DNA from: Pempheris klunzingeri | Lineage: Eukaryota; Chordata; Actinopteri; Acropomatiformes; Pempheridae | Assembly: GCF_042242105.1 (NCBI RefSeq) | Contig: NC_092035.1 | Span: 5,600,977 to 5,664,976 of the forward strand | Reading direction: 5' to 3' | DNA length: 64,000 nt | Part shown: positions 1 through 64,000 of the stretch, piece by piece | How the letters are laid out: each line of letters starts with the position of its first letter | Position numbering within the stretch: the first letter of the stretch is position 1 | Notes under the pieces: generated by a model | Databases searched by the model: none | What the model saw: the letters and a program-made list of their open reading frames with translations, nothing else | What the model was told of the DNA's origin: nothing | Program-made: the position numbers and the translations under genes

Positions 1-1839
1 CTTTCACGTTGGTTCGCTACCAATCACAGTTTGCAGATCTTCCACCCCGTCCCCCAAATGTGATAGGTGATAGGTGTTAGGGACTGACATGGGGAACTAG
101 AATTCAAACAAACAATGGCGTCTGAAGCAAAACTAGCTGTGAGACAGATAAAACGGTGAACACAATGTGGCGACACTTTCAAGACAACACACGAGGCAAC
201 ACACAAACACAAACAGATGCATGAATGGATAAATACCCATTTCAGTGCCTCCCTGCCTTCTTCCCGACATGTCAGGCTGCTATAACATTCAACCACAATG
301 CCTCCCTTTGGACTTCTAACTGCAATTGCGGTTCAGACCAGAGCAGCAGTAAAGCACTCAACTCCACAGCTATCTGCAATACTTACAGCTCCTTGGGTGT
401 ACCTGTTTTATTGAAATCCTTCCAGTATGCATTGCCTCCTATCACTTTTGAATGAGGCCACCTCAAAAACGCCTGTAATCGAAACACCAGACGATCCCGA
501 AGGTGTAGACGTGCTGCAACGCTGTTGAGACAGAGCAGAGATAAAAATTTATGAAGACAAAAAATGTGATCTAGTTTCGAACAAGATGTGGCTCAATCTA
601 ATAATAATAATATGGCCCAATTGAATCTGATTTTTGTTTTTGGTTTTTCCAAAGGTGCACCACGAGAATATTCCCAAGAAGCGGGAATTGGCTCTGTGCG
701 TAGCCCACGCTACACTGACATTATGGAATCAGTGTTATTTGCAGCCACGCAGGGAACCAGTCGACGTCCCTTTTCACATCAGTGGCCCCCAGAAAGTATC
801 TTTATGTGCATGTAAGCGTGGACTCCAGAGAGACGAGCACAGCACCAGACGGTAAAGATTTCATCTTCCACAAATCAGAGTGAATTGTGGAGTTTGCGCT
901 TATGTCAGCAAGTTTGAGTCCACAGGAGATCAAGCTAAGGAGATTTACATGAACCAGGACGTAATGCAGAATAGAAAAAAAAAGGAAGAGACATTATCCA
1001 GCTTTGACATTGTCAGCCCTTTGTCTAGTCAGAGATATACTGCGGTTATAAACTGTGGCTACTCTCCTGATGCTATTTTGTAGATTCACATAATGGCTGA
1101 TAGTATTTTATATTTAATCAAAGGGTTTTTTTAAGCAACAAACGAGGCTGGGCATACTGCCAAGTCTTTACTGTACAAAGTGACTTAATTTCATTGAATT
1201 ATGGTCCATGATTTCCTGACGTGGGCTGGGTTCCATTTGTCTCGTCTCAGTCCATTCCCCTGGCTGATTCACAGAATCGATGCCTTTCAAGAGGAAGCAA
1301 GGAACGGACCGTATCTTATGGCTGTCTCATGCAATTTTTTCCACTCTCCCCGAGGTAAGAGGATGGGAGAGTCAAACAAATAAGCCTTGTGTTTTCACCC
1401 CGTGTTTGTATGCAGTGCCACGGCCGGGCCTCCTGCCAAGCTCTCCTCCTTTTCCCCCAGAATGCACAAGTAAAAAGACAAACCCAAGCAGCCACCACCA
1501 CCACTGCCTTCACCTCCACCCCCGCTCCCCCCTACACCCTCCTGTTTCTCTTCGCCTCTAAGCAGAGCACTGGCAAACACAAAAGGAGGCAGAGAGGCAC
1601 AGCCCGGGTGTGCGCCCCCATGAACGTACCCAGATTAAACCGGGGGCCATGATGAAGACGGCCGGGCAGAGGTGAAGGGTGAAGGGGAGGATTTGAGGAG
1701 AGAAGTAGGAGTGGTTGTTATTTCATGGACAAGACTCCGTGCCCTCTGCCACTGAGCCAGCGCCAGCTGGGACTAGGAGTGGCATCCTTCGCTTTCTCTC
1801 TTTTGCTTTTCTCTCCGTCTCTTATGTTTTCAATGAGAG

Positions 1840-1960
1840 CATTGTGTGAGCTGGAGGAAGGATATGAGGTCCCATTTGGCTGTCATTGACATGTAAAAAG
1901 AGTGTGGCGGTGACAGCTGACGAGATCAGTGGCCTGTAATTAGCAGCGGATGTAGGATAG
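1840..1960. promoter_or_regulatory. Candidate conserved non-coding element
   Basis: This stretch is more complex than its surroundings. It packs several homeodomain- and TALE-like words close together: GTCATTGACATG, TGACAGCTGACG and GTAATTAGCAGC. Dense, non-repetitive, non-coding sequence of this kind is typical of vertebrate developmental enhancers. That is inference from composition only; conservation was not tested. Confidence 0.2.
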
Positions 1961-3954
1961 ACTCTCACCCCTCCGTGTCAGACACACACACATCCAAAAA
2001 CGTATGAGCATCCACATATAAAAGGTATAAAAGAGGAAAATATGTACAGTATAAACATGCCACCAAACTGCCATGGTTTGTTTGCCTGAAGGTAATATCA
2101 TGAGTTATCTATTAGGCTGCGTGTGAGGTTTCACACTGACGCAGAGCTTCTCTGGGTGCTATAAATCTAAGGGCGTGAACCATGTGGTCTGGCCCAGGGT
2201 GGCCCACATATTTGAAAAAAAAAAAAATTAAATGGAGTGCTCAGGGGAGAAGTTTGGATGCACAACTGAGACATTCATCCATGGGAGACACAGGTGTGAT
2301 AAGCCGACTGTGAATAATAAGTGAGTCTCATCACACCTCATAAATCACATGCGTACTGACTGTGGAATGTACTGAACAGTGTCTTAATATGAATTTTGGG
2401 GTGATACCATCCAGAAAACACTGGGCTGTGGGAAAGATTAAATACACATTAATACAGTTTAGGCATGTTCTTGTGAGAGGAGCACATTTAAAGGTCGATT
2501 CCAGGTCTTTTTAAGGCACGTTTGAGAGACGCAAACCTTCACACAGATTTTGACTCAACGCTAAAATAACATCACTTTAAAACGTTCATATGGTAATTTG
2601 TTAGCAGCAGTTACCTATTTACACATCACACAAACTAAGAGCAACATTAGCATCCAATTGTACTCATGTTTCTGTCCACTGAAAGCGTTTTGGTCTCCAC
2701 CAACTCATGTATAATATCCGACTCGGCTGATATTTCTCTGTGGGTTTGTCGTGGCAAGTGACCCCTTTTACATGCACATACGGATTTCATCCATTGTTCA
2801 TATATACACATGGAGCAGAGCAGCTTTAAGATATCTGCCTCAGTAAAATGGAGCTGAATGGCATTTTGTTTGAGGCTTTCACAAACTTTAAAAATGACAT
2901 TTGAAATCGCATCTCTCTTTCCACAGACAGCATTCCAGATACTCCTGAGGACTTTGCTGTCAACAACTTTTATGGTGAAAGGGTTAGACTTCAAGACTTC
3001 AAGACTCGTCTCTCCCTAAAACCACTAATTGTTTTGTAAATCCTTTTCCATTTCCAAGTTAAACAAACAAGACATAACGTGTTAATCAGCTTTAGAGGTG
3101 TTCAAAGGCATATTTTTTCAAATGCTGTAGCCCAACTTAGTGATTTAAATTTTTCTTTTTACATAGAAATTACATAGAAATTCTCTCTGGTGCAGCTTTG
3201 ACACCATGGTTCAGCACAAAATGCGGTCTTTAATAAGTAATGAAGCTGAGAGGTGCATGTTCATGAAAAACAACACTGACCTCATGCTGTCATGCTTGTA
3301 TCCTCCGCTGTCCAAAGGGCCTCTTACTGGAGGACAGTGCATGTGTGTGCGTGGGGTCGGGGGTACCAACAGACAAGTTACCGTGGTGATTAAGCTCCTC
3401 TTTCAAACTGGGTCCCATCTGAAGGTGGGCCCTCTCTTTGAAACAGAGGATCTGTGCTTGTGTCAAGCCACCAGGGTCTCAGCACTCGCTCAAAAAACCC
3501 ACCGATGACAGTTTCTGTTCGGAGATGAGAGGAGCCGTCCCGCGGCAGAGGACATCAACCTGCGAGACCCAGCTCTCCCATGGGAACCTGTGGTAGCTCT
3601 TCATGGCCTCTTGTGGGCCCCCCCCTACAACTGGTGCCTCTTCCCTCACCCTCCCTGAGCTTTCCAGTGGCCCCTTTGATGTCCTGGGTTCTGGGCAGCC
3701 ATGGACATGAGGGCCTGTCAGCCTGCAGGGGGAGCTTGGAAAGTTCCCCACCAGTGGATGGAGGCAGAGACAGACTTGATGAGAGAAGGTAACTGGTTAT
3801 AGATCACAGAGGCCCAAAGAGGATGCAAACAGACCTGGTGCCAGTGTGTCAAAACTGAACAGTGACAAACAGAATCTTTATCAAAAGCTAATGGACTGCC
3901 ATTAAGCCTATGGTCCCCAGTGAGACCCTTCTGACGTCAGTGATCCCGACTTTT

Positions 3955-4215
3955 CCTCTGCCACCTCCATGAGGTTCACATTTGTGGTTTTAAGTGAAAC
4001 GTCTCGACAGCTATTGGATGATCACCATGACAGTTAGTCCAGCCGCTCCCCATCAGGATGAACTGTAGTTGCACTGGTGATCCTCTGACTTTTCATCTGG
4101 TGCCATCATCTGGTCACACTTTTAATTTGTCTGCGACTTTGGTTTAGGACCAAATACATGCAATTCTAATGACGTTCTAATCAGCCTCGCCGTGCTTTGC
4201 ATCCAGTGCTAATCA
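3955..4215. repeat. Dispersed fish repeat (family not named)
   Basis: The text runs from an AACGTCTCGACAGCTATTGG-like start, through a 'CATCTGGTGCCATCATCTGG' segment, to 'CCAGTGCTAATCAGGAAAT'. I recognise this order of phrases as a degenerate interspersed repeat that is very common in percomorph genomes. A related piece lies at about 58925-59170. No ends or target duplication could be fixed. Confidence 0.5.
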
Positions 4216-4899
4216 GGAAATATAACACCTTCTTTTGTTATTCTCTTGAAGTGATGTCTAACAGTAAAGTTTGATCTTATTTAACTTGCTTTGTTTCTAC
4301 ACTCCCATTTTTCCACATAATGTGTTTTTCGTGTAAATTGATGCACGATAAGAACGATTCAGACATAAAGACAGACAGAAATAGACATAGAAACATAGAA
4401 ACAGGGATGGGAGACAGATAGACACAGACAGACTATCAAAGGCCTCACCCGTCAGGCCTTTAACATGGTTGAGATGGAAGGACAAGGATGCCGTTTGTCC
4501 TTTAATCCGCTTTCTCATACAGAGTTACTGCAGCCCTCGTGGGAATCAGTTTCAGTCCGTCACAGGCCGACTGTGAGATCTGACGCACAGCTCCATCACA
4601 GAGCTGCAGACACCAGCTTCTGGGAACAAGTTCCCATTTCAGTGAACTGAGCACGATGGACGCACAATGTGCTCCATGTGGAGATTGAAGGGCATAGCGT
4701 GAACCAGCAGAACTCTTTGTGATCGCACATCACTCAGTCTGTGTACAGATGCACCATCTTCATCTTCATCCATCACTACTGAAACACTGAATGTTGCTCT
4801 CAGTTGTGGCAAAATATTGAAATCAACAAAGTGTCGTAGACTTGCGGAACTGATTTTGGTTCTTCCGAAAAAGAAAAGACAGCTTAACATCAACTGATT

Positions 4900-4905
4900 T
4901 TATTG
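4900..4905 (-). terminator. Possible gpd1 polyadenylation signal
   Basis: AATAAA on the minus strand, about 445 bases past the gpd1 stop codon. I saw no other AATAAA between the stop and this site, so it is the best candidate for the 3' end of the transcript. Confidence 0.35.
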
Positions 4906-5348
4906 AGAAAACACCTCCTCATGAAGGTAAAAAAGACAAGTTAGTTTTAATCTTTGAGACTGTTAAATGTCAAGTGATGAAAAGTGAATCAGTGTTTCGT
5001 TTATGCACCCTCATAGGGACATTATTTTTGTAATAAAGACTGGAATGTTTTAGCGGGATAGTTCAACACCTCCCACTGTATCATTTTTGCACCTTATTAT
5101 GAATAATTGAATCAGTATTCTGAGAGCCAAATTCATTTTACAAAACTTTTTACAAAACAAGAGCAAAATCACTAAAAAAAAAACGGCTTTTAAAACCAAG
5201 AAAAAATAAAATTCATGATAAAATGGCACTAATAAAGACAATGTTAAGAAAAGTGCTCCTGTTGTATTGTGCGTTTGTATCTGATGAATCTCTGTTACCC
5301 TCTAGTGGTGCAAATAGCAAATTGCTATTGAGGGAGCAGACGGTCCAA

Positions 5349-8300
5349 TCACAAGTGCTCTGGGTGGTTCTGCAGGCAGGTGATGAACTCTTTCACTTCT
5401 TTGCCCTCAAAGCAGATCTGGTAGACTGCAGAAAACAATGGAAACCTACAGAGGAAAGCAGACTTTTAGACTCATAGAGGCTTTTAGTTTTAGAGGATGC
5501 TTGGTGGGGGCCAGGGGCGGGGGCACACAGCGCAGTGAGCACACGAACTGGAGTGAGGGGGAGAGATGAGAGCGTGAGAGAGTATTGCTACATAGTCAGA
5601 GACTGCAGGCAGGACAGGTGAGAAACACGAGCGACAGAAAACGTAGTGAAATTTGGACACATTTTAATCTAACCGATAGTTCGAGGGCAGAGTGCAGACT
5701 TTGCAAAATTAAAATTTCATATCGGGCAGGCTCCACAAACAACCTGCGCAGATGTGTGTGTACTGTTCACCCATCAATTCAGTTAGAGGAGGAAAGACAA
5801 GCAAGGGAAGCTGCTGTTAATGAAGGTGCCAGTGTGTCTACTGCTCCTACAATGTCTACAGCATCATCCAGGACAACACCACAGACACCAAGACCTACAG
5901 CCCAGAGCTCTATGAGCCAGTAAAACTAAATAATTTAAAATTAATAAAGCAATATAAATAATACATATTCTATATAATGTGTTTTTTGGCACTTGGGAGC
6001 CGAAAGAGCCGCTCTCTAAAAAGAAATTCCCTTCACTAAACAGAATATCACCACACTCTCCTCAGCAGTGAGAACAAATAAGTAGTTTCACTATAACAGA
6101 CTAACTAACTAACTTTGTTTGTTGTCTCCTTGTCTTGAGGCTTATGCTGATGTTAACATTACTGTTCAAAAAGAAGAGAATCACTCAATAAACTTTGTGT
6201 TGTGCTTAATCAACTTTATCACAATATGTTGAGACAAAAATCTGATTTGGGCCTGCAGAGCGACGCTCATTGGCCACTTTATTAGGAACATCTGTGCAAT
6301 CTAATGCGGCTCTTCTGCAACACTGTTGTCTTACACGTCAAACCTATTTGGCTTCTGGAAACACAGTATGCTGTTTCAAATCACACACATTGGTGCAACA
6401 AAGTTTTTGGTTCAGTGTAAACTCGATGACGAGTCTTTTTAACGGTGATCTCCGTGTCAAATCATGTGTTTTCCCACCGAGGTCACTGTTAGTGACCCAT
6501 GGATGAGCATGTACCTCAATAATAAACATTATTCAGTTTAAACTAGTGATTTCTGGCACAGTAGGTCTTTATATAACTACGTGACAGCCAACAGCGCTAC
6601 AGAGTGGACTCACTTGTTGATCATGTCCCTCTTTTGTAGGAGCTTGTAGACCTCAGCGGAGGTCTGTGGACCCTGCAGCTTCTGACCGTTGAGCATTTCT
6701 GCCTCCAGCTCAGCAATGGACTGCAGAAAAAGACATAGAGGGAAAGCTTTAATGTTGTCCTGCTGAGATATTCTGTACAGTATATCTTCATTCCCTCATC
6801 TTTCTTCATGATGTCATGTATAACTTCCCTAAAAGTCCAACAGGACCGGCGGTGAATCCTCCCGTCCGACTCACCTTGGATGTTCTGACAAAGGCCTCTG
6901 CTACTTTGCGGTTCCGTCCTCCGTAGCAGGTGGTGATGAGGTCGGCCACGCCGCAGCTTTCCAGGAAAGTGGTGGAGCTCACTTGGCCATTGCAGAACAA
7001 CTTGGCAAAGGCGACCATCTCCATCAGACCGAGCCGGATCACCGCCGCCTTGGTGTTGTCGCCGAAACCAAGGCCGTCACAGAATCCAGCACCCACTGCC
7101 ACGATGTTCTGGCATGCAACATTTAGCTTTTGATTAAAACAACGATGAAGAAATACCACTTCACATTCACAGTGTGTGGCTGTGTTTACCTTCAGAGCTC
7201 CGCACAGCTCCACCGTGTCACTCTCATGCACGACACTGATGCGAAAGTTGGGGGTCTGGAGCAGCTCTTTGAAGATAAGGCCGCTCGCTTCATTTTTTGC
7301 CCCTGCAACATAAACAGAACACCCCTCAATACTCTTATAACAGAAAAATGAACACTGCTCTTTTCTTAAAGTCTGGCCACCTCATTGCACCCTCTTTTCA
7401 ACCTCAAATCACTTTCTGCAATGAAAGTTTTGTGCTGCTGAACACACACACACACACACAAAAAATTGAGAATAATAAAAAAAAAAACTGTCTAACCGAT
7501 GGTGGTTTCACAGAACTTCTCATCAGCCACCTCGCTGGCGATGTTGGCCCCCATCAGGACGCTGACCTCAATCTCTAGTTTCTCTCGGATGATGTCTGAG
7601 ATGAGCTTTAGTCCATCTGGTCCCTCATCGATACCCTGGATGACAGCAACAATAATAATAAGAGAGAGTTTCTAAGTTTCCGCACTATACTAATGACATA
7701 AAGGTAACAGATACTTTATGTTTCACTGTGGTGATTGGTGTGTTGCTCAACTACAGCTTCCCGTGATGTCTTGGCCACAGAAAGACATGAGGCAACGTCA
7801 GGTGACAATATTTCCCTGCTTCCCCTTTTTGGCTGTCAGGAAATCTGACACGAGGAACAATGCCAGGATCTTACTTTGATCAGTGATATCCCCAGGGTTC
7901 CCTCCGTGACGTGAGGCTTCATCTGATCGCAGAGTTTGCTGATGAACTGGTGTGGGATCACAAAGACGAGGATCTTTGCTCCTTTGACAGCCTCTATGAT
8001 GTCGGGAACAGCGACCTTGTGAGGCATCAACGACAGAGTCGGTCCTTAAACGGTGTTAGCTTTTGTTTTGGGGATAAATTGTGTCACATAAATGGATTTT
8101 GTATCAGAATAAACCCTTTGAGATGTACCATATTGGGACCACATCATTTCAGGTAATTATTATTATTAGTACATTTTAAAGCAAATCCATATCCGTAATA
8201 AAACATATAACGCCAGAGTCAATAGAAAAAAAGCAAAAAAACTGAACTAAAGGAGAAGTGAGGCCTTATTCTTGTTACCTTTAATGAGATTCACCTTTAA

Positions 8301-9518
8301 TGTTTAAGATCACTGGAAAAAGAACAACTGTAGCTTCTTGGAAAACATCTCAAAAGCACAACATGTGGTTATCTACAAGGGTGTGACATACACACCACTA
8401 AAACAAAAAGTATATTACAAATGAATCAGTGATTATTTTCTCTTGTGTAGACCAGTAAATAGTATTTGCTCCAATTAAATCTTCTGTTTTGCATTTGATG
8501 GTTGTGCAGATAAGGTGAGCCGACTGTTGCACAAGCACAATTCACAAAAAACTCATATTGCCCCCTGTTACACGGATAATAGGTCAAAGTTGGCCTGTTA
8601 TCAGTGTAATGTCTCACTGTACAATCATTACAGAGAGTTGCATCACCTGTTGACACAAGGCAAAATGACTGGTGATTAAAAGATAAAGCTGCTCATCGAC
8701 ACTCCACTAAAACAGGAGCACTTACCACGTTCCTGGGCAGCTTGTGACCTGGCAGATATTTGACATTTTCGTGCTCTGTATTGATGATCTCCGTTAGCTT
8801 CTTTCCATCGATCATTTCCTCATACACCCACATGTTCACCATTGGGTCGAACCGGTTGGATGCTTTGACATTGTGCCCGATTATTTTGGCAATAGAGGAG
8901 CCCCTGGTTGGAGTAAAAGGGCAAGAGCAGACGATAAAGGTTTCACATTCAATCTATGGAGCTCCCAAAGAGCTCCTAAAACACGGTAGAGCCTCTAATG
9001 GATCAAACAAAACCTCAGGAAAGTCAAATAGGTTAAAAACACATTAAATATGCATTTTGCTTTAGAGTCACATGGAAGAACAGTTTGATTTGCAGGACAA
9101 CCCCTATAGAAACACATGCACACTATTAAGAATAATATCAAAGGCCTCCATTTAAAGCTCATTACTGCTCAGTAAAGCAGGCTCCAGAGTAATCAGACTT
9201 CCATTTGCTTTTAATCTGAGTTCTAAAAGCATGTGCATGTTGCAGCTTCTGGCCTAATCCTTCAGGTTGGTGTAAAAGATGAGAGCTGCTGTGAAAAGGG
9301 AGGCGGAATAGATCCAGAGCAGCTAAGGCTTTTAATTTCTCCCTTTGTGGTGTGATAAATGAGAATTGCACATTGGCGGTATGTGCGTTCAGTTGAGCGT
9401 CGATTGCGGACTGAAACAGCTTGTCCTGTTTCTGAAAGACCCCTCTAAAAAAAAAAAAAAACCCCACGAGAAGTTACCAGTTTCCAGATCCGACGATGCA
9501 GACTTTCTTTCCAGGCAT
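5349..9518 (-). CDS. gpd1: Cytosolic glycerol-3-phosphate dehydrogenase [NAD+]
   Basis: It reduces dihydroxyacetone phosphate to glycerol 3-phosphate with NADH in the cytosol, linking glycolysis to glycerolipid synthesis and the glycerophosphate shuttle. Eight exons join in frame to 349 codons, the length of human GPD1: 9478-9518, 8726-8903, 7875-8015, 7497-7635, 7190-7302, 6875-7108, 6614-6720, 5349-5445. The NAD-binding GSGNWG motif lies at residues 10-15. The VIPHQF and [10 protein letters not shown] segments follow. The catalytic lysine is residue 204 in CGALK, at the end of exon 5, and the substrate-binding [12 protein letters not shown] segment is intact. The start, [14 protein letters not shown], fits the family. 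[10 protein letters not shown] and AKLFC favour GPD1 over GPD1L, although [18 protein letters not shown] is GPD1L-like, so which teleost copy (a or b) is open. All introns are GT-AG. It sits head-to-head with osbpl11. Confidence 0.95.
5505..6035 (+). mobile_element. hAT-family DNA transposon remnant with BED finger
   Basis: The frame at 5585-5923 encodes a BED-type zinc finger: [11 protein letters not shown], then [20 protein letters not shown], then TVHPSI. A Ser/Thr/Pro-rich linker follows. This is the N-terminus of hAT (ZBED-like) transposases. The first zinc-binding histidine after the NNLRR segment reads as cysteine (RRCVC), so the finger is probably damaged. No RNase H-like catalytic core follows. 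The right end carries a GGGAGCCGAAAGAGCCG segment typical of hAT ends in fish. It lies in the last intron of gpd1, antisense to it, and looks like an internally deleted copy. The boundaries are approximate. Confidence 0.6.
7441..7460. repeat. CA microsatellite
   Basis: A short (CA)n run followed by A-rich sequence in intron 4 of gpd1. Confidence 0.8.
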
Positions 9519-10897
9519 TTTGGCAGTGCTGAGTCCTGCTGTTCGGCTTGTTCTTTTTCTCCCTCTCCGTCTACTATAACTTCCTCATACGCCCTGAAAA
9601 TTTCTACCACGGCTTCAGCCCTCCCCTCGCTCACCACGGATACACACTCTTCCCTTTGCAAAAGTGGAAACAACATGATATCAATGCGGCAGCCGTCTTA
9701 ATGCACCGCATCACCCGCTTTTAACATTTTCACGTATTGCTCACGTATTGCTCTTCACTACTGGGCTGATTTTATAGACCCGGGTTGATGCAGTGAGTGT
9801 ACAAAGACGGTTCACCTCTCATTTATTATTAAATATTGATTGCAAATATAGGAACTCGCCCGTTGCGCCGCCTCGTCGTGACCAACTCACGTCCGACGTC
9901 AAGACGAATATTTAATGACACTTCCGGTCAATGTGTTTTTCAAAACAATGTTCACATTGAAGAGTGCAGTAGCTGTGATAAATATGTTGCTACACATAAA
10001 CAGACGTAATAAATAAGCACATGAATATATACGTAAATATATTTTTAAAAAAAAAACAGATTAATTTAATTTAATGAAAGAATGAATGAAATGCAAGTTG
10101 GAGATTTTATTTCAATATTTTCAATACCTTGTTCATTTTTGGGAACTATCGCTTTTTTTTATATATATATAATATGAAGAGGAATATTGATAGTTAAATT
10201 ATGTATGTAAGAAAGTGAGGAAAAATTTGTAAAAGTGAAAAAAATATAATTATTTAAACGAAAAAAATATATTTAATCTATCCATTTGTTTATTTATTTT
10301 CTTACTTATTCATTAATTGACTAAAATCCCACTAAAAGTAACCATACAGTATATAATAGTATATATAAGTAACCAATAATCATACAATAATTAAAATAAA
10401 ATTGCTCAACTTCCGGTTAAGCTGCAGTTTTGCTTTTTAATTTTTTCTTTGCACATATGTTTTTTGTTGGTGTTTTTTTTTTCTTTTACTTTTTTGACAG
10501 AAGCGAGATAAGACGGTTTGTTGCTTTTATCTGCTATTTTTTTATTTTTTTATTTTACTTCCTATTAACCTGCGCTTGTGAGCTCACTAGTCACATGACT
10601 GTTTTCCTGCCAAAGCAGTAAATATCAGGCGAGCTAACTGGCTACTCCCTGTATCAGCAGAATTGATAATGTTTTATTATTCGTTATATAACATAGCCAG
10701 TTAACAGTCCATCGTCTGTTGGGTGTGTGGTCCGTTTCGATTAGCGATGAACCGGCAGCCTCACTTTGCGTTATAAGGGAGGCTCGTCCACTTAATCAAA
10801 TCTGTGGTGACTTAGCTTAGCTTAGCTTAGCTTCACTGGTTAGCTTGACGCTAGCAGGCAGAGTTAGCGTCTAGAGGAGGCTTCGTTGCTAGTGACT
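9519..10897. promoter_or_regulatory. Shared upstream region of gpd1 and osbpl11
   Basis: The start codons of the divergent gpd1 and osbpl11 are about 1.4 kb apart. Each side carries an ACTTCCGG word (near 9921 and 10408), an ETS-type site common in vertebrate promoters. The middle, about 10000-10400, is AT-rich with no coding signal. A CTTAG pentamer is repeated four times near 10811. Transcription starts cannot be placed from sequence alone. Confidence 0.45.
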
Positions 10898-13336
10898 ATG
10901 CAAGGGGAAACCACGGCTATACGAATCACGGAAAACGAAGGAAAGCTGGATGTATTTCCCCAGAACAGGACCCCAAGCTCGGGGCGAGCAAGTGCCAAAA
11001 GCTGGCAGTATAGGTGGGTGGCTGTTTATCTTGCTAACGCTCATATATTTAAGCTAGTTTCCACATAAACGACGTGTTCTGTTTACCTAGTCTTTGTGTC
11101 ACCAACAGTAGAATTGTGCTAATTACATTTTATATTGTTTCTGCAATTATTTACCAACTTGCTTTTATGCTCATGTTCTCAAATCATTCCAGTTACAGTT
11201 AAATTGCTCTGCCCTCTAAGCAAATCTGACACTAGACAGTGAGCTGTGATTGATTTGTGCATGCACCCTTGTGTACCATAGGTGTGTAGTCAGTCCAAGT
11301 CTTTTAACAAGTGTCCTTTGTCTTATTTTGCTTGTTAATCTCTCATCCCAGTGACCACATGGAGAATATTGATGGCTACTTGATGAAATACACCAACCTT
11401 GTAACAGGTTGGCAGTATAGGTGAGTTTCTATGCCTGTGTTTAATGTAAATATGTATGGTGTCTACATCGGGGGTAAGCCCAAGAAACTTTTCTGAATTC
11501 ACCAGCTGTTTTTTGCCAAGTTCATTATCGTAATCCTGACTAATCCAATCCAAGTAATGCCATTGAGGTTTGTGTGGGAGGCAGACGTTGTCATGATGGC
11601 TGTTGTTTTCAGGTTCTTTGTCTTAAACAATGAGGCGGGCTTGCTGGAGTACTTTGTCAACGAGCAGTCGCGGCCCCAGAAGCCCCGTGGCATGCTCCCC
11701 CTTGCAGGGGCCGTCATCTCCCCCAGTGACGAGGACTCGCACACGTTCACTGTCAACGCCATCAGCGGGGAGCAGTACAAGCTCAGGGGTGGGTACCTAA
11801 ATACTCAGACTTACTTCATGACACGTTTAACAGTCGTGTGTCTGCTATAAGTTAATTTGGGCTCTTCTGGTCATCCCTTGGACCAAAGTGCATCATGATA
11901 CCGTGACGTTTCAGCCCTTACAGTAAGGTTGTGAGCTCTAATTTTATCTTCAGGCCTATTGCCATCACCATCCATCAAGTTCATACAATATTGATTTGGA
12001 TGTTTTCCATTATCTGCTGCTGGTGATGCAGAAGCACACGGGAATCGATGCTGAGTAAGATCATCCTAAAGTAACAAGGTTTTGCTTGTATGTGTGTGTC
12101 TCTCAGCTACGGATGCCAAAGAGAGGCAACACTGGGTGAGCAGACTGCAGATTTGCACACAGCACCACACAGAGGCCATGGGGAAGGTAAGATGGTGTGC
12201 ATATGAGCATATATTAATGGAGTGCACGATGATGTTTGAAAAGATGCCTCACACCTCACACTTGCTCTTGCATGCAAAGATTCAAAGATCTTATTAACAT
12301 AATTGGGGAAATGAATACAAACATTTTGGTGACTAGTATATAATGCTCTTTAGAGGTTGGCTGTGCTGTGGCACAGAGCGCATGTGAGCTGGACAGCCTT
12401 CAGTTTCCTGTTCTCTCCTCACGTGTCAAAGGAGCAATCAAAAAAAGCCAGATCTGTGAAATATTAATGTTTATGTAAAAAAGGTTTTACCCCATTTGTG
12501 TAAGCACACTAATCACTAGCACTGCTCTGAATATTGATCTACAGACCACGATGCTGCCCACATTCTATTTTGTTGATCTTGTGATACACAAAAACCAAAA
12601 ACACAGACCTCCCCGAAGCTCTCTTTTTATGTTAAAAAGTTGTGCATTTTATGAGAAAGTGACAGGATGGTTCTCATGGCAGACGCATGCAATGTGAAAT
12701 TTGGAATTTACAATATCTGTAAATGGAATGAAATCAATTTTTATTGCCCAGAAAAATATGTTGTGCCTCCTTTGTTGATGGTGTTGTTGTCTCCAGATAT
12801 TTTCACCTTATAGCAAGAACTAGTTACCTCAGGAAATTGACCTCAGGCATAAATTTAGTGCGTTATATCCTAACAACAGCTAACATTTTGCATTGCACAG
12901 AGTAATCCCCCACCCAAATCCCGGAGCTATTCTATGGCGTCTCAAGGCAGCGGTAGCTCACCCATGTCCCTGCGCCGGCCCAGCCAAAACCCCACCACCT
13001 TATTCGGCTGGACGCAGGTCCATAAGGGCTCGTCACTTTACTCCAGCAAGAGGTCCCTGCTGCCAGACCATCTGCAGGATGCCAGAGAGGTACAGCAAAC
13101 CAGAGACCCACTGCAAGCATTTTATATTCATAAATATGTTACTGACATTGTGTTTTGCTCAGAATCTAATCCTGCACTTTATTAACACATCACTGACATG
13201 TAAGGACCAGCAATTGTCTGCTGCACCAAATGCATCAGATTTGATCTGTCACTGGAAAGTTTGCATTGTCTACACAGCCAATTTGTAGTCAAGAAAATCT
13301 TAAAATCCTGCCATGGATGATGGCTAAAAGACCACT

Positions 13337-13368
<32 letters not shown>

Positions 13369-16300
13369 TAGCGCCAAGACGCTTTACATAAAGAGCAGGT
13401 CTAGACCAAACTCTTTAATTAGAGAGAGACCCAACGATTCAGGAATTCAAAATTTAGGATTCAAGAATTCCCACATGAGCAGCATCAATATTCTATTGAG
13501 CAACAGTGGAGGAAAAACTCCCCTTTAACGGGAAGAAACCTCGAACAGACCCAGGCTCAATGTGGGCGGCTTCTGTCAGGATCCGCGTACTTCACCGCTG
13601 TCAGCATAGATACACAAGGGCTAACTATACATTATATAACTGACAGGTAATTTGCAGTCATTGTAGATCATGAATTCCATAAACATAGAAGTAGCCTTTG
13701 ATATTATAGGAAGTCACAAGTACAGTAGTATGTTCCTACAAGGCACGTGACAGTAAATGTAAAATATTAAGACTTAGTTTATGGTAGAGCTGTTGTTGAT
13801 TTAGATTTGGTTAGTTGTGAACTCTCACCTTCACTTTTTCTTATTTGGGTTATCCTGATTGTCCACAAGAGAGTGCTGTTGTCCTTCCCCCAACATCAGT
13901 AGACCCAGGAGCTCAGTTTGGATCAATCATTCATTTTATTCTCTTAGGATTTTGAATCAGAACACAGCAGTTCAAGGATTTTGCTTTCAGTTTGTCAGAA
14001 ATTGCTGTTACACTTACCCAATTGAATTTTAGTATGATAGAAAAAGTAGAAGGCTAAATGGTATACGTAGGTAGACATGTTTTAATGTGTATTTATATTG
14101 TCTCGGAAGGAAGCCAGGTTAAAAGATTTCAGTGAATTACAACAAAAGCAACAACAGTACCTGCACCGATAAAGTTCAGTCATGACACATTTAATTTGCC
14201 CCAAATAACCAAAGTGTCCTCATGATCCCCTCCAGATGATGAGCCAGGCCCAGGGCCAGCACAGAGACCTGATCCAGAGCATCGAGGGACTGCCTGCAGC
14301 CCCCGGCCTCTCCCCTCTAGACCAGGACCTCCTAATGCTAAAGGCCACCTCCATGGCCACCATGAACTGCCTCAACGAGTGCCTGCACATCCTGCACCTG
14401 CAGCAGGTGTCCAGGCAGAGAGGCTCCCTGGGAGGTCAGTGAATGAGGGGTTGGTGTGTATAGTGTGCGTCTGAATGTGGTTATTGTGCTTTCCTGCCCT
14501 CTGTGGATTTGTTTGTATACTTGCAGGTAATTCTAACATTGCTGTCAAGATGATAAAGTGAATGTATACCCAGCTACATTTCTACAAGTGAAGAGTTTTG
14601 CCATTAGATCATGCACAACTGTCTTTGCCTTCTAAATAAGCTGCTAGTGCTCTGTAAGCGACAAAGGCTCCCTGCAGGCCTTAGTACAAATCATAGTCTT
14701 GCACATACAGGCCTGCACCCAATTTATCAGCTTGCTTTAGCCGGACAGTGGAATTATTTTGCATTATTGATAGGGAACCGTACCTATTCTTACCACCTGT
14801 CTCGAAGGTAATGAGATCTCACATGGTTAAAATATCCGTCTGCAACACTTTGAGGACAGAATGGAGATCTAAATCAGCTTCACATAGGAAAACCGTACCG
14901 TGCAGTTTCAGACGGAACCCAAAGTGAAGCGTCTAACTTGCTGATATCTCAACGGTTTCTGTCCAGGATGATTTGAATAGAATCATCCAGCTAATGTCCC
15001 ACTTTTTCACAGCAGATCTCATTACTCAATGTATATTTCATTAGGTCAGACTCATCGCTCAGCCAATCAGATTAAGTTGTCCGACGACGCACAAGATGAA
15101 TTTGAATGAGATCGGCCCACCTCTAAACATACATAAAAAAAAAAATGCCCCCGCCAAACCAAGCAGGTGTAGCCAATCAGAGGATGGGGATGTTTCCTGT
15201 CGGCGGGGCCACAGTATCCTGATACTCGGCTCGTCAGTGGGTTTGGGTTACACTCTTTTGGACCGAGGGAGCTATCTAAGGGAAAGCCGTCTGTCCAGTC
15301 AGCAGCCAGGCGGTTGTAGAGTGTTGTGTGGCGAATGGTTGGCAGAGTGTAGAGCTACTGGTGTGTGCGTGAGTGTCAGGGGGACTTGGGAGGGAGGGGG
15401 GGACTGTACTGCGAATAACTCTGAACCTGACGCTGTGCGCTCCCCGTCCATGGCAGGACCCACCATCGAGTGGTTGGAGCCCAAGCTGCCCGACATCCTG
15501 AAGAACGGCAGCAGCTCCTTGGGCACCTTCACGACAGGGGAGGGCGCGCTGGAGGGGAGCCAACTGGAGCTCAGCAGCCCTGAGTCCTGCAGCTTCTCTG
15601 GGGTAAGACCAAGGGAATGACACCCACTCTCCTCCAGGAAGCAGCTAGCATTCTGCATTCTGGGAAAAGTTGTGCCAACCTCTTGGTAATTAGGAAGTTG
15701 ATATGACTCAATTTATTTCCTTTTATGCTTTCTAATCCAACCATAGACCATTCAGGTTATATTTTTTGCTTTTTTAGAAATTGGTCAAGCCTCCCACAGT
15801 ATAAACAATCACTTACTTTCGACCTCTGCAGAGTCATTCAAGCACAATGTTGAATAAATCACATTCCCCTCCCTTCCCTCTCTCAGGAGCAGGAAGACAT
15901 AGATGCAGAGGATGAGACGGAGGACTGCTTCACAGACAAGGAGGAGGACCTGGGTGCCGTGGAGGAGGAGCGCAGCGTCATCCTACACCTGCTCTCCCAG
16001 CTGAAGCTCGGCATGGACCTCACGCGGGTAGGTCGAGTTCCATGTACTGCCAGGCAGCAAAGCAACCCCCCCCCCCCCCCCCCACCCCCCCCTCCAGACT
16101 CAAACAAACTCTTGCCACACTTTGTTTTTCTAAGTGTTTTGATAAGGCTTTCTGTGTTATTACAAGATGATTATCAGAGGATTATGTCTGTCATTTCAGA
16201 TCAATAGTCCCACAGTGAGAGGAGTTAGTCCAGCTGCTGGTGCTTAGATTAGCTGTTTAGAGCACAATGAGGCATAAAGTTTTCTTAATAGTTCTCCACA

Positions 16301-19300
16301 TTCAGTGATCATAGGCTTTAATACAATTTGTTACCCATTGTAACCCAGTTTAAGCACTCTATAAAACACCAAGGGGGCACAAGGATTGTTTGCCTTCTTT
16401 CTTCAGTTATGACTCCCTCACTTTGTATATTTTCTTGGTCCTACCACACGTTTACTCATTTGTCACTGTCCACTTCCTTCTACTACTTAAGATGAATAAA
16501 CCATGTCAAATACATTAGACTGTGTAAAAATGCATTGGCACATTGCTGAAATCTCAGGAAAAGCTAACGTTTTGGAGAATACGTGGTTCTCACAGCACAG
16601 TGACAGTATTATGTAATGTTTTCCATCGTCCTTGCAGCAATTTCTTTATATATTCTTCATAGTTTATGTTAACTTTTTTCAAGCAATTAGAGGTAAAGCT
16701 GAAACATAAGGTTTGTTTTTACAATCAATTGAAATTATTTTACTGATATTACATATATGACAGCTTCCGAGAAAATCCCACGATGGTGGGAGATAAATCA
16801 AAACTCAGTGTATTGCATCAGCGTAACCAATGGAAGGCTCATATTAGTGTGAACATATTTTGACTTGTTAAAAACTAAATCCATGAGAACAAAGACAATT
16901 ACATGCCTCATTTGTTGAAAAGGGTATGTAGATCAGTGCATATCTGAATTTCTAGAGACACAGAGACCACAGAGAGGAAAGGTGTAGTTGACAGCCAGTT
17001 GAAAGTCAAATATAACTGAAATAGAAGCTTGAACAAGCACAGTACTTGGAAAGAAGGTTGTGGTGACGCTGATTAAATCATCCTGTCCTAGTTCAGGTCT
17101 GTTTTTCAATAGTCTGATCTGTAACGACCTTACAGGCTGAATTAAGCAGTTCTTGCTTTGTAATTACCACTGCTGGACACACACACACCTGAAAACACCA
17201 AGAGCAGAGTCCTGGATAGTCATTCTATCTTCCAGTGTCAGTTTGTTCTAGTATTTGGATAGCCTCCTCTTGGGTTTCTGATTTATCGCAGTAATCTGGA
17301 GGATCCACCTCAGATGGAGCTCTAGTGGACACTGTGAGCTCAGGGTCATGTCCCGTGCATGTCACTTGCTCGATTTAATGTGATGGTGCCCCAAATCGAA
17401 CAGAAAAGGCACTGTTGCTTTCCAACTAAAAAATGAATAAATTGTCACCATATTTCTGTGGGCTCTCCTCTCAGGTGGTCCTCCCCACCTTCATCCTAGA
17501 GAAGCGTTCTCTGCTGGAGATGTATGCCGACTTCATGTCACACCCAGACCTCTTTGTGGCCATCACCGATGGCAGCAGCCCTGAGGACCGCATGGTCCGG
17601 TTTGTGGAGTACTACCTCACCTCCTTCCATGAGGGCCGCAAGGGCGCCATCGCCAAGAAGCCCTACAACCCCATCATCGGTGAGACCTTCCACTGCTCCT
17701 GGAAGGTACCCAAGAGACAGGAGGCCTCCAAGGAGTCCTCACAGGGAAGCCCCGACCCGGCAGCCTCCCAGGACCCCTACCAAGTGCGCTTTGTGGCGGA
17801 GCAGGTGTCCCACCACCCCCCTGTGTCCGGCTTCTATGCTGAATGCCAGGAGAGGCGAATGTGCGTGAACACACACGTTTGGACCAAGAGCAAGTTCATG
17901 GGAATGTCCATCGGAGTGTCCATGATAGGGGAGGGTAAGCTAGCGCTGGTTTTTATTGTCATGTTGTGTAACCATGAATGTCAACAATCAGAAACGTTTT
18001 TAACCAATACAAACTTGATATAGAAAAAGAGATTGAGTAAAATGATCTGCATTATTAATAATTGCACCTGCTGCTAATGTTCCCGTATTCACTATGTATC
18101 CTTCCAGGTTGCCTATATCTGCTGGAGCACGATGAAGAGTACACTTTCACGCTGCCTTGTGCGTATGCGCGCTCCATCCTCACAGTGCCCTGGGTGGAAC
18201 TGGGTGGCAAAGTCAACATCAGCTGCGCCAAGTCGGGCTACTCTGCAGTCATCACTTTCCAGACGAAACCATTTTACGGTGGCAAGTTACACAAGTGAGT
18301 CATCCTCCCAGGGTACAAGTGGGTGTTACTGTTGTTGAGAAACAGGCCATTTAAGATTGTAGGTGGTGTATTGTTTCACCAAAAATGTGAGAATAAAACA
18401 AAAGAATCTTTATCTGTCTTAAAATAACATGTAAACTTAAATGGTGTTCTTTTATTCATTTCATTGTCCTGCCTGAATGTAGGGTAACAGCGGAAGTGAA
18501 GCACAACGCCACCAATGCGGTGGTGTGTCGTGTGCAGGGCGAGTGGAACGGCGTCTTGGAGTTCAGCTACACCAGCGGAGAGACGAGGGTGGTCGATGTC
18601 ACCAAGCTGCCTGTAACGAAGAAGAGCGTTCGGCCCAATGAGAAGCAGGGCCCGACTGAGTCCAGGTCAGGCTCTTTTGTTGTCTTTGGATTTCTCCTTT
18701 GACGTCTTGCCCACTTCAGGTTTTTGTGCGGAGTTTGCAACAAGTGGAATTAGCGAAGTTAAAGTTGAGTTTAATGCTGTACAGAAGGTTTAGTTGGGGA
18801 GTGTTTAGGTATTTAGGCGTTGAAGACTGAACCAAAATGCTTACAGGGCTAAAAATCAAAGGCCCTCAAAATCAGGTTCATTACATGAAATATACAAATT
18901 AATATTCAACTCTACACTCAGTTCTAGTGAGCCACTAGTTGCCTTAAATTGGCAGTTTCCCTATTGGAGTTCTGTATTGCAGCTAGCTGTGGGAATATTG
19001 CCAGCAGATTACACCAGCCCTGAAGCTAGCAAAAGCTGTTTAGCGACAGTATAATTCTGATAACAGAAAAAAAAAAAGCCACCACTAAATTATTTCACTA
19101 TGTTTCAGGCGCCTTTGGCAGCATGTGACGGCGTCCTTACGGGAGAAGGATATTGAAAAGGCCACTGAGCACAAGAGGCTTCTCGAGGAGAGGCAGAGGA
19201 CGGAAGAGAGGCACCGCGCTGAGACCGAAACCGCTTGGAGGACTAGATACTTCGAGAGAGAGGTGAGCAAGTTGACCGCAACTGAAGCTCAGCTTTGGTG

Positions 19301-19862
19301 CCCCTTGGTTTATTTCCCCATCGTGAAGGTTTGATGACACTAATGAGGGCGCACATTCAGGACAAACAAAGCACAGCCTGTGAACACTCAGCTGTGCTGA
19401 CTCTGAATGAATTTTAAATCACCTTGTGCATTAATTCTGTCTCCTGCTGGAGCCTCTCCATTTCAGAGTGTTCTCACCTTGCACTATGCTATTTTAGATT
19501 TCCAGGTGAAGAATCTGGGTCATTTAAATGGACATTTGGCTCTGGAGTTCTCTGTGATTAGTGATACATTTGTTCAGTGGCCCAGTGTCACAGTTTAGAT
19601 CAACATATTTTAGTTTTTACCTCTAATTTGTGCCCTCAATGCCAAGTGCACATTCCCTTTCTTTTTCATTTTGTAGAACATAATGTTCCAATAATTTCCA
19701 ACCCTAAACAAATAGCCTGATTGGATTAAACAACTCACTGCTTGAAATATACTGAGAGTTAATTCATAAATAGTATTTTGACGCTAGTCTGTTCTTCTCC
19801 TCCAGGGTGAAGGCTGGGTCTATCACAAACCACTTTGGAAAAACTCTGCATTCAAATCCTAG
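10898..19862 (+). CDS. osbpl11: Oxysterol-binding protein-like 11 (ORP11)
   Basis: It is a lipid-transfer protein of the ORP10/ORP11 branch, which has a PH domain and no FFAT motif and works at Golgi, endosome and ER contacts. Thirteen exons join in frame to 718 codons (human 747): 10898-11013, 11352-11420, 11613-11788, 12107-12186, 12901-13089, 14236-14434, 15457-15602, 15887-16027, 17475-17934, 18108-18294, 18483-18665, 19109-19262, 19806-19862. The PH domain starts at about residue 43 ([20 protein letters not shown]). A serine-rich linker follows, then an acidic stretch, then the sterol-binding fold with the ORP signature EQVSHHPP at about 481-488. The C-terminal helix is rich in Glu and Arg. 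Start: ATGCAAGG at 10898 aligns with mammalian MQG; an in-frame TTG lies just upstream. The last exon ends in [11 protein letters not shown], differing from the mammalian tail. Every splice junction keeps phase. Confidence 0.95.
13335..13600 (+). repeat. LINE 3'-tail-type repeat in osbpl11 intron 5
   Basis: It begins with a TCAA/AATC tetramer run, then TTTATTTATATAGCGCC, a GCTTTACATAAAGAGCAGG segment and AACGGGAAGAAACCTC. This phrase order recurs at 24520-24790 in the same window. It is a very common fish repeat, probably the 3' tail of a non-LTR retrotransposon; I do not name the family. Confidence 0.6.
16066..16096. repeat. Poly-C tract
   Basis: A homopolymer-like run of C with single A breaks, just after the exon 8 donor of osbpl11. 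Its length is likely to be unstable or misassembled. Confidence 0.8.
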
Positions 19863-21086
19863 TTTCTTCAGTCTCTTTCTTGGATGCTGATATTGTAGAT
19901 TCAGGAATGTGTGTGTGTGTGTGTGCGTGTGCGTGCGTGGGTGTGAGAGTGTGTGTCTGTGTGAGCACACACACGTGCTTGACGGATATGAAACGAAAAA
20001 GCATGACCTGCACTGACGTACAGATGAATGCAACACTGGGGGGAAGGACCGAGAGACAGCATGACCGAAGGTGTCCTCCAAGTCTCGCTCATGACGTTCA
20101 CGAAGCCTCGAAGTACAAGCTTTTTGTACTGCTGATCAGTTTTTTTTAACTATCTAATGTCAATGAAAACATATTCTTGTACAGGTAATGGTACTCTATT
20201 TACACAGCCTTAAGATTAGTCTGATGAATGATGCTTTATGTTTGGGTTCTGCTGATCAACCTGGATATGGTTTTCGTCTTCTGTTTTTAAGCTGTGGTAT
20301 CACACTATAAGGTGAAGTGACTTTTAAAAGGAGTTTCTTGATATCTAACACAAAGAAAACCTAAATAATTGGAATACTGCCTGATAAATGTAATGCTGTG
20401 AAGCTGTTGTAAATTGGATTTGGTCTGCTGGAATGTAAAGACGGCGTTCATGATCTTCATCTATGTTACAGCACCCGAAAACTTTGCTTTAAATCAAAGT
20501 ATTTCATTAAACATTCATGAAAAAAAATAAGTAAGGATCAAAGAAAAGAATTGTAGGTGTGAGCTTTTAGCGAGCGTCACAGTCAAAAACTCAGCTAAAC
20601 TGCTTCATTGGGACTGTGGTGTGTGTGGATGTATCAGATTTGACTGTACCCAAACATCAGTCAGATTCTAATGCTGAAGAATGTGACCCTCACTTCAAGC
20701 CAGCAAGGAGCGCAGAAACAGCCAGACAGCAGAAATGTAAAGGAAGCACACGTGCTTGGCAGGTCACGTTGGCAGAACTGTTCGTGTTCATGTAGGAAGT
20801 TTTCAGGGCCTTTAAACCCAAAAGCAGCCGACCAGATTGACACAGTCAGAGTACGTTTACATGCACATAGTAATCTGGTCGCTATTAGCTAATCACCTTA
20901 GGGCAATACCGTTCTAACAGTCACGTGGTACACATCATACAGTCTGTAGGAAGCATCCAAGTCTTTGAGGAGCTAAACAGCAGCAGTGAAAAACATTTTA
21001 ATTTGAAGGATTGAAAAAGAAAGATGACTTCAGAGCAGCACCACTCATGAAGTTTAGCTCATCTTAGCATAAGCACGGGAACAAAC

Positions 21087-21119
<33 letters not shown>

Positions 21120-22690
21120 TAAAAATCTGACTTGTAAAAATGACTAGTGGTTTTAGTGAGAACTGTTTCAAACACAAAATTACAGAAAGGATTCCAACAG
21201 AGAAAGACGCCTAAGACCCTTTTAGTCTCACCAGAAACGGTCACGCTCTTCAAATATGGCAAATGGCAAAAACGGTGATTTTTACTCCTGCAGAACACAG
21301 GAGCTGCAGGCTCGGTCGGTTTGTTGATGTCATCGTGCATTGCACAAATATTGCGTTGGACAAGAATTGACCCTTTAAAACACTTAAGTCACGCAAACGA
21401 ATCAGCAGCTACGTTTTTAAAATGCGTCAGTGGAGTCTGGTGGCGTCGAACAGGGCTGTTTGTGATGGAACAAAAGGGATTTTACAGGTCTATCTCTGAA
21501 ACAATTCCAAAACTTTGTATACCTACCAGTCATTTCGAACTCAAAATATATATATCAAAGAAAGAACGGGCACAGGTTTAGAAATAGCAGTTATAATTTA
21601 AGGTGCTGTGGTAGTATTGCCGTAATTTGGTTACCATCCGGTCAGTTATGTGCATGTAGATATACGTATTGATATGAAGTCATGCTGGTTATCTCTAAAT
21701 TGTCATTTATTTAATTGTTTGCTGCCTTGATATTGTATTGAGTAAGTCACACTGCTTGAATGGCATGTCGTAGACTAGCTGACAAATAACCAAATTTTTA
21801 AACGATCAAACAACTACAATTGATTGAGTCACATGTGAATGCATCTAAAGATTACAACCCCACTATTCATGTCTTTCTCCTATTTACTTCTGTGGTTTTG
21901 CAGTGGATGGTGAAATCCCTACATGCATGATAGCAAAGTCTCTCTCTGTTCACATTTAATGCAAGTATACGACCCCAGCGTCTGCGTTACTTCAAGTCAT
22001 AAATGTCTCTTGTAAAAGCTTTTAACCAAATTTGCTTGTTTTGTATTGGAAATAAATATTTTCTTTGAATGCGTGTTCATCCCCTATCTTATGCTTTAAC
22101 TGCTCTTATTTTTAGAGCCACTTTTTGTATAGAGACATTAACATTTCTTGTTCCATCAATGTTTGAGTTGTTGTTTTTTTTTCCTTTTGAGGTCATTCCA
22201 ATCGACTATGCTGTGATGTATATGTGATAAATCTGATTATGTTTCCCCCCCCTAAACTAAGTTTTAGCTTCACATCCTCAAACTCTCCCAGTATCCAGTA
22301 GGACTCATGTTCTCTACAGAAAGAGGAAATCCACCCTGCCATTGATAAGCTACCCCCTCCCTCCACGTCTCGGTGCCTTATGCAGACTCTTTCTGTGTGT
22401 GTCTTCCAGCTAATGGAGCACAGCATTTTCATCAGTTATTACCTGACCGATGCAACGGTGTATGTATTTTTTTTTTTGTGTGTGTGTGATCGCGTGTGTA
22501 TGCGGGTGTGTTTTATTTTTAAGAATCAATGCTTGATGTTGAGAGAAGTCAACTAAGCACTTTTATTCTAGGTTTTGACATTTTCTTGGTTTTGGAATCT
22601 ACTGGTTGTCTTGCTGACCTATGAAATGCACTGACATTGAAGGAAACCTGATGTAGAAAAATGGACATGTGTGATAAATAATCAAATAAA
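19863..22690 (+). other. osbpl11 3' untranslated region and spacer
   Basis: No coding signal follows the osbpl11 stop. Candidate polyadenylation signals AATAAA stand at 22051-22056 and 22685-22690. A TG-rich microsatellite lies at about 19907-19970, a (TTA)n run at about 21090-21119 and a TG run near 22478. The true transcript end cannot be chosen from sequence alone. Confidence 0.4.
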
Positions 22691-22964
22691 TTGCGTATCA
22701 GTTGTATATTGTGTTCCAAGTTTTGTTCTCTCCCTTGCATAATGTCTTGTTTTGGTTCCTCTTGTCCTTGATGGAGTGAACAGATGGGTGATGCAGGAAG
22801 TGAAATAGTTTGGATTGAGCCTAATCACAGTATTTCTTCTTTGTTTTGACTTTCTTTTGTCTTCTTTTCTTTTCTCTTCAGCTACTTGATATAATCTTCT
22901 GCTGAACATTGAACTTTCTGAGGAGTGCAGATTTGCACATTGGAAGTGCATTATGATTTCTCAA

Positions 22965-23310
22965 AGGTGCCATATTATGCAAAATGCACTTTTTAACGCC
23001 CAGAGATGACCAAGCTTCTGTGTCTCCAGCTCCATTTTTTTCAGTAAATGTGGGTGAATGCATGCCGTTGAGATTTATGATGTCATAAGCGGACTTGTTG
23101 AACATGTGACCTCCGTCAGCCCATCAACAGACTGCCAGCCTCCTGAATCCCCTCTGCTGTCTGCTATTGTTGTTTGCTCACTAATGTTGAAGGTAAGAGC
23201 AAAGCACAGATGTCTGCTAAACAATGTACTTTATGAAAATGAAACCATGTAACTTGATCTAAACAGGAGGGATGATTGCATCAAGGAAAATGCCAATTTT
23301 GCATTATTCT
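22965..23310. mobile_element. Possible MITE-like DNA element
   Basis: The left side carries GTGCCATATTATGCAAAATG. The right side near 23289 carries AATGCCAATTTTGCATTATT, roughly the reverse complement of it. Fish genomes hold many short non-autonomous DNA elements with such ends. The match is imperfect and no target duplication was fixed. Confidence 0.3.
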
Positions 23311-23942
23311 TTCCTTGAAATTCCTTTTTTTACAATACATTTTATTGTATGCTTAAATACAGTATGGAAAGTGTGAAACCTTCATTGTAACACAGACCTC
23401 AGAGAACAGGATCATGCACAGCATCCAGAAAAGGGAAAACTGCACGTAGAAAGCATTGTGATTGTCCCAGCATGCATCCCGCAATCTCAACATCTATGTA
23501 CTTTCATCTTTTTGAGTCATTTTGTCCAGTTAGAAACAGACATGCAGAATAATTGGTGTCAAACTCTATGGAAGACATCTGTGACAAATAGTTGAAGATG
23601 AAACATGGCTTATCTTGCATTGCTGTAACATTTAGTACACCACGTGCTTTGCAGAGGGCACACTGATCTGTGTGGTGAGAGCACACAGGGGCTTCTGCAT
23701 GGCAAGGAGGATCTTCTGCTCTTAAAACAGAAGTGAAGTATATGATTTGTACCTATTGAATCATGTTGCTTTGTAGCATGTAGCACACCTTATGTGCTGG
23801 TATGTGCTCAAAATGTCAAGCTTTTACATAATTGGGGTGCAGATGGACAAACCTGTTTATCTGGATTTGGACAGACTTGAACACTAGTGTGAGCCTGTGG
23901 CAGATCTGTGTAAAAGACCCTCCTGTATATTTCTAATTCACA

Positions 23943-24815
23943 ATGGCTGTCAGTATACCAGGTCTGATCATGATGGTCATCTTCTACTTGCTTGTGTTGG
24001 GAATCGGCATCTGGGCATCTGTAAAATCAAAGAAATTGGAGGAAAATGCAAACAGTCGACAGGTAGAGATTTCTTTCTTGGCTAATCGGAGTGTCAGCTT
24101 GGCTGTGGGAGTCTTCACAATGACAGGTGAGTTTTATGGACCTTTTAAAAATAGATAAGTATCCTCCGTGAGTGTTGTTTACTTAAATGCTACTTAGATC
24201 ATTTCAATTCAATTCAATTCAATTCAATTCAATTTTATTTGTATAGCCCAATATCACAACAGAGTGTCTCATAGTGCTTTACAAAGTTCACTGAAATAAA
24301 CAAGTGTAAGCGAACAAACAATCTAATAAAGAGTCCAGCAGTCGATGAGGCCAGTGGATTTCTAGTCTTTTCAACTGTCCTACACAGCAAGGCTCATGGT
24401 TTGTGGTGTGTGTGTGGCATTTTTTCATGTAACATTAGCAGAGTCAGAGCAAGAAAGTTACAGGCTCTAACTTGTTGGCTGGTCAGAGTCCCCTCTCTGT
24501 GGTTTGCATGTTCTCCCCATGCTTCAATCAATCGATCAATCTTTATCTATATAGCGCCAGTTCACAGCAACGTTATCTCAAGACACTTTTCATAAAAAGC
24601 AGGTTCAGACCAAACTCTTTAATTAAGAGAGAGACTCGACGATTCAGGAATTCAAAATTAAGGATTCAAGAATCCCCTCATGAGCAGCAACAGATATTAT
24701 ATTAGGGAACAGTGGCAGGAAAAGATCCCCTTTAACGGGAAGAAACCTCAAACAGAACCAGCATCTGGGGGGGGGGGGGGTTTCTGTCAGGGTCCGTGTT
24801 GGGTGGAGGTTGGAC

Positions 24816-24846
<31 letters not shown>

Positions 24847-27800
24847 AAGGGGGGGCATAAACAAACAGCATCCAAAATAATAACTATAGTCATGATAAGA
24901 ATAAGAACACTTTATTCATCCCGAAGGAAATTACTTTGCCAGTGGTCAACAATACAAAACAAACATTAAATATTAAATATATATATATATATATATTATT
25001 TATAGATTCCTGAGACCTTAAGTATCACTCCTACAGAAGGAGGAATTATCCAGTTTGATGACAATCCAAGCCTATAGCAGCGTAGCCAGGGGCTGGTCAT
25101 AAACTATAGGCTTTATCACAAAGGAAAGTTTTTAGTCTACTCTTAAAACCCAAACTGGAAAGTGGTTCCACAGGAAAGGAGCCTGATGTGTTTGCGCTTG
25201 CATTGGAATTTCTCCCTCAGTCCAAAGACATGGAGGTAAGGTCAACTGTTGACTCTAAATTGCCCATAGCTATGAGTGCGAGCATGAATGGCTGTCTTAC
25301 TATGTTTGGTTAGCAACCAGAAGAGGGTGTACCCTTCTCTCGCCCAACGTCAGCTCTGATTGGCTCCAGCCGCCCTGCAACTCTGAAGGATAAGTGGTAT
25401 AGACAATGGATGGATGGATAATAACACTGCTTGATTTCTGAAGAATTACATACATTTCAGGACATAACAGCACGTTTCTTTTTCACCCCACATTAATGAT
25501 ACAATCCTCATTATGCATCTATGTGTATGTATTTTTTCTTCTGCAGCTACTTGGGTTGGAGGTGCCTTTATCATTGGTGTTGCAGAGTCAGTTTATGACC
25601 CCACCAAGGGTCTAATCTGGGCTCTTGTTCCTCTTCAATCGTCGATTTCCTTTATCATCGGTGAGTCTCTCTTCAAGATTAGTCTCAATATAATGAACCA
25701 GAATTTGACCTTTTTTCACAAGGTGTGTCCCCACTGACGTAGTGGGTGTCCACTGTATCTGTAAAATGTTGAATTCTTATAAAATTCACAATATCACACA
25801 CAAATATTTCAGGTCAAGGTCATTATTGAGCCTGCAGACCCTTTTGGATGTGTTCAAAAAATAAGAAAGGTCTGTGTGCCAGAGGTGTACTTGACTGACT
25901 ACTTGGCAGCTAGTCATAACAATTGTTCAGGTGCAAGGTTGTTAGTGTTTTGATAAAAACCTTGTGACACCAATAACATCACAGTAGACAGCAAGACCAG
26001 CTAAGGTGATACATATTTACATATATACATATACATACATATTGTATTATGATATGTATTTGAACATTGTTGAACAACATGATAATTACATAATTCAACA
26101 AAATCTACAACATAGGTCTGATAATTTATAGACATTTTATTGCTGAAGTATTTCATATTACACCTTTAAAAGTAGTTATCCAGAATTAGGAGTATTTTTG
26201 GGCTTCATAAAGCGAGTCACAGCAATATGACCTAGATGCCGCATAAACAAACAAACGTAAAGGATAAAAATCATAGGGCCCAATACGGATGCTTGAGAGA
26301 TCCCAAAGGATTTGCCCACATTACAAAACAGAAATGTCCAGAGCTGTACCATAGATACCGAATAAGCTAAACTCTAAACAGAGTTCTTCAATATGAAAAC
26401 AATTACCTATTCTTTCTTTTTCACCCTATTAAAGGTGGACTGTTCTTTGCAAAGCCAATGAGGGACAACAATTACATCAGCATGATGGATCCATTTCAGA
26501 GAAAGTATGGAAAAGCACTGACTGCTGTTCTTGCCATTGTTCCAGTCGTAGCTGAAATTATCTGGATTCCTGCATTACTGATTTCCTTGGGTACATGTAC
26601 GAGTGTATAACTCACATTAGTACATTTTCATTCAGTCATCCGTTATCTCAAACTGATTATTTATATTTGACTTACACTCCAGGAGCGACCATGAGTGTGG
26701 TTTTGGATCTTTCCTTCAATGTTTGCATCTGGATCTCTGCTGCGGTGGCCATCATCTACACTGTTCTTGGAGGTCTCTATTCAGTTGCGTACACTGATGT
26801 CATCCAGATGTCTCTGGTGCTTCTCAGCTTGGTGAGTTTTTCACAATGAAAGATGAAGGTGGTGTGTTTCAGATGGATTCTCCTTTATTTAGACTTCTCT
26901 GTATGACTTCCTCTTTTCACAGTGGCTGTGTGTCCCTTTTGTTCTGATGAGTGACGTCTATACTGACGTCACTAAAACAGCATTCAACCACACATATCAG
27001 GCCCCCTGGCTTGGCCAGCTTCAGTCTAATGAAGTCGGGAGTTGGATTGATCATTTTCTGGTGATGGTAGGATGAGTAACAGTACAATGTGTGGATTTAA
27101 AATGTAGCTTTTTGAGTTTTTCATGTCATTTAAAATTCTTTTGAATACACATATACAGATGAAAGTCTCAAATACTTTTGCAAAGAAACAAAAATATAAA
27201 CTGCGAACAGACCTACAATATTGTTTTTTCGTGTATTTTACGGTATAGAAAATCCTTATCTCGAATTTTAGGCACTACATTAAGCTTGAAGTAAAAATGT
27301 TATCATCCATTCTTATTGTTGTTAGTGTAAAATCCAGCTGATATTTTCCTAGATTCATTTATGCTTTTTAATCACATACTAGCTTAATTATTTTATGTAT
27401 GGGAATGTGATGACACCGATACACATATAATGTTGTGATACAGGTGATAAACAAATCACCTACACCTACACATAGTCACACTTATAGCTGAGTGCATGTT
27501 GCAATTTTTTAATGCAATGAACTGTTATTACTCGTATCTAAATACCTCATTTAGATAATATTGTCAATCCAGAGACAGCATTCCTAAAATATAACATGTC
27601 AACTGATAACTTGAGTGTGGCCTTTTTCATTTTCTAGACTGTGGGCAGTATGGCTATTCAGGATTTCCATCAAAGGACCCTCTCCTCCAGCTCCACATCT
27701 ACAGCCAGGCTTGTCTGTTTTGTAGCGTCAGGAGTCGTCCTCATTACTGGAATCCCATCAGTGCTGATTGGAGCTGTTGCAGCTTCAGCAGGTTATCTTG

Positions 27801-28784
27801 ACTGTTGGGAATATGCAGATGTGTCACATGATGAATGAGAGATGATGAATAGTCAGGGGGACCGTCTTCAACATTCTGGTAAATCCGGCATTTATTTGCT
27901 CCCATATTTCAGACTGGAACTCCACCTCATATGGTTCTCCCTCTCCATATGAGCGAGGGGAGGGGGCCATGGTGTTGCCCATCACCCTTCAGTGTTTTAC
28001 CCCGACCTACATTTCTGCCTTTGGCATCGGAGCTGTTGCTGCTGCAGTGATGTCGTCCGCTGACTCTTTCCTTTTGTCTGCAACCACTATCTTCACCACC
28101 AACATCTACCAGACCATCAGGAGCCAGGTACCAGGAGCAGGATCATCCTGATGCAAACATGTCAGCAGAGTTGATATGTTATTGGTTTCAAGGTAACAGC
28201 AGAGATGTAAATATCCATTCTGGTCTTGTTCTCCTCTGTAGGCATCAGATAGAGAGCTGCAGTGGGTGATTCGTCTCTCCATAGTGGTTGCAGGACTTGT
28301 GGGAACTTGCCTCACTTACCTGGACGGTGGCATCATGATGTTCTGGATCCTGGGCGCAGACCTGTCTTACACCATTTTACTCCCCCAGCTGATCTGCGTC
28401 CTCTTCATCGAGGTCTCCAACGGTTACGGGGCCATCGCGGGCTACCTTGTCGTAGTGGTGATGAGACTGTTGTGCGGAGAGCCGTTGTTAGGCCTCCCTG
28501 TCATTCTGCATTTCCCAGGTTGCATTTTAGAGGATGGCGTATACATTCAGCGCTCTCCTGTCAAGACCATTTGCATGCTGGTCGCTCTGGTCTCCATTCT
28601 CATGTTTTCCTATGTGGCCTCGCTCCTGTTTAACAAGGGGATCCTTCCTGAGAGGTGGGACGTGTTCAAGGTGAAATCCCAGCTCGCACCAACACCAGCA
28701 GATGGCAGCATAGAGGATGATGGTGATGAGTCTGATGAGCAAGAGAAATCTGCCTCTGCACCAATGCTGGATACGAAATGCTAA
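23943..28784 (+). CDS. CHT1-like sodium-coupled transporter (SLC5A7 family paralogue)
   Basis: Eight exons join in frame to 552 codons (human SLC5A7 580): 23943-24126, 25547-25660, 26435-26590, 26683-26831, 26923-27066, 27638-27791, 27913-28127, 28242-28784. The protein is a multi-pass membrane protein of the sodium/solute symporter family. Blocks shared with CHT1 are [39 protein letters not shown] and LPQLICVLF. By eye identity is well below that of true orthologues, so I call it a paralogue. Two residues that line the choline site of CHT1 differ: Tyr91 aligns with Ser (VPLQSSISF) and Trp254 with Ile ([10 protein letters not shown]). Trp62 and Trp141 are kept. The short acidic C-terminus lacks the long CHT1 tail with its endocytic signals. 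The substrate is therefore uncertain. Intron 1 is packed with LINE tails. Confidence 0.88.
24196..24335 (+). repeat. LINE-tail-type repeat fragment
   Basis: An ATTCA pentamer run, then TTTTATTTGTATAGCCCAAT and GTGCTTTACAAAG. This is the common fish 'AATTCAATTC...TATAGC' tail type, a relative of the repeats at 13335 and 24520. It lies in intron 1 of the CHT1-like gene. Confidence 0.5.
24520..24860 (+). repeat. LINE 3'-tail-type repeat with microsatellite
   Basis: Same phrase order as 13335-13600: AATCAATCGATC, CTATATAGCGCC, ACCAAACTCTTTAATTAAG, AACGGGAAGAAACCTC. It is followed by a run of about 12 G near 24769 and a (GA)n run at about 24809-24841. Confidence 0.6.
24893..24995 (+). repeat. Retroposon-tail fragment and AT microsatellite
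   Basis: It contains CTTTATTCATCCCGAAGGAA, a phrase very common at the ends of fish retroposons, followed by an (AT)n run at about 24975-24994. Confidence 0.45.
25165..25432 (+). mobile_element. L2-type LINE 3' end
   Basis: The phrases CAGTCCAAAGACATGGAGGT, TGACTCTAAATTGCCC, CTCTCGCCCAACGTCAGCTC, TTGGCTCCAGCC and GGATAAGTGGTATAGACAAT, ending in a GGAT repeat, are the hallmark of the 3' untranslated end of fish L2-type LINEs. It is 5'-truncated with no open reading frame. Confidence 0.75.
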
Positions 28785-29066
28785 GATTTTTTCTTCTTAT
28801 GTCTGTGAGATATATATCATAATTCTGATGTTCTCTGGTGACCCCGATTAATAATTGATAACAGATTTTTTTATATTTTCAGGGTTTTATTGGTATTCCT
28901 TTGTGTTTTCTTTTCCAGATGATTCAGCTGTGCCTTGTACCATTCATGTCAGTTTCTTTATTAGTTGTGCTTCTGTTTGGGTATAACCTTAATGTATATT
29001 CATGCTCCAATGTTATGTCTCCTGGTGAAGTTCAATATTATGGCAGTTTGCTGTTAAACATGAAAA

Positions 29067-29072
29067 AATAAA
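29067..29072 (+). terminator. polyadenylation signal of the CHT1-like gene
   Basis: AATAAA in an A-rich context, 283 bases past the stop codon. It is the first canonical signal downstream. Confidence 0.55.
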
Positions 29073-29521
29073 AAGAAACATTTTACATGAGCATATCTAC
29101 ATGGCACACTTCAATATACTTCACCCATATAATGCCCTATAATGCTGATTGATAATTGATGACCCCCTCCTCTCTCTCTTGCTCTCTGGCATCAGTGTTC
29201 TGATAACACATAATGTACTTTCTCAGAACCGGAAGGTTTTCTGAAGTAGCGTTTTGGTTGCACAAATGTAATCCAGAGAGCAGAAAACACAAGTCTACCC
29301 TGATTTGAACGACACAGGTAGACATCACATCAGAGCATCACTCCATAAGTTTGCAGCACACCAGCATGCAGGATTAAAGCAGCACTGTATTTTTTTAAGT
29401 TATTGATTGGTTCAAACCCCAACTGAAACACACACTTGTCTTTAACCTGCCATATTTTTCCTCCAGCTTTTCTCCTCAGTGTTGACAAACATAAGTACAA
29501 CTTCAAACACACACTCAACTG

Positions 29522-30200
29522 ACTTCAGAGTTAGCTCAGTGAGATGAGCTGACAGGTCATCTGGACACATAGGTTCAAATTGCCACTAAAACGCACACTT
29601 CTTTTTAACTTGCCATCTTTTCTCCTCAGCACTGACAAACACAACAAGTGCAACTTCCAACACACTCTTAAGTTACTTCACAATTAGCTCAATGAGATCA
29701 GGTGCAGACAGGGCATCTGATCACATGGGTTTGAATCCCCTCTGATGCTCTTTACTTTACTTTCCTCTTCAGTGCTGACAAACACAACAAGTACAACTTC
29801 CAAAACATTGCTAAGCAACTTCAGAGTTAGCTCAGTGAGATAAAGAGCTCAAATGTCATCTGGACGCATGGGTTCAAATCCCATTTAGCACTGTTTACTT
29901 TACTTTCCCCCTCAGTGCTGACAAACACAACAAGTACAACTTCCAACACATGATAAAGTAACTTCAGAGTTAGCTCAGTGAGATCAGGAGCTGACAGGTT
30001 AACTCGACCCATGGGTTCAAATCCCCTCTGATGCTCTTTACTTTACTTTCCTCTTCAGTGCTGACAAACACAACAAGTACAACTTCCAACACATGACAAA
30101 GTAACTTCAGAGTTAGCTCAGTGAGATAAGGAGCTGACAGGTCATTTGGACACATGGGTTCAAATCCCCTCTGATGCTCTTTACTGTTTACTTTAAAGTG
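29522..30200 (+). repeat. Tandem array of 143-bp tRNA-like units
   Basis: Units start at 29522, 29675, 29818, 29961 and 30104, spacing 153, 143, 143 and 143. A degenerate unit precedes them from about 29380. Each unit holds TTAGCTCA(G/A)TGAGAT, a match to the pol III A box. About 45 bases later comes GGTTCAAAT(C), or GGTTTGAATCC in one unit, a match to the B box and T-loop. In several units GCTC and GAGC can pair as a D-stem, and TCAGAG near the start can pair with CTCTGA after the B box. The anticodon arm does not fold well, so these are not working tRNA genes. The rest of the unit (GTGCTGACAAACACAACAAG and TACAACTTCCAACAC) is unrelated to tRNA. Confidence 0.8.
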
Positions 30201-31500
30201 AGAAAAGCACAGCTGGGACTTGATCTCTGTTTTCACCGCAGGAGCTCTGTGTGGCTGAGCTGATCTGACTGAGCCAAATCAGGAACGTGAAGTCTGCTGG
30301 ATACTTGTAGATATTATTCACTCCTCTGAGGAGAAAAGTGTGAAAAGATTCTTGATCCTTCAACCCCATAGTGTTTAAAGTCAGCTGCATCCATAGGGAG
30401 CTGCTCATGAGGACACATGCTTCCTGCTTTGCTGCTCTTTTCTCCACATGGTTGAGGAGAAAGGGAGACTCCTGACATGTGGATGTTTCCACCTGGTGGT
30501 AGAAGTTCATGCAGCACAGTGAGGTTTTAATTCATAGAACAAGCTTGAAATCCTGAGTGACAGCACTACAATGGTAGAATCTGACTGATGTTTAAAGGGA
30601 AATCAACAGTTTGTTAATATGAAGTGAAAAAAATAATCAATAAAACATTACTTAGTCGATTAAAAATACACAAATATCTGAATGAATACTACAATGTTTT
30701 AATAGATAAAACATTACATATTCTTAATAAATACAGAAATAATTAAATGCATGTGTGAATGGATAAATCCATGCATTAATGCTGGTTATTAAGAAGTGGG
30801 AGAATCCAATCTGATTTATTTAGTGTATTTTAACCCATTTGCATAAAATTTTTCAGTGAATGTACAGATCGTATAGTAGCTGTATGAGCTGAAACATGTG
30901 CTTTTGATTTTTATTAGTACCAAAACAATTCATGGACACTGTATAATAAAGAGTTTTGGTTTATTATGTGATCTATATGCAATTCTTGTGAGATAATCAC
31001 AGTATTTAGCCTGTGTTTTATTTCATAGGATCTGATCTGAACTGTAACAGTTTGGTTATGAGATTTGATTGGTGGATTTTCACATTTTTTTAATATAACA
31101 GAGAAAACAACCAAGGATTTCAGTTTACCGACAGAGGGCCACCCAGACCCCAATGATGTAACAGCATCTCCCGTCTTAACAAAGATGGGCAAATAGTTAA
31201 GACCTCTCACTCTGTTCTTGTTTCTCAGCACAGCAATGGTCATCACAGTTCTGCAACTCATGCAAACATTTTCCTCTAATTGTTTTGTTTAAAATAGTAG
31301 AACATAGTGAAAAATGCCCACTGTAATTTAATTTTTCCTCCCACAACATATTCAATATGCAATAATATGAAACAGATTGAAAATCAACGAATTGTCACAA
31401 TTTAATATTGGATTTATTTTTGCTTGATTGACTAAAACAAGTAACTCAATAGTTTCAGTATGTATTTCTGGACCAAATCACAAACAAACGTTGTCATCAG
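30201..31500. other. Intergenic spacer
   Basis: No exon recognised. From 30190 to about 30520 the sequence is less AT-rich and holds open frames on the minus strand, but they resemble nothing I know. From about 30590 it is AT-rich spacer. Confidence 0.5.
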
Positions 31501-31539
31501 ATTCGTGGGGATGAACAGGCATAATAGATATTTCCCCCC

Positions 31540-31773
31540 CTGAGTGACACACCTTCTTTAATAGAGGATCTTCTCCACACACGCCCAGCCTCAGCACCAG
31601 CTCGTCCTCTCTCCACGGGGCTTCTCCCCCGTATGTGCGCACCAGCATCAGGAGTCACCGTGAGAGGGATGAGGCCTTCGTGATCAGGACGAACCCAGTC
31701 GGACCTCGTTCTCCTGCCCCGGAGCTCGTCTCTCCCGGTCCGGTATGTCTGTGAGCCTGCTCCCCCTCTCGCC
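31540..31773 (+). promoter_or_regulatory. GC-rich 5' region of fam171b
   Basis: Composition shifts from AT-rich spacer to CpG-rich sequence that continues through exon 1, as in vertebrate CpG-island promoters. No TATA box is evident. Confidence 0.5.
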
Positions 31774-38129
<6,356 letters not shown>

Positions 38130-40710
38130 AGCATGGCTCGTTGCAACCATCACGAATTCTTTCACCACTGCTTGATTTAAAAGTACCATTAATCATTTAA
38201 TTAATCACACAGTGTCATCAGTGCTGAGTGATCCAAATTCCAAGTTTTTACCACTTGTGCTCACACAGGCATTGTTGTTGTTGAGTTATGTGATTGTACA
38301 ACTTTGCCAAAGAATTCATAAGCTAGCTCAAAAAACAAAGCAGGATCTATGTCATGTTGAAGCATTATGTAGCTGCTGTTAGACAAGTTTGTGCACCATG
38401 TTCTCTCATTTTTCCGAATCTGAAGATCACCAGCGAGATTCTTCACAGCAAAATGTCCGTGTGAACACGATATCCCATAGTTCCTAGCACTGGCATTATA
38501 GAGGGTGCCTTCTTACTGCCTGTGACCATTAAATAAGATTGCATAAGGCACAGTATTTGTCTAGATTTAGTAAAATCCGGTGAGTTTGCAGGATGGACAC
38601 AGATACAGGTCTATGTGTAGTGCACTTATCCTCACCATAAATGCCTGCTGTAAATTAAATTTCGAAGCTTTCCCGGTTCGCAGTGTTGACATCTTGTTTT
38701 AATCACACTGCCTCATTTTACTCAAAGACACTCTGGGGTTCACGAAAAACACTCAGTTATGTCATTATTACAATCAGCTCTGTCAGACAAATTCAAGTTT
38801 TTAAACTCGTGACACAAACTGCTCCTTTATATCGGAGTAAAACACTGATGTACAATATAAAGCTAAGCTGCCATTTTGACTTTATCACACCTGATACTCG
38901 AGGTTTTAAGCCTATAATTATTTTAGAATGCATGAAAACGAATGTTTCTTTGTGTGTATGAAAATATTCTGTGTTTTCCTGTAGAGCTAACATTACGTCA
39001 GCTTCCAGTAGCTGTTAGATAATTTGGTGACTGAATGATTCATTGTCTAATTTTGGAAGGAGCTTTGTGCTGCCAGGTGTAATCACTGTAAGAGACTATT
39101 ACAACAGTAAAACTCCAGGACGTCGACTCCATGATTATGGTTGATCAATATAAGAATCACACCAAAACATCCAGGATGCCAGTGAATGCAATTTATGTGT
39201 AAATTTGGCTCTAAAACACATCATGGTTTGTTTTCTGGGGTTCATTAGTGTGACTGGTGAGTGTGAGACAACTGAAGCAACTCGTGATACAAGAAAGGAG
39301 TGATTTCTGATCGGTCTGAACTGAACAGCTCTGATCTAATATTTGACACAATAGTAAATATTAACAATTTGCAATGTTAAGTTAAAGGGGGCAAAATATT
39401 CTGCTTGGTTGTGCATTACTTTTATTTTCCTTCAGGAATGTACAGTATTGTCCCTTAATTATTTTCTTTTCAACATTAATTCGGTGCCTTGGAGTTTTGC
39501 TTTCACCACCTGTATTCCCAAACCTCTTATTACTTTTGACAAAAATATATCTAGATCCTGATAAACATTACCATGGGAATACTCTTTTGGAATTTGGATG
39601 CAAAACTGAAGAAAGAAAGATGGTCTTAAACAGATTTTTCAATTGGGAATTTAAAAAGAGGACATTCAGGGTCCCCAAAGGGTAAACCTTACTGACTTTG
39701 GTGATCTCACAATTCTCATCAAATATGCGAAAAGAAGTATTTTACTTTGGTAAAATGTCAAACAACAGTGCCGCATAAATATATGTGTCCTCTGCTATTT
39801 GGCAAGGCAGCTTTTGTCTTGTGTCAAATAAAGCACACCACACTTTAATATGAACCCATTTTTTTACACTGGCAACCAATTAAAATTTCAGTGTGTAAAT
39901 ACGACAACAACAGTACTGAAAACTTACAAAATACACTAGCAATATTCACCATGAATTAAAATGGAACTTTGCAGCCACAAATTTGCCATATTTAGTCTTC
40001 CGTACTACTGTAAAACTTTTCACCAATGAGTTCACTTTGTATGTATAAGGCTTAATTCTGTAGCTACATTCATGTGTTCTTTTATATGTATATAGTAAAG
40101 CAGCATTTCACGTATTATGTGGCTGTGGTTTAATTTATTCTGTGCTGTTTTTCTTCCATCTAAAATCAAAAAGGTCTGAGAGGTGCATCAGTGTGTTCAA
40201 GTGACTGCTTGAATGTTGAGTTATTTTAGCCGCTGTCATAGGAGATGTTAGCGATATGAATTTTTTTAGGGTTTGCCTAAAGAGTGAGTGTCTTTTCAAG
40301 GGAGTGTACAACAAGCCTGAGCTTTGTAATTTTAAATGTAGCAACAAGTTGAGCACTTAATCATTCAGTATGCTTACAGGTGAAAATACTTTCTCTCGCT
40401 AGTCATCAGCTCGGAAACACTACGTTACAGCGTACACACTAACACGAGGGGTACTTTGTGAACATTTTGTGATGATAAATTTTGACAAACAAATCAAAGC
40501 TACTGCCACTCCGGTTTTAAAGTGATCTGAATGTATTTGTGTTGATTTTAACGTGTTTTATAGTGTGCTCCTCTTGTGTCTAGCCATCGAACCTCATGGG
40601 CTTTTGTTCCTTCCAGAATGGGCACCTCTTGTGTTTACCTCTGTAATGATGGTAGTGCTATTAGTCTTGCCTTTTTGTGCATTAAATTAATAAACTTACT
40701 TGATACCAAT
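38130..40710 (+). other. fam171b 3' untranslated region
   Basis: No coding signal. AATAAA occurs near 39826 and at 40689-40694; the latter is the likely distal end. It stops just short of the 3' end of the convergent zswim2. Confidence 0.45.
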
Positions 40711-40752
40711 TATTGTTCAAAAGATGCTTTCATTCTTTTCATAAAGCATATA

Positions 40753-40758
40753 TTTTAT
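40753..40758 (-). terminator. polyadenylation signal of zswim2
   Basis: AATAAA on the minus strand about 100 bases past the predicted zswim2 stop at 40860. It lies about 60 bases from the oppositely directed fam171b signal. Confidence 0.45.
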
Positions 40759-40859
40759 TAAGAGGAAGTTTAATTTTAGCAAAATGACTAAAGCAAACAA
40801 ATATAACGGTCACACATGTGACCATTCAGCCCATCTAATATCAAACATTAAGAAACTAT

Positions 40860-43800
40860 TTAAGTCTCAGTCTTTCTCTGGTGTTGTGTGTTTATAAAGA
40901 CCCCAGTCATTCTCAGCTCTGAAATGAGTCTGTTGTTTGTGTCTTTAATGGTCGCCATGCCCGTCTTTGTGGGTTGCAGTCTAGTTCGCCTGACAGGAGA
41001 GGCCACTATGGCTGTGTGATCTGTCTCTGAGGTTCGCAAACCTACAAAAAGGTCCAGCTGTGGTTTGTCTCTGATTTTTGCCACTGCAGCGCACCTGTTA
41101 GGTGAAGCAGGGCTGTGTTTTATAGCACTTAGTTTTCTCTGCAACTGCAACTTCTGTTTGAGATTGAGGCAGAGATTTTATTTCCTTCAGGTGTGTATTT
41201 AAGTAGCCCCTTAGACTGACAGTTATACTCTAGGATGATTGTCATAAATGCTTGCTCAAGAAAATATTACTTCAAGGTTGAATCCGCTATATCTTACTGT
41301 TCGTAAAGCCAGTGGATGCTGTGAGTGGCGGCCCTTGTTTGAGCAGTCTTCACATACAGGTGCTGGTCATATAATTAGAATATCATGAAAAAGTTGATTT
41401 ATTTCAGTAATTCCATTCAAAAAGTGAAGTTTGTATATTATATTCATTCATTACACACAGACTGATATATTTCAAGTGTTTATTTCTTTTAATTTTGATG
41501 ATTATAACTGACAACTAATGAAAAACCCAAATTCAGTATCTCAGAAAATTAGAATATTGTGGAAAGGTTCAATATTGAAGACACCTGGTGCCACACTCTA
41601 ATCAGCTAATTAACTCAAAACACCTGCAAAGGCCTTTAAATGGTCTCTCAGTCTAATTCTGTAGGCTACACAATCATGGGGAAGACTGCTGACCTGACAG
41701 TTGTCCAAAAGACGACCATTGACACCTTGCACAAGGAGGGCAAGACACAAAAGGTCATTGCTAAAGAGGCTGGCTGGTCACAGAGCTCTGTGTCCAAGCA
41801 CATTAATAGAGAGGCGAAGGGAAGGAAAAGATGTGGTAGAAAAAAGTGTACAAGCAATAGGGATAACCGCACCCTGGAGAGGATTGTGAAACAAAACCCA
41901 TTCAAAAATGTGGGGGAGATTCACAAAGAGTGGACTGCAGCTGGAGTCAGTGCTTCAAGAACCACCACGCACAGACGTATGCAAGACATGGGTTTCAGCT
42001 GTCGCATTCCTCGTGTCAAGCCACTCTTGAACAAGAGACAGCGTCACAAGCATCTCGCCTGGGCTAAAGACAAAAAGGACTGGACTGCTGCTGAGTGGTC
42101 CAAAGTTATGTTCTCTGATGAAAGTACATTTTGCATGTCCTTTGGAAATCAAGGTCCCAGAGTCTGGAGGAAGAGAGGAGAGGCACAGAATCCACGTTGC
42201 TTGAAGTTGAGTGTAAAGTTTCCACAGTCAGTGATGGTTTGGGGTGCCATGTCATCTGCTGGTGTTGGTCCACTGTGTTTTCTTAGGTCCAAGGTCAACG
42301 CAGCCGTCTACCAGGAAGTTTTAGAGCACTTCATGCTTCCTGCTGCTGACCAACTTTATGGAGATGCAGATTTCATTTTCCAACAGGACTTGGCACCTGC
42401 ACACAGTGCCAAAGCTACCAGTACCTGGTTTAAGGACCATGGTATCCCTGTTCTTAATTGGCCAGCAAACTCGCCTGACCTTAATCCCATAGAAAATCTA
42501 TGGGGTATTGTGAAGAGGAAAATGCGATACGCCAGACCCAACAATGCAGAAGAGCTGAAGGCCACTATCAGAGCAACCTGGGCTCTCATAACACCTGAGC
42601 AGTGCCAAAGACTGATCGACTCCATGCCACGCCGCATTGCTGCAGTAATTCAGGCCAAAGGAGCCCCAACTAAGTATTGAGTGCTGTACATGCTCATACT
42701 TTTCATGTTCATACCTTTCAGTTGGCCAACATTTCTAGAAATCTTTTTTTTGTATCAGTCTTAAGTAATATTCTAATTTTCCGAGATACTAAATTTGGGT
42801 TTTTCATTAGTTGTCAGTTATAATCATCAAAATTAAAAGAAATAAACACTTGAAATATATCAGTCTGTGTGTAATGAATGAATATAATATACAAATTTCA
42901 CTTTTTGAATGGAATTACTGAAATAAATCAACTTTTTCATGATATTCTAATTATATGACCAGCACCTGTAGATAGAGGTAACTGCAGACTGTGCATCTAA
43001 AAAGATAATAACAGTGATTAAAGGAGACATTTTCCATAAATTTTTCTAATTTGCCCTATTTATTTAGTTATGATTGCCACTTGCTTACTTGAAACACTTG
43101 CCAGTGACAGGGCAGACCCGGCAGCTGTGGCAGAGAACTCCCAGGTGTCTGTCTGGCTTCTCTCTTTCAGCAGCGGTGAAGAGCCTCGCTGCGTTTCTCA
43201 CCTGCTCCTGGAGTAACTTCAAAGAGCTGAAGTCCTCCCTGCACAGAGGGCATTTCACAGTTTCTTCCCTGTCTGAGAGTCTCTGGTGATCCGCCCACAC
43301 CCTCATGCAAGAGACGTGGATGTTATTCCCACAACCGAACCTGAAAGAGACAAAGACAGTACATGAGGGCGCAGAAAATCTGTCTGCACAACGCTGAGAA
43401 AAACATTTCCTACATCATGTCTTTGGGTTTGAATGAAATGTCCTCTTCTAGGAATATCAGGAAACTTGGACCTAAATTTACATCTGAAAATCTGTGCTGT
43501 ATGCCAACAGCTGGATGTGCTGGGTTGGAGCTAATAATGCTGTATGAGGTCATGTTAAGGCCATTAGTGCAACAAAAGTTGACAAGAACATATTATATCA
43601 TCTTGAAACATGACTGTACTGAAACAATAACAGTGTGAAACCCCGACCCCAGTCTGACCACACACCTGCAGTAAGACACAGGCTGTTTTTTCTCCAGCAG
43701 CTCTTCTTGACAGATAGGACACGCATCCTGGGCTTGGATCACTTTCCGGCAGACACTTCCAGCCTCCCGGCCCGTGAGTGGTTGGCTCAGTGTTCGAGAA

Positions 43801-45188
43801 GCAGCAGGAGGATAATTTTCCGTCCGGTGGACTTTGGTTTGGTGTAAACCATGGAGCACCTCCAAGATCTGTCTCTCTACAAGCCCATGCTGAAATGAAT
43901 CTAGAGCAGAGTTATTCTTAGCTTTGCATGTCAACAGGAGCACATGCACAAGGGTCGGTCAGTTCTTTCAAAACGCCTACGAAGCAAATGTTTCATTGTT
44001 AAAAATGAAATACACACACAGGATTAAACATTAATAAATCAGCATTGTGGTGTCCATATAAGCGGAATTGCATCATGGCTCTGAAGCTAAATGTTGGGTG
44101 TAATCAGGGTTTTGATGATCATTAATTTTACTGTACTTTTCTTTGTCATGAACCAATCAAATCAGACCATAAAAGAGCCTTTTGTCAAATGTCTTTTTCA
44201 AGATGATGTAACTGAATAGAAAGTTACAGCATGCAATCATGTAGAAAAATAGTTAACATAACTTACATTCATGTTCTCGGGGAAGCCTGAATTTCCGCAG
44301 TAAAACCCTGTAAAGATAAAGATTAAAGGTTCATTCAAGAGTTAATAGCATGAACATAAAAGTCTGTCATTACTGGGCCTGGACATCATTAAAAATGTTA
44401 TAATATATTGTAGGGGTGTTTTACAAAAAGTAAAACTGAAAATGTCCAGAGAGTACTGAGGCTAGATATCAGTTATTAGGCCCATCGTTTCCATAACAAA
44501 TGGTCTACCTCATTATGTTGATTTTCTGTACTTGTTTCCTACATAAACTGTATAATAAAGAAAATAAAGTTTTCTTCCCAAACTGTATTACATGCAACCA
44601 AATCTAATGGATAAATAAAATACCATTGTTCACCTCACAATGCTGCACATACATGATAAAAAAATAAATATTTATTTGGCTAAAAGCTCCTGCTGTGTTC
44701 ATATTTTATGTGTGTGTGCTACTGATACCAGCAGATGTGTTTGCATGGCTCCTGCTCCTTGGTGAACACAGGGCAAGTGCACGTATGTGGGTCACCCAAG
44801 CACACCTGAAAAACATGAACAAGAGAACATGCTGAAGGATGCAAAACATTTCTTATGAGTTTGAGCAATACCCCGAATCAAAGAACAATTTACCTTGAAG
44901 TTTCTGGTCTCTCCCTCCTCTCTGAGCAGGAACCCTGTCGGGCCGAAGGATTTCAGCAGAAATATCGTTGTGGTCCCTATGAAAGTCCAAAATGAGGGTT
45001 TTGTCCACAGTGAAAGAGGGGGGAATCCAGGACCTCTCTTCTCTCTACAAAATAAAACAGGAAATGACAAGACAACATGAGACGAGACAAAAACGGAACT
45101 AGACAAAATACAGGATCATGACAGCTTGGTCTTGGTGCAGACTCACTGCAGCGCTGACTGTGTTCCTCCAGGCAGGTTTTTTGAACAT
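40860..45188 (-). CDS. zswim2: ZSWIM2 E3 ubiquitin ligase, coding exon split by Tc1
   Basis: Mammalian ZSWIM2 is a testis-expressed E3 ligase with SWIM, RING and ZZ fingers. Exons read on the minus strand: 45123-45188 (ends SLHQDQA), 44894-44976 (GPTGFLLREEGE), 44729-44805 (SWIM finger, CTCPVFTKEQEPCKHICW), 44268-44307, 43666-43889 and 43089-43340 (RING, CPICQEELLEKK to VKCPLCREDF). Then comes an exon made of 42971-42996 plus 41298-41356, interrupted by a Tc1 element. The last exon runs from about 41130-41160 to the stop at 40860. Across the insertion site the text reads CTVCSYLYLCEDC, a ZZ finger, with one TA target copy kept. Two oddities remain. The donor after SLHQDQA (GTCATG) is weak and leaves the phase wrong for the next exon. 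The second RING finger of mammalian ZSWIM2 is not found. This allele probably makes no normal protein. Confidence 0.8.
41357..41557 (+). repeat. Left terminal inverted repeat of Tc1
   Basis: It begins CAGGTGCTGGTCATATAATT and ends AAAATTAGAATATT. It pairs with 42767-42968. Confidence 0.9.
41676..42680 (+). CDS. Tc1 transposase (DD34E)
   Basis: It cuts and pastes its own element at TA sites. The frame gives 334 codons from ATG at 41676 (MGKTADL); an in-frame ATG at 41640 lies upstream but outside the family's usual start. The N-terminal half holds helix-turn-helix folds (VIAKEAGWSQSSVSKHI) and a basic GRKRCGRKK stretch. The catalytic triad is visible: Asp in FSDEST, Asp in FQQDLAPAH and Glu in NPIENLWG, with 34 residues between the last two. 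There is no stop or frameshift. Length is typical for the family (about 340). It is coded antisense to zswim2. Whether it is active cannot be told from sequence. Confidence 0.95.
   Translation: MGKTADLTVVQKTTIDTLHKEGKTQKVIAKEAGWSQSSVSKHINREAKGRKRCGRKKCTSNRDNRTLERIVKQNPFKNVGEIHKEWTAAGVSASRTTTHRRMQDMGFSCRIPRVKPLLNKRQRHKHLAWAKDKKDWTAAEWSKVMFSDESTFCMSFGNQGPRVWRKRGEAQNPRCLKLSVKFPQSVMVWGAMSSAGVGPLCFLRSKVNAAVYQEVLEHFMLPAADQLYGDADFIFQQDLAPAHSAKATSTWFKDHGIPVLNWPANSPDLNPIENLWGIVKRKMRYARPNNAEELKATIRATWALITPEQCQRLIDSMPRRIAAVIQAKGAPTKY
42767..42968 (-). repeat. Right terminal inverted repeat of Tc1
   Basis: The reverse complement of 41357-41557 with about three differences by eye. It ends at GACCAGCACCTG followed by TA. 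Confidence 0.9.
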
Positions 45189-46460
45189 CCTGTCTCTGCA
45201 GAATAAAGATATTGATCACCAATTGAACGAGTAATAATTTTTGATAACCAATTATGAAATGTTATATTAATTTCTTGGCTTAATGCTGTAGATACACATC
45301 TTAAAGGCTATTTTACATCTCCATTACATTTCAGAGGGAAACATTGTATCTTTTCTCCACTACATTTATTGGACAGCTACTTACTTTTTACATTAGAAAA
45401 CATATGAGGTGCTTGTATGATTTTATGCACTACAAACTACCAATATACCCGGAAGTATACAAAGTATCTAAGCCTCCACACTGTCAAAGCACACAGTAAA
45501 ATACTATTGCATGCATTCATCACTGACAACAGAAATAAAGACAAATATATAAGTAAATAAACAAAAATACTCCGAAATAAAAGCCAGCTGTGCACATGCA
45601 AAGCTATAGACCTCTGGGCTCACCACCAGGATGCACCTTTGTTGCTAAGTCGAAAACGAGGAGGTAGTTTGGGCTGGTAACACTAGCTAGTTAGTCTTCA
45701 CGACTAGTTTAATACTGAATATGACTTAACCAGCCACACGTTATCCCAGCAACACGACTCTAACTTGAGTTTAACAAGACGTTGCTGGTTAAATTACCTC
45801 CACTCTTTTACTACTTCCGGTCAATGCAGCGTATTAAAGATCCCACTATGTATTTGTCACCCTATCAGATTAATACACTTACCTCTGGAGTCCAAGAACG
45901 CCGTAGCCATGGTAACCTCCCTGTTGCCAAAGACTCCTTTGCCCTGCAGAGGGCGCCGTTGCTAAGGAATAGAAGCCTGCTTGCTGATTGGTCCGTTTCG
46001 TTCTGCCACATTCAAAGCAGTTGTGTCGTAAAAACAGAATATCAGCTGAATATTATACTGTAAATTTATGATTCATTTAACAGCTAAAATAAGTCTTTTA
46101 GGTCAGGGACTCAACTTTTTGACCTAATAAGAAAATTTGAGTGTCATGTAGATAAAACTCTCTGATAATAAATATTAACAGTATTATTTGTAGTAGTATT
46201 TATGAATATATCAAGTATAGATGCAAAAAAAGAAGCACAGATAAACAATCACCAGGTTGCACTCTATGCAATAAAGTCAATTCAATAAGTTGGTTCTGAT
46301 TTATAAAACTCAGATCCTAAAGATAAACAGACAGGACATTAAAGTGCACTTATATCATGTAGGCTACATGTTATATATAATATAAAAGATACAGTTTAGT
46401 TGTTATCAATTATATTGGCCCTTTGTAATACCCATTACTCTGTGGGGATGTCCTTCTATC
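45189..46460. promoter_or_regulatory. Upstream region between zswim2 and calcrl
   Basis: A possible 5' non-coding exon of zswim2 ends at 45883 with a strong GTAAGTG donor on the minus strand. Its acceptor would be at 45196-45201, joining the exon that holds the zswim2 start. An ATG at 45910 in it would open only a short upstream frame ending in that next exon. The rest is AT-rich spacer. Confidence 0.35.
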
Positions 46461-46499
46461 TGCCTCCTCAAAAGGCAAGCATGTGATGTCATCCTCAGC

Positions 46500-46678
46500 C
46501 CCAGTCAGTTTTTATCAGGACAGCTCAGTGTCGCCTCTGACTCTGCTGCGAAAACACTCACACCACAGGACTAATCTATAAGAAATCACAAAAACAGCGT
46601 TATCTTCCTGCAAAAGTTAAAGTCTCAAACTGAAGGATTACTCTCCACTGTTTTTATTATCCTGCTGCTCCTACAAAG
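46500..46678 (+). other. Probable non-coding first exon of calcrl
   Basis: CTCCTACAAAG followed by GTAAGTTT at 46679 is a near-perfect splice donor in otherwise non-repetitive, promoter-like DNA. The first coding exon of calcrl begins at an acceptor at 49018-49019, seven bases before the ATG, so an upstream untranslated exon is required. The 5' limit is a guess. Confidence 0.5.
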
Positions 46679-49019
46679 GTAAGTTTTTTAATAGTTAGTC
46701 AGGATGTAGACTGCGATCACTGTTCACAGACTGTGGTTACAGAGCTCCAAACTGGCAAAATATATTGAACTAAAAGTGGTGTACTTAACATTATATGCTG
46801 CAGGGCACATGGAAAACTGGAATGCACACATGAAGGTGTGAAGGGGCAGAAAAACAAAACAAAAAAAAGGTTAAAATACAGTTTGGAAGAAAGGTATCTC
46901 TCTACTTTGCCCCCAGGATCAGTTTATCTACCAATTAATCAAAAAAGATTTCCGAGGGTTACATACGTGCCACATATTTACTGATTTCTTTAAACAGTAA
47001 AATGATGTTTCAGATATGGTGAACAAGCTGAACCCACCTGCATTTCTTTGTCACACCTAACGAGAACAGTCTGCTCACATGGTGGACATAAAATGGTGAA
47101 ATGAGGTTTTCTAGGCTGAAACTGTGTTTCTAATAAAGTGGACCTCACATGGTCCGGTGCAGATGGCCCACACAATAAGGAGTAACACCGCTTTCAGTTA
47201 TTAGGTGTCTTTGTAGGCCATTAAGGAGATATACTGTATGTGTTTGGGTGTGATCAAGAGGATATTAATGACAAAACTGACAAAGATTTCCTGAATTAGC
47301 AGGGGGGGGGGGTTGGAAATGAACACGGCCTGTTGGTCTGTCATTATATTCTAATCTTATTCCAAACGAGACCTTAAAGGAGGTTTTATAAGGAAATGTG
47401 TGGGTGGTTTTAAGGTAAAGTGATGCAGCTGATATAGATACTTGGATATCTCTTTTCTGAGAACTGATGAACACGCTTTAGGTCAGAAAATGAGACTCAT
47501 CATTTATACTGTGAAGCAGATATGATCTCACCGCTTCATCATTACGAAACTCATCATGTTCCGCTAATTTGCAACCATGAAACGTATGTAAATCTTCAAA
47601 ACTTCATACTCAAGTTTAAAAGAAGGGGTCAGTTGTGTTGTTACGATCGGGTTTTTTATGGTGTTTTTTGCTGTTTTGTAGTGTTTCCTTGTTGAGTTGT
47701 GTGCATTTGTGTAAAAGCCTCTAGAGGCTGCTTAAGGTTCTTGATATATTCTTGTATCTATGAATAAAAGAAGAAAAAAAAATGTAAATCAACTGTGTGT
47801 ATGTCAATGTGCTATACCACTAAAAGGCTAATATTTATCCTTGCAAACAGTCTCTGTTACTAATTTAGGCCAACAACTTCAGCTTATCACACATATTTAC
47901 CCACTTTAAGAAGCATTATGATACACTGTTATTTTGAGATCATGAACCATTTCTTTCTATATATACTATATTGTATATACTGTGGATACGAGAAAAAGAG
48001 TGACAGAGACTTTTTTTTTCTGACTATAAAATAATCAGATATAGTTCAAATCAAATCAGCTTCATTTGTACAGCACTTTACATACAACACAGCGGATCCA
48101 AAGTGCTTCACATCACACACAGAGGAAAGAAAAAGACAAAATAACCAGCGTGATGGTAAATATCCATGATAGTAATAGTAATAGGAGAGGCACGTGGTCA
48201 CACACAGCCCATAGTGGCACAGACCTTTAGTTTAGGGACAGTTAAATGCTACAGAGCAGAAGTGCTAAATCGAACATAACCTGTGTTTCTATTACTGTTA
48301 TTGCTTTTACTATTTTTACCACCAGTACATAATATAATCATAATCATAATTTTCACTGCCGTCACACCTCCTGCACTTTAGAAAACAAAAACCGAATCAC
48401 CATCTATAGTCTTGAAAAACTCCAAAATGTGCTTCCAAAATAATAATTTCTTATCAAAATAACAAAAGAGTTTTTGTGTATAATGAAATGTTGAGAATGT
48501 CGCACACCCTATTTTAATGATTTTTTTTAATATCACTTTCAATTGGAGCAGCATATGAGCTGAAAGCATGTGTTTACTCTGAGTAAGTGCAGCACATGCT
48601 CATACTGCATTTGCCATATTGATGTCTTTTGGCTTAACCTTGGTTAAACTTGCCCAACGTGCATAATAAGCATGCAGGAAGGAAACTGTGGGGAGCAGAG
48701 GAAGCAAAAGGCCAAATCTGTAACCTTAACGTCCAAAAAAGGGGAGACCTGCCATTGCAAAGTAAAAACATGGGTTTGGAGGACAGTTGTGCTACTAGTT
48801 TTGTTTACATGGCTTTAGATAGGGCACAGGTTACGGAACTGGACATTGTTTAATATAACAATAATATAATTTATAGTTTGATCAAGTCAAACAGAAGGAG
48901 CCTGATTCCAGCTCCTGGATTAGTTAGTATTGGTTTTAGACCTCCTGTTGGTCTGTGTGGTTTCATGTATCACAAAGTCTTAATACTCTTTCCTTGTCTC
49001 ACTCACAAACTTTCCTCAG
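46679..49019. other. calcrl first intron with repeat fragment
   Basis: No coding signal. At about 48050-48135 a retroposon-tail-like piece is present (AAATCAGCTTCATTTGTACA, CACTTTACATACAAC, AAAGTGCTTCACATC). A poly-G run lies near 47302. Confidence 0.4.
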
Positions 49020-49026
49020 AATTCCC

Positions 49027-52000
49027 ATGATGATCCGAGCACAGATGGATGTAAACTGCTTCATGGTCCTGCTGGTGCTGTGCGCCCTCAATAAGGTAGC
49101 GGGTGGATCTGTGCCCTAGTTTGCCTGAAATGTGCTGTTTTAGTATGTTTATGTTGCCTCACCCTTGGTTTTAAGATAACATAAGATAAGATAACATAAA
49201 ATAATCTAACATAAAATAACATAACATAACATAACATAAATTTGTGATTAAAAGTATGAAATAATGACAGACGTTTTATTTTGTTCTACTACATTTTGTT
49301 TTTAGCTGTTTAGGTTTCTGGGTTTCCTGTTTTTTGACCACACATTGGTAACATCTGTTCTGTTTTTAGAATATTTATAACCATAACTAAATTCATACAG
49401 CGTCTGCAGTTCTTCACCCCTAACACGCAGCACTCTGCCCCGTCCTGTCATTTCAAACCCTTCACTTGATTGGCTATATACTCTAATCCTCCTGATGCAG
49501 CCATTAAAGGGCAACTCCACTGATTTAGCATTGCACTACCTTAAAGTAGAGGGACTTATAAGAGACAGATTAAAAAAAGAAAAACTCAAAATTGTAGTGG
49601 CAGAGGCTGAGATACACAAACTTTTAGGTGCTGATATGGGTAAAACCTGATCCTACACTTCCCATAATGCAACATGAGAGCATCTCTGCCTACCTGGTTC
49701 ATGTGTCAATACCACTTCTGTAATATTTCCATATTTACTTTGAAACAGTTGCTATAGATATACTCCAATAAAAGTGCATTAAAATGATCTATATCATGTA
49801 TTTTATCATCTTAAATTCCCATTTGTTATCACTTCAGAGTTGTAGTCTCATTATGTGTTTTATGTTTGTGTGTCTGTGTGTGGTGCTGAATTTCAATGGC
49901 CTCAACAGCTTGTGTTGGCGAACCCTGAAGATGACTATGACGAGCATCTGAACCACCGGGGCGAACACACGTCGACAAGGAACCAAATCGCCACAGCCCA
50001 GTACGAATGTTTCCAGCGGATTGTGAAAGAATCACACAAAACAAACGGTAACAAACCACCATATCTCAGAAAGCATGCATTTTTTTTTTATGTCAATGTT
50101 ATCCATCACATATATATATTTATACTGCAACAACATGTTTCTACGTGTGTCAGCAGAGCCGCAGTGCAACACGACGTGGGATGGGTGGCTGTGCTGGGAT
50201 GAAAGTGAAGCTGGAACAATAGAGCAGAGCTGTCCAGACTATTATAAAGACTTTGACCCTCGTGGTAAACGTCCTTTTGCCATCTATGACTTTTGTCACT
50301 CCAGTAACAGCACATTAACCTTTACTTACTTTATAAACCTTTTATATTTTGGTGTAATGTTGAGCTGAGACAATAAGTGTGGACATTTATTTAAAAAGAC
50401 TTTACATGATATGTATTTTTTAAAACTATTCAGCTAGCTCTCTGATTATGGTTAAGACAATGTGAACTTTCTTTTATTTTCTTCCTGAGAGTCATTTGTG
50501 AAGACTGATGCCACTTTTGTGTCTGTGTGCTAACCAGAAAGCAGTCCAGATGTGGTTAGCTGAGCATAAAGACTAGCAGAAAGGCTCTCCAAAGTTTAAA
50601 AATGCATTTGAAGAGCAGTAATTGACATGCTCTATATCGTTTGTTTAATTTGTACACAAACAGAAATGTAAAAACAATGTAAATGTGAAAGCAGAAATGT
50701 AAAATTGTGATTTTAGGGAGATTAAATGTTGAAGAGCTTTTGAAGAAAGCCAGGTCAGATGAGAGTCGCATCAATCTCTCAAAAATTAAATGAATGAGAG
50801 TATTTCCCAATAAGCTAAGTAGGCCAGTCTCATATCGTCAGCATAGAATATTCAAAAGAGAAACAGCATGTTTTACTTCTCTTCACACCTGCTTCTTGAT
50901 CTCAAATTCACAGCGGTGGCATCCAAAGTCTGCACAGAGACAGGCGAGTGGGGACGCCACCCAGAGAGCAACAGGACATGGACGAACTTCACAAACTGCA
51001 AAGCCAACACCACACATCACGGCACAGTAAGGAGGATTAACAGCAGTTTAGAAATAAAGACGGACGCTGCGTGAAGCAGTTTGTAAAGTTGTGCTCATTT
51101 TGCTTTCTTGCAGGCAGCGATGACTCACTTCTACTTGGTTATGATTGGTCACGGTCTGTCGCTGGTATCGTTGCTTATATCATTGGGGATATTCTTCCAT
51201 TTTAAGTAAGTGTGGTACAACTTTCCCTTTTCTAATGTCTACATGTATGAAAAGCATATGTTTTCAAGGTTGTGAAATATGAAAAGCATCTTGGTAAATA
51301 AAACAAATTGTTTTACGAGTGTGTAAAATGATTTAATACCTCTTTTCAATAAAGCTTACTCCTAACTCGCCAGGGTTGCTGCAGCTATAAATATTAGTAA
51401 ATCATTATTATTCCACAAGTATCTGGAGTTATGCATGTCAATAAATTGTCAGTTAACTGGATTTTGGTGCAGATGCTCAACATGTCCTCCAGATGCTACT
51501 ACAAATAGAGAAAGTGGGCGAATGAACACTAGATTTTAAGGCCCTCTTACACAGTGCTAATATCTTTAAAGCATTAATGAATCAATTAGTTATACCTAAT
51601 AAGGCTTGTAGTTACTTTATACTGTGTTCACTTTTTATATTGTTGCCTTGTCTCAGTTCAGTTATTCTTTAAGTTGTCAGATTCATCTAATGAGTGCCTC
51701 CTCTTCCTCAGGAGTCTGAGCTGCCAGAGGATAACACTCCACAAAAACCTCTTCCTCTCCTTCGTGCTAAACTCACTCATCACCGTCGTCTGGCTCACAA
51801 CAGTGGTGAAGAAACAGGGACACACGTATAACGATTCAGTGAGTGGTTCATATTTCTGTATCTGATGCTGAATCTGCCCGGATATTATTTTTTCAGCAAA
51901 GACGTGGCGGCTCATGTTTCTTTTTTTGCTTCCAGGCAAGCTGTAAGCTGCTCATGTTCATCCACCTGTACTTGCTGAGCTGCAACTATTTCTGGATGCT

Positions 52001-53384
52001 TTGTGAGGGCATCTACCTGCACACGCTGATTGTTGTGGCCGTGTTTGCAGAAAAGCAGCATCTCATGTGGTATTATCTCCTGGGGTGGGGTAAGTAAGCA
52101 TTTCTGTAACTGTTTCATTATGCACATTTGATTGTCATACACCAAAATGTCATAAATGTTGAAATGCAGGTTTCCCACTCGTGCCGGCGGTGATACATTC
52201 AATAGCACGACACTGCTACTATAACGACAAGTGAGTCCTCCAGATCATCAGATAGACAGAAGATATCACTATAAGTGTTGTGTTTCCACTCTAAACTAAA
52301 ACTATCTCCTCCATGCATTCACAGATGTTGGGTCAGCTCAGATACTTCCCTGCTCTACATCATCCACGGCCCCATCTGCGCCGCGTTGGTGGTAAGTAAC
52401 AAGCTAATGTGGGACATCCAGAGGTACTTTTCACTAAAGACAAACAACCACAACATAAAGTTTTTCTTTCCAGGTGAATCTTTTCTTCCTGCTCAACATT
52501 GTTCGGGTCCTCATCACCAAGCTGAGGGTGACGCACCAGGCCGAGTCCAGCCTTTACATGAGAGCGGTGAGAGCCACCCTCATCCTCATCCCTCTGCTCG
52601 GCATCCAGTTTGTCCTGCTCCCCTACAAGCCCCAGGATCACTGGGTCTTTGAGATCTACATGTACATCATGGAAATCCTCATGCACTACCAGGTCAGTAC
52701 ATACACATCCAATGCTGCCAATAACACATGCAAAAAACATGACCAAATACTGACAAAAATCACTACCACGACGGTGGTTTAAAATGACAAATATCTCAAG
52801 ATTAAGAGCATGAACGTGTGTCACTGTAAACCTCTGACGGTTCTTGTGCAGCTGTTTAAGCTTAAAGGATTTCCTGTCTTGTGCATTTTCTCAAGAAACC
52901 TTTTTTTCCACATGCAGGGTTTCCTGGTTTCTACAATATTCTGCTTCTTCAACGGGGAGGTGAGTAATGAGCTGCATTCAGCATTGATATTGATACTGGT
53001 AGCATCTCTCTAGATCAAGGTTAGATTTTGCTACCTGTTTTAGGTGTGACAGACAGAGTTGGTGCCTGCATAGTACACTACCAGGGAAACATTTTAAAGG
53101 GCTAATACTGAAATCTTATTCATTTCTTATTATTTATAGAATATATTAAGAAAGAACATTTGTGTCCCCTCTTGCAGGTCCAGAGTGTCCTGCGAAGGCA
53201 CTGGAATCAACAGCGGATGCAGTTTGCTGGCACGTTCGCCAATGCCGACTTCTTCCGCTCAGCCTCCTACGTGACATCGTCGCTCACGGAGGTCCACCGC
53301 TGCTACAGCATCGAAAGCCACACTGAGCACATGAACGGCAAGAGCTACTCAGACATATTCAGATCGGACAGCCCTTTCGTGTGA
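49027..53384 (+). CDS. calcrl: Calcitonin receptor-like receptor (class B GPCR)
   Basis: With RAMP partners it forms receptors for CGRP and adrenomedullin at the plasma membrane and signals mainly through Gs. Twelve coding exons join in frame to 465 codons (human 461): 49027-49095, 49909-50047, 50157-50264, 50914-51026, 51114-51205, 51712-51838, 51936-52089, 52170-52230, 52325-52391, 52474-52692, 52918-52959, 53178-53384. A signal peptide ([11 protein letters not shown]) is followed by the hormone-binding ectodomain with its cysteines and the WDGWLCWD motif. N-glycosylation sites follow in NRTW and NFTN. Seven membrane spans follow, with family phrases [63 protein letters not shown] and FCFFNGEVQ. 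The gene matches CALCRL rather than CALCR. Teleosts often keep two copies (a and b); which one this is cannot be said. Confidence 0.95.
49170..49240. repeat. AACAT pentamer minisatellite
   Basis: Tandem ATAACATAA- and AACAT-type units in the second intron of calcrl. Simple expansion, no other signal. Confidence 0.7.
50535..50665 (+). mobile_element. Fragment of the 55-kb MITE family
   Basis: GTGGTTAGCTGAGCATAAAG, GACTAGCAGAAAGG and TTGTTTAATTTGTACACAAA match the interior of the element at 55139-55452 (TTAGCTTAGCATAAAGACTG and GCTTGTTTAATTTG). It is a truncated copy in intron 4 of calcrl. Confidence 0.5.
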
Positions 53385-54130
53385 AGATGGCCCTCGATGT
53401 TCAGCACTCGAGGCTCGGCGCTCAACCACTGTTTCTTTGACTTCTCCCATGTTACAAAGATTGATGTCAAGATTTTTTTTTTTGGAGTTACTCTTCTGTT
53501 CATCACATCTGACCTTTTCTTTCATTTGACATTTTCCCATCTCCCAGCCAAGAAAACTCATATATTTGACTTTTTTATTTGACCGAAGACCAAAGACACT
53601 GTTTCGTTAGCATCATTTACATCCACAAATTCTGAAAGGGCCTGTTGGTGGATGTAAGAAAGACCATATGAATCAACCAGCCTCAATACATGTCATTAAA
53701 AGAAGGAATAATGCTTTTTTGGAGCAAACTTGAAGAGTCTTCACTGAACAAGAAGCTATTCTACTGAGCTGACTGTTATGACAGAAGAGAGAAGTGGTGA
53801 TTTTTTTTTTTCTGGGCATTTTGAGGATATTCATCCAATTTACAAATAGCTAGTTATTAGCAAATGGAGCTGTGGAAAGGAAATGCACGAAAACCCTGTT
53901 TAATTACCTCTTGATGTCTGGAAAAGCACGTCAGGTTGTAGTTGTAGGCACATAAATCGGTGGGAGAGCTCTTCGTTAACGTCGAGTCCCGGCTGGTGGG
54001 AGCGAGCCGTCGAAGGATGTGGTCAGTATGTATACAAGCTTTCAAAAAAGGAAAGGCGCTATGAATCTTCTGGTTAGAACTCGACAAGTAAAATGTAAGA
54101 AAGTACAAACACAAAAAAGAATAAATAAAC
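53385..54130 (+). other. calcrl 3' untranslated region
   Basis: No coding signal. AATAAA occurs twice, overlapping, at 54120-54129, and a further one at 55978-55983. The proximal pair is the more likely end, because two transposons lie before the distal one. Confidence 0.4.
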
Positions 54131-54718
54131 TGATAGCTTGCTTTGCTAAATGTCAGTCCTGCTTTTCTATTTATGTATGATTTCCTTCAGATAAGTTAAA
54201 AACAAGTAATGAGATTGTTTTATATGCTAGTCTGGCTCTGACTTAACACTCTCTTAGATTTTTTCTTTGGCTTTATTCCAAAATGCTGGAGAAATGATGG
54301 TCACAAAGGGAAAAAATGACTGAAAATTGCATGTGTTTGTACATATATTTGAGTATGAATATATATAAAGGCACAAAATATGATGAGAACTTTGCATTTA
54401 GACAGACGTAAGTGTACTTTGTATATTTTTCCACTCAGCATTTTGTATGCCTTATACATCTTTTCCACATCTGGTTAATTAGTAATGTTATGAGTGAAAA
54501 TGTCACGTTACATGTTTTTAGAAGAGTTTTTATGTCTAGGAAACAAATTCAGCAGGAACTGATTTCTGTCTTTAACATCCAGTCAGTCTACAGTATGTGT
54601 GAAGATAAAGTTGCCTGTCAGGACTCAGATGAGTGAAGAGCTGCTGGTTTCAGCCTTCCAAATCTATTATCACTATTATCTCACTATAATGCTTAAATCA
54701 TCCAAAGTGGAAAAATAA

Positions 54719-54893
54719 TTAGGGATAGTTTGACACTTGGCTTTTTGGCAAGAGTTGGCTGGCTTAGTTTAGCATTAGCATTTAGTCCGTAAAGCTTGTG
54801 AATGAACACAAAATATCTGGTTTGGCTTTATCTTTGGGGCCAGGCTGGCTGGAAAACTCTTGGCTCGCATTCCCAAAATGTCAAACTATTCCT
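54719..54893. mobile_element. MITE, short copy
   Basis: The left end AGGGATAGTTTGACACTTGG is the near reverse complement of the right end CCCAAAATGTCAAACTATTC. The ends match those of the copy at 55139-55452. The interior (GGCTTAGTTTAGCATTAGCA) is a shortened version. Confidence 0.65.
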
Positions 54894-55138
54894 TTAAATG
54901 TGCTGCACTGAGCCCAGAATTAAAACCTGCTAAAATGCTTACTATAATTACTTTTTCTCTCAGTTGAAATCACAGAATATATTGTTTGTGTACTATAACT
55001 ATTTCTAAGACATGATTGATGTGACAGGTAGTGTATTTTTGCTATAAGTGTGGGTACATAGCCACGTATTTATCATACTGCACAAAGTACAGTACGTGTT
55101 ACTTTGTCTAGACTCTGACTGGTGGCAGTCATTTCTTA

Positions 55139-55452
55139 CAGCAATAGTTTGACACTTTGGGAAATATGTTAATTTGCTTTCTTGCTGGAGATTCTTGATG
55201 TGACTCTCTGCGTGGTTAATATGTATCCAGCAGTTAGCTTAGCTTAGCATAAAGACTGGAAGCAGAGGGAAACAGCTAGCATGGCTCTCCCTGAGGCAAA
55301 ATCCACCTACCGGCACCACTAAAGCTCGCAAATTAACACGTAATTGCTTGTTTAATTTGTTTAATGCTTTCTGTCTTCATGCTGAACTCATCTTCTCATC
55401 TAACTTTTGGCAAGAAAGCAAATAAGTTTGTTTTAAAATGTCAAACTATTTG
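55139..55452. mobile_element. MITE with terminal inverted repeats
   Basis: The left end carries AATAGTTTGACACTTTGGG and TTTGCTTTCTTGCTGG. The right end carries TTGGCAAGAAAGCAAA and AAATGTCAAACTATTTGC, the imperfect inverse. The interior holds TTAGCTTAGCATAAAGACTG, AAACAGCTAGCATGGCTC and AATCCACCTACCGGCACC. This is one of the commonest short non-autonomous DNA elements of percomorph fish. No coding capacity. Confidence 0.75.
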
Positions 55453-55983
55453 CAGACATCTGTGTGACTTTGCAACATGCAGAATATCAATAATAATAAT
55501 TGGCTTGTATTGCCATTAACATGGGCTACATTGGAAAATAAAAATAAAAATATGTGTACAAAATATTGTAAACTCAAGGTTCACTTACTGACTTTCCATG
55601 GAGCTTTCAACCATATTCTACTGCCTTCTTTAACAAATTTGTTATTAACAAACGTGATAATAAGAGTTCTTATATGAGGGAGAACTTTTATCGCTGACTC
55701 TAGTTCCATTCTCTGAAGAAGGCCATGGAAAATGGTAAAAAGCCCTGCAAAAAGCTAGTCAGTGAACCTTGAGTTTAGGATATTTTAGTACATGTTCTGA
55801 TGCGTTTTCCGAATGAGAAGAATGAACCTTGATGTTAAAGAAGTATGTATATAAAACACAAATGTGAGCTATTACACATTTAAATGATTCTAGTCTCAGT
55901 GTTGGATAGTATTTTCATTTTTGTAACATAGTTTTGTCAATGAATCCAGACAGTGTTTGTTAATTCTGGATGCTGTAAATAAA

Positions 55984-58900
55984 AACACGCTGTTTAAAAC
56001 TGAGACTCAGCAGAAAGTGTTGCTGTATTTGTGTTTCTTCTTTTTTTGGTGTTTTTTTTACTGTTCCTGTTTCATTCCCCTCAAAGACAAATAAAAGAAG
56101 ATATGTATGTGTATTTTCTTTCCCACATATTTAATTAAGGGTGGGATTTCCTTGACTGACCTTAGAAAATGTCTCCCACTGAAGTGAATATTGTTTCCAG
56201 ACAAAGCAGGGCGGATTACTGTCTGTTCCTCGTCCAAAACATATGTGACCAGGTACAATTAGGAAATCCCAAAGGAAAAGTGCTATATCTATCCTCTCAG
56301 TGTATCATTTATCAAACTCAGAGCAGAGGAGCTGTAAAAGCACTTAGCGTGGTACAGTTAAACACGTCCATCTGCAAACAGAGCGTGTGGTGATCAGAAG
56401 CATGTGTGCATTGTGCACAACTGTTTATCATTGCAAGTAATGAGCTACTTGCAAGCCTTTCACAACTTCAAATCCACGAAAGATTCACAACAGAGTAATC
56501 ACGGGACAATCCCCTCCCATGTTTTTACACATAGAACACTAAACATCTGGCATTTTTACAGCATAACCACACTTTTAACTACTTTAACATCCTGTTGCAT
56601 CAATATGAAGGATGGGATCCTGTGTGGTTTCTGATGGAACTTGTTTCCTTTAAGAATAAAGTAAAAAAAAAATGCAGCTCTCAGTAAAGATGTTTTTCTT
56701 GTTTACCCATCACAACAAAGTCCCACCTCCCTTTATTTACTTCACTGGAAATCAGACCAGTGGATGTATTGCAGGCTTCCTGTTTCTAAGAATACATTGC
56801 CATTGAACTCTTGATCCGTCGCCTCTTGTGTGCTGCTAGCAAACACTTCCTCAGTCTCATGACTAACACTTGTTTACTGCCTTAACTTCCGCATGCTTCC
56901 ACTGAAACTTAAAGCATTTTAGCCGATGTTTTATATTTATATAGCAGGTCGGTAGCAGCTGAGTGCGTTTGTCAGGACTGTGACTGGATGGAGACACAAA
57001 TCTGCTCCACAGTGTCATGGCCACATTTACTTTACTCATTTGCTCCAGCTGATGCACTAATCTGGAGTAATTTCCCCTGAGTGAGAAACAGACCATTAGG
57101 ACCTTATGTAACACACAGTGACTCAATATTTCATTCGACCTCAGTGCATTCCTGAGGAGTCCAGATAGTCCCAAGAGTCCTCAATAGCAGGAACAAATAC
57201 ACTGCTGGAAGTTAAGTAGAAAGTTACAAGCTAAAGGTTGGATTCTTGTAACTGGAAGATTTCCCGAAAACAAGTCAAGAAATACTTGTGTGAGCCAGCC
57301 ACACATTTCCATTTGTTAAAGTACATTTACGCAAGCACTCCACGTGAGTACACTTTTGAGTTGCTTGTACTTTACTTGTACATTTGATACTTTTTTATAT
57401 TTCTACTCTATTACATTTCACAGAGAAATATCATAGTTTTTATTTTACATTTATCTGACGATAACACTTGATATAATTAACTCAGAAAAACAATAGATGC
57501 CGAGAATTCAGTTGAAATTAGCTCCACCTGCATCACTTTTTATACTCCAGTTATACATGGTTCTGAAATGGGCCACTCTGGGTCGTGAAGAGTACTTTTA
57601 CTTTTGGAGTATTTCTACACCGTGGTATTGCTGTTTTCATCTCTGGCGGCTTCTGATACCGTCGGGTACAGGCGGGAGTACAGGCATTAAACAGTAATGG
57701 TGCTAAAGAAAGCACAAACCAATGTGAGGGATAAGAAACTATAATATATTTTTGACAATAATAATTATTGTAGACAAAATGGCAGTTTGTGGGCCATTCA
57801 ACAGGTTTTGGAGGAAACTTCCCGTTTCCCATTTATCAAGAGTCTGAGTGCATCCTCAGAAAAACCCGTTGACGAGCAAGATGTGATTCACTTTACTTCC
57901 CCAGCAACAGCAGAAGAGGTATGTGAGGAATGCAAAGAGTAAAGAACAGCACCTTCAATGCTGGAAAGTGAAGAATCACCACACATCCTCTGCATTACGA
58001 CTTAACAACGTGGTGTTTGATCAGAAACAGAGCTGAACATACTGATTAACTTTTTCTCTTTTCATCAAAGAATGAAACAATATCCTGCAGCCGTTTCCAG
58101 TAACTCCACTTCAGCACAAACCCTCGCTGTTTGCCAAATTTCTGGTTAAACAACACTCACACAACAACGCTCTGCCATGCACTGCCGCACACACACAAAC
58201 ACATACCATACACACATCTGGCTCATGGCGTGATCTGGCCACTTGTGCATGGGGATGTCTCACTCTTGAGAACAATGGAATGAGTTCTTGGCTGCGCTCA
58301 AGGGTGTGGAGGGCGTACAGCACAGGGGTTGGGGTGAGCAATGTGGCCCGGCTGTATGGATGTGACCCGGGCCTGGGTGGGACTGCAGGAAGTCTGCCGC
58401 CCGCTGCACGGCCCTCTCAGACCGCTGCAGGGTCATGAATTATCTGAGCAGCTCACCGCAGAGTGATGTCAGCGCTCGGCTGTGTGGTAGCCTCGCAGCT
58501 TCGGTGTTTCTGGAGGGATGTCATGATCAAATGTGTGAATACAACATGTTCAGAGTTCATTTCCAGATTGTTCGCCTGGGGTGTGGCACTTTTTTGTCCT
58601 TTGCAGCTGTCAGCCTCCATAACTGAATATAAAAGTGTGTTAACATTTTAATGTCATAGCTGTGACACACATTTGACACTGTGGTTAAAGTTTTTGAACA
58701 CTGCATTATAATTGCTATAATTTTGATTTAATGTTAATTGAAACTCGGGTCTAATTGGTTTGGCCATCATTTCCATTAGTTATGATTGAACTGACAAACG
58801 TTATAGCTAAAACTGTGGGAACACTGTGATGTCTCTTCATGCACATGCACTCTGACCCTCGCCCTAATCTGGGGTTTTGTTTTAAAGATTATCTGACTGC

Positions 58901-61900
58901 TTGTGTTTCTTGCCCAGAGATCACCAATATCATGACAGTTTGGCCTGAGAGATGAATCCTAAATGTGTGAACCAAACTTCATGGCAACATCCAATAGTTG
59001 TTGAGAAATTTCACTCAAAACCAAAAACTAAAGATCGTCAAAGTCATTATGATTCATCCTCTGGGGATCGTGAATGTCCGCCTGATATTTGTTGAGATAT
59101 TTTAGTCTGGACCGAAGTGATGACTGACTGACAGACCTATAGCAGCACCATGCCATTCCTCTAATGGTGAATTAGTCTGAAATCTCAATAGTCTAAGAAT
59201 CGTCCCATTGGTCTGAGAGCCCATAAACACCTTCTCTCCCTGCAGTTGTTAGTTCAGAGCTGCAGGCCCTGTCCATGGTGCTGAACCGTCGGGGGTTTGC
59301 CATTAAAACACCAGCTTTCTGGCCTTCCACCAATTAACATGACATTTTATTATTTTGTTATTATTATTATCAACATGGAAGACTGCTGATCGTTTCCTGT
59401 TTCCAACCAATGCCCAACTTTGTTTTGTTGTTTTCGCTGTGACCATGATCGTTCCCAAACCTTAACAAACTAATTACCCAAATCCCAACGTTTCCCCTCA
59501 ATCTAACTAAGTCATTTTTGTACCTAAACCAGAACAACAGTCTTTAATCAGTCTACATCTAACGTGACGGAGGCGTGCACCAACAGGGGTAAAGCTCAGT
59601 CACTGAGCTAACACCTCCAGAGAGCCTTTATTTTCAGGGCAATGGCTCCTTGGATAGATGTGTGTTTGTTTTTGGGATAACAGGGTGTTGGACATTTTAG
59701 ACTATGAGGGTGTTGGAATAATGGGCCGTCTGAATGACAGCACTGCCCTCAGAGCCATGCTGCTAGCGGCCAATGCTAGCGGCCAATGCATGTTATGTTT
59801 TACTGAATCAGACATCTTATTTTCTGACGTTCGGATTGTGTCACGTTCTCGAATCTAATTCACTTGAGCACAGTGTTTTTATGTCTTTATGGTTAATATT
59901 GATAAAATCACACCCGATCACATAAGGAACAGTGATGAAGATATTTGCTTTGCAAGCAGTTTTGTTTTGATCACGTTTCTAGCAGCAGAACATCTGAGAC
60001 ATCCCACCCTGGAACGTCAGACAGTTGGAATCAAACTCTTCAAAACATCTCAAACAATGAGCTTGCTACAGTTTTAAAGAGCCCAGATCCAACGGGCCAG
60101 GGCTGCAGGCCAGTATCCACTTGTACGAGGAGCATCGGCGCTCCTGTCTTCAGCATCGTCCTGCCAACAGGAACTCCCTCACTCCTCTCCCAGTTTCCTG
60201 CCATTGTTCTCCTCGCTGCCACCAGGCACAGGCTCCTCCCAGGATCTGGGAAAAGGTGGGATGTTAAAGCGGCTCATTTCCCTTTCGATCAGCTTCGACC
60301 TCAGCCTGTGGAGGAGGGGTGACTGTGTGTGTGTGTGTGTGTGTCATAGAGAAACAGCATCCATAAGTTTTATGCGTTGGAATTTTTACTTAATTTCACT
60401 TTTTGATATCATGTTATCTGTGAAAACCCCCCAATCACCAAAGTCCAGTACAAATGCTTATTTACTGCCCACACAGTAGCAAAATACGATCTTATTTTAT
60501 TAATTTAATTAATCAACTATTGAATCTATTGATATTTAGATTTGTCACTACACTGCTGTGAGCCCACTAGCCACACCAGCCCCCGTAGTTTGTGGTTCAT
60601 GAGGAAATTTCTTCTGGCGAAATCCAGTTTAACCTGCATTAAATCAGTAAAAGCAGCAAAATCAGTTAATTCCTATAAAACTAGTAGAGTAAAGCCAGTC
60701 AGTCTGCTCTGTCTGATCTGCGCTGGTGACCAATAACAAGACATCTTGATAAACATATTGAAAAAACTTTCAAATCTGCACAGTAAACTAATTTCTATAG
60801 TTTTACAATGCAGCATTCATGTTTAGAGGCTAAAACTTGTGCTCCTAGAGCATAAAAACATATTCTCACCTCTGCCTCTTAATACTTTCCCTTAATTGTG
60901 TGATTTTTTTTCAGCCCCATATTTTCATGCCACTGAGAATAATTTCGGCCAGTAGTTTGATCCTTTCTCATGATCCCTTCTTAGTGATCTTTAAGTGTTT
61001 TGGAGGGGCGTCAGTGAGGTAGGGTTGCAGGGTGCACAGGAAGGAAAAGGAGTAGCTGGGAAATCTCATCGAGGCTCCTCAGCGAACAAGAGACACCCCA
61101 GTCAGGATCTGGGCGTCGGTGCCAAGTCATCTCAGGGTCGCAGACTCCAGCCGACCACGCTTGGGTGCAGCAGGTACAATTACACTACGTGGAACACACT
61201 TTGGCCTTTCACATAATACAACACAATAGAACACAGGTTTACAGAGAGGCTTTAAACTATACACATGCATGCACGCAGGAGGAGATGAAAAGAAGAGAAA
61301 GAGGAGACTTTAGCCTTTGGGCTCGTATTTTGTCAGGAAATGAGAAATGTCTTCTTCCTCTATTTCTGTGGATCAGGCAGCTTCAGTAAACCAGCACCCC
61401 CATATGTCCTTTTGGAATAATCACAATAACAACATCTATTAGTGGAACACTTTTTAGCCATGCTCATGGCATGGATTTAGGGATGCCATGTCAGTTATGG
61501 CTGTAGTTGTTAAAAGCCAAGTTAGAATCTGCTTTACAGGACAAAAGATAAAACCAAGACAAAAACAAACGTCCACTTGTTTGTTCTTCTTTTAGTGAAA
61601 ATATAAAGTCCCCTTGGTTTAATACTGACATGATGGTGGATTCAACAGAATGTTCCACATCAGCGGCAGCCATCTTGGTTGTTTACTAAAATGGAAATCT
61701 GTCTGAACGGGATGGGGGGGGCTGCACAGATTGGTCTGGTTCCCTTTTGAGGCCTTTAAAGTATAAATCGCACTCAGCAACATGAAATAAATCATCTAGT
61801 CTTTACACTGCTGTCCCCACCAGCTTGTATATTAACACTCTCATGTAAAAATGTACCACAGAGCGCACTGTACGTGCAAGTACAGTTTAAATTCCTTCCA

Positions 61901-62600
61901 CACTTTTCCCCCAAACTTTCCATGCTGAAAATGAAAATAGCAGCCCTGGCTAAAAATGACCACCTCGACAGATGTGGAGCGCGCCCGGGCTGCAGGAAAC
62001 GGTGAGAGTGTCACGTCTTTCAGCGAGCACAGAGAGGAGAGGTCGACCCAGAAACATGTGCTGCCTGAACTTTGGCTCTTTTTCTTCCTGTAAGGACGCC
62101 TTCTCTCTCCCTCTCTCTGGCTCTTTTGTTTTTTTCTTCTTGTTCGCTCACACCCATATGCATGCAAACACACACTGATACAGTGAGGAGAGCCACCTTT
62201 TCATTAAAAATTAGGCTTTTGTGCTGCTTTTAAAACAGTGTGATGTCTGTCTTAAGGAATAAGAACTAACACAGGGTGTAAAGAGTAGAAATCCATGTCT
62301 GAAATACAAGTTAACACCACAGTTTCTACTGCATTTATCAAATCTATCTATCTAATCTAATCTATATCTATTACCTATTGCTGTTTTCAACCCCAGATTA
62401 CTGCTGCTTCTTCATTCCAGAGTCCATCTAATGAAGGACTTCAGCAGTTCACTCTGATTTGAGGACTGTAAGGAAAAGCACTGTCACCATCTAGTGGAGA
62501 AACACTTCAGCTCCATTTAAACTCATTCTCAGAGCAAAATCATGCAGTTCATGAGGGGCAACCGAGTGTTTATTCAACTTTTCTTGCATTAGTTTGTGGG
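55984..62600. other. Intergenic spacer between calcrl and the collagen gene
   Basis: No exon recognised on either strand; TFPI and GULP1, which lie here in human, were looked for and not seen. It holds a dispersed repeat at 58925-59170, AT-rich spacer and a GT run at about 60323-60343. A denser non-repetitive patch lies at about 58330-58520. Confidence 0.5.
58925..59170. repeat. Dispersed fish repeat (family not named)
   Basis: It contains AACTTCATGGCAACATCCAA, TAGTTGTTGAGAAATTTCAC, AAAGTCATTATGATTCATCC and TAGTCTGGACCGAAGTGATG. This order of phrases is a well-known degenerate interspersed repeat in percomorphs. It appears to be the partner segment of the family at 3955-4215. Confidence 0.55.
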
Positions 62601-63331
62601 AGGAGCACAGTCGTTCCAAAGAAAGACATTTATTCCACATCCAATGTCAACAATAAACAAATAATTTGCAATTTACAGTCATATGTTGCATTTACAGAAG
62701 TTTTAAAAGGAGATACAAAGTGTTTTCTGGTGAACGAGTAAATGAGTTCCTGCACAGAACTTAATAATTTAGGTTCAAGCATGATTTTCATTTTTTATTC
62801 CATTAGAATTAAGAACTACAGTCATTGTTATATCAACTCTTGCCCTATCCAGGCATCTGGACGCACATTTACTGGAAAAAAGCCAAAAGAAAAGGTTTGA
62901 ATGCTTTTATTCACTATAAACCTTCGGTTTTTTAACTATCTGCTCCCAATAAAGACACTACACATATTTAAACTTTAATATTATTGGCTGTTTTTCCAGT
63001 TTACAATCCATCTCTATTTAGGTTTCATGTCAGCACCTCAGACTTTATTTTCCACCCACATGCATTTCCCTGTAGAGCACTTGTGCTATAGATTGTAAAT
63101 GTATTGACTGGTGAATAAATTATTGCAGCGCCCTGCCACTCACACTCACAGCAAGTACACTGTACTTCAACAGCTTATAGGAAATTTAGCCACGTGTGAA
63201 GAATCAAACATCTAACCTTCATCGACTCGTACGCTCACAGGAAGAGGAGTCCTTATAGTATAATTTCTGGTGATGATGTTACTTCTCTAAAAAGGGTTAT
63301 TTCTGTCCATCTTGCTCTGGGGGTTTGTGTT
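62601..63331 (-). other. Collagen gene 3' untranslated region
   Basis: It lies downstream of the collagen stop on the minus strand. AATAAA on the minus strand occurs near 62626-62631, inside AT-rich non-repetitive sequence, and is a reasonable end. No coding signal. Confidence 0.4.
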
Positions 63332-64000
63332 TTATGAGAAGCACACAGGGCCGATGTCCAGGCCGAACTCCTGATCAGCCTTTCCAATGTCCATGGGGGC
63401 CAAATCCACGACGGGCAGCCTGGCCGCAGTTTGAGTCCTGTACTCAATCACAGTCTTGCTCCAGTCTCCGTTTGATTTCTGAGGGGAAAATAAGCCAGAA
63501 TAAATCAGTGGCACTGTCTTCTAAACACTTTTCGGCAGATCTAGATATTCTGTCGATGGCTTACCGAACAGCCGTCCTCGATGACGGTGTATCGGAGGCG
63601 GTTGTTGCCTTGCGCTCTCAGCTCCTGGCCGTTGAAGCCTCTGAGGACCAGAGCTTTCTTCAGGTTGCTGCTCTTGCTGTCTTTATAAGCCATGCTGTTC
63701 CTGCAGTGGTAGGTGATGTTCTGGTGCGACTCTTTGGACAAAAGCTGCAGCAGCTTCAGCTGAACCGCTACTGCGTTTGGCTGCTCCTCCTTATTTCCAT
63801 AGCCGAACTGAAATGAGATGCCAATTTGACATGACTATTTCATCTAGAGCATGCAAGGATTTCCACTTCTAGATACTCTTTGTCTTTACTAAACACAGAA
63901 AACGTTAAAGCTTCCACAAAATGCATGTGTCTTGATCCCTTACTCTAGTTCCACTGTTCATGTCAGCTCCAAACCAGATGGGCTTGTTGGGGCTGGGACT
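63332..64000 (-). CDS. col5a2: Fibrillar collagen C-propeptide, most like col5a2 (partial)
   Basis: Three terminal exons, in frame: 63944-64000 (runs off the window), 63565-63807 and 63332-63478. They encode the end of the fibrillar collagen C-terminal (COLFI) propeptide, which trimerises procollagen chains and is cleaved off outside the cell. Visible marks are [14 protein letters not shown] with the conserved N-glycosylation site, [40 protein letters not shown] and the terminal [25 protein letters not shown] resembles COL5A2 (NKPVWYGLDMN) more than COL1 or COL2 chains. The position beyond calcrl also fits COL5A2 or COL3A1 of human 2q32. The family is certain; the member is likely but not proven. 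Confidence 0.85.

Follow-up and report, generated by a model that had tools for sequence, protein, structure and literature searches.

In medaka, the DNA transposon Tol2 has inserted naturally into the tyrosinase gene, with a visible phenotype. Tol2 belongs to a different superfamily from Tc1, and its likeness to the case described here lies in the natural insertion into a fish gene. A Tc1 within a coding exon has been described in C. elegans, where the rsd-3(pk2013) allele carries a 1.6-kb element and a partly functional product is possible (PMC4910058). According to the excerpted text of that report, the cDNA product was nearly wild-type in size, three of the five sequenced clones had lost most of the element and kept the frame, and the authors left open whether splicing or excision was responsible, citing Rushforth and Anderson (1996) on the splicing of Tc1. 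Among fishes, Tc1/mariner elements of the DD34E type, such as Group 1 Tc1/DTSsa1, carry a Tc1-type transposase and occur as several near-identical copies (PMC3516227, in excerpt). As for the host gene, the excerpted text of a mouse knockout study gives Zswim2-null males as fertile, with litter sizes and sperm measures as in controls (PMC9277888). No title on a fish or transposon allele was seen among the zswim2 matches listed in our literature search, and the matches listed on Tc1-like exon insertions in fish concerned transposon tools, mutagenesis screens and cancer. Nothing in the literature searched described a need for ZSWIM2 outside mice.

We analysed a window of 64,000 nucleotides (the whole stretch of DNA studied) from Pempheris klunzingeri, in which a Tc1 element lies within exon 7 of zswim2. 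The best explanation, to which we assign a probability of roughly 0.8, is that a young Tc1 copy, its transposase still open, entered this exon at a TA and split a zinc finger, so that the allele is most likely null or a hypomorph. The locus resembles rsd-3(pk2013) in having a Tc1 in a coding exon; the worm allele was tested on cDNA, whereas the zswim2 insertion is natural, comes from one assembly and is antisense to its gene (PMC4910058, in excerpt). As in the mouse knockout, zinc-finger parts of the same gene are lost; the mouse allele is an engineered deletion in fertile animals, whereas the fish case is natural and was read from sequence alone (PMC9277888, in excerpt). The event is of an ordinary kind, is cleanly documented and indicates no new mechanism. 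Since mice lose the gene without sterility, the insertion has the look of a familiar sort of natural gene disruption. The features of the locus are as follows, in window coordinates.

36783..38129, plus strand: last coding part of the neighbour fam171b (FAM171 C-terminal domain, 2.5e-37)
40860..41153, minus strand: coding part of the last zswim2 exon, placed by frame and position; second acceptor at 41094
41298..41354, minus strand: second half of zswim2 exon 7, 57 nt (splice sites, frame)
41355..41356, no strand: TA target-site copy, low-coordinate side (direct inspection)
41357..42968, plus strand: complete Tc1 element, CAGGTG...CACCTG, 1612 bp (ends, repeats, genome comparison)
41357..41558, plus strand: inverted repeat, low-coordinate side, 202 bp (3 mismatches against the other arm)
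41676..42680, plus strand: open transposase frame of 334 aa, DD34E type, antisense to zswim2 (domains, open reading frame)
42767..42968, minus strand: inverted repeat, high-coordinate side, 202 bp (arm comparison)
42969..42970, no strand: TA target-site copy, high-coordinate side (direct inspection)
42969..42996, minus strand: first half of zswim2 exon 7, 28 nt including one TA (splice sites, frame)
43089..43340, minus strand: zswim2 exon 6, end of the RING and start of the ZZ-like finger (splice sites, protein search, alignment)
43666..43900, minus strand: zswim2 exon 5, start of the RING (splice sites, alignment)
44267..44307, minus strand: zswim2 exon 4 (splice sites, alignment)
44729..44805, minus strand: zswim2 exon 3, SWIM core, donor ctg/GTATCA (splice sites, alignment, Pfam)
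44894..45044, minus strand: zswim2 exon 2, 5' end uncertain, at 45044 or 44976 (splice sites, alignment)
45112..45188, minus strand: zswim2 exon 1, ATG at 45188, donor weak and uncertain (frame, alignment)
50027..52782, plus strand: family-B receptor exons, called calcrl by position only (HRM, 5.4e-11, and 7tm_2, 1.5e-14, at either end)

The element shows the structure of a Tc1/mariner transposon of the DD34E type, namely a TA duplication, terminal inverted repeats, and HTH and DDE domains in which 34 residues separate the second D from the E. The transposase reads 334 aa from an inner ATG at 41676 within a frame open from 41640 (346 aa), contains zero stops and matches DDE_3 (3.3e-18) and HTH_Tnp_Tc3_2 (8.8e-13). 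A preliminary description of this DNA had proposed a Tc1 of 1612 bases with an exact TA duplication, inverted repeats with about three differences per 200 positions and an open transposase frame; the coordinates confirm the length and the duplication, the frame is free of stops, and the repeats, which measure 202 bp (204 with the TAs), differ at 3 positions. By its structure the element is assigned to DD34E only and not to a named family; it shares its Tc1-type transposase and several near-identical copies with the fish elements noted above (PMC3516227, in excerpt). Pattern matching against viral and prokaryote contigs gave 5 and 20 candidate relatives of the transposase, none of which tblastn confirmed, and neither Rfam at gathering scores nor a tRNA scan gave a match over the window.

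The insertion site was defined from the two halves of exon 7. On the minus strand, the acceptor TTTTTAG stands immediately ahead of 42996 and the donor GTAAGA runs from 41297; both the KCTVCSYLYL half and the second half reported earlier were found again at these sites. With the element and one TA taken out, the halves of 28 and 57 nt give an exon of 85 nt and join in frame as ...GKCFKCTVCSYLYL/CEDCSNKGRHSQHPLALRT. The element thereby separates the KCxxC half of a ZZ-like finger from its CxxC half. The cysteines and histidines of this finger align with the ZZ of an approximate human ZSWIM2 sequence; the piece across the join scored E 0.0052 and 17.0 bits against Pfam ZZ, under the cut-off of 21.4, while a shorter piece gave E 0.071 and zf-UBR scored slightly above ZZ (E 0.0029). 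A scan of the whole 403-aa chain against Pfam listed neither ZZ nor zf-UBR. Hence, of the earlier statement that the two halves of a ZZ finger join in frame, the join stands, while the ZZ match stays under the Pfam cut-off.

An error of assembly that placed the element in the exon is conceivable, yet the TA copies are precise, both ends of the element are complete and the window copy is distinct from every one of the 25 aligned copies, so that we regard such an artefact as very improbable. A TA was likewise found on both sides of each of the 22 other copies whose end-to-end alignment reached 96% or more. The open span across the window site is 61 codons, against 25–100 at the sites of 23 other copies, some of which duplicate one another. 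As it falls inside this range, the open span alone is no evidence of coding. The GC content around the window site (0.36) also lies within the 0.23–0.48 of the same partly duplicated sites, and the idea of a site unusual in either respect was rejected.

The identity of the host gene rests on overall homology and on its neighbours, as a second RING was not found. The eight-exon model from 45188 to 40860, with the element and one TA removed, comprises 403 stop-free codons; its seven introns are all GT-AG, the last being 144 bp long. Homology to ZSWIM2 shows more clearly over the whole chain than at the finger. The chain matches Pfam SWIM at 3.2e-7 (30.2 bits, above the cut-off of 19.6) and Pfam RING at 7.1e-6 (26.6 bits, against a cut-off of 27.3), and it aligns with the RING1 of the approximate human sequence. 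Against that ZSWIM2 sequence, 129 of 307 aligned columns were identical, and the last exon gave no significant match to this sequence. In the human gene order ZSWIM2 has FAM171B and CALCRL as neighbours; here, judged by domains, fam171b and a family-B receptor stand in the same order. The first splice junction is doubtful: exons 1 and 2 are without a good in-frame splice pair that preserves the alignment to the approximate human sequence, and the junction that stays open depends on a weak donor (-4.0) and brings in some 26 extra residues.

The age of an insertion can be judged from the substitutions that its copy alone carries. We took 38 further Tc1 copies from the same 646-Mb assembly; the search scored 40 of 119 candidates, so that copy counts are lower bounds. 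The 25 copies with >1500 bp in one aligned piece, together with the window copy, formed the counting set of 26, and 13 were omitted, of which 12 were shorter or in pieces and one was long but at 79% identity. Set against these 25 copies, from the 40 scored of the 119 candidates, the window copy carries 3 private substitutions over its 1612 sites. A tree built from 23 of the 26 rows, three ragged copies being omitted, gave it an end branch of 0.0039, and its nearest relatives among the 25 differ at 8/1602 and 11/1612 sites. One of its inverted-repeat mismatches is private, and the other two are present in 13 and in 4 of the 26 copies, the window copy counted. These two were therefore inherited, which makes repeat similarity a poor clock here. 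Thus, the recency claimed earlier is upheld by the private substitutions, while its dating by repeat mismatches is weakened, two of the three being inherited. The Tc1 copies of this genome are young, and few private substitutions are better evidence of this than similar repeats. At a neutral rate of 2–10 changes per billion sites a year, the insertion would be roughly 0.2–2 million years old, which is a coarse estimate.

Such youth, as seen in the private substitutions and the end branch, would also suit an allele that is rare or confined to the sequenced fish. The assembly shows no other haplotype, which neither supports nor excludes this reading, and we hold it to be a serious possibility a little short of even. 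The locus from 42971 to 44350 matched the genome once, at itself, and a second zswim2 or an alternative haplotype in this assembly was accordingly rejected. If the insertion is polymorphic, it offers a ready genetic test; if it is fixed in the species, this would suggest that fishes too may do without an intact ZSWIM2.

The integrity of the transposase was then compared across the family. A full-length frame is present in three of the 26 copies, the window copy included, and a disabling 10-bp deletion is common to 16 of them. A protein search of the genome at ≥90% identity recovered the same three open frames and one 4 codons shorter, which belongs to an element whose far end is missing; open frames also occur in a number of more distant copies (<75% identity). 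As this search scored 120 of 5298 candidates, the open-frame counts are lower bounds. Two of the private substitutions alter residues 34 and 178 of the window transposase and may affect it; with its frame open, the enzyme may or may not be active. The insertion is a marker of recent Tc1 activity in the genome.

Two groups of copies share their flanks. Two loci on contig C15 (at ∼562.6 and ∼711.3 kb) have 302/302 and 299/302 flanking bases in common and are therefore probably one insertion that was duplicated; the 10-bp deletion is found in just one of the two, for which gene conversion is a possible cause. Four copies on contig C23 (13.90–13.93 Mb) form a cluster whose left flanks, in the four pairs that were aligned, agree at 300–301 of 302 positions, and local duplication has probably multiplied Tc1 there without transposition.

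Reading-frame outcomes were derived for the transcripts that the disrupted exon could give. When the element is retained, translation continues for 5 codons (QVLVI) and then meets a stop, which precedes the last intron; a premature stop in this position predicts nonsense-mediated decay. Transcripts retaining the element would thus be degraded or would yield a truncated protein with SWIM and RING. Skipping of exon 7 to the acceptor at 41153, the one required by the frame of the empty site, shifts the frame and runs into a stop 7 codons further on. With 41094 as the acceptor the frame is kept, giving a protein of 355 aa that lacks the finger's second half. The proposal that exon skipping tolerates the insertion thus agrees with the frame at 41094 and not with that at 41153. 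Under the preferred explanation, the allele would be null, or a hypomorph producing the shorter protein through exon skipping.

Splicing might also tolerate the insertion, either by this jump from exon 6 to 41094 or by removal of the element as an intron. The acceptor at 41094 scores 2.6 against -0.2 for 41153, on a crude scale built on approximate base frequencies. The exon and element together contain 98 donors and 102 acceptors, of whose pairings 14 excise the element in frame; 13 of these drop the CEDC pair. The remaining one, with a donor after 42983 and an acceptor at 41362, reads KCTVC-TPV-CEDCSNKGRHSQH and keeps both cysteine pairs, TPV replacing SYLYL in a loop two residues shorter. 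The in-frame cDNA clones of the worm allele (3/5; PMC4910058, in excerpt) point in the same direction. Against this, the best excision scores only -0.5, and the finger-keeping pairing scores ≤ -10.0 for its two sites together, outside the best 12. Restoration of the finger by splicing out the element was rejected on account of these very poor sites, and tolerance by splicing as a whole appears unlikely.

The insertion is a clean candidate for a natural knockout of a male-germline ubiquitin ligase gene; in both mouse and human, ZSWIM2 is testis-specific. The earlier emphasis on a conserved, testis-linked ligase is borne out as to the disruption and loses its weight as to conservation, given that null mice are fertile and that the second RING was not found. 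The case for damage to an important gene is accordingly weak, the doubtful first splice junction counting against it as well, and loss of function may have been tolerated through dispensability of ZSWIM2.

It is also possible, if tentative, that zswim2 in this lineage was decaying or reduced before the Tc1 arrived, and that the element hit a gene under little or no constraint. In keeping with this, Pfam found no RING in the three gene-strand frames of 38131–41297 (bar about 46 residues), between exon 7 and fam171b, and exons 1 and 2 meet only at the weak donor. A RING-H2 pattern fitting the approximate human RING2 had no stop-free match in the six frames of the window, and the same human RING2 as a genome query gave 21 matches, with contig C24 not among them. 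The control query, RING1-ZZ of the approximate human sequence, found contig C24 at 1.2e-25 through exon 6 only and failed to recover the short stretches in exons 5 and 7. The pattern also fails on zswim2's own first RING, so that a RING2 that is split or has diverged could have escaped notice. Moreover, fishes may normally be without RING2 in ZSWIM2, and a gene that lacks it or has an odd first intron may be normal for this fish group. The eight exons do join in an open frame, which is weak evidence against prior decay: about 0.1–0.2 stops are expected in the 1212-nt frame at 0.0019–0.0039 changes per site, and with so few expected the open frame does not show that zswim2 still works.

The orientation of the element allows one further reading. 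Germ-line read-through zswim2 pre-mRNA would hold a full antisense Tc1 copy with 202-nt hairpin arms, and could in principle be a small-RNA source that restrains the whole family and is retained for that effect. If so, the insertion would have been kept for restraining Tc1 and not for the uselessness of zswim2; we consider this highly improbable.

Two other features of the window were recorded. Four tandem copies of a 143-bp unit occupy 29617–30194, downstream of sodium-symporter exons. An open frame at 5570–5920 contains a BED zinc finger (3.6e-7) and is perhaps a remnant of a hAT-type transposon or a gene derived from one.
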